DNA of 48,008 nt from Erysipelotrichaceae bacterium (GTDB lineage Bacteria; Bacillota_I; Bacilli_A; Erysipelotrichales; Erysipelotrichaceae): assembly GCA_030531215.1 (NCBI GenBank), contig JAUNNY010000007.1, forward strand, positions 1 through 48,008, in the 5' to 3' direction. The position numbers were made by a program, and so were the translations under genes. Below the pieces are notes generated by a model. That model did no database searches. It was not told the DNA's origin and was given only the letters and a program-made list of their open reading frames with translations. Shown piece after piece: positions 1 to 48,008 of the stretch. The number at the start of each line of letters is the position of its first letter. The first letter of the stretch is position 1.

Positions 1-9
1 ATAAAAAAT

Positions 10-40
10 AGCGTGGGAAAGCATAAAATGATTCCACGCT
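10..40. other. Hairpin of unknown role
   Basis: Bases 10-16 pair with 34-40 (AGCGTGG with CCACGCT). No T-run follows, so it is not a clear terminator. It may belong to a gene outside the window. Confidence 0.4.
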
Positions 41-71
41 AGAATTTATAGAGCCTTATAATTAACTAACT

Positions 72-100
72 AAGGCTATCGAGCAATCGATAGCCTTTTT
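72..100. terminator. Intrinsic terminator
   Basis: A perfect 10-bp stem (72-81 with 88-97, AAGGCTATCG) and a 6-nt loop run into TTTTT at 96-100. It probably ends a + strand transcript entering from the left edge. No gene is supported in 1-170. Confidence 0.8.
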
Positions 101-174
101 ATGTGATACCAAGTGATTTTTACACTAAATGAGCTATTTTATCAGGGGGGTTGTTGAACAATATAGTTAGATGA

Positions 175-426
175 TTGAAAATTGTCAGTAATATGGGTAG
201 AGGTAGATTTCTAAGAGATGATAGTTATCCTACAAAATTGTGGGGTGTATATGATCATCAGGTGAATGAATTATTAGAGAGATATAAATCTAAGACCACT
301 AAAGATAGGTCTTATCCTAAGATTTATAAATCTTTTGCGGCTGCTCAAAACTATATTGTTCATTATCTAAATAATGACTTTGAAAGATATGAAATTCGTG
401 AATATGTTCTAGCTAATCCTAAGTAG
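175..426 (+). CDS. Short hypothetical protein
   Basis: An 83-codon ORF whose product I do not recognise. It is soluble, charged and Tyr/Lys-rich, with no signal peptide, membrane segment or cysteine. The composition looks protein-like rather than random. The start is uncertain: TTG at 175 is the first codon after an in-frame TGA, and ATG at 193 would give 77 residues. Neither has a Shine-Dalgarno at normal distance; the G-run at 145-150 is too far away. The 3' end lies inside a terminator hairpin (401-442), which separates it from the next gene. It could be a remnant. Confidence 0.4.
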   Translation: MKIVSNMGRGRFLRDDSYPTKLWGVYDHQVNELLERYKSKTTKDRSYPKIYKSFAAAQNYIVHYLNNDFERYEIREYVLANPK

Positions 427-442
427 TTAGAACATATTTTTT
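401..442 (+). terminator. Terminator overlapping the end of the short ORF
   Basis: An 11-bp perfect stem (401-411 with 428-438) is followed by a T-run at 437-442. The left arm lies in the last codons of the ORF ending at 426. Confidence 0.65.
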
Positions 443-458
443 ATTGTATATTAGTAAT

Positions 459-1061
459 ATGAATAGAGAGGCTATTAGAAAGTATATTGTTTTTATTGTT
501 GGTACTTTTATTTTTGCATTTAGTATCAGTTTATCTAATAAGTCTTTGCTTGGTTGTAACTCAATGGCTACTTTAGTTACGGGTATTTATAAGAACTGTA
601 GACTTGATTATGGTACTTGTAACTTGTTGGTGGGGATTGTTGAGATTGTTGTTGGTTATATCTTTGATAAGAAGAATGTTACTGTGATGAGTCTTGTTGG
701 TTTGTTTTGTTGTTCATATCTTATTGATTTAGCTAACTTGATTGTTGTTGATACTGGTAATTTATTTATCAGGATTATTTATATGCTTGCTGGTACGGTT
801 TTATTTTGTCTTGGTTTGGCAATTCAACAGTATAGTAAGTGTGGATATGGTAATTTAGATTGTTTCTTATTTGGCTTAAAAAGGGCTTTTAGAGTGAATG
901 ACTATCATACTATTAAGTGGGTTGTGGATATCAGTTTTATTGTTGTTGGTTATTTGCTTGGGGCTGTTGTTGGTGTTGGTACTATTGTTATGTTTTTGTT
1001 TACAGGTTTATTAGTAGAGAATTTCTTAAAGTTATTGAATAAGACTAATATTATGAGGTGA
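459..1061 (+). CDS. YczE/YyaS-like integral membrane protein
   Basis: About 200 residues with five or so hydrophobic segments alternating with short polar loops. The layout resembles the YczE/YyaS/YitT-like membrane proteins of Bacillota; the function of that family is not well defined. ATG 459 is preferred over TTG 444 because translation from 459 begins with a basic leader (MNREAIRKY) directly before the first membrane helix. There is no ribosome binding site. A TATATT box at 447-452 sits just 6 nt upstream, so the message may be leaderless. The stop at 1059-1061 lies 2 nt before the start of the xanthine phosphoribosyltransferase gene, so the two are probably co-transcribed. A role in purine uptake is possible from this context only. 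Confidence 0.7.
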   Translation: MNREAIRKYIVFIVGTFIFAFSISLSNKSLLGCNSMATLVTGIYKNCRLDYGTCNLLVGIVEIVVGYIFDKKNVTVMSLVGLFCCSYLIDLANLIVVDTGNLFIRIIYMLAGTVLFCLGLAIQQYSKCGYGNLDCFLFGLKRAFRVNDYHTIKWVVDISFIVVGYLLGAVVGVGTIVMFLFTGLLVENFLKLLNKTNIMR

Positions 1062-1063
1062 TT

Positions 1064-1636
1064 ATGAAACTATTAGAAGAGATGATTATTAAGTATGGTA
1101 AGGTTTATCCTAATGATGTCTTGAAGATTGATTCTTTTTTGAATCATCAGATAGATATTAAGTTAATGTTTGAGATTGGTAAGGAGTTTAAAAGGATCTT
1201 TAATGATTGTAAGCCTGATAAGATTTTAACTATTGAGGCTAGTGGTATTGGTATTGCAACTGCTGTTTCTACATACTTTGATTATTGTCCTGTTGTATTT
1301 GCTAAGAAAGATAGGGCTTTGAATATGTTTAATGAAACTTATCAATCTAAAGAGATATCTTATACTAGAGGTTCTACAAAGCTCATAGAGGTCTCTAGAG
1401 AGTATTTAAGTGAGAATGATAATATCTTAATCATTGATGACTTTTTGGCTAATGGCGAGGCTTTAAATAGCTTACTTGATATATGCAGACAAGCTAAGTG
1501 TAATGTCTTGGGTTGTGGTATTGTTGTATGTAAAACATATCAACCTGGATTGAAGCGTATAGAAAAACTAGGCTATAGAGTTGAGTGTCTAGCCAAGATT
1601 AAATCAATGGATAATGGAGAAATATATTTTGAATGA
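1064..1636 (+). CDS. xpt: Xanthine phosphoribosyltransferase
   Basis: Converts xanthine and PRPP to XMP in cytosolic purine salvage. The N-terminus (MKLLEEMIIKYG, then KIDSFLNHQID) matches the Bacillus-type Xpt opening. The PRPP-binding loop ILIIDDFLANGEAL lies at residues 121-134. Its 190 residues are the usual length. ATG 1064 is chosen over GTG 1058 because GAGGTGA lies just upstream and the Xpt N-terminus begins there. That ribosome binding site overlaps the stop of the membrane protein gene, implying translational coupling. I looked for a purine riboswitch upstream and did not see one. Confidence 0.9.
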   Translation: MKLLEEMIIKYGKVYPNDVLKIDSFLNHQIDIKLMFEIGKEFKRIFNDCKPDKILTIEASGIGIATAVSTYFDYCPVVFAKKDRALNMFNETYQSKEISYTRGSTKLIEVSREYLSENDNILIIDDFLANGEALNSLLDICRQAKCNVLGCGIVVCKTYQPGLKRIEKLGYRVECLAKIKSMDNGEIYFE

Positions 1637-1639
1637 ATT

Positions 1640-1660
1640 AGATAATAATATATTATCTTT
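1640..1660. terminator. Weak AT-only terminator candidate after xpt
   Basis: A perfect 8-bp stem (1640-1647 with 1651-1658) has a 3-nt loop and only a short T-run. It lies between the convergent xpt and MATE genes. All pairs but one are A-T, so stability is modest. Confidence 0.4.
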
Positions 1661-1679
1661 AAATTAAAATTTTGAGATA

Positions 1680-3443
1680 TTATAACGTTATCGTTAATAC
1701 ATTCATGCCGAATGTTGATTGATAGTTCATTGTTTTAGCTATCTTAGATACCATTCTGATGCCAATGTTCTTACATGGATCTTCTGGGTTATACATCTTT
1801 AATTTAGTATGAGGATCAAATGGTACGCAATTGTCTTTTAATCTTATTGTGAATTGTTCATCTTTATACATTACGAATACGTCAATGACGTATTTTTTAT
1901 TTTGTTTTCCTTTAGTGAAACCATGTTCTACTATATTAGCAGCCATCTCTTCTATGCATAGACCACACATATTACTTCTTTTCTTATCTGCACCTTTAGC
2001 TAGGGCAAAGTTAGTAACTTTTTCCGAGATGTTTGTTACTTCATTTATTGTATTAATTGTAATAGCGATCTTATCTTCATCTTTGATACCGAAGTTATTA
2101 TCTAACATCAAGATATCTTCTATTGATGTAGGTATCTTCTTATTCTTGAATGTGCAGATAAGCATTATTAGTAATGTGATACAAATTTCCGCAACGTAGT
2201 AACAAGACCATACACCATTGATACCCATAAAGCTTGAGAAGATATAGACAGTAGATAATGGGAAGATGATACATGTGAATACTAATAAAACATTATCTAG
2301 TTTAACTTTACCTAGACTTTGATATGTATTAGTTATTACTACTGGTAAGATATTTAGTGGCATAGCTACTGCATAATATCTTAATAGTGTAGCTACATAG
2401 TCTATTAAATCAGCTTGTGTACCAAATATGATAGCAATATATTTTGCACAACCAAAGTACAGAATAATTCTAATTAAAGTTAATGCTTCACCAAAGATGA
2501 ATGCAAATTTAAATAAAGTTTTTAGAGAAGTTTTATCTTGTTCGCCATAGGCAACAGAAGAAAGCATTGCAACAACCCCACCTAAACCAATAGCTACCGC
2601 ATCAAATGGTAAAGAGCTTGAGCCCATTACTGATAATGCTGCAGCAGCTTTAGTACCATCAATTGAAGTTGCAACATTATTGATAACTGTATTTCTAGTT
2701 GCGTATAGTAATTCTGTTAAAGCACTTGGGAAGCCTAATATAGCAATCGTTTTAATTAAAGATAAATCAAGACTTATGTGTTTTTCATATTTCATCAAAT
2801 TATCTTTCTTGATGAATAAGAAGGCAATGAATAATAAAGCAAGATACACAGATATTGAAGAAGCTAAACCTACACCAAATACGCCGCCTTTAATTACAAA
2901 GACATTTATTAAACCAAAGATACAGTTTAAGATAGCGATTAATAATGTTCCTACAAAAGCCATCTTAGATTCATTACCCATTTGTAAGAAAACCATCAAG
3001 ACTGGAATCACTAAAGTTGGAACTATACCTACAGCTAAGCCTCTAATATATGTTGAAGTAGTTTCTATGGTTTCTCCAGCTGCACCAAACAAACTTGCTA
3101 ATGGTGTTGAGAACAACAAACACACAGCTGTAAAGATAATACCTAGGACAGTTATTATTTTTATGGCAATAGTAAAAATCTTGTTGATCTTATCAACTTC
3201 GCCTCTTCCTAGACATCTACCACAGAGGATTCTTGCCCCGCCAGCAACAATTACTGATGTTGCACTAAACACTTTTGATAGGGGAGTGGCTAGTCCTATT
3301 GCTGCCATAGAGGCAACATCTAAGTAATTTCCAACAATCAAACCATTGATGATGGCAGATAGTCCAGAAGTAATTACTGAGAAAAATTGGGCAGGCCATA
3401 GCTCAATAAAGAGCTGCTTAACGATTGTGTATTCATTCTTCAT
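1680..3443 (-). CDS. MATE-family transporter fused to a histidine-kinase-type ATPase domain
   Basis: Residues 1-445 form a MATE-type multidrug or metabolite exporter, with an opening like LWPAQFFSVITSGLS and about twelve membrane segments. Residues 457-587 are a cytoplasmic GHKL ATPase domain of the RsbW/anti-sigma type. Its N-box is CIEEMAANIVEHGF (E508/E509, N513), the next box RLKDNCVPFDP (about 534-544), then NIGIRMVSKIAKTMNY. MATE proteins are usually about 450 residues, so the tail is an added domain. The start is supported by AGGTGATT upstream and TATAAT-like boxes shared with the divergent ceramidase-like gene. The ATPase domain could gate transport or act on a partner; this is inference. 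Confidence 0.88.
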   Translation of the reverse strand: MKNEYTIVKQLFIELWPAQFFSVITSGLSAIINGLIVGNYLDVASMAAIGLATPLSKVFSATSVIVAGGARILCGRCLGRGEVDKINKIFTIAIKIITVLGIIFTAVCLLFSTPLASLFGAAGETIETTSTYIRGLAVGIVPTLVIPVLMVFLQMGNESKMAFVGTLLIAILNCIFGLINVFVIKGGVFGVGLASSISVYLALLFIAFLFIKKDNLMKYEKHISLDLSLIKTIAILGFPSALTELLYATRNTVINNVATSIDGTKAAAALSVMGSSSLPFDAVAIGLGGVVAMLSSVAYGEQDKTSLKTLFKFAFIFGEALTLIRIILYFGCAKYIAIIFGTQADLIDYVATLLRYYAVAMPLNILPVVITNTYQSLGKVKLDNVLLVFTCIIFPLSTVYIFSSFMGINGVWSCYYVAEICITLLIMLICTFKNKKIPTSIEDILMLDNNFGIKDEDKIAITINTINEVTNISEKVTNFALAKGADKKRSNMCGLCIEEMAANIVEHGFTKGKQNKKYVIDVFVMYKDEQFTIRLKDNCVPFDPHTKLKMYNPEDPCKNIGIRMVSKIAKTMNYQSTFGMNVLTITL

Positions 3444-3494
3444 AATTAATCACCTATAATTAAATTATACAATTATACGGAAGGATTAGTAATT

Positions 3495-4661
3495 ATGAAG
3501 TACTCATTCAAGAAAATTAATATCGAAGCACCATTTCCTACTACCCAATGTGGTCATTCATGCCAAGTAGAAGAATTATTTGATTATCATGATCATTTAT
3601 ATTGTAGATGTCTTGGTTTAAAGGATGATAATAATTGGATTATTCATCTTTCAATGGATTTATTAGGTTTTGATTATAATCATCGTAATATGTTACAAGA
3701 CAAATTAAGACAATATTATCATGATGATAATTTACATCTAATCACTTCAACAACGCATACTCATTACGCTAATAGTGTTAGAACTAATAAGTATGTTGAT
3801 TATTTATGTGAACTATTAGAAAAAGAAATAGTAAAGATGGAATATGTTGATAAAGAAAATGTTACAACTACTTATCAAAGATTCCATAGTACTGCCGTAG
3901 GCAAATCTAGAATCTCAGGATATGAAACTAATAATGAATATCTATGTTTGATTAGATTCTATGAGTCTGATAATAATTTCTTGAATATTGTTTACAACAA
4001 TTGTCATCCAACAATACTACAAGCTAATGTTCCATACTTCTCTAGTGAATATCCAGGTTATGTCTTGAAGAAATTAGAAGATACTTATGCAGGCGTTGAT
4101 TTCACTTTCTTACAAGGTGCAGCTGGTGATATATCTTCTAGATTTGTAAGAGATGGTCAAGACTATGAGGCTTTAAGCAAACTTGGTGATAATTTAACTA
4201 AAGAAGTTATTGATCTTATGAATGTTGAAGTTAGTAAGGTTCCATTTAGTATTTCATATAACGAGATTATAGTTCCATACGTTCATGAATTTACCCCAAT
4301 CGATTTATCTAATCTTCCAGAGAATTTATCAGATAGAGAAAAAGAAACAATCGAGATTGGTTCAAAAGAAAGAGTTAAACTAAAAGCTGCTGCTGAAAAA
4401 GATCCTAATAGATTAGCTAAATGTGGCTTAGTAGTAGGTTTAAATATAGGCAGTGTAAAACTAGTCTTCTTCTCTAATGAAATCTTCTCTGAATATATGA
4501 ACTATCTAGATTTAGATAAAGAGATCTTAGTAAGTTATTCTAATGGTTATGGTCCATATGTCTTACCAATAGATTTCAATCATGTGACATATGAAATGTT
4601 TACTGATACTTTAACTAGAGATACTAAAGTTAAGATAGTTGAAGCATTAAAAAATATTTAA
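3495..4661 (+). CDS. Neutral/alkaline ceramidase-like hydrolase
   Basis: A 388-residue protein resembling the N-terminal domain of neutral/alkaline non-lysosomal ceramidases. The family cleaves the amide bond of ceramides with a zinc centre. Visible counterparts are TTHTHYANSV (zinc histidines), QGAAGDISSRF, and SNGYGPYVLP near the C-terminus. It is much shorter than classical neutral ceramidases of about 650 residues and has no signal peptide, so it would be cytoplasmic and may act on another amide or ester. The start ATG has GGAAGGA 8 nt upstream. It is transcribed divergently from the MATE fusion. Confidence 0.7.
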   Translation: MKYSFKKINIEAPFPTTQCGHSCQVEELFDYHDHLYCRCLGLKDDNNWIIHLSMDLLGFDYNHRNMLQDKLRQYYHDDNLHLITSTTHTHYANSVRTNKYVDYLCELLEKEIVKMEYVDKENVTTTYQRFHSTAVGKSRISGYETNNEYLCLIRFYESDNNFLNIVYNNCHPTILQANVPYFSSEYPGYVLKKLEDTYAGVDFTFLQGAAGDISSRFVRDGQDYEALSKLGDNLTKEVIDLMNVEVSKVPFSISYNEIIVPYVHEFTPIDLSNLPENLSDREKETIEIGSKERVKLKAAAEKDPNRLAKCGLVVGLNIGSVKLVFFSNEIFSEYMNYLDLDKEILVSYSNGYGPYVLPIDFNHVTYEMFTDTLTRDTKVKIVEALKNI

Positions 4662-4673
4662 TTGATATATATT

Positions 4674-4705
4674 ACTAAAAAAAGAGGAGTTCCTCTTTTT
4701 TTAGT
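4674..4705. terminator. Bidirectional terminator
   Basis: A perfect 15-bp inverted repeat (4674-4688 with 4691-4705) has an A-run on the left and a T-run on the right. It serves the convergent ceramidase-like and M3 peptidase genes and overlaps the stop codon of the latter. Confidence 0.88.
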
Positions 4706-6413
4706 CATAATAATATCCGTAAACAGCGTCAATATATACTAGAGCAGTTTCAATAACTTCTCTACCATAATCTTCATCATTGAATGGAACTAGTCCAACA
4801 TCTTCAATGGTATCGAAATAGTTCTTTTCATAAGCGTTTGATTTAACTAAATTTTCCCAAATCTCAGCGCCTTTATCGAAGTCTTGAATAGCTTCGTACC
4901 ATATTTGTAGAGCAGTATAGAATGATACACCATAACTCATATAGTACATTGGTGAATCAAAGTTGTGAGTAGTAAATATCCAGAAGTATTCACTTTGATA
5001 GAAGTTATATTCTAGTGATATTTCTTCAAACTTTTGATTTATTTCTTCTAATGTTATATCAGGGTTTTCATATATGTATCTTTGCCAATCATCATATATA
5101 CAAGCCATTGTAATTGAATATAACATCTCTAGGATATTGTTTGAACATAGATAATCATATTCATCACCAAATAGTTCACTAGCTTTTTCACCGAATAATA
5201 ATTCTGAACCAGATGAGTGTATTTCCATCAAATCATAGACACCGTGACCAACTATAGGATTTGGATTGATTCCATAGAAGCTATTGTATAGATGACCAAA
5301 TTCATGAGCTAGAGTGAAGTAGTCAGAGTAATCACCTAGTAGATTGATGAAGATGTATCCGGCTTTTTTAGTTGATAGAGTTATCATGTATGAACCATTA
5401 TATCTATCATCTGATTTATCTATTGAATGGATTTTTTCATCTAGGAATATATCGAAATGTTTTCCTGCATCTTCTGATATTTGATACATTATGTCCTTAG
5501 TATTTGTCAATAATTGTTCTTTACTAACATCTAGTTCAACATTTCTATCAAATGAGTAAATATAGAAATCTATATAGCCTCCATACTCTTTCATTAGTGC
5601 TTTTAGATTATCTAGTTCTTTAATATCATAATCTCTACAATATATTTCTTTATCCGCATATTCCGCATAATTATCATAGCCATTTAGTTTGGCGATGTTG
5701 TCCCTTATTTTTAGTAGTTGAATAAATATTTCACCACAGTCTTTATTGTAGGCGCTGACGCAATCAATATATCCTTGATAGAAGGCATCGTAGTCTTCTT
5801 CAAATAATTGATCAGCTTCTTGCGACAACAAGAATTCGTAAGTATATGTTTCGCCATTAACTACACATGTATATTTATCAAGTGATGTTGATAGAGTGTT
5901 ATATTCTTGTATTAAATCATTTTCTTGTTTAGATAGATCTAATTCTTCTTGAGTTTTTTCTTTGTAGTCGACATAGGCTTGATAACTAGTGTCATTATTG
6001 ATGTATGCTTTAAATTCTTCGCTTACTTTTGACTCAGTTAATTCGTGAGCTGTTGTCGCTAAGTAATTCATTACTTTTTCGCATACTTCTTCAATATATG
6101 AATTTTCTTTTGTTAGGGCTTCATCATTTACATTTTCACAGTATTTGACATATGCTACTGCAGATAGCTCATCTACTTTTAAGGCTTCATCATATAGACT
6201 TTGATATAGTTGCTTATCAAATATCCCGTTATTTGCCTTTTCCAACAAGTCATTACATCTTTGTTCATAGTCTCCTATTTCGTAGTGTTCATATTCACGT
6301 AGACCATAGTCAGCTTGAACTTGTTCCTCGTTATTTATATCTTCGCTTTTCTTTGTACAGCCTATAAGCAAGAACAAACATAAAATTGTTGTTAATAATT
6401 TTCTAATATTCAT
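4701..6413 (-). CDS. M3-family oligopeptidase lipoprotein
   Basis: A surface-anchored zinc oligopeptidase of the M3/PepF type. The N-terminus is a lipoprotein signal with lipobox LLIGC (lipidated Cys19), and the zinc motif HEFGH lies at about residues 370-374. A downstream glutamate (about 397, in MEIHSSGSE) fits the third ligand. It is about 570 residues, near the family's 560-600. An upstream in-frame ATG at 6425 would add four residues. I prefer 6413 because the intervening GGAG lies 6 nt before it and the extended -10 at 6433-6438 would start transcription at about the upstream ATG. It probably trims peptides outside the membrane. Confidence 0.88.
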   Translation of the reverse strand: MNIRKLLTTILCLFLLIGCTKKSEDINNEEQVQADYGLREYEHYEIGDYEQRCNDLLEKANNGIFDKQLYQSLYDEALKVDELSAVAYVKYCENVNDEALTKENSYIEEVCEKVMNYLATTAHELTESKVSEEFKAYINNDTSYQAYVDYKEKTQEELDLSKQENDLIQEYNTLSTSLDKYTCVVNGETYTYEFLLSQEADQLFEEDYDAFYQGYIDCVSAYNKDCGEIFIQLLKIRDNIAKLNGYDNYAEYADKEIYCRDYDIKELDNLKALMKEYGGYIDFYIYSFDRNVELDVSKEQLLTNTKDIMYQISEDAGKHFDIFLDEKIHSIDKSDDRYNGSYMITLSTKKAGYIFINLLGDYSDYFTLAHEFGHLYNSFYGINPNPIVGHGVYDLMEIHSSGSELLFGEKASELFGDEYDYLCSNNILEMLYSITMACIYDDWQRYIYENPDITLEEINQKFEEISLEYNFYQSEYFWIFTTHNFDSPMYYMSYGVSFYTALQIWYEAIQDFDKGAEIWENLVKSNAYEKNYFDTIEDVGLVPFNDEDYGREVIETALVYIDAVYGYYYD

Positions 6414-6432
6414 TTTTTTCTCCATGTTTAAT

Positions 6433-6457
6433 ATTATAACAATATTTTTGTTATTAT
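6433..6457. promoter_or_regulatory. Divergent pair of extended -10 promoters
   Basis: On the minus strand TGTTATAAT places its -10 at 6433-6438. On the plus strand TGTTATTAT places its -10 at 6452-6457. Both have the extended TGN element. The minus start point falls just before the peptidase ribosome binding site, and the plus start point falls on or beside ATG 6464. Confidence 0.6.
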
Positions 6458-6463
6458 ATGATT

Positions 6464-7306
6464 ATGAAGCCTGTTGAATATTACGTTTATCAGTTTCCTC
6501 AACTTACACTAGTTCCTAAAGAAGGTATAAGTACAACAGATGAATATAAGAATATTGCTTTAAGAGGTATTTTTCCTGAAGACTTAACTTTTCCTATGGA
6601 TATTTCTAATGAAGAGGAATTGATTAAGGTTGACACTCCTATTGGTGAAGTTGAAACAATCTATTTACCTATTAGAGAGGTATTTGAAAGATTTGCGATA
6701 TGTTTGGCTTATCGATGTGAGCCAACATTAATTCCTAAGACTACTGGTGCTATGTATATTAGTGGTATCAATTGTTGGCGCAAGATATATGATCATCAAA
6801 CTGAATTTTTAAAGAGCCATAGTGAAGATGAATGGGATGAGGAATTCAATCGTTTTGTTTCAGATAAGAATAACTACAAAGGCATCGTCTTGTTGATATC
6901 TAAGGGTAACTACTCATATTGTGATAATGAATTTGTGGGTTTTGGTAAAGATGAGTGGTTGGCAATATCTAAAAATATACGTATCTATCATGAGATAACT
7001 CACGCTATTTGTCGTAAGATGTTTCCTGATCATGTAGATGCTATTAGAGATGAAGTATTAGCTGATAGTATTGGTGTCTATTATGCCTTAAATAGATTTG
7101 ATTCATTGTTGATTAAGAAGTTTTTGGGTACTGAAGGGGATACATATAGACAAGGTGGAAGATTACAAAACTATAGTGAAGATGTAGATAAGGATATGAA
7201 ATATGTTAATAGCTTATTAGTTAAGTTAGATGACTATTTTAAAACTTGCGGTAATTTAAAGCCTTTTGATGCCTTATTAGATATTGAAAACAAATATATT
7301 AAATAA
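6464..7306 (+). CDS. Uncharacterised HExxH zinc-metallopeptidase-like protein
   Basis: A 280-residue cytoplasmic protein I do not recognise by family. Near its middle it carries YHEITHAICRKMF, a HExxH zinc motif (H176, E177, H180), followed 17 residues later by DEVLADSIG, where E197 is a plausible third ligand. This is a gluzincin-like arrangement. There is no signal peptide or membrane segment. ATG 6464 is preferred over ATG 6458; neither has a ribosome binding site. An extended -10 ends at 6457, so the mRNA is probably leaderless. It is divergent from a peptidase lipoprotein with 50 bp between starts. Substrate unknown. Confidence 0.7.
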   Translation: MKPVEYYVYQFPQLTLVPKEGISTTDEYKNIALRGIFPEDLTFPMDISNEEELIKVDTPIGEVETIYLPIREVFERFAICLAYRCEPTLIPKTTGAMYISGINCWRKIYDHQTEFLKSHSEDEWDEEFNRFVSDKNNYKGIVLLISKGNYSYCDNEFVGFGKDEWLAISKNIRIYHEITHAICRKMFPDHVDAIRDEVLADSIGVYYALNRFDSLLIKKFLGTEGDTYRQGGRLQNYSEDVDKDMKYVNSLLVKLDDYFKTCGNLKPFDALLDIENKYIK

Positions 7307-7323
7307 TATAGATATTAATAATG

Positions 7324-7362
7324 AAAAAACATGTAAATTATGAAAATTTTACATGTTTTTTT
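7324..7362. terminator. Terminator after the HExxH gene
   Basis: A 14-bp perfect stem (7324-7337 with 7348-7361) and 10-nt loop end in seven T. Confidence 0.85.
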
Positions 7363-7389
7363 CATAAAATTTCCGGGAAATTATAATTG

Positions 7390-7401
7390 TTGAAATTTCA
7401 A
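7390..7401. promoter_or_regulatory. Upstream MarR-type operator candidate
   Basis: A perfect 12-bp palindrome TTGAAATTTCAA. Its centre lies 33 bp, about three helical turns, upstream of the centre of the second copy, so both would face the same side of the DNA. Confidence 0.6.
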
Positions 7402-7420
7402 TCATTTTTTTGAGCATAAT

Positions 7421-7436
7421 AGTTGAAATGTCAACT
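7421..7436. promoter_or_regulatory. Promoter-proximal MarR-type operator candidate
   Basis: AGTTGAAATGTCAACT, with six-base half-sites AGTTGA and TCAACT and an imperfect centre. It shares TTGAAATKTCAA with the upstream copy and covers the -35 box, as expected for a repressor site. Confidence 0.65.
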
Positions 7437-7450
7437 TTTTAGAATATAAT
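7423..7450 (+). promoter_or_regulatory. Promoter of the nrdG-nrdD operon
   Basis: A -35 TTGAAA (7423-7428) and -10 TATAAT (7445-7450) are 16 bp apart, 18 bp before the start codon at 7469. The -35 lies inside the palindrome. Confidence 0.7.
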
Positions 7451-7468
7451 AATCTTACAAGGTAAATT

Positions 7469-8623
7469 ATGAGCGAGGAAAAATACTTAAGTTTAGACTC
7501 ATCTATTTTGTATCGCTGCAATCAAAAATACTTTGACAAAAGACTAGCTAAGTATGAAATAGGATATACCCAGCTTATTTTATTAGCCCAAATTTACGAG
7601 AATGAGGGCATTTCAATGAATGAATTAGCCGTGTCTGGAGTATTCGATAAGGGTACGATAACCAAGGCGATTCAGAAGTTAGAACAGCTTGGTTATGTAA
7701 AGATTGTAGCTAGTGAAGTAGATAAGCGTTTCAAATCACTTTATACGACAGAAACCTCTCAAGAGTTTATGCCGGAGTTATATCGTATAAGATCAAAGTG
7801 GAATGCTTACCTAAGTGAAGGCTTATCTACAGAAGATATGGACGCTTACTATCTAGCTATGAATAAGTTCATTGCGAAAGCTAGAGAGTATTCCAAGATT
7901 GAATTTGATAAAGAGAATATAGATGTCAAATTCTACGGACTTCAAAAGTTAACCTTGTTAGACTTTCCTGGTAATATGGCCACAACCATCTTTACCGGAG
8001 GTTGTAACTTTAGATGTCCATTTTGTCACAATCGTAGCTTAGTATTTCTAAATGAAAATGATCAAGAGATATCTTCTCAAGATGTTATTGATTATTTAAG
8101 TAGTCGAAGTAGAGTTCTTGATGGTGTATGCATAACGGGTGGTGAACCTTTATTGCATAAGGACATCATAAACTTCATTAGAAGAGTAAAAGACCTTGGC
8201 TTGAAAGTAAAACTTGATACTAATGGTACTTCACCAGATACCTTAATATCATTAGTTGAAGAAGGTTTACTTGATTATGTTGCGGTTGATATTAAAAACT
8301 GCAAAGAAAAATATGCTTTAACAGTTGGCTTAGATAATTACGATGTGAGTGATGTTGAAAAAACTGTTGAGTATTTATTGGAAGGACATGTCGACTATGA
8401 ATTTAGAACGACTGTTGTAGATGACTTCCATAAAGTAGAAGATATCGTTAACATTGGGAAATGGATTAAGGGTGCTAGCGCATATTATCTACAAAACTTT
8501 GAAGACCATGGAACCTGCATCTGCCAAGGTCTACAAGCTGTAAGTAAAGATACTTTATATGAAATGAGAGATGCAGTTAAGGAATATGTTAAGAAAGTAG
8601 AAATTAGAGGAGTGAGGGATTAA
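7469..8623 (+). CDS. nrdG: MarR-type regulator fused to anaerobic RNR activase (NrdG)
   Basis: A two-domain protein of 384 residues. Residues about 1-145 form a MarR winged helix: IGYTQLILLAQIYENEGISM, a recognition-helix region KGTITKAIQKLEQLGYV, and the wing DKRFKSLYTT. Residues about 155-384 are a radical-SAM glycyl-radical activase with CNFRCPFC (C179, C183, C186 for the 4Fe-4S cluster) and the SAM-binding CITGGEPLL. NrdG installs the glycyl radical on NrdD, encoded 2 nt downstream. Ordinary NrdG is about 150-230 residues with no DNA-binding domain. Palindromes over the promoter suggest that the MarR part represses its own operon. Weak ribosome binding site AAGG upstream. Confidence 0.9.
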   Translation: MSEEKYLSLDSSILYRCNQKYFDKRLAKYEIGYTQLILLAQIYENEGISMNELAVSGVFDKGTITKAIQKLEQLGYVKIVASEVDKRFKSLYTTETSQEFMPELYRIRSKWNAYLSEGLSTEDMDAYYLAMNKFIAKAREYSKIEFDKENIDVKFYGLQKLTLLDFPGNMATTIFTGGCNFRCPFCHNRSLVFLNENDQEISSQDVIDYLSSRSRVLDGVCITGGEPLLHKDIINFIRRVKDLGLKVKLDTNGTSPDTLISLVEEGLLDYVAVDIKNCKEKYALTVGLDNYDVSDVEKTVEYLLEGHVDYEFRTTVVDDFHKVEDIVNIGKWIKGASAYYLQNFEDHGTCICQGLQAVSKDTLYEMRDAVKEYVKKVEIRGVRD

Positions 8624-8625
8624 TT

Positions 8626-11010
8626 ATGTACCGTGTAGTAAAAAGAGATGGAAAAGAAGTCGATTTCAATTTAGAAAAGATTTCAAACGCAATCACTAAA
8701 GCATTTGATGCTTGTAAAAAACAATATCATCCTGATGTAATCAATTTATTAGCATTAAGAGTTACTTCAGATTTTGCGGATAAAGTTGAAGATGAAAAAG
8801 TTACTGTTGAACAAATTCAAGACAGTGTCGAAAAAGTATTATCAGAAGCTGGCTATCCAGAAGTATCAAAAGCATACATTCTATATAGAAAACAAAGAGA
8901 AAAAACTAGAAGTATATCTAAGACAATGTTAGACTACAAGGCTCTAGTTGATTCATATGTAAATGCTATTGACTGGAGAGTTAAAGAAAATTCTACTGTT
9001 ACATATTCTGTTGGTGGTTTAATCCTTTCAAACTCTGGTGCTGTTACAGCTAACTATTGGTTATCAGAAGTATATGATGAAGAAATTTGTAACGCTCATA
9101 GAGATGGCGATATGCATATCCATGATCTAAGTATGTTAACTGGATATTGTGCAGGTTGGTCATTAAAACAATTAATCACTGAAGGTTTAGGTGGTGTTAA
9201 TGGTAAGATTACTTCTACTCCTGCAAATCACCTAAGTACATTATGTAATCAAATGGTTAACTTCTTAGGTATCATGCAGAACGAATGGGCTGGTGCTCAA
9301 GCATTCTCATCATTTGATACATACTTGGCTCCATTTGTTAAGATTGATAATTTAACATATAAGGAAGTTAAACAAAATATTCAATCATTCATCTATGGTG
9401 TTAATACTCCATCTAGATGGGGCACACAAGCTCCATTTACAAACGTTACTCTAGACTGGTCAGTTCCTGAAGATTTAGCTGAACAAAACTGTATCGTTGG
9501 TGGTAGAGAATTAGATTTCAAATATAAAGATTGTAAACCAGAGATGGATATGATCAATAAAGCATTTATCGAAGTAATGATTGAAGGTGATGCTAATGGT
9601 AGAGGTTTCCAATATCCTATTCCAACATATTCAATCACAAAAGATTTTGATTGGTCAGAAACAGAAAATAATAAGTTATTATTCGAAATGACTGCTAAAT
9701 ATGGAACTCCATATTTCTCTAACTATGTAAACTCTGATATGAAACCTAGTGATATTAGATCAATGTGCTGTCGTTTAAGACTTGACTTAAGAGAATTAAG
9801 AAAGAAATCTGGTGGTTTCTTCGGTTCAGGTGAATCAACTGGTTCAGTTGGTGTTGTAACAATCAACCTACCAAGAATTGCCTATTTAGCATCTAATAAA
9901 GAAGATTTCTATAAACGTCTAGATAATCTTATGGATATTGCTGCTAGATCACTACACGTTAAACGTGAAGTAATCACTAAGTTATTAGATAATGGTCTAT
10001 ATCCTTATACAAAGAGATATTTAGGAACATTCAATAACCACTTCTCAACAATCGGTTTAGTTGGTATGAATGAAGCAATTAGAAACGCTAATTGGCTAAG
10101 AACTGATTTAACTGATCCAGCTGGTCAAGACTTCGCTGTAGAATGTCTAAATCACATGAGAGAAAAATTAGTTGATTATCAAGAGAAGTATCATGATTTA
10201 TATAACCTAGAAGCTACTCCTGCTGAGTCTACTTCATATAGATTAGCTAAACATGATAAACAAAAATATCCTGATATCATCACTGCTGGTAAAGAAGGTG
10301 AAACTCCATATTATACAAATAGTTCACACTTACCAGTTGGCTATACAGAAGATGTATTCTCTGCTTTAGATATTCAAGATAGATTACAAACTCTATATAC
10401 ATCAGGTACTGTATTCCACACATTCTTAGGTGAAAAACTTCCTGATTGGAAAGCTGCTGCAAATCTAGTTAAGAAGATTTCTGATAACTATAAGCTTCCT
10501 TACTATACAATTTCACCAACATATTCAATTTGTCCTGAACATGGATATATCACTGGTGAAGAATATACTTGTCCTAAGTGTGGTAAGAAGACTGAAGTTT
10601 GGTCAAGAATTACGGGATACTATAGACCAGTTCAAAACTGGAATGATGGTAAAGTCCAAGAGTTCAAACATCGTCTTGAATATGTAACTGAAACTTCAGT
10701 ATTAAAAGCTAGAGAAGTTATCAAAGATGTAGCTCAAGCTAAACAAGAAGCTACACAAACTATTATTCCAACAGGAAATGAACTTCCAACAATCTATGTT
10801 CAAGATCATTGTCCAAAATGTAAGGGTGCTGAACAAAGATTACAAATAAGTGGCGTTGAACATAAAGTTGTTAACTGCACAGAAAATATGGATGAAGCTA
10901 GAAGACTTCAACTAACTGAAACTCCAACAATTATAGATGCTGATGGTACAAGATTTGTTGGCGCAAATGCTGCAGTTGATTGGATGAAATATCACAACGC
11001 ACAAAAATAA
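8626..11010 (+). CDS. nrdD: Anaerobic ribonucleoside-triphosphate reductase with C-terminal redoxin domain
   Basis: The class III enzyme, which reduces NTPs to dNTPs without oxygen. Residues 1-95 are an ATP-cone (YRVVKRDGKEVDFNLEKI). Active-site cysteines appear at C175 (GYCAGW) and in a C381-C382 pair. A zinc site is formed by C636, C649 and C652, with H639 likely the fourth ligand, and the glycyl radical is G664 in RITGYYRPV. After about residue 715 a glutaredoxin/NrdH-like domain follows with the redox motif C729-P-K-C732 and a cis-proline-like ETPTIID. A redoxin tail suggests thiol rather than formate reduction; this is inference. It is about 80-100 residues longer than usual. Confidence 0.95.
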   Translation: MYRVVKRDGKEVDFNLEKISNAITKAFDACKKQYHPDVINLLALRVTSDFADKVEDEKVTVEQIQDSVEKVLSEAGYPEVSKAYILYRKQREKTRSISKTMLDYKALVDSYVNAIDWRVKENSTVTYSVGGLILSNSGAVTANYWLSEVYDEEICNAHRDGDMHIHDLSMLTGYCAGWSLKQLITEGLGGVNGKITSTPANHLSTLCNQMVNFLGIMQNEWAGAQAFSSFDTYLAPFVKIDNLTYKEVKQNIQSFIYGVNTPSRWGTQAPFTNVTLDWSVPEDLAEQNCIVGGRELDFKYKDCKPEMDMINKAFIEVMIEGDANGRGFQYPIPTYSITKDFDWSETENNKLLFEMTAKYGTPYFSNYVNSDMKPSDIRSMCCRLRLDLRELRKKSGGFFGSGESTGSVGVVTINLPRIAYLASNKEDFYKRLDNLMDIAARSLHVKREVITKLLDNGLYPYTKRYLGTFNNHFSTIGLVGMNEAIRNANWLRTDLTDPAGQDFAVECLNHMREKLVDYQEKYHDLYNLEATPAESTSYRLAKHDKQKYPDIITAGKEGETPYYTNSSHLPVGYTEDVFSALDIQDRLQTLYTSGTVFHTFLGEKLPDWKAAANLVKKISDNYKLPYYTISPTYSICPEHGYITGEEYTCPKCGKKTEVWSRITGYYRPVQNWNDGKVQEFKHRLEYVTETSVLKAREVIKDVAQAKQEATQTIIPTGNELPTIYVQDHCPKCKGAEQRLQISGVEHKVVNCTENMDEARRLQLTETPTIIDADGTRFVGANAAVDWMKYHNAQK

Positions 11011-11020
11011 ATAAAAAGAT

Positions 11021-11041
11021 AGCCCGCTGAAGCGGGCTTTG
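11021..11041 (+). terminator. Weak or partial terminator between nrdD and the reductase gene
   Basis: A GC-rich hairpin AGCCCGC-TGAA-GCGGGCT (11021-11038) is followed by only three T. It probably lowers, rather than abolishes, readthrough into the flavoprotein gene. Confidence 0.6.
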
Positions 11042-11054
11042 TATAAGGAGTGTT

Positions 11055-11972
11055 ATGGTTAAAGTATACGACATTGCTGTAGTAGGTGGTGGTCCAGCAG
11101 GACTTACTGCTGCATTATATGGCTTAAGAAATGGTAAATCTGTAATTGTGGTTGAAAAATCAGTTTTTGGTGGTCAGATAGTTAATTCACCTAAAGTAGA
11201 AAACATACCTGGTTTTGATTCAATAAGCGGTGATGAATTTGGTGATTTGTTATTGAATCAAGTAATTAAACAAGGTGGTGAAGTTACTTTTGATGAAGTT
11301 AAAAAAGTCGAAAGTGATAAAGTACACGCTAGATTAACTTTAGACATGGGTGAACCAATCTATTCAAATACTGTTATTTTAGCTACAGGTACCACACATC
11401 GTAAATTAGGTTTAGACAACGAAGAAAGTTTAATAGGTCATGGTGTTCATTTCTGTGCCGTATGCGATGGCAATTTCTATAAAGACAAGACTGTTGTTTT
11501 AGTTGGTGGTGGTAACTCAGCTTTTGTTGAAGCAGAGTTATTAGTTGATATTGTTGGTAAATTAGTTATTTTACAAGATATGCCATACTATACCGCTGAA
11601 CAAAGATTACAAGATTCTGTTTTAGCAAAACCAAACATTGAAAAACATGTCAATACCAAAGTATTAGAATACATAACAAGCAATGGAAACATTGTTGGTG
11701 TAAGATATAGTGAAGCTGGTGTTGAAAATACTATTGCGTGTGATGGTGTCTTCTTGGCTATCGGTTTAGTACCAGAAAATGGTGCATTTAAAAATGTCGC
11801 TTTGTTAGATGAAAGAGGATATTTTATTGCGGATGAATATGGAACTACTGCAACATGTAATATCTTTGTTGCCGGAGATTGTCGTACTAAGAGTTTAAGA
11901 CAAGTTGCGACAGCTTGTTCAGATGGCGCTAATGCTGCAATCAAAGCATGCAACTTTTTAAAGGGTAGGTGA
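11055..11972 (+). CDS. Thioredoxin-reductase-like flavoprotein
   Basis: A 305-residue FAD disulfide reductase of the low-Mr thioredoxin reductase family. The FAD site is VVGGGPAGLTAA (9-20), the redox pair is C134-A-V-C137, the second nucleotide fold is GGGNSAFVEA (151-160), and the FAD-closing motif is FVAGDCR. At the position of the HRRxxxR motif that binds the NADPH 2'-phosphate it has LQDMPYYTAEQ, so it may use NADH, ferredoxin or another donor. It follows nrdD and could reduce the redoxin domain there. AAGGAG precedes the start. Its stop lies 5 bp from the IS605 end hairpin, which now separates it from the terminator at 14669. Confidence 0.87.
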   Translation: MVKVYDIAVVGGGPAGLTAALYGLRNGKSVIVVEKSVFGGQIVNSPKVENIPGFDSISGDEFGDLLLNQVIKQGGEVTFDEVKKVESDKVHARLTLDMGEPIYSNTVILATGTTHRKLGLDNEESLIGHGVHFCAVCDGNFYKDKTVVLVGGGNSAFVEAELLVDIVGKLVILQDMPYYTAEQRLQDSVLAKPNIEKHVNTKVLEYITSNGNIVGVRYSEAGVENTIACDGVFLAIGLVPENGAFKNVALLDERGYFIADEYGTTATCNIFVAGDCRTKSLRQVATACSDGANAAIKACNFLKGR

Positions 11973-11976
11973 ATCA

Positions 11977-11999
11977 CCCATTAACTAAAGATTAATGGG
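11977..11999. repeat. Subterminal hairpin, tnpB-side end (RE)
   Basis: CCCATTAA and TTAATGGG form a perfect 8-bp stem around the loop CTAAAGA. The same loop and stem ends recur at 14606-14628. IS200/IS605 TnpA proteins recognise such hairpins on one strand. Confidence 0.75.
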
Positions 12000-12120
12000 C
12001 TTCGTAAGAAGTTTGTTATTTAAGTTTAGCACTTAAAACCTTTATATAGTAAGCCTTAAGCCAACCTTATTCTTACAGGGACATCCACATGTCCCACTAT
12101 ACATAGATTGTTAAGAATAT
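11977..12120 (-). ncRNA. Candidate omega-RNA (reRNA) of TnpB
   Basis: TnpB nucleases use a guide RNA derived from the tnpB 3' end and the RE. Here the minus strand downstream of tnpB folds into successive hairpins: 12019-12025 with 12031-12037, 12000-12003 with 12008-12011, and the terminal hairpin 11977-11999. The 5' limit is a guess. The guide would read into the reductase gene flank. Confidence 0.35.
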
Positions 12121-13357
12121 TCTTACAATCATCTGCTTTACTTGTATTAAGTAATGCTTTCTTTAAGATGTTAAGTGATCCATTAATATCTGAATTAATT
12201 AATGTACCATTAGAGGTCTTATATAGGCCTCTTTTAATTCTAGAACCTGAAAACTTATAGTTATCATTATTGTCAGTATCATTTGATTTATATGTTGGTA
12301 TATCATCGTTATCTAGAAAACTTGCTTTAGATGTATATGATTCTTCTTGTATGATTAAATTTATTCCATACAATTCTGATAGATATGTTAGTTTATCTTT
12401 TAGTTTACCTATAGGAATACTAGTAAATGATTGATTATTTTGTTTAGATAATTTAGAGTTTCTTTGGAAATCTAAGTTATAACCTAAGACAATATTGCCT
12501 ATATCATTATCTAAACAATAATTAATGATATATCTTGCACATTTAGACATATAGTCATTAATACGCTTATTGCGTTTATCTATTAATCTATTTTGTTTAG
12601 ATGTATATGGAATCTTACTTGAATCACCTTTAAAGTATAATTGTTTATAATGAATTGACGATAATTTACTATTTTGTTTATTAAACCATTGATTAATAGA
12701 TTTTAAATATCTTCCATCAATAATAAATGATGAACCATTAGAAGATACAGCTGTTACTAAGTTATTGATACCTATATCTAGAGATATATAGTTATGGCTT
12801 GAAAGTTTAATACAATCTACATCTGCTTCATAAGTATATTGAAACTCAAAATATGAGGCATTTAACTTAGGTATTATTCTTATTTCTTTAATATGTGAAT
12901 TAATTAATTGTGGTGGGATTGTTACAGTAATAGGATTATTATTCTTTCTAAAGCTATTACTATATGGAATAACTAGCTTATTATTATCTATAATCCTTAC
13001 AAAACCAATAATAAGTGTTAAATAATCATTCTTATCTAAATAATGAGGTATCTTTACTTTCTCATCATATTTACCTTTATTCTTTAGTTTTAATAGAGAA
13101 AAGAATGATTTAAATGATCCATCTACTTCTTTAAGTATCTGCTGAGACATATTACTATTTAATAACTTATAATTATCAGAATCCTTAATTTGTTTATAGT
13201 TTTCATAATAATTAAGATAATTGCCTGTATTAAAGAAATGTTGCCTTACATTATATAGTGCTTCATTATATAAAGATTTGGCTGTATGGCTTAATTGTCT
13301 TAATATCATTAGTTCTTCTTTAGTTAATCTAGGCTCTTGTTTAATAGTTAAATACAT
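12056..13357 (-). CDS. tnpB: IS605-family TnpB (OrfB) RNA-guided nuclease
   Basis: A 433-residue OrfB/TnpB with an apparently intact RuvC triad: D194 in ISLDIGINN, E338 (or E339) in IIQEESYTSKAS, and D390 in LINSDINGSLNILKK. The usual zinc-ribbon cysteines between the second and third motifs are absent; that stretch is Asp/Asn-rich (351-370), followed by SGSRIKRGLYKTSNGT. Variants without the zinc ribbon exist in the family. TnpB is not needed for transposition in IS605 elements but cuts the vacated donor site under RNA guidance. GGAGG lies upstream of the ATG. There is no frameshift, so the gene looks recent or selected. Confidence 0.9.
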   Translation of the reverse strand: MYLTIKQEPRLTKEELMILRQLSHTAKSLYNEALYNVRQHFFNTGNYLNYYENYKQIKDSDNYKLLNSNMSQQILKEVDGSFKSFFSLLKLKNKGKYDEKVKIPHYLDKNDYLTLIIGFVRIIDNNKLVIPYSNSFRKNNNPITVTIPPQLINSHIKEIRIIPKLNASYFEFQYTYEADVDCIKLSSHNYISLDIGINNLVTAVSSNGSSFIIDGRYLKSINQWFNKQNSKLSSIHYKQLYFKGDSSKIPYTSKQNRLIDKRNKRINDYMSKCARYIINYCLDNDIGNIVLGYNLDFQRNSKLSKQNNQSFTSIPIGKLKDKLTYLSELYGINLIIQEESYTSKASFLDNDDIPTYKSNDTDNNDNYKFSGSRIKRGLYKTSNGTLINSDINGSLNILKKALLNTSKADDCKNILNNLCIVGHVDVPVRIRLA

Positions 13358-13375
13358 TATTGTTTATCCTCCTTT

Positions 13376-13402
13376 CCACTCATAGAATACTATGAAAAGT
13401 GG
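13376..13402. repeat. Internal hairpin upstream of tnpB
   Basis: CCACT and CATAG pair with CTATG and AGTGG around a short centre, with bulged A residues. It lies just upstream of the tnpB ribosome binding site on the minus strand. It could be regulatory or a relic of an older element end. Confidence 0.35.
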
Positions 13403-13542
13403 TAATGCATTGTCCAAATATTTGACCACCTATTTGATTATTTTATGTTTATGATGTTTAATGGTTATTTTATAAACTCTACGTTTCGTTTGTATACTAT
13501 GAATAATTAGTTATTTAAAATTAAGATATAGGAGGTATTTCT

Positions 13543-14191
13543 ATTGATCAAATTAAGATAGGAAAATTCATCCAATCTCTTAGAAAACAAAAGAATATTA
13601 CTCAAGTCCAATTAGCTAATAAACTTGGTGTAAGTGATAGAACTGTATCTAAATGGGAAAATGGTAGTTGATGCTCACCAAATGAGAAATGATAAACCTG
13701 TTATATTCTCTACCTGGGGATTAAAGTATTATCCATCTGTTGATATGCATGAACTAGAACTAGAAAAAGCTATAAAAGATTTCTTTTATGAGGAACAGGA
13801 AGAAACGATTAAGAAAATAAATCTTGTGAATGTTAAAGGATTTGTAGAGCTTAATACCTTCTATATTGAATCAAATAAGGCTGATTTAGAGTACAAAGTA
13901 TCTGCTTGGGTATTAGAAGAAGTATACTGTGAGAAAGATGGAGAAATAGTGTTAGAATGTGGATCATCTATCCCATACCTATTTATAGTTGATTATGATA
14001 ACGATACTGATGGATATAAAGTTGTTGATTATTTTATTCCTAAAGATGGCGAACGTTATGAACAATCTTTGAAAGAAATATTTACGTCATCAGTAAGAAG
14101 ACAAATTAAAGACTTTGATATGTCTAATGAAATACAAAAGCTTAAATTTAAGATTGAAGAAGATAAAGATAATTATTATAAAAGTCATTAA
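13543..14191 (+). pseudogene. Fused remnants: XRE-type HTH start joined out of frame to an unrelated tail
   Basis: GGAGG at 13531 is followed 7 nt later by ATT (13543), in the place of a start codon, and 42 codons of a clear Cro/XRE helix-turn-helix (IGKFIQSLRKQKNITQVQLA, then VSDRTVSKWENG) ending at TGA 13669-13671. At that point another frame (open 13634-14191) continues as about 175 residues (from DAHQMRNDKP to NYYKSH). From memory this tail resembles the C-terminal domain that accompanies M56/BlaR1-type proteins (IPYLFIV, then YFIPKDGERYEQSLKEIF), at low confidence. The join looks like an internal deletion. The tail's stop overlaps the tnpA start. Confidence 0.55.
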
Positions 14192-14595
14192 TGAATAACT
14201 ATACATCAGTTAATAGACGTAAATATTATTTAAAAGTTCATTTAGTATTTGTGTGTAAGTATAGAAAACAATTATTAGCTAATGAAGATATTGATTTAAA
14301 GCTAAAGTGTATATTTAAAGATATTGAATCTAATTGTGATTTTATTATTGATATTATGGAAACTGATAAAGATCATATACATTTACTTGTATCATATCCA
14401 CCTAAAATATCAATATCATCAATTGTACGTAAATTAAAACAGGAAAGCACCATAACATTATGGAAATACTTTCCTACTTATTTATCTAAATGTTTCTGGA
14501 ATGAACATACCTTCTGGTCAGATGGATACTTTGTATGTTCAATAGGTGAAGCAAATCCTGATACTATTAGAAAATACATTGAAAACCAAGGTTAA
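14191..14595 (+). CDS. tnpA: IS200/IS605-family transposase TnpA
   Basis: A complete 134-residue Y1 HUH single-strand transposase. The HUH motif is H62-I-H64 in DHIHLLVSYPP, and the catalytic tyrosine is Y129 in TIRKYIENQG. It binds the subterminal hairpins and cuts and rejoins one DNA strand. ATG 14191 overlaps the stop of the preceding remnant ORF (TAATG), so translation may be coupled. Its 3' end is 10 bp from the right-hand end hairpin. With tnpB divergent on the other side, the layout matches IS605 rather than IS608. Confidence 0.92.
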   Translation: MNNYTSVNRRKYYLKVHLVFVCKYRKQLLANEDIDLKLKCIFKDIESNCDFIIDIMETDKDHIHLLVSYPPKISISSIVRKLKQESTITLWKYFPTYLSKCFWNEHTFWSDGYFVCSIGEANPDTIRKYIENQG

Positions 14596-14605
14596 TGGCA
14601 TTCAT

Positions 14606-14628
14606 CCCATCGACTAAAGATCAATGGG
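14606..14628. repeat. Subterminal hairpin, tnpA-side end (LE)
   Basis: CCCATCGA and TCAATGGG enclose the loop CTAAAGA with one mismatch. It is the counterpart, in the same orientation, of 11977-11999. Confidence 0.75.
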
Positions 14629-14668
14629 TTTTCTGCCTAAGTTAATATAAATTTAAAATAAGCATAAT

Positions 14669-14693
14669 AAAGCCTGATTACAATCAGGCTTTT
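14669..14693. terminator. Bidirectional terminator cut off from the reductase gene by the IS
   Basis: A perfect 11-bp stem AAAGCCTGATT (14669-14679 with 14682-14692) is flanked by A and T runs. It ends the nucleotidyltransferase gene on the minus strand. Before the insertion it would also have ended the nrdD-reductase transcript. Confidence 0.85.
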
Positions 14694-14695
14694 CT

Positions 14696-15607
14696 TTAAA
14701 ATAATTGATCAGGATATGTTCCGTTATCCTTTAGTGATTGTATTTTGGCAACCACTACTGGTTTATCTTCTTTATACGTTACACCAAACCATGAATCATT
14801 TGAGGTTAATACTTTGACGCTACATTCTTTATTTTTTACGATAGCACCGATATGGTTAGGAAGTAATGCTTCGTATTTTAGAGGATTGTTTTTAATTCCT
14901 TCAGCTATTTCATTTTTAAAGACATTATTTAGTTTAGTAATAATCGATGGCTTAAAGCCCCAGAAATTCATTGAAACAGGGCTGCCCATTTCCATAGCTT
15001 TATATTCACCATCTTCTTCATATAGTACGCCATCATGGTTATCGTTCCATTTGATGTTCATAATCTCTTTGATTGAAGAAAGATTTCCGTTTTCGTCTTT
15101 TTGGCAATAGCCTCTTGTAACTGTACCATTATCACTTAAAGTATTTTCGACTTTATATCCAACCATACAATAATCATTATCATTATTATTTTGTTGGAAG
15201 AATTCTTTAACTTGTTCAAAAGCGTTACGTCCATAAAAATCATCGGCGTTGCATACAACAAATGGGTCTTCTTTTATAATATTACGACAAGATATTAGCG
15301 CATGTGTTGTGCCCCATGGTTTTACTCTGCCTTCAGGGACAGCGACATCACTTGGAATATCATTTATATCTTGGTATGCATATTCTACTTCGATATATGG
15401 TCTAATCTTTTTTACTAATGATTCTTCAAATGCTTCTTGATGTTCTTTTCTGATGATCAAGACAACTTTTTTGAAGCCTGTTTTAATGGCATCAAAAATT
15501 GTGAATTCAATAATTGGTTCGTTATGGTTTCCAACACCATCAATTTGTTTTAGACCACCATATCTAGAACCCATACCTGCTGCTAATATTACTAATGTTT
15601 CTTTCAT
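14696..15607 (-). CDS. Sugar-nucleotide pyrophosphorylase-like nucleotidyltransferase
   Basis: A 303-residue NTP_transferase-fold protein. The nucleotide loop is LAAGMGSRYGGLKQ at the N-terminus, and VVCNADDFYG holds the metal-binding aspartates. It has the general fold of NDP-sugar synthases, which join a sugar-1-phosphate to an NTP. It lacks the GalU signature (LPAAGLGTRFLPATK), so a specific sugar cannot be assigned. GGGGAG lies upstream of the ATG. It is divergent from glpK, with a symmetric TATATAAT core (about 15629-15636) that could serve both directions. Confidence 0.8.
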   Translation of the reverse strand: MKETLVILAAGMGSRYGGLKQIDGVGNHNEPIIEFTIFDAIKTGFKKVVLIIRKEHQEAFEESLVKKIRPYIEVEYAYQDINDIPSDVAVPEGRVKPWGTTHALISCRNIIKEDPFVVCNADDFYGRNAFEQVKEFFQQNNNDNDYCMVGYKVENTLSDNGTVTRGYCQKDENGNLSSIKEIMNIKWNDNHDGVLYEEDGEYKAMEMGSPVSMNFWGFKPSIITKLNNVFKNEIAEGIKNNPLKYEALLPNHIGAIVKNKECSVKVLTSNDSWFGVTYKEDKPVVVAKIQSLKDNGTYPDQLF

Positions 15608-15670
15608 AAATAATCTCCCCTTTGTTATTATATAATGATAATGAAGTTATAGTTAAGGAGAATCAATATT

Positions 15671-17140
15671 ATGGAAAAATATGTTTTAGCAATTGACCAA
15701 GGTACAACTAGTACTAGAGCTATAATTTTTGATGAAAATCAAAAAGTAGTAAAGATTGCTCAAAAAGAGATTACTAATTATTTTCCTAATCCAGGTTGGG
15801 TTGAACAAGATGCAAACGAAATATGGTTATCAACATTAGCTGTTTTGGCTCAAGTGTTTGATAATGGCAAGATTAAGCCTGAACAAATAACTTCAATTGG
15901 TATCACTAACCAAAGAGAAACAACTGTTGTTTGGGATAAGACAACAGGTCTTCCTGTTTATCACGCTATCGTTTGGCAATCTAGACAAACTTCAGATATC
16001 GTAAATGAATTCAAAGAAAAGGGTTTAGAACCAATGATTAAAGAAAAGACAGGTTTAGTTTTAGATCCTTATTTTAGTGGTTCTAAAGTAAAATGGATTC
16101 TTGATAATGTTGAAGGTGCTAAAGATAATCCTAATCTTATTTTTGGAACGATAGATTGTTATTTATTGTGGAAACTAACTTGTGGTGAAGTCCATGCGAC
16201 TGATGTGACTAATGCTTCAAGAACTTTATTGTTTAATATTCACACTCTTAATTGGGATGATGAGTTATTAGATATTTTCTCTATTCCAAAATATATGTTA
16301 CCTGAAATCAAAGATACTTCTGGTTTATTTGGATATATTGATCCTCGTCATTTCTTTAACCATACTTGTCCAATTACTGCTTTAGTTGGTGATCAACAAG
16401 CAGCTTTGTTTGGCGAATCTTGTTTTGAGAAATCGGATGTTAAGAATACATATGGTACAGGTGGTTTTATTCTTGTGAATACAGGCGATGAGCCTATTAT
16501 TTCTAAATATGGTCTATTATCTACGGTTGCTTATAAGATTGGCGACGAAGTTAAATATGCTTTAGAGGGTTCAATATTTGTTTCTGGTTCATTGATTCAA
16601 TGGCTAAGAGATGAAATGAAGTTCTTTACCAATGCGGCCTTTTCTGAAGAGATTGCTGCTTCGGTTGAAGATACAAATGGCGTAGTTATTGTTCCTGCGT
16701 TTACTGGACTTGGTGCACCATACTGGAATGATAAATGTAAAGGAGCAATCTTTGGCCTAACTAGAGGAAGTGAGATTGGCCATATCGTTAGAGCTTGTTT
16801 AGAATCAATGGCTTATCAATCAAAAGACCTAGTCAACGTTATGGAAGCTGATTTAGGTGAAAAGATTAAATTATTAAGAGTTGATGGTGGAGCTAGTGTA
16901 AATAAATTATTAGTTCAATTCCAATCTGATATTTTAGAAATACCAGTAATTAAACCAGATATTGGTGAAGCTACAGCATTGGGTGCGGCAAGATTATCGG
17001 GATTAGCTACTGGTTTCTATAGTAAAGATGATTTCAAATTAGGCGAAGTTACAAAATATGAACCAAAGATGGATCATGAACTTGTTGAAAAATATTATGA
17101 AAGATGGAATAGAGCAGTTAAAGCAACATTAATGTTCTAA
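15671..17140 (+). CDS. glpK: Glycerol kinase
   Basis: Phosphorylates glycerol to glycerol-3-phosphate with ATP in the cytosol. It is a FGGY-family protein of 489 residues, the usual length. The N-terminal phosphate loop is AIDQGTTSTRAIIFD; WVEQDANEIW, GITNQRETTVVWD and the adenosine-side DGGASVNKLLVQFQSDIL are all typical of GlpK. His227 (RHFFNH) sits in the loop that carries the HPr-phosphorylated histidine in low-GC Gram-positive GlpK, suggesting PTS control. AAGGAG lies upstream. No glpF or glpO/glpD is adjacent, so glycerol may serve mainly lipid supply here. Confidence 0.93.
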   Translation: MEKYVLAIDQGTTSTRAIIFDENQKVVKIAQKEITNYFPNPGWVEQDANEIWLSTLAVLAQVFDNGKIKPEQITSIGITNQRETTVVWDKTTGLPVYHAIVWQSRQTSDIVNEFKEKGLEPMIKEKTGLVLDPYFSGSKVKWILDNVEGAKDNPNLIFGTIDCYLLWKLTCGEVHATDVTNASRTLLFNIHTLNWDDELLDIFSIPKYMLPEIKDTSGLFGYIDPRHFFNHTCPITALVGDQQAALFGESCFEKSDVKNTYGTGGFILVNTGDEPIISKYGLLSTVAYKIGDEVKYALEGSIFVSGSLIQWLRDEMKFFTNAAFSEEIAASVEDTNGVVIVPAFTGLGAPYWNDKCKGAIFGLTRGSEIGHIVRACLESMAYQSKDLVNVMEADLGEKIKLLRVDGGASVNKLLVQFQSDILEIPVIKPDIGEATALGAARLSGLATGFYSKDDFKLGEVTKYEPKMDHELVEKYYERWNRAVKATLMF

Positions 17141-17145
17141 AAGAA

Positions 17146-17180
17146 AAAGGTATTAAGCGTGTAATTGCTTGAATACCTTT
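17146..17180. terminator. Terminator at the glpK/sirtuin convergence
   Basis: AAAGGTATT (17146-17154) pairs with AATACCTTT (17172-17180), extended by AAGC with GCTT across one bulge. The T-rich tail is on the minus strand, so it mainly ends the sirtuin gene, whose stop it overlaps. Confidence 0.65.
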
Positions 17181-17860
17181 ACTAAATCATCATGGATTAC
17201 GATGTCACAGTTATTATCATATGCTGTGACATCTTTATTTATGATGGCTAGAGTATCACCTCTAAAATATCTTACAAAGCCAGCTGCAGGATAAACATTT
17301 AACGATGTTCCACAAATAATCAATAAATCACATTTTGCGATAGCATTTACAGCACCATCAATACATTGTTCATCTAATGATTCTTCATATAAGACAACAT
17401 CAGGTTTGATGATTCCTCCACACTTATCACAACGAGGAACACCATCAGATGTCGTAATCTTTTTTAAATCATAGAAAGCATCACAGTCTTCACAATAATT
17501 TCTTAATATTGAGCCGTGAAGTTCATATACTTTTTTAGAACCAGCTCTTTGATGAAGACCATCAATATTTTGTGTAACTACAGTTACATCTTTCTTATCT
17601 TGAAGTTTTGCGATAAATTCATGTGCATAATTTGGAAGGGCTTCTTCATAAATCATTTTATCTTTGTAGAATTCATAAAACTCTTCAGGATTTCTTACAA
17701 AGAATGAATGAGATAACATTTCTTCAGCACGATATACATTTTTGTATAATCCTGTTGCTGAACGAAAATCAGGAATGCCACTTGCGGTAGACATACCTGC
17801 ACCAGAGAAGATGACAATTTTGTTTGCCTTGTCGATGGCTTGTTGTAATTTTTCTATCAT
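17153..17860 (-). CDS. cobB: NAD-dependent protein deacylase (sirtuin)
   Basis: A Sir2-family enzyme that removes acyl groups from lysines using NAD+. The NAD pocket is SGAGMSTASGIPDFRS (19-34), followed by TQNIDGLHQRAG (96-107), catalytic His115 in ELHGS, and a zinc site C123/C126/C144/C147. The NAD-end motif is ICGTSLNVYPAAGF. The 235 residues are the normal bacterial length and there is no extra domain. It stands alone between glpK and the riboflavin transporter. Regulation is not visible. Confidence 0.92.
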   Translation of the reverse strand: MIEKLQQAIDKANKIVIFSGAGMSTASGIPDFRSATGLYKNVYRAEEMLSHSFFVRNPEEFYEFYKDKMIYEEALPNYAHEFIAKLQDKKDVTVVTQNIDGLHQRAGSKKVYELHGSILRNYCEDCDAFYDLKKITTSDGVPRCDKCGGIIKPDVVLYEESLDEQCIDGAVNAIAKCDLLIICGTSLNVYPAAGFVRYFRGDTLAIINKDVTAYDNNCDIVIHDDLVKVFKQLHA

Positions 17861-17899
17861 AACTACATTTTACATCATCTGTGATAATATTTATTTGTA

Positions 17900-18000
17900 A
17901 CTCAGGGCAAGGTGTGATTCCTTGATTGGCGGTAAACCCCGCGAAGTTAATTGAACTTGTGAAATTCAAGTGGCAACAGTATAGTCTGGAAGAAAGAGGT
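17900..18000 (+). promoter_or_regulatory. FMN riboswitch (RFN element) of ribU
   Basis: Conserved RFN blocks are visible in order: CAGGGCAAGGTGTGATTCCT, GGCGGTAAACCCCGCGAAG, CTTGTGAAATTCAAG, GGCAACAGTATAGTCTGGA, then AGAAAGAGG. The element ends only 4 nt before the ribU ATG, and the ribosome binding site AGAGG (17995-17999) is its 3' edge. There is no room for a terminator, so control must be translational: FMN binding would hide the ribosome binding site. Confidence 0.92.
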
Positions 18001-18004
18001 TAAG

Positions 18005-18598
18005 ATGAAAAAGTATTTAAGTATTCACAATATTGCAAAGATTGCAGTGTTAGCTGCAATTGCAGCAGTACTTATGATTATCGATGTTCCTATTTTTGTA
18101 GCTCCTAGTTTTTATAAATTAGATGTATCAGATTTACCTTGTTTAATTGGTGGCTTTTCAATGGGAGGTGTCCCATGTGTATTCATAATAATAATTAAAA
18201 TAATATTGAAGTTGTTATTTAAACCTACGTCAACTGCTTTTGTAGGTGAAATGGCTGCTTTGGTATGTTCTTTGGCTTTTTGCCTTCCTGCTAGTTATAT
18301 ATATAAGAAAAACAGAACCAAGAAGGGCGCTATAAAAGCAATGGTTATTTCAACGATTATTGTTACTGTTGTGTCTTGTTTGGCTAATTATCTATTTATT
18401 ATTCCCGCCTACGTCAATTTATTTCATATGCCTTTAGAAGCAATTATTGCTGCGGGTAAAGAAATTTTCCCTATTATAAATAACAAACTAGATTTTGTGT
18501 TATTATGTGTGGCACCATTTAACTTAATTAAATATATACTGGTAGATATTTTGTCGCTCGTATCATATAAACACGTATCGCCTTTACTAAAGTCATAG
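18005..18598 (+). CDS. ribU: Riboflavin ECF transporter S component
   Basis: A membrane substrate-binding subunit for riboflavin that works with the shared EcfT-EcfA1-EcfA2 module, which is not encoded in this window. It has 197 residues and about six hydrophobic segments. The typical RibU stretch is FVAPSFYKLDVSDLPCLIGG, followed by GEMAAL. Assignment is strengthened by the FMN riboswitch immediately upstream, whose ribosome binding site it uses. It is transcribed alone and followed by only a weak hairpin near 18599-18612. Confidence 0.92.
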   Translation: MKKYLSIHNIAKIAVLAAIAAVLMIIDVPIFVAPSFYKLDVSDLPCLIGGFSMGGVPCVFIIIIKIILKLLFKPTSTAFVGEMAALVCSLAFCLPASYIYKKNRTKKGAIKAMVISTIIVTVVSCLANYLFIIPAYVNLFHMPLEAIIAAGKEIFPIINNKLDFVLLCVAPFNLIKYILVDILSLVSYKHVSPLLKS

Positions 18599-18643
18599 GC
18601 GTCATTTTACGCTAGATAGTTGTTTTATTTTTGATATTTTGTT

Positions 18644-18652
18644 TGTTATAAT
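18644..18652 (+). promoter_or_regulatory. Extended -10 promoter
   Basis: TGTTATAAT, with -10 at 18647-18652, lies 28 bp before ATG 18681. GGAGG at 18670-18674 is the ribosome binding site. No good -35 at normal spacing was found. Confidence 0.6.
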
Positions 18653-18680
18653 ATACTAGTATCAATTTGGAGGTTTTAGT

Positions 18681-20339
18681 ATGCCAAGATTAACAAGAAC
18701 CCAAAAATATGCAGAATTAAGAGAACAGTTGGCTAACGATAGCGAACATTCTTTACATACTAACGAATTATCAGAATATGAACAAAGATTAAATAAATTA
18801 CAAGGTTTTTCAGGTAAGGATATAACTATTGATACTCCATCAGTTGAACCTGTCAACGTTGATGTTGAACCTGTTGAAGAAGTATTTGAAACTCCTTTAT
18901 TTACAAAACCTGTAGTTGAAGAAGCTGTTGAAGAAAAGTTTGATTCAATCGATACGATTGAAGCAACAGATGAAACAATTAAATTTGATGAAACATTTGC
19001 TGATGTTCCTAATTTTAATGTTCCTTCTTTTGATGACTTTACTGTTGATGTAAACGTTCCTGAAGAACCTATAACAGTTGAAGAAGAAATCATTGAAGCT
19101 CCTAAATATGAAGAACCAGTAGTTGAAGAAGTTGTTGAGCCAGTTATTGAAACTCCAACATTCGAAGAGATTTCGGTTGAAGATAATCCAGTTGATAGTT
19201 TATTAAATGATATAAATGATGTCTTTAATGATATTGTTGAAGCTCCAGTAGTGGAAGAAACATATAAAGAACCTGTTATTGAAGAACCAATAGTAGAAGA
19301 AGTAGTTGAAGAAGAAATAATCGACACTCCAGAAGTTATTGAAGAACCAATAGTAGAGGAAGTAGATGATATTCCTGAAACATTAGAAGAAATACAAGAA
19401 GTAGTTGAAGAGCCTGAGATTGTTGAAGAACCAACACAAGAACAAACTGTTGGTGTAGATCCTATAGATTCAGTTAAACTTGATTCTTTATTCGAAGATA
19501 TCTTTGTAGAAGAAAAACCAGCAGAAGAAGTTCAAGAAGAAGTTGAAGAACCAGTAGTTGAAGATATTTATGTTCCTGAACCAACAGTAGAAGAAGTTGA
19601 AACTGTAGAAGAAACAATCGCTGAATTCGAAGAACCTGTTGAAGAAGTAGTTGAAGAAGTTGAACCCGTTATTGAACACGAAGAAACAATTGAAGAAACT
19701 ATTCAAAACGAAACAAAACAACAAGAAGATATTATCGATGAAGTTAAACAAGAAATAGATGCCTTAACAAATAATATTATTGATGAACTAAGACATCCTG
19801 GTTCAACTGTAGATTCAGTTGAAGAAATGAAAAAAGAAATAGTTCCAGAACCTGAGGTTGTTGAAGAGCCTGTTCCTGTTGAAGTTCAAAATGTTGAAGA
19901 ACAAATTCATACTGAAGAAATAAAAACAGAAAATGAAGAACCTACAGATGAAGAATTCTCTAATACTGTTTCATTGGAAATCACAAAGATTATGAACGAT
20001 TTAGCTCAAATAACTGATGACAGTAAAGAGAAGATTGTAGAAACAGTTGCTCCTGCAGTTGCTCCAGTAGTTGAAAAGGTTGTTGAGACTGTTAAAGAAG
20101 TTGCCAAAGATGATGGCATTGAAATTAAAAATTTAAAAGAAATGGAATTTGTTCCAGAAAATACAATGTCTGATACTATTCCGTTTATTGTTGAAAATAA
20201 AGAAGTTGATATTGATGAAGAGGAAGAAGAAGGATCTAACATCGTTCTTAACGTTATCCTTATCGTCCTAATCGTTGTCCTAATCGCTGTATTAGCACTA
20301 ATTGTTTATTATATTTTGAAGACAAAGGGTGTTCTATAA
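18681..20339 (+). CDS. Acidic repeat protein with C-terminal membrane anchor
   Basis: A 552-residue protein of unrecognised family. Residues 1-50 are a mixed-charge helical head (MPRLTRTQKYAELREQL). About 50-450 are an extremely acidic, disordered stretch of variations on EEPVVEEV. Residues about 520-546 form one hydrophobic helix (VILIVLIVVLIAVLALIVYY) ending in LKTKGVL. With no N-terminal signal it should be tail-anchored with the acidic region in the cytoplasm. It is followed directly by cmk and der, and a link to division or envelope functions is only a possibility. GGAGG and an extended -10 lie upstream. Confidence 0.8.
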   Translation: MPRLTRTQKYAELREQLANDSEHSLHTNELSEYEQRLNKLQGFSGKDITIDTPSVEPVNVDVEPVEEVFETPLFTKPVVEEAVEEKFDSIDTIEATDETIKFDETFADVPNFNVPSFDDFTVDVNVPEEPITVEEEIIEAPKYEEPVVEEVVEPVIETPTFEEISVEDNPVDSLLNDINDVFNDIVEAPVVEETYKEPVIEEPIVEEVVEEEIIDTPEVIEEPIVEEVDDIPETLEEIQEVVEEPEIVEEPTQEQTVGVDPIDSVKLDSLFEDIFVEEKPAEEVQEEVEEPVVEDIYVPEPTVEEVETVEETIAEFEEPVEEVVEEVEPVIEHEETIEETIQNETKQQEDIIDEVKQEIDALTNNIIDELRHPGSTVDSVEEMKKEIVPEPEVVEEPVPVEVQNVEEQIHTEEIKTENEEPTDEEFSNTVSLEITKIMNDLAQITDDSKEKIVETVAPAVAPVVEKVVETVKEVAKDDGIEIKNLKEMEFVPENTMSDTIPFIVENKEVDIDEEEEEGSNIVLNVILIVLIVVLIAVLALIVYYILKTKGVL

Positions 20340-20340
20340 T

Positions 20341-21003
20341 ATGAAAATTAATATTGCTATTGATGGCCCAAGTGCTGCAGGTAAGTCTACAATTGCAGAT
20401 GTTTTGGCTAAGAAACTTGGTTATACTCATTTAGATACTGGTGCTATGTATCGTTCAGTTGCTTATAAAGCAATTAAAGAAGGCATCAGTGTTGAAGATG
20501 AAGATACTGTTGTTGAAATGATTGACAAGATGGATTTACAAATGAATCCAGATGGCACAATTGTTCTTGATGGAGAAGAAATTTCAGGTAAAATTAGAAC
20601 TTCAGAAATATCAATGGGAGCATCTAATGTATCTAAATTAAAAAATGTTAGAAAAGCTTTAGTTAAGATGCAACAAAAGATATCCGCAAATGGTGGATAC
20701 ATCCTTGATGGAAGAGATATTGGAACTGTTGTTTTGCCTGATGCACCAATAAAACTATTTATGATTGCTTCAGCAAAAGCTAGAGCAGATCGTAGAGTAA
20801 AACAAGATCTTGAAGAAAGAGGAATTGTAGATGATTATGATGCAATTCTAGAAGAAATAGAAAAACGTGATTATCAAGATTCACATCGTGAGAATTCACC
20901 ATTACGTAAAGCTGATGATGCAATCGAAATCGATACTTCTGAACTTACTTTAGAAGAATCGATCGAAACCATTACAAAGCTTGTAATGGATAAGATGAAA
21001 TAG
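20341..21003 (+). CDS. cmk: Cytidylate kinase
   Basis: Phosphorylates CMP/dCMP with ATP, recycling nucleotides from RNA and phospholipid turnover. The P-loop is GPSAAGKST at residues 8-16, followed by [13 protein letters not shown] and [13 protein letters not shown]. The C-terminal pattern [15 protein letters not shown] is typical. ATG 20341 is chosen over an upstream TTG at 20329 because the Cmk N-terminus ([10 protein letters not shown]) starts there. It begins 1 nt after the stop of the acidic protein gene and is followed by der 8 nt later, the common cmk-der neighbourhood of Bacillota. Confidence 0.95.
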
Positions 21004-21011
21004 GAGCAAAA

Positions 21012-22325
21012 ATGATAGATGGAACTGTCGCAATCGTTGGTAGACCCAATGTCGGTAAGTCGACAGTTTTTAATAGGATTCTTGAGAAAAGAATGTCTAT
21101 AGTAGAAGATACCCCAGGTGTCACTAGAGATAGAATATATGGCGATTGCGAATGGTTATCAAAAACATATCGTTTAATTGATACTGGTGGTATTCAAATT
21201 GAAGATGTTCCATTTCAAAAGGAAATCAATGCTCAAGTTGAAATTGCTATAGAAGAAGCAGATGTTATCGTTTTTATCACTGATGGTAAAAATGGTTTAA
21301 CTAATGACGATGAATATATAGCTAAACTATTACGCAAATCAAAGAAGCCTATTATTTTGGCAGTTAATAAAATAGATGATATTTCTAAAATTAATAATAT
21401 ATATGAATACTATAGTTTGGGCATTGGTGATCCTATAGCAATAAGTGGTGTTCATGGTATTGGTATCGGTGATTTACTTGATAAGGTTGTTGAATTGATG
21501 CCTGAAAAACAAATAGATGATTATGAAGGCATGATTAAATTTGCGATTATTGGTAGACCTAATGTCGGTAAATCTAGTTTGACTAATGCGTTTTTAAAAG
21601 ATAATCGTGTTATTGTTTCAGACATTGAGGGAACTACTAGAGATGCAATTGATACAGTATTTTCTGTTGATGGTAACGATTATGTAGCTATTGATACAGC
21701 CGGTATAAGAAAAAGAGGAAAAGTATACGAGAATATTGAAAAGTATTCTGTATTAAGGGCTAAAGCAGCTATTGAAAGAAGTGATATATCACTAGTTGTC
21801 TTAGATGGTTCAACAGGAATCATTGAACAAGATAAACATGTAGCTGGGCTAGCACATGAAGCTGGCAAAGGTGTCATCATTGTTTATAATAAATGGGATT
21901 TAGTTGAAAAAGACGAAATGACCATGGTTAATATAACTAAGGAAATAAGAAAACAATTTGTGTATTTAGATTATGCGCCTGTTGCTTTCGTTTCTGCCAA
22001 AGATAATAAGCGAATAAACACAATATTACCTTTAATTAATATGGTTTATGAGAACGTTAATAAACGTATTAAAACGAATGTCTTAAATGAAGTAATATTA
22101 GATGCTCAGTTAGCAAATCCTGCAAAACCTCATAATGGCAAGAAGTTTAAGATATATTATGCATCTCAGGTATCTACAGCACCAATTACTATCGTTTTAT
22201 TCGTTAATGATCCTGAATTGATGCACTTCTCATATCAAAGATATATTGAAAACAAATTAAGAGAGGCTTTCGGATTTGAAGGTGTGCCAATCAATATTAT
22301 TGCTAGACAAAAAGAAGAGAAATAA
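21012..22325 (+). CDS. der: Ribosome biogenesis GTPase Der (EngA)
   Basis: A tandem GTPase needed for 50S subunit assembly. The first G domain has GRPNVGKST and DTPGVTRDR, the second has GRPNVGKSS and [10 protein letters not shown], with NKID and NKWD specificity motifs. A KH-like domain fills about residues 345-437 ([13 protein letters not shown]). The 437 residues are the standard length. AGGAGC lies upstream. It is the last gene of the acidic protein-cmk-der unit. Confidence 0.96.
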
Positions 22326-22361
22326 AAACTGTAATCTTACACAAATGAGATTACAGTTTTT
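22324..22361. terminator. Bidirectional terminator
   Basis: A 14-bp stem (22324-22337 with 22348-22361, AAAAACTGTAATCT) has a 10-nt loop and T-run. It separates convergent der and the penicillin-binding protein gene. Confidence 0.87.
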
Positions 22362-24910
22362 TAATATGCTATAGCACAATATCCATTGACACAAACTGTT
22401 GCGCTTGCATCTACCGGTATTTGAACACTTACTGTTTGATTTACCGGAACTTCACCACCAGCGACAGGTGTATCGCCAACAGTTATTGTAAAGTTTGCTG
22501 TACTAATGAAATCACCGACATAGTTGTAGTGAGGGAAGTATGAACGTCCAACCGCATGTGCGACTTTTCCTTCATAGTTTACAGCAGAGAAATCTTCAAC
22601 GCCATCTGCTCTACCAGATGGAGCATAAGCAGAGAATGTAACGATATTTCCTGATCTGCTGACATCTAATCCTTCAATTGTTCCACTTACATATTTTGTT
22701 TCTAATCTTGCAAGTACTTCACTAACATCAACTAGAGGATTATTTTCAAGATATTCTTTATCAATATAACCTGTTGTAGTTTCATATCCTCCACTTGGAT
22801 ATGCGTATGGATAAGCTCCTAATACATGAGTAACTTCAGTAATTGAATCTGGTGTTTCAATAAATTCGCTTGGATCGTAGTCATCTTCGATTTCGTAAAG
22901 TTTATCTAATAAGAATTTACAAATCTTTCCTTTTGTATTTTGATCATATTCTGAGCTTGTAAAATACGCTCCTTCTTCTAATTTATCGAAACCTAACCAT
23001 GTGCAAACAGTATACTTATTTGTTTGAGCAACTAATGCACCCGATTTTCTAGCACCATATGGAATGCCATAAGATTTACCTGCATCACCATAATCTGATG
23101 TACCAGTCTTTGCGTAAACTGGATAACCTGTTTCTAATATATCCATTGAGTTGGAATAAGGACCATAAACATTAGTATATTCTAAGTACGCTGTTTGGAA
23201 GGCTGCAGATGAAGATAATACTCTCGTGCCTTCGGTATCAGCGACATAGTTTTCTTTTTCGCCAATGTATTCAATGTAATTGATGGTGTGAGGTTTAACA
23301 TACATTCCATCATTAATTAATGTTGCGTGGGCTCCAACTAGTTGCATAGGAGTAACTAAACAATTGTGGCCACCAATAGCGAATTGTAAATCAAAGTCTT
23401 CATAATCAAATTCAAAACCTATAGAGTTCAAATAATCGATACAAGCATCTTCACCAATTTCATCAACTACTTCAACTAGTGTTTTTACAGCACAAGTATT
23501 TAATGAATCAGCAAGTGCTTGGGTTAATGTGACATCACCAAAATATTTATTTTCTGAGTTTTGAATCAAGATATCACCACCATATAACCATACTGGTTGG
23601 TCAGTAATAACGTGTCCTGTTGACCATTTTAAGCGATCAAATGCTAAAGCATAATCTAGAACTGGTTTGATAGAAGAACCTGGATTGATATAAGAGTCAG
23701 TTGCACGATTAAACATTCTAGAACTTTCAACATCACCTCTACCACCACCAATAGCAATAACAGCACCTGTTTGATTGTTCATCACAACGATAGCATCTTG
23801 AACTAAATCACTAGTAAATTTTATGCCTGTATATTCTTCTTCACTTTGAATATCATTAACAATGTTTTGCATTGCTGGTTCCATATTTGTATAAACGTTC
23901 ATAGAATTTGTATATGGATTTAATCCAGTTTCTTCGATGATTTCATTTATTACAACATCTATGTATTGTTGATATTCACTATTTGTTTCTTCAAAGTTTA
24001 CACTTACACCAGATAAAAGGTTTTCAACTTTAACACTCTTAGCTAATTCGTATTCAGTATCGGTGATGTAGCCATGATAATGCATTAAATATAGAACTTC
24101 ATCTTTTCTACTTTGAGCATTTTCAAGATAATCTGAATCAGGATCAAGATAATCTGAAGAGTTCTTATATAGATTGTTATATGGATTGTAAGTAGTTGGA
24201 GCATTAATGATACCTGCTAAAAAAGCAGATTCAGCAAGGTTTAATTCGCTTGCACTCTTACCGAAATAATATTCACTAGCTTTTTCAACGCCACGAATAT
24301 TATCACCAAAGTTAACTTTATTTATATAAGAAGCGATGATATCTTGTTTAGACATTTCACCACCCATATCAAGTTGTAAAGCTAAAACAATTTCTTGAAG
24401 TTTACGTTGAATACCAGACATTCCTTCAGAAGCAGCCATTGTTGAATTTTCACCATCATCAATAGAAAAATAAGTATTCTTAATTAACTGCATTGTTATT
24501 GTTGAACCACCTTGGGCAAAACTACCAGATTTTAAATTTTCTATGATAGCTTTGGTAAAACGTGGAACATCAAAACCAGGATGTTCAAAGAAACGTGAGT
24601 CTTCAACCGCTAAGAATGCATCTATTAAACAGTTTGGCATATCCTTATATTCAATGTTTTCTCTAAGATATAGGCCAAGTTCAGTTAATACATTGCCTTC
24701 TGCATCATAAATTGTTGTTGAATCTGGAGCTTTTAAATCATCTACTTTTAATTCTGGCTTATCAGCTAATAATTTTTTTGATAGCTGTAATCCTGCAACT
24801 CCAGCGCATAATCCAATAAACAAAAAAAGCGAAACTAAAACAGCACAAATGGTTGTGCCCAATTTTGCTTTTGGTCTAATAGTTTTGCTTTTTCTTCCTT
24901 TACTTTGCAT
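22361..24910 (-). CDS. Class A penicillin-binding protein (PBP1A type)
   Basis: A bifunctional peptidoglycan synthase of 849 residues. After a basic cytoplasmic tail, one membrane helix spans about 18-42. The glycosyltransferase GT51 domain follows, with E103 in AVEDSRFFEH and GGSTITMQLIKN (134-145). The transpeptidase has SxxK at S412-K415 (NPGSSIKP), SxN in SLNTCA, and KTG in YAKTGTSDYG. The C-terminal ~150 residues look like a Ser/Gly/Val-rich extracellular domain ending in paired cysteines. There is no Shine-Dalgarno before the ATG. A minus-strand TATAAT (24929-24934) would give a leader of about 12 nt. Confidence 0.93.
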   Translation of the reverse strand: MQSKGRKSKTIRPKAKLGTTICAVLVSLFLFIGLCAGVAGLQLSKKLLADKPELKVDDLKAPDSTTIYDAEGNVLTELGLYLRENIEYKDMPNCLIDAFLAVEDSRFFEHPGFDVPRFTKAIIENLKSGSFAQGGSTITMQLIKNTYFSIDDGENSTMAASEGMSGIQRKLQEIVLALQLDMGGEMSKQDIIASYINKVNFGDNIRGVEKASEYYFGKSASELNLAESAFLAGIINAPTTYNPYNNLYKNSSDYLDPDSDYLENAQSRKDEVLYLMHYHGYITDTEYELAKSVKVENLLSGVSVNFEETNSEYQQYIDVVINEIIEETGLNPYTNSMNVYTNMEPAMQNIVNDIQSEEEYTGIKFTSDLVQDAIVVMNNQTGAVIAIGGGRGDVESSRMFNRATDSYINPGSSIKPVLDYALAFDRLKWSTGHVITDQPVWLYGGDILIQNSENKYFGDVTLTQALADSLNTCAVKTLVEVVDEIGEDACIDYLNSIGFEFDYEDFDLQFAIGGHNCLVTPMQLVGAHATLINDGMYVKPHTINYIEYIGEKENYVADTEGTRVLSSSAAFQTAYLEYTNVYGPYSNSMDILETGYPVYAKTGTSDYGDAGKSYGIPYGARKSGALVAQTNKYTVCTWLGFDKLEEGAYFTSSEYDQNTKGKICKFLLDKLYEIEDDYDPSEFIETPDSITEVTHVLGAYPYAYPSGGYETTTGYIDKEYLENNPLVDVSEVLARLETKYVSGTIEGLDVSRSGNIVTFSAYAPSGRADGVEDFSAVNYEGKVAHAVGRSYFPHYNYVGDFISTANFTITVGDTPVAGGEVPVNQTVSVQIPVDASATVCVNGYCAIAY

Positions 24911-24952
24911 GACTAAACGACATCATTTATTATACTATATTGGCCACATAAA

Positions 24953-24961
24953 TGTTAGAAT
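24953..24961 (+). promoter_or_regulatory. Extended -10 element next to the pepP start
   Basis: TGTTAGAAT has its -10 at 24956-24961 and lies 6 nt before ATG 24968. Transcription would start at or next to the A of the start codon. The intervening AAGG is too close to act as a normal ribosome binding site. Confidence 0.5.
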
Positions 24962-24967
24962 AAGGCT

Positions 24968-26722
24968 ATGGGAAATGCTAGATTACAAGCTTTAAGAAAT
25001 AATATGAAGAAAGAAGGTGTTGATGTTTATTATCTAAACACCTCTGATTATCACATGTCGGAATATGTTCCAGAATATTTTAAGACAATCGCTTATTTTT
25101 CTTATTTCACTGGTTCTTTAGCAACCTTACTAGTTACTTTAAATGATGCTTTTATATTTGTAGATGGTAGATATCATAATCAAGCCGATAAACAATGCCT
25201 TAAAAATGGTGTTAAAGTAATTAAACTTGGTTTAAAAGGTTCTTTAGAACCAATTGATTTTATCAAGAAATATTTTGCGAATGCTGTTGTTGGTATAGAT
25301 GGAAAGCGTACATCAATGGCTTTTGGAAAACAACTTGAAGACAATCACATTGCAATTAAGAGTATCGATTTATATTCAGATATTATTGAAAATAGAGCAC
25401 CACTTTCAAGTGATAGGATATATGAATTATCAGAAGAATTCACAGGGTTAAGTCGTAAGAAAAAGATTGAATTAATTACTCATTGTTTAGGTAATAAGTG
25501 TCATATCGTTTCTAATTTAGAATCAATTGCTTATTTATTGAATCTTAGAAGTAGCGATATTCTATATACGCCAGTTTTCTTGGCTTATCTAGTTATTTTA
25601 GATAAAAAGATTTATTTATTTGTTGATGATAAACGTTTTGATGAAACAACATTAAACAAGCTTCATGAAGATGGTGTTATTTTATTCCGCTATGATGAAT
25701 TTTATTCTTTCTTAGCTAATGTTGTAGACAAGAATATCATCATAGATGAAAATAAAGTTAATTATGAAATATTTAACTGCATTAAAGATAATAATACTGT
25801 AATTTGTAATCGTTCAATTATTGAAGATATGAAGAGTATCAAAAACGATGTTGAACAAGCAAATATCCGCTTAGCTCATATCTATGATGGCGTGGCTATG
25901 CTTAGATTTTTAATGTGGCTAGATAATGTTGATAAGTCACAATATAACGAATATCAAATAGCTAGAATGATTGATAAATCGCGCTTAAATTACAAGGCTT
26001 TTGATTTGAGTTTTAGTTCAATAGTTTCTTATAACGAGAATGCAGCTATTATTCATTACTCTCCAAGTAAAGAAAATAGTAAGCAATTAGACAATCACGG
26101 TATTTTATTAATGGATACTGGTGGTCAATATTTATATGGAACAACGGATATCACTAGAACAGTTGCTTTAGGTGAAGTTGAACCAGAAGTTAAAAAAGCT
26201 TTCACTCTTGTTTTAAAATCAATGTTTAATATCTCAGAATTAAAATTTATAAAAGGTTTATCTGGCAATCAAATTGATGTTTTAGCTAGACAGGACTTAT
26301 GGGCTCACGGCTATGATTATCGTCATGGTACTGGACACGGAGTAGGTTATGCTTTATCAGTTCATGAAGGCCCACCTAATATAAGATGGATGCATACCGA
26401 AGTCAAAACTGAAGAAGTGGAATTAAAAAACGGTATGGTTTTCTCTGATGAACCTGGCGTTTATTTAGATAATAAGTTTGGTATTAGATGTGAGAATTTA
26501 CTTCTATGCAAAAATGACTATGAAAATGAGTATGGTCAATTTATGAAATTCGAAACATTGACACTTGTTCCTTTTGATTTGAATTTGATTGATATGAATT
26601 ATATGGATGATAAAACTATTAAAGCTTTGAATAATTATCATGAAAAAGTTTATATAACTTTATTACCATATTTAAATGATACTGAAGCAAAATATTTAAA
26701 ATACTTAACAAGAAAAATATGA
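24968..26722 (+). CDS. pepP: Xaa-Pro aminopeptidase (M24B)
   Basis: A cytosolic dimetal peptidase that removes N-terminal residues preceding proline. Its 584 residues match the long, three-domain APP type rather than the short bacterial form of about 360. The C-terminal catalytic fold shows metal ligands D383 (LLMDTGG), D394 (TTDITRT), H457 (HGTGHGVGY), and two glutamates in MVFSDEPGVY and IRCENLLL. It is the first gene of a ten-gene co-directional run to 37604. Its stop overlaps the next start by 4 nt. Confidence 0.9.
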   Translation: MGNARLQALRNNMKKEGVDVYYLNTSDYHMSEYVPEYFKTIAYFSYFTGSLATLLVTLNDAFIFVDGRYHNQADKQCLKNGVKVIKLGLKGSLEPIDFIKKYFANAVVGIDGKRTSMAFGKQLEDNHIAIKSIDLYSDIIENRAPLSSDRIYELSEEFTGLSRKKKIELITHCLGNKCHIVSNLESIAYLLNLRSSDILYTPVFLAYLVILDKKIYLFVDDKRFDETTLNKLHEDGVILFRYDEFYSFLANVVDKNIIIDENKVNYEIFNCIKDNNTVICNRSIIEDMKSIKNDVEQANIRLAHIYDGVAMLRFLMWLDNVDKSQYNEYQIARMIDKSRLNYKAFDLSFSSIVSYNENAAIIHYSPSKENSKQLDNHGILLMDTGGQYLYGTTDITRTVALGEVEPEVKKAFTLVLKSMFNISELKFIKGLSGNQIDVLARQDLWAHGYDYRHGTGHGVGYALSVHEGPPNIRWMHTEVKTEEVELKNGMVFSDEPGVYLDNKFGIRCENLLLCKNDYENEYGQFMKFETLTLVPFDLNLIDMNYMDDKTIKALNNYHEKVYITLLPYLNDTEAKYLKYLTRKI

Positions 26723-27468
26723 AAATAGTTGGCTGGAATGTAAATGGATTAAGAGCATTAATGTCAAAAGGAAACTTTGAAGAATTTATTCAAAGAGAAG
26801 ATCCAGACATCATTGCGATTCAAGAAACAAAGATGCAACAAGAGCAGATGTGTTTTTCTTTCCCTCAATATCATATATATATGAATTCTGCCGAGAGAAA
26901 AGGTTACTCTGGAACGATGGTTTTGACTAAGGTCGAACCAAAGAGCGTCAGCTATGATATTGATGGTGATGATCATCCAAAAGAAGGAAGAGTAATCACC
27001 TTAGAATATGAAGATTTTTATTTTGTATGTGCGTATGTTCCTAATTCAAAAGAAGGTTTATTAAGAATTGACTATCGTATGCATTGGGAAGCTGATTTAC
27101 GTAAGCATTTAAAGAAACTAGATAAGAAAAAACCTGTCATATATACTGGAGATTTGAATGTTGCTCATGAAGAAATTGATTTAAAAAATCCTAATGAAAA
27201 TCATTTCTCAGCAGGATTTTCTGATCAAGAAAGAAATGCGTTTAGTGAATTATTAGCTTGTGGTTTTGTAGATACATTTAGATATCTTTATCCAGAAGAG
27301 ATTAAATATTCTTGGTGGTCATATCGTATGCGTGCAAGAGAAAGAAATGTTGGCTGGAGAATTGATTACTTTGTTGTTTCTAATAGATATATTGATAAAG
27401 TTAAAGATAGTTTAATATATGATGATGTATTTGGTTCGGATCATTGTCCAATTGGATTGATTATTTAG
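26719..27468 (+). CDS. xth: Exodeoxyribonuclease III / AP endonuclease
   Basis: A base-excision repair nuclease that cuts 5' of abasic sites. It is an exonuclease-endonuclease-phosphatase fold of 249 residues. Motifs: WNVNGLRA at the N-terminus, IAIQETKMQ (metal Glu), YTGDLNVAHEEIDL (active-site Asp/Asn), WWSYR, and VFGSDHCPIGL with the catalytic histidine at the C-terminus. The start overlaps the pepP stop (ATGA), implying coupling. Confidence 0.95.
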   Translation: MKIVGWNVNGLRALMSKGNFEEFIQREDPDIIAIQETKMQQEQMCFSFPQYHIYMNSAERKGYSGTMVLTKVEPKSVSYDIDGDDHPKEGRVITLEYEDFYFVCAYVPNSKEGLLRIDYRMHWEADLRKHLKKLDKKKPVIYTGDLNVAHEEIDLKNPNENHFSAGFSDQERNAFSELLACGFVDTFRYLYPEEIKYSWWSYRMRARERNVGWRIDYFVVSNRYIDKVKDSLIYDDVFGSDHCPIGLII

Positions 27469-27477
27469 GAGGTTACT

Positions 27478-28830
27478 ATGGACATTAAGCAATTTATTGA
27501 TGAGAATTTAGAAAGCATGAAAGCTGATTTGGCAGATTTAGTTTCTTTTAATTCTGTTTACAATGATGATGAAAAGCCTTTTGGTTATGAGAATAAGCGT
27601 GTGCTTGATTGCGCTATCAAACAGATGGAAGAAAAAGGTTTAGCAACTAAGAATTTAGACTATTATTGCGCTTATGGTCAAACTGGCGAGGGTAATGAAA
27701 CAATTGGTGTTTTAGCTCACTTGGATGTTGTTCCTGCTGGTGATGATTGGGATCATGATCCTTTCTCACTAACAGAAGAAGATGGTTATCTTTATGGAAG
27801 AGGAGTATCTGATGACAAAGGTGCAGCAGTCGCTAGTATGTATGCGTTAAAATATTTGATTTCTGAAGGATATCCTTTTAAGAAAAAAGTTAGATTGATA
27901 CTTGGCTGTAATGAAGAAACTGGTTCATTATGTATCAAACATTACGTTGAAAAAGAAGGCCACATCAATTATGGTTTTACTCCTGACGCAAACTTCCCTG
28001 GTATTTATGCTGAAAAAGGTGTAATAGGTGGCAAAATCATCGGTCATAACACAAAGATTATTGATATATGGGGTGGTACAGTATCTAATGCGGTTTGTGC
28101 AAAAGTAAATGCTAAACTTCCTAATAATAGTTTTGATGAAGACAAACTTAAAGCTTTCTTAGATAAGAACAAAATTAGATACGAAATCACTAAAGGTGAA
28201 ACATTTGATATCGAAGTATTTGGTAATGCTGCTCATGCTTCAACTCCTGATTTAGGTGTAAATGCATTTTCTTACTTGATGGAAGCATTATATAACGCTG
28301 GCTTCGATGATAGTTTCGTTAAGTGGTTTGATAAATACTTTGGTTTAACTTTACATGGCGAAATACTTGGATTTGCCGAAGTTCAAGATGAGGTTACAAA
28401 CACATCAATTAATTTTGGCGTAGTAAAAAAAGAAGGAAACGATATCATAGCAACATTAGATATGCGTTTCCCAGTTAAGAGCAATATTGAAGCATGTAGA
28501 AAACTAATTGAAAAATGTGAAGATAATACTAGAGAAAATGAGTTTGCATATGAAAAGGGTGTCGAACCATTGTTCTATGATAAAAATTTACCAATGATAA
28601 AAGCTTTAAAGAATGCATATGAAAATGTTACTGGTGATAAAGAAACAGAGATGGATGCTATTGGTGGTGGAACATATGCAAAATCTATCCATAACTGTAT
28701 AGCTTATGGTTGTGAATTCATCGGTGAAGATAATCACATTCATGATGATGATGAAAGATTAAGTGTTGATAGTTTTAAAAAACAAGTTGAATTATACGTA
28801 GAGGCAATTAAGAATTTAAACGAAATCTAA
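27478..28830 (+). CDS. pepV: Dipeptidase PepV-like (M20)
   Basis: A cytosolic zinc dipeptidase or carnosinase-like enzyme that finishes peptide breakdown. Motifs: VLAHLDVVPAGDDWDHDPF (first zinc ligand), GRGVSDDKGAA (bridging Asp), CNEETGS (catalytic Glu), and FIGEDNHIHDDDERLSVD near the C-terminus. The 450 residues equal the lactobacillal PepV length. AGGAGG lies at ideal spacing. With pepP and the peptidases at 4701-7306, it suggests active use of peptides. Confidence 0.92.
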   Translation: MDIKQFIDENLESMKADLADLVSFNSVYNDDEKPFGYENKRVLDCAIKQMEEKGLATKNLDYYCAYGQTGEGNETIGVLAHLDVVPAGDDWDHDPFSLTEEDGYLYGRGVSDDKGAAVASMYALKYLISEGYPFKKKVRLILGCNEETGSLCIKHYVEKEGHINYGFTPDANFPGIYAEKGVIGGKIIGHNTKIIDIWGGTVSNAVCAKVNAKLPNNSFDEDKLKAFLDKNKIRYEITKGETFDIEVFGNAAHASTPDLGVNAFSYLMEALYNAGFDDSFVKWFDKYFGLTLHGEILGFAEVQDEVTNTSINFGVVKKEGNDIIATLDMRFPVKSNIEACRKLIEKCEDNTRENEFAYEKGVEPLFYDKNLPMIKALKNAYENVTGDKETEMDAIGGGTYAKSIHNCIAYGCEFIGEDNHIHDDDERLSVDSFKKQVELYVEAIKNLNEI

Positions 28831-28841
28831 GGAAAACCATT

Positions 28842-29660
28842 ATGAAAAAGAATGTTAAATTAGCTTTGATTTATGACTTTGATAAAACATTGTCACCTAA
28901 GGATATGCAAGAATTCCATTACATCAAATCATTAGGATATGATAATCCTGTTGACTTTTGGTGTGAATGTGATGCTTTAGCAAAGAAACATAATTGTGAT
29001 GGTATTTTAGCTTATATGTATCTGATGGCAAAAAAGAATCCTAATTTAACTAGACAACAATTGATGGATGAAGGAAAATACATAAAATTATACAAAGGCG
29101 TAGATACTTGGTTTTCAAGAATCAACGAATATGGCAAAAAACATCATATTGATGTTGAACACTATGTAATTTCTAGTGGTCTTACCGATATTATCAAAGG
29201 CACGAGTATCGCAAAAGAATTTAAAAAGATTTATGCCTGTACATATGTTTATGATAAAGATGGTAAAGCGTTGTGGCCTGCTAGAGTTGTAAACTACACA
29301 ATGAAAACCCAATATTTATTTAGAATCAATAAAGGTGTTTTAATTGAAACTAATGATGAAGATTTAAATAGATCTACTCCTGAATCTCAAAAATCTATTC
29401 CACTAGAAAATATGATTTATTTCGGTGATGGAAGTACTGATGTTCCAAGTATGAAAGTTGTTCAACAAAACGGTGGTACAACTATAGCTGTGTTTGGTGA
29501 TAGCAGTTCTAAAAAACAAAAGGCAGTTACGTTGTTCAATGATAAACGCGCTAATTTTGCGGTTAAAGCTGATTATAGAAAGGATAGCAAGATTGAAAAG
29601 ATAGTTCAGGGGCTTATCGATTCCCTAGAAGCTAAAAGTAAACTTGAAGAATACAAATAA
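28842..29660 (+). CDS. HAD-superfamily phosphatase
   Basis: A 272-residue HAD hydrolase. The nucleophile motif is IYDFDKTLSP (residues 9-18), motif II lies in YVISSGLTDI, and the metal-binding motif is YFGDGSTDVPSM. The pattern is like phosphoserine phosphatase-type HADs, but the substrate cannot be read from the sequence. AAGGA lies upstream of the ATG. The stop overlaps the pullulanase start (TAATG). Confidence 0.82.
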   Translation: MKKNVKLALIYDFDKTLSPKDMQEFHYIKSLGYDNPVDFWCECDALAKKHNCDGILAYMYLMAKKNPNLTRQQLMDEGKYIKLYKGVDTWFSRINEYGKKHHIDVEHYVISSGLTDIIKGTSIAKEFKKIYACTYVYDKDGKALWPARVVNYTMKTQYLFRINKGVLIETNDEDLNRSTPESQKSIPLENMIYFGDGSTDVPSMKVVQQNGGTTIAVFGDSSSKKQKAVTLFNDKRANFAVKADYRKDSKIEKIVQGLIDSLEAKSKLEEYK

Positions 29661-31357
29661 TGGTAGACTACAGCGAGAAAGATTTTAACATTAAACAGTT
29701 AGGTAGTTTTTATTCAGAAGATAAAACCTTATTTAGAGTTTTTGCGCCTGAATCTAAACAAGTTTATTTAGTAATTGATAATCATAAATATGAGATGCAT
29801 CAAGATGGCTATGTTTTTCAAATTTGTTTTAAAGGTGATCTTGAATTAGTTAAGTATCATTATGAAAATGATTTAGGTTTATCTTATCGTGATCCTTTTG
29901 CGTATTATTGTGATGAAAATGATTCTTATGTTTTAGATGTCAAAAAATTTGATCGTAGTGTTGTTACTCCTGCTGAAATAGATGACATCTTTATTTATGA
30001 AACAAGTGTTAGAGATTTTTCTAGTGACGAATCTTATCCAGGACAATATCATAAAAAATTCTTAAGTTTAGCAGAAGAGAACTTAAGACTTCATGACTAT
30101 TATATGGTTGGCTTGGATTATATTAAAAATATCGGATATACACATATTCAATTAATGCCATCATTAGAATTTGATAATGATAATAGTGAGTATAACTGGG
30201 GTTATAATCCTCTGTATTATAACTGCTTAGAAAAGGATTATGTTCAAGATGATGCAAATCCTTATGCTTATATCAATGAATTTAGAGGAGTTGTAAACAG
30301 CCTTCATCGTAACAATCTTAGAGTTACTTTAGATGTTGTTTTTAATCATGTATATAATTATGAAAAATTTGATTTAAATAAAATGATTCCTAGTCATGTC
30401 TTCAGATATAAACCGGATGGTAGCATTGCGGAAGGTACATTCTGTGGTAATGAAATTAGATCTGAAGATTATTTTGTGCGTGCTTATATAATCGAAATGG
30501 TTGAAAGATATATAAAGCTATTTGATATCGATGGTGTTAGATTAGATTTGATGGGCATTATCGATTACATTACTATCAATAAGTTACAACAACGTCTACA
30601 AGAAGTTAAGCCTGGATTTATTTGTTATGGCGAAGGATGGAATATGGGCGATGTTCTACCAGAACAATATCGTGCAGCTTCAATAAATGCTGAGAAAATG
30701 CCAAACATTGGATTCTTCAATGATTTCTTTAGAGATAATATAACAAGTTATGTTTGTGGAAGTTCTGAAGTTAAGGAAAATGTTAAATTAGCTTTATCAG
30801 GTAACAACAACAATTTAAAATATAGTCAATCTGTAAATTATGTTGAATGTCACGATAACTATACTTTCTTTGATCGAACTATCACGATGTTTGGAACAGA
30901 TAATTTACAAGATAATATTGCTAAAGCAAAATTAGCCTTAGCTTTGACGATTTTGGCTAGAGGTGTTCCATTTATCCACAGTGGCCAAGAGTTTATGCGC
31001 ACTAAAAAATTAGTAGAAAACAGCTACAACAGTGGGGATAATGTAAATTACATCGATTGGAATAGAAGAGTAGAGTATAACGCTATTTGCGATTATACAA
31101 AAGAATTGATTGAATTTAGAAAGACCCACAGTGAATTTGTAAGGCTTGATGCTAAAGTGTCGTTTGACGATTTCTTTGGTTGTTTAGTATATAGAATTAA
31201 TAATCTAAAAATCGTAATTAATTCTACTGAATATGAATATGAATATCACGATGAAAACCAATGCAAAGTAGTCTTTGATAGTAATGGAAGATGTAATTAT
31301 CCATTAGAATCTATAAAGATTCCTGCGCATTGTTTAGTAATATGTGAAATAGTATAA
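29660..31357 (+). CDS. pulA: Type I pullulanase / glycogen debranching enzyme
   Basis: A GH13 enzyme that hydrolyses alpha-1,6 branch links. An N-terminal CBM48-like beta domain (LFRVFAPESKQVYLVI) precedes the barrel. Diagnostic motifs: NWGYNP, region I DVVFNHVY, region II DGVRLDLMG (nucleophile Asp), region III CYGEGWN (acid Glu), region IV VECHDN. At 565 residues it is shorter than typical type I pullulanases of 650-720, with a trimmed C-terminus. There is no signal peptide, so it acts on intracellular glycogen, matching the glg genes that follow. Confidence 0.9.
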   Translation: MVDYSEKDFNIKQLGSFYSEDKTLFRVFAPESKQVYLVIDNHKYEMHQDGYVFQICFKGDLELVKYHYENDLGLSYRDPFAYYCDENDSYVLDVKKFDRSVVTPAEIDDIFIYETSVRDFSSDESYPGQYHKKFLSLAEENLRLHDYYMVGLDYIKNIGYTHIQLMPSLEFDNDNSEYNWGYNPLYYNCLEKDYVQDDANPYAYINEFRGVVNSLHRNNLRVTLDVVFNHVYNYEKFDLNKMIPSHVFRYKPDGSIAEGTFCGNEIRSEDYFVRAYIIEMVERYIKLFDIDGVRLDLMGIIDYITINKLQQRLQEVKPGFICYGEGWNMGDVLPEQYRAASINAEKMPNIGFFNDFFRDNITSYVCGSSEVKENVKLALSGNNNNLKYSQSVNYVECHDNYTFFDRTITMFGTDNLQDNIAKAKLALALTILARGVPFIHSGQEFMRTKKLVENSYNSGDNVNYIDWNRRVEYNAICDYTKELIEFRKTHSEFVRLDAKVSFDDFFGCLVYRINNLKIVINSTEYEYEYHDENQCKVVFDSNGRCNYPLESIKIPAHCLVICEIV

Positions 31358-31384
31358 TTAATTTGTAGTAAAGAGGTAATGCTC

Positions 31385-32539
31385 ATGAAAAAAAATAATA
31401 TGGTAGCTATGATTTTGGCTGGAGGAAGAGGTTCTAGACTTTTCGATTTAACTAAGAAAGTCGCAAAACCAGCCGTACATTTCGGAGGTAAGTATCGTAT
31501 CATCGACTTCCCTCTATCAAATTGTGCTAATTCGCACATTAGTACAGTAGGTGTTTTGGTACAATACGAATCAATCCTATTAAGTTCTTACAGTGCACAT
31601 TCTGATTATTGGGGACTTGATTCTAATGGTGGCGGCGTTTATGTATTATCGCCTCGTGAAAAGGATGAAACAGGCTTAGGATTATATCGTGGTACTGCTG
31701 ATGCAATCACTCAAAACCGTGATTTCTTAGATCAAGAAGATGCAGACTATGTTTTGATTTTGTCTGGTGACCACATCTACAAGATGGATTACGAGAAAAT
31801 GTTGAAGGCACACATCGAATCTAATGCTGATGCAACGATTGCTGTGTTAGAAGTTTCTAAGAAAGATGCTAGCCGTTTTGGCATTATGAATACTGATAAA
31901 GATGATAGAATCATTGAATTTGAAGAAAAACCAAAAGAGCCAAAATCTAATTTAGCTTCTATGGGTATATATATCTTCACTTATAAGACTTTGAGAAAAT
32001 ATCTAACTGAAGATGCTAAAGACCATAATTCTGCTCACGACTTTGGTAAGAACATCATTCCTGCATATATCAGAGATGGCTTAAAGTTACAAGCATATAG
32101 ATTTAGAGGCTATTGGAAGGATGTTGGTACTATAGATTCATTGTGGGAATCTAATATGGATTTATTAAATGAAAATAATAAATTAGATTTATTTGATCCT
32201 GAATGGAAGATTTATTCAGAAGATACAAATACAACTCCACAATGTATCGGCAATAAAGCTAAGATTAACAATGCACTAATCACTCAAGGTTCTGTAATCA
32301 ATGGTGAAGTAACTCATTCTGTTGTTTTCACAGGAGCTAAGATTGGTGAAGGCGCTAAAGTAAATGATTCAGTTATTATGAATAATGTTGTTGTTGGCGA
32401 GAACGTTGTTATGAATAGATGTTTAGTTGCCAATGATGTAAAGATTCCTGATGGTATGAAATTAGGCAAGAAGAATTCTAAAGAGATCTTACTTGTATCA
32501 AAAGCATATATAGCAAAGGTAGGTGGCACACATGAGTAA
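31385..32539 (+). CDS. glgC: Glucose-1-phosphate adenylyltransferase, catalytic subunit
   Basis: Makes ADP-glucose, the glycogen precursor. Motifs: [13 protein letters not shown] (nucleotide loop), [29 protein letters not shown], and [12 protein letters not shown] left-handed beta-helix fills the C-terminus. AGAGG (31372-31376) is spaced for ATG 31385, so I prefer it to ATG 31379. In Bacillota the enzyme works with GlgD, encoded next with an 8-nt overlap. Confidence 0.95.
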
Positions 32540-33644
32540 ATATTTAGGCGTTCTAAATTTTGAACCATCTTATGTAGATGTTGCTGGACTTGGCGATTAT
32601 CGTCCTATTTCTGCAACTAGTATTTTTGGTAGATATCGTGTTGTTGATTTTATGATGTCTAATTTTACTAATTCTGGTATTGATAGAATTAAGGTTCATA
32701 TCAAAAATAGACCACGTTCTTTAGTAGAACATATTTCTAATACTTCTTATAACATTAACTCTAAAAAGGGTAAGATTCATATGTTACATGGTGAAGAGCA
32801 ATTTAATAATGAGTTCTATAATAATGATCTTCACGCATTCAAAACATATATGGAGTTCTACAATGTTGAAAATCCATCATATATTATCATTGCTCCATCT
32901 CACTTTATTTTCAAACAAGATTTCTCACGAATAATTGATTATCATATTAATTCAAAGAATGATATTACCGTATTATATCAATCAGTTAAGAATGCTGATG
33001 AAGAGTTCTTATTATGTGATGCACTAAATATCGATAATAAAGGACGTATTGTTGAATTTCGTAAAAATAGAGGAACTAGTAAGAGAAACAACATTTCATT
33101 AGAGACTTATGTAATGGATTTTGTTACTTTCAAACAATTAGTTCAAGAAGGTTGTGAAACTTCTAGTTTATATTCATTGTCTGATATTATTTCTGATTGT
33201 GTTAGAGCTATGAAGATTGGTGCATATCAACATCATGGCTATTGTGCTTGTATCAGTACAATCAAGGCTTATTATTCTGCTAATATGACAATTAGAAAAC
33301 AAAAAGAATTGGCATATTTAATCAATGAAGAATGGCCGATTTATACAATGACTAATGATACTTGTCCAACTCTTTATGAAAAGGGCGCTAAGGTTCAAGG
33401 AAGTATCATCGCAAATGGTTGCCAAATTGAAGGTACAGTTATTAATAGCGTTATTGGTAGAAATGTTGTCATTAAGCCAGGTGCTGTTATAAAAGATTCA
33501 ATTGTTTTACCAGATACATTCATTGATAAGAACGTTAAACTTGATTGCGCTATCGTTGATAGATTAGCTATCGTTACTCACGTTAAAGATTTAACTGGTA
33601 CAAAAGATAACCCTATTTATATCAATAGAGGAGACAGAATATGA
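32532..33644 (+). CDS. glgD: Glucose-1-phosphate adenylyltransferase, GlgD subunit
   Basis: The non-catalytic or regulatory partner of GlgC. It keeps the fold but the nucleotide loop is degenerate ([20 protein letters not shown] in place of the catalytic consensus), as is usual for GlgD. About 370 residues. AGGTGG (32521-32526) lies 5 nt before ATG 32532, so the upstream GTG at 32523 is not used. It overlaps glgC by 8 nt and glgA by 4 nt, giving tightly coupled expression in near-equal amounts. Confidence 0.93.
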
Positions 33645-35083
33645 GAAAAGTTTTATTTGCTTCTTTTGAATCGCTTCCTTTTGTCAAAACTGGAGGTTTA
33701 GCTGATGTTGTTTATGCTTTACCTAAAGCAATTGATAAAGAAAAATATGAAGTTAAAGTATGTTTACCATTATTAAAAGTTATCAAGGATAAATACTATA
33801 ATTCTTTAACTTACTTAGATAAGATTGAAGTTCATAGTGGCTATATTAACGAAGAAGCAAATATATACTCATATAATAATGAAGGTATAGAATATTTGTT
33901 TATCGAAAACGATAATTTGTTTTATCGTGATGGTGTTTATGGCTATGGTGATGATGTTTGTCGTTTCTCTTTATTTAATGTTGCTATTTTAGAGATGATG
34001 ATCAAACTAGATTATTATCCTGATATTTGTCATGAACATGATTATCACACTGCTATTCTTCCTGCTTTATGTAAGGCTAGATATTGTGGTGTTGAAAAGA
34101 TAAGAAATATTAAACATATTCTTACTATTCACAACCTTGTTTATCAAGGTGAATATAATCGCCAAGTTTTATTTGATTTATTGGCTTTTGATTATAAGTA
34201 TTATGCAAATGGTGATTTACGTTTTAAAGATTATTGTAACTTTATGAAGATTGGTATCACTTTTGCGGATAAGGTTACAACTGTTTCTAAATCTTATGCT
34301 GAAGAAATTCAAACTCCAGGACATGGTGATAATCTAGAATCAATTCTTCAATATCGCAGTCAAGATTTATGTGGAATTGTTAATGGTATTGATTGCACAC
34401 AATTTGATCCTGCTACAGATAAGAATATTTATAAGAACTATTCATTTAAAGATGTTTTCAAAGTTAAACCAGAAAACAAGAAATCACTACAATATAATCT
34501 TGGATTAAATGAAGATCCAGATGTCTTCTTGATTGGTATGGTTTCTAGATTAACCTTCCAAAAGGGTGCTGACATTTTCCTAGGAGCAATTCAAGAAATG
34601 TTAAAGTACAATGTTCAGATTGCTATTCTTGGTACTGGTGAATCATTCTACGAAGAAACTTTCAAAGCTCTTGAAAGAGAAAATAAAGGTAGATTTGTTT
34701 ATTATTGCGGTTACAATGAGAGCTTGGCTCATAAGATGTATGCGGGTTTAGATATGTTACTAATGCCTTCATTATTTGAACCATGTGGTATTTCACAACT
34801 AATCGCAATGCGTTATGGTACTTTACCACTAGTTAGAGAAACAGGTGGATTAAAGGATACTGTTGAACCATTTAATGAATATGAGATGACAGGTAGAGGA
34901 TTCTCTTTCAAAGAATATTCTTCTTCTGATTTACTAAAGGTTTTTGATTATGCTTATATTCAATATTATGAGTATCATGATAGATGGAAAAAGATTATTA
35001 AGAACGCAATGGAATATGATGTTTCATTTGCTAAATCCGCAAGAGAATATGAAGCATTATATGATGAGGTATTAACTAAATGA
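33641..35083 (+). CDS. glgA: Glycogen synthase (GT5)
   Basis: Transfers glucose from ADP-glucose to the growing alpha-1,4 chain. The N-terminal motif is KTGGLADVVYALPKA (the ADP-glucose-binding KTGGL). HEHDYHTA and LTIHNLVYQG follow, then the C-terminal nucleotide domain with FEPCGISQLIAMRYGTLP and RETGGLKDTVEPF. The 480 residues are standard. Start and stop both overlap neighbours by 4 nt. Confidence 0.96.
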   Translation: MRKVLFASFESLPFVKTGGLADVVYALPKAIDKEKYEVKVCLPLLKVIKDKYYNSLTYLDKIEVHSGYINEEANIYSYNNEGIEYLFIENDNLFYRDGVYGYGDDVCRFSLFNVAILEMMIKLDYYPDICHEHDYHTAILPALCKARYCGVEKIRNIKHILTIHNLVYQGEYNRQVLFDLLAFDYKYYANGDLRFKDYCNFMKIGITFADKVTTVSKSYAEEIQTPGHGDNLESILQYRSQDLCGIVNGIDCTQFDPATDKNIYKNYSFKDVFKVKPENKKSLQYNLGLNEDPDVFLIGMVSRLTFQKGADIFLGAIQEMLKYNVQIAILGTGESFYEETFKALERENKGRFVYYCGYNESLAHKMYAGLDMLLMPSLFEPCGISQLIAMRYGTLPLVRETGGLKDTVEPFNEYEMTGRGFSFKEYSSSDLLKVFDYAYIQYYEYHDRWKKIIKNAMEYDVSFAKSAREYEALYDEVLTK

Positions 35084-36939
35084 ATCTAGAAAACTTTTTT
35101 CTAGGTTTTGATACTAAAGCCTACGAATATATGGGCTGCCATATTGTAGGCAATGGTGTTGAATTCTATCTTTGGGCTCCACATGCACATCATGTTGAGC
35201 TTTTTTCATCCAAAGATAATTTTGAAGTGTTTTATCAATTAGAAAAAGTAGATGATCGAGGAATATGGCATCTATTTATTGATAATTGCGAACCTATATA
35301 TTCATATCGTTATCGTATTTATACTGATGAATATAATTATGTAGATAAATCAGATCCATATGCATTTTATTCAGAGAGACGTCCTAGTAATGCTTCAGTA
35401 ATGTATAATCTAAACTATTATACTTTTTCTGATGATGAATATATGGCAAAGCGTCATTTCTCATATGACAATCCATGTAATATCTATGAGCTTCATTTAA
35501 ATGGCTTTAGAAAAAATGAAGAGTTCACAAATTACAAAATATTAAAAGAAGAACTTATTCCATATGTTAAAGAAATGGGATATACCCATATTGAAATCAT
35601 GCCAGTATTTGAACATCCTTTCGATGGTTCGTGGGGTTACCAAGCTACAGGCTTCTTTAGCGCAACAAGTAGATATGGTACGCCATATGATTTGATGGAT
35701 TTCATCAATGAATGTCACTTGAATAATATAGGTGTTATTTTAGATGTTTCTTATGTACATTTTGCTAACGATAGTTATGGCTTAGGAACCTTTGATGGTC
35801 AAGCATGTTATGAATATAAAACATCTAATCGCGCTTTCTCGCAATGGGGCTCTTATCAATTTGATTTAGGTAGTGGTCCTGTTATTTCTTTTTTGATGTC
35901 TAGTGCTAATTTCTTTTTAAGTAAATATCATTTTGATGGATTAAGACTTGATGCGGTTTCTAATTTAATATATTTTGATGGCAATAAAGATATTGGCATA
36001 AATGATTCTGGATTGAGTTTTGTAAAAAGATTTAATTATTACTTAAAGAAAGAGAATCCTGATTGTATATTAATTGCTGAAGATTCAACTGATTTTCCTA
36101 AGGTTACAGTACCTACAGAATATGGTGGTTTAGGCTTTGACTACAAATGGGATTTGGGTTGGATGAATGATACTTTAAAATACTATGCTATGGATCCTGA
36201 ATATCGTAAGTATCATCATAATCAAATTACTTTTTCGATGGCATATTTCTATAGTGAGAAATTTATTTTACCATTCTCTCATGATGAAGTCGTTCATTCT
36301 AAAAAGACCATCGTAGACAAGATGTGGGGATCATACGAAGATAAATTCAAACAATGCCGTAATCTATTTTTATACATGTTTACTCATCCAGGAAAGAAAC
36401 TTAATTTCTTAGGCAACGACATTGCTATGATAAGAGAATTTGACGAAACCAAAGAACTTGATTGGTTTATGCTTAAATATCCAATTCATGATTCTTTCAA
36501 ACGTTTCTTTAGAGATTTATGTCAAATCTATTTAGCATATAAAGCTTTCAATTCTGGTGATTATTATCCATCGACTTTTAAATGGATTGATGCAGATAAC
36601 TATAAACAATCAGTATATATTTATTCAAGATATGATGATGATTATTGTTTTGTTATCGTTTTGAATATGATGCCTATTTCTTATACTGATTATCGTATAG
36701 GTGTTCCGATGGCTGGTGAATATACAGAATTAATAAATTCAGAAAAAGATATTTATTCTGGATGTAATATGTGCAATTTCAAACCAATTAAATCTGAAAA
36801 AATAAAAGCTCACGGTTTATTAAATTCAATCTCAATTGATTTGGCACCTTATTGTGGCATAATCTTTTCAACGCCCATTATAAATAAAACACTTAGTGTA
36901 GAAACACCTAAAGAATATAGAAAAATTGAGACGGTATAA
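35080..36939 (+). CDS. glgB: 1,4-alpha-glucan branching enzyme
   Basis: Introduces alpha-1,6 branches. An N-terminal CBM48 (VEFYLWAPHAHHVELF) precedes a GH13 barrel with region I DVSYVHFAND, region II GLRLDAVSN (nucleophile Asp), region III LIAEDST (Glu) and region IV PFSHDEVVH, all typical of GlgB. HPFDGSWGYQATGFF is the branching-enzyme signature. At 619 residues it is the one-CBM form. ATGA overlap with glgA. A TAATG overlap couples it to trmN6. Confidence 0.95.
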   Translation: MNLENFFLGFDTKAYEYMGCHIVGNGVEFYLWAPHAHHVELFSSKDNFEVFYQLEKVDDRGIWHLFIDNCEPIYSYRYRIYTDEYNYVDKSDPYAFYSERRPSNASVMYNLNYYTFSDDEYMAKRHFSYDNPCNIYELHLNGFRKNEEFTNYKILKEELIPYVKEMGYTHIEIMPVFEHPFDGSWGYQATGFFSATSRYGTPYDLMDFINECHLNNIGVILDVSYVHFANDSYGLGTFDGQACYEYKTSNRAFSQWGSYQFDLGSGPVISFLMSSANFFLSKYHFDGLRLDAVSNLIYFDGNKDIGINDSGLSFVKRFNYYLKKENPDCILIAEDSTDFPKVTVPTEYGGLGFDYKWDLGWMNDTLKYYAMDPEYRKYHHNQITFSMAYFYSEKFILPFSHDEVVHSKKTIVDKMWGSYEDKFKQCRNLFLYMFTHPGKKLNFLGNDIAMIREFDETKELDWFMLKYPIHDSFKRFFRDLCQIYLAYKAFNSGDYYPSTFKWIDADNYKQSVYIYSRYDDDYCFVIVLNMMPISYTDYRIGVPMAGEYTELINSEKDIYSGCNMCNFKPIKSEKIKAHGLLNSISIDLAPYCGIIFSTPIINKTLSVETPKEYRKIETV

Positions 36940-37604
36940 TGCGTACAAAAGATCATTTAAAATATTTAGATGTTGAACTTGTTCAAGATGATGAGATGTT
37001 TAGATATAATTCTGACACTACTATTCTTGGACAATTTTTAGAAGGGCCTTCAATTAAAGGGAAAAGTGTCTTAGATATAGGAACTAATAATGGTTCTCTT
37101 CTTTTATATGCACATTTATTAGGTGCAGAAAAACTTATAGGTTGCGACGTTTTTCCTAGAGCATTAGAACTTGCGAAAATCAACCTAGAAAAACATACTA
37201 CAAATTTTGAACTTTATGAATCAAGAGTTCAGGATTTAGATATTGAACCAGCTGATGTTGTTATATGTAATCCTCCGTATTTTGAGATGAACAATGTTAC
37301 AGAGAATGAATATTTCAAGAAAGCGATGTTTGAAGAATCGCTGCCATTAGAAGATTTGTTTTCTTGTTTTAGAAAACTGATGAAAGATAATGGCGTTGTT
37401 TATACTTTGTATCCAGCTGATCGTTTCTTTGAGTTTTATGAAATGGCTAAAAAGCACAAAATGAAGATAATGAAATTAAGATTTGTTCATGACCCTAAAG
37501 CTTTATATGCTTTACGCTTTGTTGCTAAATTAAAGATTGGACCAATGACAAAAGTAAAAATAGAAAATCCCGTTATGATAGTAGATGGCGATATCAAAAT
37601 GTAA
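36939..37604 (+). CDS. trmN6: tRNA1(Val) adenine-37 N6-methyltransferase-like (YfiC/YabB)
   Basis: A SAM-dependent methyltransferase of 221 residues. The SAM loop is VLDIGTNNGSLLLYA, the acidic ribose residue is in IGCDVFPRALELA, and the catalytic motif NPPYF is that of N6-adenine methyltransferases. An N-terminal YNSDTTILGQFL is like that of the YfiC family. The function in the family is m6A37 in tRNA(Val). It is the last gene of the glycogen run, joined by a 1-nt overlap, so co-expression is likely though the link is not obvious. Confidence 0.85.
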   Translation: MRTKDHLKYLDVELVQDDEMFRYNSDTTILGQFLEGPSIKGKSVLDIGTNNGSLLLYAHLLGAEKLIGCDVFPRALELAKINLEKHTTNFELYESRVQDLDIEPADVVICNPPYFEMNNVTENEYFKKAMFEESLPLEDLFSCFRKLMKDNGVVYTLYPADRFFEFYEMAKKHKMKIMKLRFVHDPKALYALRFVAKLKIGPMTKVKIENPVMIVDGDIKM

Positions 37605-37625
37605 GAAGCGGAATGCTTCTTTTTT
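37603..37625 (+). terminator. Terminator of the pepP-to-trmN6 run
   Basis: AAGAAGC pairs with GCTTCTT around a 5-nt loop, followed by a T-run to 37625. It overlaps the trmN6 stop codon. Confidence 0.8.
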
Positions 37626-37638
37626 CTATCTTTGTAAA

Positions 37639-37647
37639 TGATAAAAT
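37639..37647 (+). promoter_or_regulatory. Extended -10 promoter close to the PPC-domain gene
   Basis: TGATAAAAT, with -10 at 37642-37647, lies 9 nt before ATG 37657. The leader would be about 3 nt with no ribosome binding site. Confidence 0.5.
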
Positions 37648-37656
37648 AGAGATAGT

Positions 37657-38052
37657 ATGAAAGAATTAGCGCTAAGATTACATTATGGTGATGATTTATT
37701 AAAGGAAATATCTAAAGCTTGTAGTGATAGCACAGGCATAGTTTTATCAGGAGTAGGCTGTGTATATAAATTACATCTACGATTAGCTAAAGCTGAAGAT
37801 TATATAGAAGTAACTGATGACTTTGAAATCACATCATTGACAGGAACAGTGTCACATGGCAAGTGTCATATTCATGGTTGTTTTTCGGATAACAAGGGGA
37901 ATACTATTGGTGGTCACATATGTGAAGGATGCCTAATAAACACGACATGTGAGTTAGTTATAGGTATCTTAGAAGACTACGATTCTGCTCGAGAGTTTGA
38001 TGAAAAGACAGGTTATAATGAAATCGTCTTTAGGAGAATAAAAAATGATTAA
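37657..38052 (+). CDS. PPC-domain (DUF296) protein
   Basis: A 131-residue single-domain protein. The opening fits the family (GDDLLKEISKAC), as do SGVGCVYK, the conserved core HIHGCFSDNKGNTIGGHICEG, and CELVIGILEDY. PPC/DUF296 proteins form trimers; in plants they accompany AT-hooks, while bacterial roles are poorly known. The histidines in HIHG...GGH could bind a metal. It overlaps the CobW gene by 8 nt, so a shared metal-related task is possible but unproven. Confidence 0.82.
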   Translation: MKELALRLHYGDDLLKEISKACSDSTGIVLSGVGCVYKLHLRLAKAEDYIEVTDDFEITSLTGTVSHGKCHIHGCFSDNKGNTIGGHICEGCLINTTCELVIGILEDYDSAREFDEKTGYNEIVFRRIKND

Positions 38053-39037
38053 TGTTTACATTGTGTCAGGTTTTTTAGGATCTGGCAAAACAACTTTTAT
38101 TAAGAAACTATTAGAGGAAAAGCATTTTGAAAAATTGATGCTTATTGAAAATGAATTTGGTGAAGTTGGCGTTGATGGCGCTTTCTTTGAAGAAGGTTTA
38201 AAAATTAGAGAAATCAATAATGGATGTATTTGTTGTTCATTACAAGGTGATTTTGCTGATGCTTTAGAAGAAATAGAAGATATGGGTGTTTCTGATTTGA
38301 TTATTGAACCAAGTGGCGTAGGTAAATTATCAGAAATAATTAATGTTGTAAAAGATGATCCTGATTTTAGAATTGTCTCTCATATTTGTATAGTTGATGT
38401 TAAAACATGCAAAAAATATCATACTAATTTTAAAGAATATTTTGATGATCAAGTTAAAGCAGCAAACGCAATCATTCTTTCGCACTTAGATGTTGCCAGT
38501 GATGAAAATAAACAGACAGCTATTGAGATTATAAAAGAAATCAATGATGATTGTTACATCTCTACTAAACCAATAGCTGAGTATAGTATTGATGAATTGT
38601 TAGATATTATTGTTAATGGTGGAGATATTCTTCCTGATTTTGATGAAGGAGAGCATCATCATGATGAGTGTCATCATTGCCATCACGATGAAGAGCACGA
38701 ACATCATCATCACCATCACGATGAAGAACATGAACACCATCATGAACATCATCATCACCATCATGATGACGATGATGAAGATGAATTGTTTAAGAATCAT
38801 ATAATTCGTACAGACTATGTATTTACTAAGGATGAATTAGTAGAAATATTGAATAATGTTGATGAAGATATTATTAGAATAAAAGGCTATGTTTTTGGTA
38901 AAGAAGGTATGTTGTATTTTAACTATGTACTAAATGAATACAATATTTATGTTGGTAATCAAAGACAAGAGGCTTTAGTTTCGATAATTGGCACATCAAT
39001 TGATGCTGAACATTTCGAGGAAGTATTCCATGGTTAA
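38045..39037 (+). CDS. CobW/COG0523 metal-chaperone GTPase with histidine-rich loop
   Basis: A G3E GTPase. The P-loop is GFLGSGKTTF (9-18), the metal-binding CxCC is at C61-I-C63-C64 (NNGCICCSL), and the magnesium Asp/Glu region is LIIEPSGVGK. Residues 204-240 hold 24 histidines with interspersed Asp/Glu, an obvious metal store between the G domain and the C-terminal CobW_C domain. The family inserts or delivers Zn, Co or Ni; zinc is most likely for COG0523 in Bacillota, but no Zur box was recognised. It overlaps the next gene by 8 nt. Confidence 0.92.
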   Translation: MINVYIVSGFLGSGKTTFIKKLLEEKHFEKLMLIENEFGEVGVDGAFFEEGLKIREINNGCICCSLQGDFADALEEIEDMGVSDLIIEPSGVGKLSEIINVVKDDPDFRIVSHICIVDVKTCKKYHTNFKEYFDDQVKAANAIILSHLDVASDENKQTAIEIIKEINDDCYISTKPIAEYSIDELLDIIVNGGDILPDFDEGEHHHDECHHCHHDEEHEHHHHHHDEEHEHHHEHHHHHHDDDDEDELFKNHIIRTDYVFTKDELVEILNNVDEDIIRIKGYVFGKEGMLYFNYVLNEYNIYVGNQRQEALVSIIGTSIDAEHFEEVFHG

Positions 39038-39959
39038 ACCTGTTTATGTTTTCTCTGGTTTTTTAGATTCAGGAAAAACTCGCGCAATTAAAGAATCATT
39101 ATGTAACCCTAATTTTAATGATGGCGAGTCAACTTTAATTATTGCTTTCGAACAAGGCGATGAAGAGTATGATGAAAAGTTTTTGAAAGCCTGTAATTGT
39201 GAGGTTCTATATTTAGATTCAATTAACGAATTAACAATTGCTAAACAAAAACAAATAGATCATCAATATCCTGTGGAAAGAATTTTTATTGAGTTCAATG
39301 GTATGGAAGATGACAATATTCTATATGAAACAGGATTTATATCTAATTGGGAATTAGCACAAACACTTACGACAATTGATGCTTCAAGTTTTAATTTATA
39401 CATGACAAATATGCGTCAGTTTATGTTTAATCATATCGTTAACGCTGAAGTTGTTATCTTAAATAGAGCTGATAATGTTGATCGCCGATATCTTCGAAAT
39501 AATATTAAGTCAATTAATCAAATGGTTGAAATCATTTATGAAGATAAAGATGGCAATGTCACAAATAAGATTGATGATGATATGTTTGATGTTTCAAAAG
39601 ATTTAGTGATTGATGATATTGATTATGGTTTGTGGTATATGGATGCGGTAGATAATCCAACTAAATATGACAACAAGGTTATTACTATCAAGGTTAAATA
39701 TGTTGAAGAAGTTACTGAATATGATAATGTCTTAATAATGGGTAGAAAAGCAATGGTATGTTGTGCAAATGATATCCAGGATATTGCTTTAACTATTGTC
39801 AACATCAGAAAGAAAGATATTGATATTAATAAATACTATTTAATAAAAGGAAATGTTCATTGTCTACAAGCTACTGATGGCAACAAGACTTGTGTGCTAT
39901 ACGCAAAAGAATATAAAGAAGCAGAGACACCAAAAGAAGAATTGGTAACTTTTAATTAA
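39030..39959 (+). CDS. Second CobW-like GTPase with a DUF1980-like C-terminal region
   Basis: A 310-residue G3E-type protein. The P-loop is GFLDSGKTRAI (10-20) and a magnesium-region FIEFNGMEDD follows, but the CxCC metal motif is missing. The C-terminal half (about 210-300) is not a normal CobW_C. It has NVLIMGRKAMVCCANDIQDIA, which resembles the cysteine motif of YcgQ/DUF1980 proteins, found with COG0523 genes. ATG 39030 is chosen because GAGGA lies 8 nt upstream and the P-loop fold starts there; an upstream ATG at 38988 would read through another gene. Confidence 0.82.
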   Translation: MVKPVYVFSGFLDSGKTRAIKESLCNPNFNDGESTLIIAFEQGDEEYDEKFLKACNCEVLYLDSINELTIAKQKQIDHQYPVERIFIEFNGMEDDNILYETGFISNWELAQTLTTIDASSFNLYMTNMRQFMFNHIVNAEVVILNRADNVDRRYLRNNIKSINQMVEIIYEDKDGNVTNKIDDDMFDVSKDLVIDDIDYGLWYMDAVDNPTKYDNKVITIKVKYVEEVTEYDNVLIMGRKAMVCCANDIQDIALTIVNIRKKDIDINKYYLIKGNVHCLQATDGNKTCVLYAKEYKEAETPKEELVTFN

Positions 39960-39960
39960 A

Positions 39961-40722
39961 ATGGTAGATTCACATGTTCATTTAGAAAACGGCCCTTTGA
40001 CTGTTGAATATGTTAAGGAATTTGTAGATAGTGCTATAGCTCATAACGTTGATGAACTACATATTTTAGATCACACTCATCGCTTTAAAGAGTTTGCGCC
40101 GATATATCTTGAACATCGAAAAATAGATGTCCAAAACGATTGGTTTTCTAAACGTTTTAAAAATACAATTTGTGAATATCTTGAATTGATTGAGGAATGT
40201 AAGAAGAATACATTTCCTATTAAAGTTACTTTTGGTTTGGAAGTGTGCTACCAAAGAAGAGAAGAACGGCTAATTAAAGATATTCTCAGTAATTATCATT
40301 TTGATTTTTTAATCGGATCAGTTCACGCTGTTAATTATCGTAATTATGACTGTAGTTTTTCTGATGATATATTATGGAATGTCTATGATGTAGATACTAT
40401 TTATAAAGAATTTTATGAGGAAGAATTCTCTATCATTAAATCTGGAATTTTTGACCAAATAGGTCATCCTGATCAGATAAAGATTAGGGGTTTACATCCT
40501 AGTTTTGATTTGAAACCAATCTATGAAGAGTTTTCGGAATTAGCTAAAAAGTACGATATCTATGTTGAAAATAATAGTGGTTGTCATTATCGATATAATC
40601 ACTCTGATATTGGAATTAATGAAGAATTTCTAGAAATATTGAACAATAACGGATGTAAAATAACATCCGCATCTGATGCTCATTATCCTAAAGATGTAGG
40701 TAAGCTTATAGATAAGATGTAA
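39961..40722 (+). CDS. PHP-domain phosphoesterase (histidinol-phosphatase-like)
   Basis: A 253-residue PHP metallophosphoesterase. Metal ligands are spread over VDSHVHLE (N-terminus), ILDHTHRF, FGLEVCY, IGSVHAVNY, IGHPDQ and SASDAHYP, the set expected for HisJ-type histidinol-phosphatases. No other his genes are near, so the substrate is uncertain. It starts 1 nt after the stop of the second CobW gene and ends the four-gene unit. AT-rich sequence follows with only a weak TTTAC/GTAAA hairpin. Confidence 0.85.
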   Translation: MVDSHVHLENGPLTVEYVKEFVDSAIAHNVDELHILDHTHRFKEFAPIYLEHRKIDVQNDWFSKRFKNTICEYLELIEECKKNTFPIKVTFGLEVCYQRREERLIKDILSNYHFDFLIGSVHAVNYRNYDCSFSDDILWNVYDVDTIYKEFYEEEFSIIKSGIFDQIGHPDQIKIRGLHPSFDLKPIYEEFSELAKKYDIYVENNSGCHYRYNHSDIGINEEFLEILNNNGCKITSASDAHYPKDVGKLIDKM

Positions 40723-40762
40723 ATATTTACATAATATTGTAAAAATTTCATATATTTGTGAA

Positions 40763-40777
40763 AAATTTGTGAAAATT
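40763..40777. promoter_or_regulatory. CodY-box-like site upstream of the liv leader
   Basis: AAATTTGTGAAAATT matches the published CodY consensus AATTTTCWGAAAATT at 13 of 15 positions. A weaker overlapping copy (11 of 15) lies at 40752-40766. The AT-rich context raises the chance of coincidence. Confidence 0.4.
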
Positions 40778-40840
40778 GTCTTTTATTTGTATTTTTTTAG
40801 TGATAAACTTTATTTGTAAATTAAAGAAAAGGAGGGAATT

Positions 40841-40966
40841 ATGAATTATTTAAATCGAAAATTCAATGATTGCATCTTTTCTTTAGTTAATGGTATGGAT
40901 ATTATAATTAACATCTTAGATTTACGACTACGTGGCTTACGTAGCATTATTATTGTGGGTTGTTAA
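40841..40966 (+). CDS. Branched-chain amino-acid leader peptide of the liv operon
   Basis: A 41-residue ORF with a near-perfect ribosome binding site (AAGGAGGG at 40829-40836) before ATG. Of 41 residues, 8 are Ile, 6 Leu and 2 Val, concentrated at MDIIINILDLRLRGLRSIIIV. It stops 38 nt before a terminator hairpin and 90 nt before the binding-protein gene. This is the layout of a ribosome-mediated attenuator: scarcity of charged Ile, Leu or Val tRNA would stall the ribosome on this stretch. The peptide itself probably has no function. No T-box was seen. Confidence 0.78.
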   Translation: MNYLNRKFNDCIFSLVNGMDIIINILDLRLRGLRSIIIVGC

Positions 40967-41043
40967 TTATAATAGATATCATTCACGTACATTTACTTAA
41001 TATAGATGAGCTGAATGTTATCACGTGAGCTCATCTTTTATTT
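40928..41043 (+). promoter_or_regulatory. Candidate attenuator with alternative pairings
   Basis: A hairpin 40928-40933 with 40939-40944 lies in the leader's last codons. Segment 40929-40934 (TACGTG) can instead pair with 40984-40989 (CACGTA). Segment 40983-40988 (TCACGT) can pair with 41023-41028 (ACGTGA), which touches the terminator stem. These mutually exclusive ACGTG pairings would allow ribosome position to decide termination. Confidence 0.55.
41004..41043 (+). terminator. Attenuator terminator before the liv binding-protein gene
   Basis: AGATGAGCT (41004-41012) pairs with AGCTCATCT (41028-41036) around a 15-nt loop, followed by TTTTATTT. It lies between the leader peptide and the transporter operon, so it must be bypassed for expression. 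Confidence 0.82.
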
Positions 41044-41056
41044 AAGGGGGAAAAAC

Positions 41057-42235
41057 ATGAAAAAATTATTAGTGGTACTTCTTTCCATATTCTGCGTATT
41101 TAGTTTAGTAGGATGTGGTGGTTCTTCAAATGAAGAAGGAACTGGTGATGTTGAATCCGATGTCATCACAATTAAACTAGGTTGTTCTGGACCATTAACT
41201 GGCGATGCTGCTGTTTATGGTAAGGCTGTTGAAAATGCTGCAAAACTAGCTGTTCAAGAAATCAACGATTCAGATTCTAAGATTAAGTTTGATTTTAAGA
41301 TGGAAGATGATGAAGCTGATACTGAAAAAGCTGCAACTGCTTATTCTGCTTTATATGACTGGGGTATGCAAGTATCATTATTCACAGTAACTTCTGGATC
41401 AGGAGCTAACGTTGCTACATTATATGATGAAGATAAGATTTTTGCTTTGACACCATCTGGTTCTTCAACTGCTTTAGTTTATACTGATACAACAAACTAT
41501 AAAGGCAATTTCCAAATGTGCTTCACAGATCCCAACCAAGGTGTTGCTTCTGCTGATTACATGAAAGATAAATTTGCTGACAAGAAGATAGCTGTTATCT
41601 ATAAGAATGATGATGTTTATTCTGCAGGTGTTTATGAGAAATTTGATTCACAATCAAAAGCTAATGGATTAAATGTTGTTTATGTTGGTTCATTTACTGA
41701 TGATACTTCTACAGATTTCTCTTCACAAATTCAAGGTGCTAAAGATGCAGGTGCAGATTTAGTTTACTTACCAATTTATTATCAACCAGCTTCAATCATT
41801 CTAAAACAAGCTAGTGATAAAGATTATGCACCAATATATTTTGGTATTGATGGTATGGATGGTATCTTAACTCTTGAAAACTTTGATACATCATTAGCAG
41901 AAGGTGTATATCTATTAACACCATTTGCTGCTGATGCTACAGATGATGCAACAGTACATTTCGTTAATGCATTTGAAAATGCATATGGTGAAGAACCTAA
42001 CCAATTCGCTGCTGATGCATATGACTGTGTTTACGCAATTAAACAAGCATTGGATAATATTGGTTTAGATAATATAGATCCAGATAATTTATATGATGCC
42101 ATGATTGAACAATTCACAACAATGACATTTGATGGAATTACTGGTACAAGTGTTACTTGGGCTGAGAACGGTGAAGTTTCAAAAGCTCCAAAAGCTGTTG
42201 TAATTAATAACGGCGTATACGTATCTGCTGATTAA
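41057..42235 (+). CDS. livJ: Branched-chain amino-acid ABC transporter, substrate-binding lipoprotein
   Basis: A periplasmic-binding-type lipoprotein captures Leu/Ile/Val at the outer membrane face. Signal and lipobox are visible (MKKLLVVLLSIFCVFSLVGC), then a Ser/Gly/Glu linker and a type 1 binding fold opening IKLGCSGPLTGDAAVYGK. The 392 residues are usual. ATG 41057 has AAGGGGG 6 nt upstream; an upstream in-frame start at 41015 would lie in the terminator and is rejected. Specificity for branched-chain residues is inferred from LivHMGF and the leader peptide. Confidence 0.93.
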   Translation: MKKLLVVLLSIFCVFSLVGCGGSSNEEGTGDVESDVITIKLGCSGPLTGDAAVYGKAVENAAKLAVQEINDSDSKIKFDFKMEDDEADTEKAATAYSALYDWGMQVSLFTVTSGSGANVATLYDEDKIFALTPSGSSTALVYTDTTNYKGNFQMCFTDPNQGVASADYMKDKFADKKIAVIYKNDDVYSAGVYEKFDSQSKANGLNVVYVGSFTDDTSTDFSSQIQGAKDAGADLVYLPIYYQPASIILKQASDKDYAPIYFGIDGMDGILTLENFDTSLAEGVYLLTPFAADATDDATVHFVNAFENAYGEEPNQFAADAYDCVYAIKQALDNIGLDNIDPDNLYDAMIEQFTTMTFDGITGTSVTWAENGEVSKAPKAVVINNGVYVSAD

Positions 42236-42243
42236 TCGTGTAT

Positions 42244-42284
42244 AATTAAGGTTGCTGGAATTTCCGGCAACCTTAATTTGTTTG
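42244..42284 (+). terminator. Strong hairpin between livJ and livH
   Basis: A 12-bp perfect stem (42244-42255 with 42267-42278), extended by three inner pairs, has a weak T-rich tail (TTTGTTTG). Probably a partial terminator or 3' stabiliser, giving more binding protein than permease. Confidence 0.7.
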
Positions 42285-42294
42285 TAGGGGAAAT

Positions 42295-43176
42295 ATGTCT
42301 TTTTTATCTTATTTACTTTCAGGCCTAGGATTAGGTAGTGTATATGCAATCGTTGCGATTGGATATACCATGGTCTACGGTATCGCAAAAATGTTGAACT
42401 TTGCCCATGGCGACATCATTATGGTTGGTGGCTATGTGGCTTTTTATGCATTTGTTAGATTTGGAATACCAGCCTGGATAAGTATTATTTTATCTGTTGT
42501 TGTTTGTACTATTTTAGGTGTAACAATTGAAAAGCTTGCTTATAAGCCTTTAAGAAAAGCTTCGTCATTGTCAGTGTTGATTACGGCTATTGGTGTAAGT
42601 TATTTCTTAGAGAATGGTGCACAATTATTATTTGGTACTGATACAAAGATATTCCCATCTTTAATTACTGAAGGATCATTAAAACTATTTGATGGTCAAT
42701 TAATTATTTCTTATTTAAATATCATAACTATTGTATGTTGCCTATTAATTATGGCGTTACTTACAATCTTTATTAATAAAACAAAAATTGGTAAAGCAAT
42801 GAGAGCGTGTGCCGAAGATAAAGATGCTGCTAAACTTATGGGTATCAATGTTGATTCAACAATATCATTTACCTTTGCGATTGGCTCTGGTTTAGCTGCT
42901 GTTGCGGCAATACTTCTTTGTTCAACATATCCATCTTTATCACCAACTCTGGGTTCAATGCCTGGAATTAAAGCTTTTACAGCGGCTGTATTCGGTGGTA
43001 TTGGTTCAATTCCTGGAGCGTTGTTAGGTGGCTTGTTGTTGGGTATTATTGAAACATTTACTAAAGCTTATATTTCAACACAATTATCTGATGCAATTGT
43101 ATTTGCTGTCTTGATTATTGTTTTATTAATAAAGCCAACTGGTTTACTTGGAAAGAAAGAGAATGTGAAGGTATAA
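42295..43176 (+). CDS. livH: Branched-chain amino-acid ABC permease LivH
   Basis: A 293-residue polytopic permease with about eight membrane segments. The signature opening is GLGLGSVYAIVAIGYTMVYG then MLNFAHGDIIMVGGY. RACAEDKDAAKLMGINV is the cytoplasmic coupling loop. Pairs with LivM in the membrane. AGGGGAAAT lies upstream of the ATG. It is followed by livM after 4 nt. Confidence 0.94.
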   Translation: MSFLSYLLSGLGLGSVYAIVAIGYTMVYGIAKMLNFAHGDIIMVGGYVAFYAFVRFGIPAWISIILSVVVCTILGVTIEKLAYKPLRKASSLSVLITAIGVSYFLENGAQLLFGTDTKIFPSLITEGSLKLFDGQLIISYLNIITIVCCLLIMALLTIFINKTKIGKAMRACAEDKDAAKLMGINVDSTISFTFAIGSGLAAVAAILLCSTYPSLSPTLGSMPGIKAFTAAVFGGIGSIPGALLGGLLLGIIETFTKAYISTQLSDAIVFAVLIIVLLIKPTGLLGKKENVKV

Positions 43177-43180
43177 AGAT

Positions 43181-44245
43181 ATGAAAAACTTCATAGATAT
43201 TCTTTTTGGAAAGAAAAATATTAAACGTACTATCAGTTTTGCGATAGTAATTTTGGCATATGTTATCATTACCGTTCTAACGAATACAATTAGAGTTTCT
43301 AGATTGTTTTCTAGTATTCTAGTACCTGTATGTTGTTATATTGTTTTAGCATTATCACTAAACCTTTGCGTTGGTTTTTCTGGTGAACTGTCATTAGGAC
43401 ATGCCGGTTTCATGGCTGTAGGCGGTTTTACTGCGATTGTTGTTTCAGGTATTTTATCTTACAGCATTCCTAATACGATTATAAGATTACTAATTGCGAT
43501 TATAGCTGGTGGATTGGTTTCTGGCTTATTTGGTTTAGTAATTTCTATTCCAGTTCTTAAATTGTCGGGTGATTATCTTGCGATTGTTACGTTGGCGTTT
43601 GGTCAAATAATTAAATCGATTATTAATAATGTTTATTTAGGTTATGATGCTCAAGGCATACATTTTTCATTTGTTACTAATACAATTGAATTAGCTGAGG
43701 GTGGAAGAATGTTGTTGCTTGGTCCTATGGGATCAGTTGATGTTGAAAAGATTTCATCATTTACTGCTGGGTTTATTTTGATTCTTTTTGTTTTATTTGT
43801 AATTTATACATTAATTGGTAGTAAAAATGGTAGGGCTATTACTGCTGCTAGAGATAATAGAATAGCTGCTGAATCAATTGGTATTAATATTACTAAGACA
43901 AAGACTTTGGCGTTTGTTGTATCAGCTGTTTTAGCTGGTATGGGTGGTGCATTATACGCATTGAATAATACTTCATTACAACCTTCGAAGTTTGATTTTA
44001 ATACTTCTATTTCGATTTTGGTTTATGTTGTATTTGGTGGTTTGGGTAATATTACTGGAACAATTATCGCTACTTCAATTTTGTATGTGCTTCCTGAATT
44101 ATTAAGATCTTTACAAGATTATCGTATGTTGATTTATTCAGTTGTTTTAATTGCTATTATGTTAATTACAAACAATACTTATTTAGGACAAGTAATTCAA
44201 AAAGTGAAGTTAATATTTATGAAGAAAGGAGATAGCCATGAGTGA
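43181..44245 (+). CDS. livM: Branched-chain amino-acid ABC permease LivM
   Basis: A 354-residue permease partner of LivH. Typical LivM motifs: LSLNLCVGFSGELSLGHAGFMAVGGF, LRLSGDYLAIVTLAFGQI-like LKLSGDYLAIVTLAFGQII, and the coupling loop AITAARDNRIAAESIGIN. About ten hydrophobic segments. An AAGG ribosome binding site precedes it, and it overlaps livG by 8 nt. Confidence 0.94.
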   Translation: MKNFIDILFGKKNIKRTISFAIVILAYVIITVLTNTIRVSRLFSSILVPVCCYIVLALSLNLCVGFSGELSLGHAGFMAVGGFTAIVVSGILSYSIPNTIIRLLIAIIAGGLVSGLFGLVISIPVLKLSGDYLAIVTLAFGQIIKSIINNVYLGYDAQGIHFSFVTNTIELAEGGRMLLLGPMGSVDVEKISSFTAGFILILFVLFVIYTLIGSKNGRAITAARDNRIAAESIGINITKTKTLAFVVSAVLAGMGGALYALNNTSLQPSKFDFNTSISILVYVVFGGLGNITGTIIATSILYVLPELLRSLQDYRMLIYSVVLIAIMLITNNTYLGQVIQKVKLIFMKKGDSHE

Positions 44246-45002
44246 ACATGTATTAGAGACTAAATCCTTAGGTATCGATTTTGGTGGTCTAACTGCTGTT
44301 AATAATTTAAATATCTATGTTGATGCTCATGAAATTGTTGGTTTAATTGGACCAAATGGTGCAGGCAAAACAACAGTCTTCAATCTTCTAACAAAAGTTT
44401 ATGAACCTTCTAGAGGCGCTATTTATTTGGATGGTGAAGATATTAAGAAGCTTGATACCGTTGGTGTTAATAAAAGTGGTATCGCTAGAACTTTCCAAAA
44501 TATAAGATTATTTAGCAACATGAGTGTTATTGATAACGTTAAGGTTGCCATGAATAATGAAAGTAATTATTCATTCTTTGATAGTTTGTTACATGATCTT
44601 AAATATTTTAATGAAGAAAAATCGATTGAAGAAAAAGCTTTAAAATTATTAGATATCTTTGATTTAAAGAATGAGAAAGATACTTTAGCTGGTTCTTTAC
44701 CATATGGTGCTCAAAGAAGATTAGAGATTGCAAGAGCTTTAGCTACTTCACCAAAAGTATTGTTATTAGATGAACCAGCAGCTGGTATGAATCCTCAAGA
44801 AACTGAGGAATTAATGAATACTATTAGATTTGTAAGAGAGAATTTTGATGTTTGTATCTTATTGATTGAACATGATATGTCATTAGTTATGGGCATATGT
44901 CAGAGAATATATGTATTGAATTACGGCATGTTGTTAGCGAAAGGAAGCCCTGATGAAATCAAGAATAACAAAGAAGTAATCGCGGCTTATTTAGGTGAAT
45001 AG
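44238..45002 (+). CDS. livG: Branched-chain amino-acid ABC transporter ATPase LivG
   Basis: An ATPase subunit of 254 residues. Walker A is GPNGAGKTT, Q-loop GIARTFQNIRLF, signature region LPYGAQRRLEIARAL (variant of the LSYGxQR seen in LivG), Walker B VLLLDEPAAGMNP, and H-switch IEHDMSLVMG. AAAGGAG upstream. Forms a heterodimer with LivF under LivH/LivM. Confidence 0.94.
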   Translation: MSEHVLETKSLGIDFGGLTAVNNLNIYVDAHEIVGLIGPNGAGKTTVFNLLTKVYEPSRGAIYLDGEDIKKLDTVGVNKSGIARTFQNIRLFSNMSVIDNVKVAMNNESNYSFFDSLLHDLKYFNEEKSIEEKALKLLDIFDLKNEKDTLAGSLPYGAQRRLEIARALATSPKVLLLDEPAAGMNPQETEELMNTIRFVRENFDVCILLIEHDMSLVMGICQRIYVLNYGMLLAKGSPDEIKNNKEVIAAYLGE

Positions 45003-45003
45003 T

Positions 45004-45705
45004 ATGTTAAAAGTTACAGATTTAGTTGTTCGCTATGGCATGATAGAAGCTATTAAAGGTATTTCTTTTGAAGTTAATGATGGAGAAATCATAACTTTAA
45101 TCGGTGCTAATGGTGCAGGTAAAACTACAACGATGCATACATTATCAGGATTATTAAAACCACATAGTGGCACGATTGAATTCGATGGAAAGAATCTTTT
45201 AAAAGTTCCTGCTCATAAAATTGTTGAAATGGGCATTGCACAATGTCCTGAAAGAAGAAGAATATTTGCTTCTCAATCCGTTGAAGATAATTTAATCCTT
45301 GGTGCATATACAAGAAAAGATAAAGATGTTGAAAAAGATTTAATAAATGTTTATCAACTTTTCCCAAGATTATTAGAAAGAAAAAAACAGTTAGCTGGAA
45401 CATTATCTGGTGGTGAACAACAGATGTTGGCTATGGCTAGAGCCTTAATGGCTAAACCAAAAATTATGTTATTAGATGAACCTAGTATGGGTTTATCGCC
45501 ATTACTTGTTAAAGAAATATTTAATATTATTAAGGATATTAACTCAACAGGTGTTACAGTATTATTAGTAGAACAAAATGCCAGAATGGCTTTGAATATC
45601 GCCTCAAGAGCATATGTACTTGAATCAGGTAAAATAGTTTTATCTGGTACTGGTAAAGAGTTGCTTAACTCAGAAAGCGTAAAGAAAGCTTACTTAGGAG
45701 GATAA
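45004..45705 (+). CDS. livF: Branched-chain amino-acid ABC transporter ATPase LivF
   Basis: An ATPase subunit of about 233 residues. Walker A GANGAGKTT, signature LSGGEQQMLAMARALM, Walker B IMLLDEPSMGLSP, and H-loop replaced by LVEQNARMAL, as is normal for LivF. ATG 45004 is preferred to GTG 44995 since AGGTGA (44993-44998) lies 5 nt before it. It starts 1 nt after the livG stop. Confidence 0.93.
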   Translation: MLKVTDLVVRYGMIEAIKGISFEVNDGEIITLIGANGAGKTTTMHTLSGLLKPHSGTIEFDGKNLLKVPAHKIVEMGIAQCPERRRIFASQSVEDNLILGAYTRKDKDVEKDLINVYQLFPRLLERKKQLAGTLSGGEQQMLAMARALMAKPKIMLLDEPSMGLSPLLVKEIFNIIKDINSTGVTVLLVEQNARMALNIASRAYVLESGKIVLSGTGKELLNSESVKKAYLGG

Positions 45706-45708
45706 ATC

Positions 45709-46368
45709 ATGTACGTTAAAGACAAAATGAGCAAAGAATTACAAGTTGCCTTTGCAAAGATGACTATTTCTGAAGTATTAGAATTGATTAAGGATTCTGA
45801 TCTTCACCGTTTGCCTGTTGTAGATAGTAAGAACAATTTGATTGGTCTTATTACAAAGGGTTCAATAAAAAGAGATACTAAGAGTTCTACATTGTCTGTA
45901 TTTGAATTAAATTATCTTTTCAATAGTTTAAAAGTTGAAGATGTAATGATTAAAGGAGAAGACCTTCATACTATTTCTCCAGATGCTTTATTAGAAGAAG
46001 CCGCTTCAATTCTTCGTGAATATAAAGTAGGATGTCTTCCAGTTGTTGATAATGGCAACAAAGTAGTAGGTATCATTACACAAAACGATATTTTTGATGC
46101 CTTTATAGATATCTTGGGTTATCACAAAGATGGCACAAGATATGTTATTGAGATTGCTGAAGATAAACCAGGTGTGCTGAATGCTATATCTAAGTGTTTC
46201 TTAGATATTAATGTATCTATTTCAAATCTTGCTGTTTATAATACTGAAAGAGGTATTGAGCTTGTCGCTATTGCCGTAGGTGAGGGATCAGATAATTGTG
46301 ATGATATCCTTGCGAAGAACGGATATAAAGTTACAAGTAAAATTAGATTACAAAATAAAGAAGCTTAG
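45709..46368 (+). CDS. CBS-CBS-ACT sensor protein
   Basis: A 219-residue soluble protein. Two CBS motifs occupy about 5-60 (LHRLPVVDSKNNLIGLITKG) and 75-135 (VGCLPVVDNGNKVVGIITQND), followed by an ACT domain at about 143-215 (RYVIEIAEDKPGVLNAISK). The order resembles AcuB-type proteins. CBS pairs bind adenine nucleotides and ACT domains bind amino acids, so it could sense energy state and branched-chain amino acids for the transporter. It starts 3 nt after livF with GGAGG overlapping the livF end. No DNA-binding domain. Confidence 0.87.
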   Translation: MYVKDKMSKELQVAFAKMTISEVLELIKDSDLHRLPVVDSKNNLIGLITKGSIKRDTKSSTLSVFELNYLFNSLKVEDVMIKGEDLHTISPDALLEEAASILREYKVGCLPVVDNGNKVVGIITQNDIFDAFIDILGYHKDGTRYVIEIAEDKPGVLNAISKCFLDINVSISNLAVYNTERGIELVAIAVGEGSDNCDDILAKNGYKVTSKIRLQNKEA

Positions 46369-46387
46369 CCAAGCTTCTTTATTTTTT
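46352..46387. terminator. Bidirectional terminator of the liv operon
   Basis: A perfect 15-bp stem (46352-46366 with 46371-46385) with loop AGCC and T-run to 46387. It covers both stop codons of the convergent genes. Confidence 0.88.
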
Positions 46388-46793
46388 CTAAATAGTCTTT
46401 TAATTCATTTTCACTGGTGCATATTTTTTCCAGTGCCATTTTTATCATGAGGTTGTCATCACCACATAAACTTCTGATGTCAGTTTTGTAACCAATACAA
46501 TGTTTGTGATTGGCATAGCAATTTCCTAAAGCGACACACGCTCCCTCATCAGGAACTCTTCCATCTAATAAGAATAAGAAGACTTCTGATTCTGCCATAT
46601 TTTTGATATCTGTTTTAAATACATATTCTTCTTTAGGCATTCCTTCTACGATATCTGGCATTAAGGCAACGATACCACCATCTCTTTGTGGAAGGAATGT
46701 ATCATATCCCCAACTTCTAATTAGTGTATCAATCTTTAGATTGAAATCTTTTTCGCCTTGTGAATATAAAGGAGCTGCAATATATATTTTCAT
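46365..46793 (-). CDS. Nucleoside 2-deoxyribosyltransferase
   Basis: A 142-residue enzyme of the NDT family, which swaps bases on deoxynucleosides or cleaves them for salvage. The N-terminus is KIYIAAPLYSQGEKDFN, with YDTFLPQRDGG and the active-site region FLLDGRVPDEGACVALG (catalytic Glu in DEG). ATG 46793 is chosen because AAAGGAAA lies upstream; ATG 46808 would place the ribosome binding site inside the gene. A minus-strand TATAAT lies at 46816-46821. Confidence 0.85.
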   Translation of the reverse strand: MKIYIAAPLYSQGEKDFNLKIDTLIRSWGYDTFLPQRDGGIVALMPDIVEGMPKEEYVFKTDIKNMAESEVFLFLLDGRVPDEGACVALGNCYANHKHCIGYKTDIRSLCGDDNLMIKMALEKICTSENELKDYLEKIKKLG

Positions 46794-46826
46794 AGTATTT
46801 CCTTTCAATACCTAAATTATAGCAAA

Positions 46827-46853
46827 CAAAAAGCTCTGACTTAATCAGAGCTT
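46827..46853 (-). terminator. Terminator of tuf
   Basis: On the minus strand AAGCTCTGA pairs with TCAGAGCTT (46845-46853 with 46831-46839), then TTTTTGTTTG follows. Confidence 0.83.
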
Positions 46854-46877
46854 ATGTTGTAAACAATTAATCAGTTA

Positions 46878-48008
46878 TTATTTAACAATCTTAGTTACTG
46901 AACCTGAACCAACTGTTCTACCACCTTCACGAATAGAGAACTTAGTTCCTTCTTCGATAGCGATAGGAGAAATTAGTGAAACTGTCATTTCTACGTGGTC
47001 ACCAGGCATAACCATTTCAGCACCACCTAATTCCTTAACAACACCTGTAACGTCTGTTGTACGGAAATAGAATTGTGGACGATAGTTAGCTACGAATGGA
47101 GTATGTCTTCCACCTTCATCCTTAGTTAATACGTAAACTTGAGCTAAGAAATCAGTATGAGGAGTAACTGAACCAGGTTTAGCTAGAACTTGTCCTCTTT
47201 CGATTTCATCACGGTTAACACCACGAAGTAATGCACCGATGTTATCACCAGCTTCAGCTTGATCTAGTTGTTTATGGAACATTTCTAGACCAGTGATAAC
47301 TGTTTTTCTAGTTTCTCTAATACCAACGATTTCAACATCATCGTTTAAGTGAGCAACACCACGCTCAACTCTACCTGTAGCAACTGTACCACGACCAGAG
47401 ATTGTGAATACATCTTCTACTGACATTAAGAATGGCTTATCCATTTCTCTTGCTGGAGAAGGGATATATTCATCAACAGCTTCCATTAATTCATCGATAG
47501 CTTTTTGATATTCAGGATCGCCTTCTAGAGCCTTTAGAGCAGAACCTCTAATGATTGGAGCGTTATCACCATCGAAACCATATTCAGATAGTAATTCACG
47601 AACTTCCATTTCAACTAAGTCGATTAATTCTGGATCATCAACTTGGTCAATCTTATTTAAGAATACTACGATATAAGGAACACCAACTTGTCTAGCAAGT
47701 AGGATATGTTCTCTTGTTTGAGGCATTGGTCCATCTGTTGAAGCAACAACTAGGATTGCTCCATCCATTTGAGCAGCACCAGTAATCATGTTTTTAACAT
47801 AGTCGGCATGTCCTGGGCAGTCTACGTGAGCATAGTGTCTCTTTGCTGTCTTGTACTCAACGTGTGCAGTATTAATAGTGATACCACGAGCCTTCTCTTC
47901 AGGGGCTCCATCGATTTGGTCGTAAGCTTTGAATTCAGCTTGACCTTGTTCTGCTAATCTCTTAGTGATAGCAGCAGTTAAAGTAGTTTTACCATGGTCA
48001 ACGTGACC
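46878..48008 (-). CDS. tuf: Elongation factor Tu, 3' part (cut by window edge)
   Basis: Carries aminoacyl-tRNA to the ribosome. The reading frame is open to the window edge: it begins [20 protein letters not shown] (P-loop), then [21 protein letters not shown] and [11 protein letters not shown], and ends in the usual domain 3 with [15 protein letters not shown]. 376 residues are present; about 18 N-terminal residues lie beyond 48008. No break or frameshift. The strong terminator at 46827 shows it is the last gene of its transcript, probably behind fusA. Confidence 0.97.

Follow-up and report, generated by a model that had tools for sequence, protein, structure and literature searches.

The window, as we call the whole stretch of 48,008 nt analysed here, derives from an Erysipelotrichaceae bacterium and carries on its reverse strand an ORF at positions 1680-3443 (stop codon included) that opens with ATG and encodes a fusion protein of 587 aa, composed of a MATE transporter and a C-terminal HATPase_c_2 domain. 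A likely ribosome-binding site, AGGTGA, was read directly 6 nt upstream of the ATG (3450-3455, same strand). Convergent with the fusion gene is a xanthine phosphoribosyltransferase gene (1058-1636), and the starts of two 191-aa proteins encoded beside related fusions, in loci L074 and L080, resemble this enzyme. No RNA element was found close to the fusion gene at Rfam gathering scores; the only Rfam match found is an FMN riboswitch at 17894-18005 (78.9 bits).

The two halves of the protein are clearly separable. Residues 1-434 (2142-3443, reverse strand) form the transporter half, which matches Pfam MatE with 108.8 bits against a cut-off of 24.9, and with 116.9 bits falls under the cut-off of 147.4 of the stricter NCBIfam MATE model, TIGR00797. 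A linker in the predicted model (residues 435-457; 2073-2141) leads to a Bergerat (GHKL) domain of the RsbW/SpoIIAB-like type (residues 458-587; 1683-2072), within which HATPase_c_2 is matched over residues 467-586 with 43.1 bits against a cut-off of 27.4. An AlphaFold2 model of the full protein, made from an alignment of 43 rows (pLDDT 85.9, pTM 0.85), shows long helices over residues 6-434, the linker and a Bergerat fold, and a Foldseek search with the whole model gave MATE structures as its top matches (6hfb, E 7e-16), PfMATE first. By its predicted fold the protein belongs to MATE, and ion-coupled MATE function is putative. From known MATE topology we presume that the C-terminal domain lies on the cytoplasmic side of the membrane.

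Both halves lie within one called ORF in 79 of 80 fetched relatives (the best 80 of 387). At the sole exception, L149, the whole frame is likewise open and a longer antisense ORF was called instead. The genome from which the window derives also holds a second MATE-HATPase_c_2 copy, of 582 aa, on contig C8. The fusion is therefore neither a matter of chance nor an assembly join, and the preliminary description of the gene product as a MATE exporter with a C-terminal anti-sigma-type ATPase domain is confirmed by the single ORF, Pfam, AlphaFold2 and Foldseek. The same genome encodes a further MATE protein of 573 aa (L071:1740-3461, contig C3), whose best MatE match starts only at residue 146 and in which no other Pfam family was found at E 0.001.

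To which branch of the GHKL proteins the domain belongs is indicated by its predicted fold. When the domain was modelled alone (alignment of 62 rows, pLDDT 86.7), SpoIIAB, RsbW and UsfX ranked first among its structural matches. In VIA comparisons, Z was 15.7 with UsfX (8ih8), 15.1 with both RsbW (6m37) and SpoIIAB (1th8) and 13.4 with the RsbW domain of Rv1364c, followed by LvrC/SenB of Leptospira (12.7) and SiaB (12.5), and rows titled histidine kinase reached 8.5 or less. HATPase_c_2 was also matched by all 16 fusion domains scanned (E 0.01). As modelled, the domain falls in the partner-switch kinase branch, and the anti-sigma type first assigned to it is borne out, in its RsbW/SpoIIAB form, by the Pfam score and by VIA Z values of 14-16. 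When the sequence of the C-terminal domain was searched singly against the PDB, a match to mini spindles (E 0.039) came up and was rejected as chance; a profile search found SpoIIAB and RsbW.

Residues of the domain were paired with those of SpoIIAB and RsbW through HMM profile alignments to 1th8 and 6m36. In SpoIIAB, as given in an excerpt of the source (PMC10345196), E46 is the catalytic base, N50 is a Mg ligand, H54, G55, G107 and G109 contact the nucleotide, and R105 acts in the transition state. The N-box of the window protein, EEMAANIVEHGF (residues 498-509; 1917-1952, reverse strand), supplies E499, N503, H507 and G508 as equivalents of E46, N50, H54 and G55. These four are kept in 82, 81, 79 and 81 of 82 fusion domains from the fetched loci (best 80 of 387 relatives), where the EEMA and NIGIRM columns give counts that are too high, both stretches having served as search patterns; N503, H507 and D537 lie outside them. 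D537, the first residue of the G1 box DNCVPFDP (residues 537-544; 1812-1835), is the equivalent of D78, the adenine Asp of SpoIIAB, and is kept in 81 of the 82. Both G1 glycines are replaced in the window domain, G80 by C539 and G82 by P541. At the G2/ATP-lid end, DPCKNIGIRM (residues 555-564; 1752-1781), G107 corresponds to N559 and R105 to C557, with K558 adjoining, and G109 is kept as G561, so that SpoIIAB G-x-G reads N-I-G here; the lid is also shorter than in RsbW. Of the full GHKL domain with N-box and ATP-lid-like motifs that had been described, the N-box is thus complete and the lid is non-canonical. Loss of ATP-contact residues, named beforehand as the mark of a degenerate domain, is partial: the equivalents of the Glu, Asn, His, Gly55 and Asp are kept, and those of G80, G82, G107 and R105 are changed. 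Because the G1 glycines, G107 and R105 are not conserved, kinase activity of the domain may be lost.

The transporter half also departs from its closest structural relatives, at the N-lobe cation site. In PfMATE this site includes Asp41 of TM1 and Asp184 of TM5, with which we equate the site residues of VcmN. Numbered as in VcmN, an acidic N-lobe pair is described in an excerpt of PMC7949106 as forming a Na+/H+ site that is broadly conserved in prokaryotic MATEs. In the window protein, alignment to 3w4t/3vvn puts Asn33 (3345-3347, reverse strand) in the place of Asp41, and alignment and column counts put Gly177 (2913-2915, reverse strand) in the place of Asp184; the equivalent of PfMATE N180 is retained as N173. 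The paralogue in the same genome has S and G at the two acid positions.

These substitutions were compared across 93 fusions and 39 ordinary MATEs. The TM1 Asp is found in 37 of the 39 ordinary proteins, the sole near-invariant acidic column among those filled by the window protein; 43 of 92 fusions have another residue there (Fisher p 1.6e-6, kinship ignored). Both acids are absent from 34 of the 93 fusions, both copies from the window's genome included, against 2 of the 39 ordinary MATEs, a set mostly picked as high scorers and hence one that favours canonical sites. Asp stands at both positions in 43 of the 93 fusions, and N stands at the TM5 position in 16 of the 39 ordinary MATEs. The replacements track groups of relatives. 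Of the 44 fusions that lack Asp33 (one of them through a gap), 11 have a STAS or PP2C neighbour, as do 16 of the 49 that keep it. The premise that MATE proteins are ion-driven is doubtful for the window protein, as N33 and G177 replace both N-lobe acids and ion-driven export is accordingly questionable on sequence grounds; the fusion family cannot be called uncoupled throughout, since 43/93 members keep both Asp.

A search for the spread of the architecture, which the preliminary description had proposed, confirmed 387 relatives when each species was represented by one genome. The best 80 of these 387 (L074-L153) match at least 550 query residues and come from Erysipelotrichaceae, Solobacterium, Lachnospiraceae including Butyrivibrio strains, Ruminococcus, Spirochaetes and others, many of them from ruminant guts and most of them MAGs. 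Four of the fusion-bearing Butyrivibrio strains (NC2007, LC3010, XPD2002 and AC2005) have records that carry no MAG label. Within the window's own family the domain occurs in 12 of 145 genomes, as 11 intact MATE fusions confirmed by sequence and one broken copy. The latter (contig C18 of genome G002; L208:9137-9821) consists of a MATE stub and a HATPase half in two frames, in a genome of the window's genus that is 99% complete and retains STAS and PP2C genes. In a sample of the phylum the domain was found in 6 of 392 genomes, comprising four with intact MATE fusions, the broken copy just described and one PP2C-HATPase; the last, a 681-aa frame in G321, a genome that bears no fusion, had been considered as a MATE fusion and was rejected. 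In a quick tree of 132 MATE halves (LG+G4), a single branch (SH-aLRT 99) separates the 93 fusion halves from the 39 ordinary MATEs. The architecture, present in several taxa and confined to one clade of the tree, is old and stable and no local accident.

As the preliminary description had also guessed at a STAS partner, genes near the fusions are informative. Loci were scanned with HMMs built from the STAS and PP2C (SpoIIE-type) proteins of the window's genome and their matches. Of 79 fusions (the best 80 of 387 relatives, L149 dropped), 24 have a co-oriented STAS or PP2C gene at a distance of up to 8 kb, as against none of 37 ordinary MATE genes (one-sided Fisher p 2.6e-5); a STAS or PP2C gene lies within 300 bp of 12/79 and 0/37, respectively. 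The controls are high-scoring MATEs, for which 22 of the 26 fusion genomes searched supplied 40 loci; L172, L177 and L181 were dropped because the fusion-built HMM did not recognise their focal MATE; these three have no match by any HMM, and their inclusion would give 0/40. Loci shorter than 10 kb number 19 of the 80 on the fusion side and none among the controls. Because the relatives are not independent, proteins were collapsed at 50% identity, whereupon 6 of 11 fusion clusters and 0 of 31 control clusters had such a neighbour (p 8.8e-5). Along the MATE-half tree, the presence of a STAS/PP2C neighbour requires 13 changes. An annotation-free clustering of neighbours ranked a STAS/PP2C/RsbW group first, reaching 6 clusters, and a group including ABC ATPases second (5 clusters), with an HD-CE group among those that reach 3. 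The choice of the 26 fusion genomes was guided in part by fusions that adjoin STAS, and in 15 of these genomes a partner lies no more than 8 kb away.

Several gene orders are seen at these loci: STAS-fusion (L090, L091, L095 and L097), STAS-PP2C-fusion-one gene-RsbW (L094), PP2C-STAS-fusion (L112) and fusion-PP2C-RsbW. In two genomes of another family of the class, G316 and G308, which were found in the phylum sample with the domain alone as query, the fusion belongs to a larger operon. The G316 locus (L205:7372-19402) encodes a PPTase and then, almost without gaps, a dimodular NRPS with a terminal reductase (2411 aa), the MATE-HATPase, STAS and a PP2C-HATPase, and the G308 locus (L206) has the same order from the NRPS onward. 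From this arrangement, a partner switch may control the export of a peptide product. In the STAS proteins, the serine of the SSAGLR loop, which by analogy with SpoIIAA/RsbV we take to be the phospho-acceptor, is kept in all 29 aligned sequences, the two from the window's genome included. At 55 of the 79 fusion loci (best 80 of 387) no co-oriented partner was found within 8 kb, and no STAS or PP2C gene was found within the 48-kb window; the linkage holds for the fusion family and not for the window copy itself.

Co-occurrence by genome extends the association beyond the immediate neighbourhood. In the window's family (145 genomes searched), each of the 12 genomes that bear the domain also encodes STAS and a PP2C scoring above 130 bits, a line that was set after a gap between 137.8 and 87.3 bits had been seen. 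In the other 133 genomes STAS occurs in 45 and a PP2C above 130 bits in 9 (Fisher p 6e-6 and 3e-12, respectively, genomes being treated as independent). G059 and G115, which belong to the window's genus and lack the fusion, have neither at the same thresholds. Two STAS genes occur in the window's genome, each adjoining a membrane PP2C gene, and a third PP2C there has a 5TMR-LYT sensor. Together with the neighbourhood and cluster counts, this co-occurrence backs the guess of a STAS partner. HATPase_c_2 exceeds its cut-off in this genome only on the two MATE fusions, so that the MATE-borne domain could be taken for the only RsbW-like kinase there; this idea fails in 25 of 26 scanned fusion genomes, in which frame lengths point to another RsbW-like domain, and the lack of one in the window's genome may reflect its completeness of 69%. 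Given these 25 genomes, the MATE-borne domain need not be the STAS kinase, and STAS may instead act on the fusion.

Other transporters in related operons carry tails that recall the domain. In L132 (6703-7791) and L105 (6774-7865), an ABC ATPase gene beside one for an SBP/permease protein encodes a decayed RsbW-like C-terminal tail. These tails gave an hhalign probability of 95% (two-row alignment) and, for L132, an HMM E of 9e-5, with no Pfam HATPase_c_2 match in either at E 0.01; by such comparisons they are likely related to the RsbW-like domain. An NCS2 xanthine-type permease adjoining STAS (L117/L118:11020-12774 and L132:10995-12758) has a C-terminal tail that is weakly HATPase_c_2-like, with a Pfam E of 0.048, below cut-off, in one of two scanned and an hhalign probability of 15%. 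An HD-CE gene adjoins 5 of 79 fusions (best 80 of 387), and by HMM the HD-CE domain is fused C-terminally to MATE-HATPase in six proteins of 886-899 aa, in L138 (7986-10655, where Pfam PF24391 also detects it), L120, L137, L139, L147 and L153. The 298-aa neighbour in L105, considered as a further HD-CE protein, proved to be a HAD hydrolase.

Because an RsbW-type domain is joined to the transporter and genes for the switch protein and the reset enzyme adjoin it in many relatives, the transporter is probably wired into a partner-switch circuit. On balance we lean, with modest confidence, towards reading the window protein as a node, tethered to a transporter, in a STAS/PP2C partner switch. A membrane PP2C phosphatase would sense a signal and dephosphorylate STAS at the conserved serine; the unphosphorylated STAS would dock on the RsbW/SpoIIAB-type domain of the fusion and change the state of the transporter; and the domain, with its catalytic Glu and Mg-binding Asn kept, would phosphorylate STAS, which would then be released. 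The fusion, the fold, the conservation of catalytic residues, the single clade and the linkage to STAS/PP2C by neighbourhood and genome are the computed basis of this reading. Linkage of genes is not binding between products, and the binding and phosphorylation of STAS, the direction of control and the transported compound are what we infer. As to direction, STAS acting on transport is slightly favoured. The reverse, which we consider unlikely, is that the MATE half serves as a membrane receptor (transceptor) and signals through the RsbW-like domain, which would phosphorylate or sequester STAS in response to whatever the MATE half has bound, with transport lost or uncoupled in the window clade. 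The missing N-lobe acids of the window protein, its paralogue and 34/93 fusions would fit such a receptor, as would the occurrence of the replacements in groups of relatives and the broad conservation reported for the lost site in the excerpt of PMC7949106. However, the 43 fusions that retain both Asp, the frequent N at TM5 in ordinary MATEs and the want of any link between Asp33 loss and a STAS/PP2C neighbour (11/44 vs 16/49) all count against a receptor role.

Rivals that dispense with STAS fare worse against the genomic data. It is distinctly improbable that the domain binds ATP and gates transport alone, as a nucleotide sensor with no protein partner: the conserved Glu, Asn, His and adenine Asp equivalents would suit this, but the enrichment of STAS/PP2C neighbours and their genome-level co-occurrence would be left unexplained, and the fold is that of the protein-kinase branch. 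We likewise give little credence to the view that the domain has lost catalysis and persists for a part in folding, targeting or oligomerisation. Decay would not predict the STAS/PP2C linkage, and the N-box and G1 Asp are near-invariant across distant taxa (D537 in 81/82, H507 in 79/82), even if the replaced G80, G82, G107 and R105, the shorter lid and the still more decayed tails of ABC and possibly NCS2 transporters point that way. That the fusion acts at the membrane as an anti-sigma factor, sequestering its sigma factor there, is very improbable. The fold class does include anti-sigma factors, and in L138 an overlapping ECF-type sigma gene, together with an ABC transporter, precedes the HD-CE fusion; yet sigma genes are not enriched near fusions (1 of 79 loci vs 2 of 37 controls by phmmer with four sigma queries), and the three sigma-region-2 proteins of the window's genome are all encoded on contigs other than those of its two fusions. 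The sigma-factor partner envisaged at the outset is therefore not borne out.

The tethered-node reading that we favour can be set beside known systems. The fusion family has in common with RsbW and SpoIIAB the fold, the N-box catalytic residues and the tie to STAS proteins and PP2C phosphatases; unlike them, the window domain is fused to a membrane MATE, has changed G1 and lid glycines and gives no indication of a sigma partner. RsbU-RsbW proteins of the Rv1364c type and the PP2C-HATPases of L054 and L205, the latter two with STAS nearby, likewise hold HATPase_c_2 within a larger signalling protein, but there it is joined to a phosphatase and here to a transporter. SulP/SLC26 transporters, which carry a cytoplasmic STAS domain according to an excerpt of PMC8256260, resemble the window protein as transporters that bear a component of the partner-switch type; they are its mirror image in that STAS itself is fused, whereas the window protein bears a domain that would read STAS. 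With MATEs of the PfMATE/DinF type, its best Foldseek and HMM matches, the window protein shares its transporter fold and differs in the extra domain and the replaced Asp pair of the N-lobe. Among the matches listed in a search of titles and abstracts (CC-licensed PubMed Central), no paper dealt with a MATE-HATPase_c_2 architecture or with STAS control of transporters.

Partner switches are known mainly for the control of sigma factors. If the fusions are indeed a family of STAS-reading transporters, such switches would reach membrane transport as well, either controlling it directly or sensing through it. The fusions would also offer a kinase and a substrate that can be tested as a pair, in an uncharacterised family from rumen and gut bacteria; in the NRPS-bearing operon the transporter may export the NRPS product. 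A bolder and tentative proposal, which we think has a minor chance of being right, is that the window-clade MATE, devoid of cation-coupling acids, senses a ligand and reports through its RsbW-type kinase to STAS, and that ABC and possibly NCS2 transporters have acquired the same domain, now decayed; if true, gut bacteria would have a general means of linking transport to STAS/PP2C signalling. Two further domain combinations were seen at fusion loci: STAS is joined to an APH-type kinase domain in L078 (4424-5584), and STAS, APH and HATPase_c_2 form one protein in L119 (4697-6274).

Follow-up and report, generated by a model that had tools for sequence, protein, structure and literature searches.

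Locus and leader reading frame

The window, the whole stretch of 48,008 nucleotides analyzed here, spans positions 1-48,008 of contig JAUNNY010000007.1 (G000:C13) of Erysipelotrichaceae bacterium GCA_030531215.1, a metagenome-type assembly of 1.16 Mb that is 69% complete. The closest named record, judged by LivJ, is Candidatus Colivicinus equi (Erysipelotrichaceae), at 90% identity. The window carries livJHMGF, an operon for import of branched-chain amino acids (BCAA), preceded by a short open reading frame (ORF):

40801..40809, + strand: tentative extended -10 element, TGaTAAACT, read from the sequence; TTAAACT-like motifs stand at the same position before the leaders of most relatives
40829..40836, + strand: Shine-Dalgarno (SD) sequence of the leader ORF, AAGGAGGG, read from the sequence; AAGGAG-type SDs stand before almost all homologous leaders
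40841..40966, + strand: leader peptide ORF of 41 codons, 16 of them Ile/Leu/Val
41057..42235, + strand: livJ, BCAA substrate-binding protein (PF13458, PRK15404)
42295..43176, + strand: livH permease (PF02653, PRK10740)
43181..44245, + strand: livM permease (PF02653, PRK11301)
44238..45002, + strand: livG ATPase (PF00005, PF12399, PRK11300)
44995..45705, + strand: livF ATPase (PRK11614)
45709..46368, + strand: CBS-pair protein (PF00571 twice), 3 bases 3' of livF and probably the last gene of the operon

A simple promoter scan reported no + strand promoter at 40801..40809. Elsewhere in the window, an FMN riboswitch (RF00050, 78.9 bits) lies at 17894-18005 on the + strand, and two adjacent ORFs of the CobW/G3E GTPase family occupy 38045-39959, the second with a DUF1980 C-terminal domain; this pair probably serves metal homeostasis, to judge from its domains.

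The leader ORF translates as MNYLNRKFNDCIFSLVNGMDIIINILDLRLRGLRSIIIVGC*, and 12 of its 16 Ile, Leu, and Val residues fall in the final 25 codons. A preliminary description made from this sequence had noted the 41-codon frame with its strong SD and the BCAA codons that are densest near its end, and the translation confirms it. The T-tailed hairpin that it placed between the ORF and the liv operon is likewise present, at 41004-41043, with livJ starting at 41057. In the source sequence alone, 16 such residues in 41 are only mildly unusual against a 25% background (binomial P 0.037); the same holds for 12 in the last 25 (binomial P 0.012), a count reached by 3.5% of 25-residue segments from neighboring proteins. 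Taken by itself, the source sequence is therefore modest evidence for an attenuator and only suggestive; the leader is clearly more than chance because it is conserved in 28 genomes.

Conservation across the genus

A peptide search with the source leader alone reached only the closest species, and LivJ was therefore taken as the anchor for comparison. The genus, which lies near Candidatus Colivicinus within the Erysipelotrichaceae, is represented by 36 genomes, and LivJ was detected in 33. Of these 33, 28 have a leader of the same design before livJ, with an SD, an ORF, a segment after the stop codon, and the same type of terminator; five livJ-bearing members do not. The homologous ORFs end in patterns like VIIDVLVLRGLRGIIIMQAC. 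The preliminary description had proposed aligning the leader across relatives for a conserved peptide and covarying stems; in that alignment, the peptide is kept and the stems covary, as detailed below.

A covariance model, R1, built from 26 leaders finds 28 of the 36 genus genomes and gives strong matches nowhere except before livJ; since R1 was built from these very loci, this indicates uniqueness within each genome, not independent discovery. Weak R1 matches away from livJ (G062, G000:C8, G000:C19) were set aside as coding sequence or as terminators beside unrelated genes. Beyond the genus, R1 gave no strong match in 294 genomes of the same order, under strict filters that could miss distant forms. 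The element looks confined to the genus, judging by sequence comparison, because no such leader is seen at the livJ loci of the family's other genera (L081-L104; LivJ 54-64% identical).

Two further features were observed at the genus loci. About 25 genus members (e.g., L014, L016, and L025; the source species is not one of them) have another conserved hairpin, TAGWWACAG..CTGTWTCTATA, past the terminator and just 5' of the livJ SD, which perhaps plays a role in mRNA stability. The leader of locus L050 (genome G011; 372-474) has its ATG very near a likely -10 element (TTGACA..TACACT) with no evident SD, and may be translated from a leaderless transcript.

Selection on the reading frame

A comparison of the two closest species gives a pN/pS of 0.11 for the leader and 0.14 for livJ. 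In other close pairs, the C-terminal half of the leader shows a pS of 0.38-0.51 and a pN of 0-0.05, and the N-terminal half is looser. The frame is under purifying selection and hence probably translated.

The pattern of substitution is informative about what is selected. Across 13 control columns of the alignment, Ile, Leu, and Val fill 296 cells and replace one another, and Phe or Met fill five. Phe and Met share the middle T of the codon, and would be expected at 24% from neighboring proteins; they make up 1.7% of the control columns. The free exchange of Ile, Leu, and Val together with the depletion of Phe and Met indicates that BCAA codons themselves are selected. The element comprises a short ORF with an SD, rich in codons for the amino acids whose import it would regulate.

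RNA elements and helix covariation

The following RNA elements can be recognized in the source species:

40900..40911, + strand: segment 1, TATTATAATTAA, pairing with 40963-40974; the homologous 1:2 helix covaries in 26 sequences
40928..40944, + strand: in-ORF hairpin P0, CTACGTGGCTTACGTAG, directly before the Ile-Ile-Ile codons; -6.6 kcal/mol, covarying, and flagged as terminator-like by a simple scan
40963..40993, + strand: segment 2, which pairs with segment 1 in the protector and supplies the 5' half of the antiterminator, with GATATCATTCA at 40975-40985 and CACGTACATT at 40984-40993
41012..41027, + strand: segment 3, TGAATGTTATCACGTG, the 3' half of the antiterminator, inside the terminator loop
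41004..41043, + strand: intrinsic terminator between the ORF and livJ, with stem AGATGAGCT (41004-41012) / AGCTCATCT (41028-41036) and tail TTTATTT, -14.6 kcal/mol

The switch conserved in the genus consists of segment 1 TTATCGAT within the ORF, segment 2 ATCGATAA after the stop, and segment 3 TGTTATCG in the terminator loop, with a TTATC pairing as its core. The conserved P0 hairpin was absent from the preliminary description, which instead proposed that three ACGTG-containing segments (40929-40934, 40983-40989, and 41023-41028) pair alternatively. Alternative pairings are indeed conserved and covary, but the middle segment is TCACGTA, complementary to ACGTG, and ACGTG itself is found in the leader region of the source species only at 40930-40934 and 41023-41027. 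As a general rule, the ACGTG triplet was rejected, being specific to the source species and missing in the rest of the genus; the close relative L013 has lost ACGTG from segment 3. Two antiterminator registers are available in the source species, GATATCATTCA:TGAATGTTATC, which is homologous to that of the genus, and the CACGT register of the preliminary description. The ACGTGG of P0 can alternatively pair with 40982-40989.

Tests of all four helices (P0, 1:2, 2:3, and 3:4) used 26 sequences and named structures on alignments A1 and A2. Pairing is found in 89% of cells for P0 (CTACG..CGTGG) and in 85% for both 1:2 and 2:3, and slid controls pair far less for every helix. Three P0 pairs are changed on both sides, as in CTACC..GGTGG, CTACA..TGTGG, and CTGCG..CGCGG. 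Shuffle comparisons, whose figures are inflated by shared descent and count as support and not as probabilities, favor each of these helices: P0 is matched by at most 3 of 500 shuffles on most measures; 1:2 has 10 cells changed on both sides versus 4.9 in shuffles (4/500), its covariation being reached by 3/500; and 2:3 has 20 such cells versus 10.6 (1/500), with a covariation score reached by 0/500. The terminator stem is near-invariant across the genus, with compensated variants in the divergent members L036 and L052.

Duplex energies also favor partners from the same species. The native 1:2 duplex averages -17.2 kcal/mol versus -12.6 (sd 0.66) when partners are swapped between species, and the native 2:3 duplex -16.2 versus -13.1 (sd 0.53), a difference reached in 0 of 20000 permutations in both cases. 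The leader contains a 2:3 antiterminator and a 1:2 protector that are mutually exclusive, and an intrinsic terminator between the leader ORF and the first structural gene. In the source species alone, the evidence for the two exclusive helices is weaker: its 2:3 duplex reaches -15.6 kcal/mol (shuffle P 0.0125), and its 1:2 duplex does not outperform shuffled sequences (P 0.39).

Predicted attenuation mechanism

Sequence comparison reveals the ORF, the selection upon it, its BCAA codons, the terminator, the covarying alternative helices, and their link to livJ throughout the genus. These features support the leader-peptide attenuator of the preliminary description, and the leader is best read as a ribosome-mediated transcription attenuator of the livJHMGF importer, to which we assign a probability of about 0.87 on comparative and modeling grounds.

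On this reading, the leader ORF would be translated at once as RNA polymerase transcribes the leader. A shortage of charged Leu, Ile, or Val tRNAs would stall the ribosome on uncharged tRNA within the BCAA-rich stretch, roughly between codons -22 and -9 relative to the stop, where it would cover segment 1. Segment 2, beyond the stop codon, would then pair with segment 3; the terminator could not form, because segment 3 overlaps its 5' arm and loop, and livJHMGF would be transcribed. With sufficient BCAAs, the ribosome would reach the stop codon and cover segment 2, so that the terminator (3:4) forms and transcription in the cell ends before livJ. If the leader is not translated at all, 1:2 would form, the terminator would again form, and transcription would again end before livJ. 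P0 may act as a pause hairpin for RNA polymerase that keeps ribosome and polymerase in step. P0 and the following CATTATTATTGTG (40928-40957) roughly match the geometry of a hairpin-stabilized polymerase pause, with a short stem and a 10-nt spacer.

Stall scans were run with equilibrium folding models and an assumed ribosome footprint of ~32 nt placed at each codon; full-length equilibrium folding under-predicts switching in some species, and folding of the nascent RNA was added. In the nascent-RNA model, averaged over 28 leaders, antiterminator pairs rise from ~9 to ~13-15 for stalls at codons -22 to -9, positions at which the Ile/Leu/Val fraction is mostly 0.5-0.93. With the ribosome on the stop codon they drop to ~5-8, and without a ribosome, 1:2 prevails. 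On the genus average, the control codons are thus placed where a stalled ribosome is predicted to free segment 2.

The source species is less clear-cut. When its full leader is folded at equilibrium, predicted termination is 0.92 unstalled and falls to 0.30 with codon Leu26 in the A site. Folded as nascent RNA, the leader is predicted to form the antiterminator for almost every ribosome position, even the stop codon, so that its switch is less distinct than in the average over the genus. For the Ile-Ile-Ile run conserved in the genus, the prediction depends on the model: stalls at its first two positions would give no antitermination if base pairs may span the ribosome, and would give it if they may not.

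Alternative explanations

The strongest competitor is an arrest peptide, in which the nascent chain senses a free BCAA within the ribosome, much as the TnaC nascent peptide senses tryptophan, and the stalled ribosome drives the same RNA switch. Conservation does extend beyond the BCAA positions, to Arg and Gly in LRGLRG, to the Met that follows III, and to a Cys at the C terminus in 20 of the 28 leaders, and amino acid conservation of the leader in the closest pair equals that of LivJ. LRxLRG is, however, accounted for by the covarying P0 hairpin in the RNA. Within the run, Ile, Leu, and Val are also interchangeable, and indels alter how long it is and how far from the stop codon it lies, as would fit a response to codon supply rather than a fixed contact between peptide and exit tunnel. 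An arrest peptide is accordingly improbable.

Bacillota usually control BCAA genes by T-boxes, which abound in this genus (3-17 per genome), so that a T-box or other ligand-binding riboswitch, with an incidental ORF, deserves consideration; a candidate livJ riboswitch has also been described in Streptomyces (PMC11109978). Against this, segment 1 and P0 sit in a selected frame with synonymous changes, and the depletion of Phe and Met is a coding-level signal. Rfam covariance models, including amino acid leader families, found no family at the leader even at an E-value of 5, only weak chance matches, and the T-box model RF00230 (Stem I, T-box bulge) has no match there, though it detects T-boxes elsewhere in the genus genomes. 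We consider such a riboswitch very unlikely.

Similarly remote is the idea of a gene for a small (membrane) protein with its own terminator that merely lies beside livJ. Its hydrophobic composition and conserved frame would fit, but the element is never found apart from livJ in the genus scan, and covarying alternative helices join the coding region to the terminator loop. A chance ORF and terminator in an AT-rich intergenic region, which the weak single-sequence statistics would allow, is already refuted by conservation in 28 genomes with selection and covariation.

Comparison with known attenuators

Leader-peptide attenuation of BCAA biosynthesis is experimentally established in Listeria (PMC5864092). 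By that account, Listeria monocytogenes Rli60, the ilv-leu attenuator, resembles the genus leader in design: both belong to Bacillota and have a BCAA-rich translated leader with four segments that form alternative terminator and antiterminator hairpins. The same text gives Rli60 a 13-amino-acid peptide, a biosynthetic target, and CodY acting upstream, in all of which it differs, and does not mention an in-ORF hairpin such as P0. The BCAA response of Rli60 was shown experimentally there, whereas that of the genus leader is predicted from sequence.

Attenuation by a leader peptide is also supported for Staphylococcus aureus ilvD (PMC5794164). Like the genus leader, this attenuator has Ile-Ile-Ile-Leu-Leu codons and a downstream terminator and is conserved in its genus; unlike it, the target is biosynthetic, it works beneath CodY, and the proposed antiterminator pairs with the poly-U tail and not with the terminator loop and 5' arm (PMC5794164). 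The leaders of Escherichia coli ilvGMEDA, ilvBN, and leuABCD and the upstream ORF of Corynebacterium ilvB use the same mechanism and the same amino acids, but belong to other phyla and serve biosynthesis (PMC6123439, PMC11109978). BCAA leader-peptide attenuation has been predicted in other Gram-positives (PMC6123439).

The Streptomyces livJ motif also precedes a livJ-type gene and is thought to respond to BCAAs, but it is described as a candidate riboswitch that controls translation initiation and holds the SD within an internal bulge, with no upstream ORF in the description (PMC11109978). Bacillus subtilis bmrCD is an ABC transporter of Bacillota under ribosome-mediated transcription attenuation; it is a multidrug exporter responding to antibiotic pressure, not an amino acid importer (PMC4191407). 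In a 2010 survey, ABC transporters were the family with the most attenuation candidates in absolute number; the survey also reported that Firmicutes have regular leader peptides (PMC2965389).

At E. coli livJ, transcription was long ago reported to terminate prematurely, and the mechanism was reportedly not ascribed to a leader peptide. No liv or brnQ transporter preceded by a BCAA leader peptide was found in a literature search whose coverage excluded most subscription journals. As far as this literature shows, the mechanism is known and ordinary, and the importer target and the lineage are new. Leader-peptide attenuation in Bacillota being known for BCAA biosynthesis, the importer is the unusual part, and we agree with the preliminary description that a transporter target is less usual, given the Listeria and S. 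aureus examples (PMC5864092, PMC5794164).

A possible second class in Oscillospiraceae

At least eight of ~30 Oscillospiraceae-type livJ loci (L044, L045, L122, L131, L135, L137, L138, and L142) have a longer upstream frame, mostly rich in Ile, Leu, and Val, with an internal hairpin, GGACGCC..GGCGTCC, of which both sides change between members. In most, this is followed by T-rich Ile/Phe codons, ATTATTATT-like, and a T-tailed terminator-like hairpin lies nearer livJ. The hairpin and its Ile codons resemble P0 and the Ile run, which is terminator-like by simple scan in the source species. These frames are possibly a second class of liv leader.

A broader conjecture is that the Liv importers of several Bacillota orders are under an unrecognized kind of leader, in which a conserved in-ORF hairpin and the Ile run directly after it would couple the ribosome to RNA polymerase by means of a pause or early termination, besides the classical terminator/antiterminator switch. 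The genus (P0 and ATTATTATT) and the Oscillospiraceae (GGACGCC..GGCGTCC and ATTATTATT) would then be two versions. This idea is rather doubtful at present.

Metabolic context and significance

Among the 36 genus genomes, ilvC was found above cut-off in none, with positive controls detected in 14 of 14, and ilvD in two. Four genomes in all (G001, G002, G007, and G011) have ilvD-like genes, including the two over the cut-off, despite the absent ilvC; contamination, gene transfer, or a related dehydratase could explain them. No codY was found in the 36 genomes, and CodY control, considered for GAAAATT-like boxes upstream of livJ, was rejected for this reason. Judging from partial genomes, the genus appears unable to make Leu, Ile, and Val, reliant on BCAA uptake, and without the usual BCAA repressor. 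Given these absences of ilvC, CodY, and, in most genomes, ilvD, the importer would be a natural point of control.

None of the many T-boxes of the genus lies at livJ, so the leader would place a ribosome-based sensor where a tRNA-based one is expected, a natural example of one sensor exchanged for another. Here, a textbook mechanism that is known to control BCAA biosynthesis in Bacillota would act on BCAA import in an apparently uptake-dependent gut genus. The leader may also offer a marker of BCAA auxotrophy for uncultured gut bacteria.
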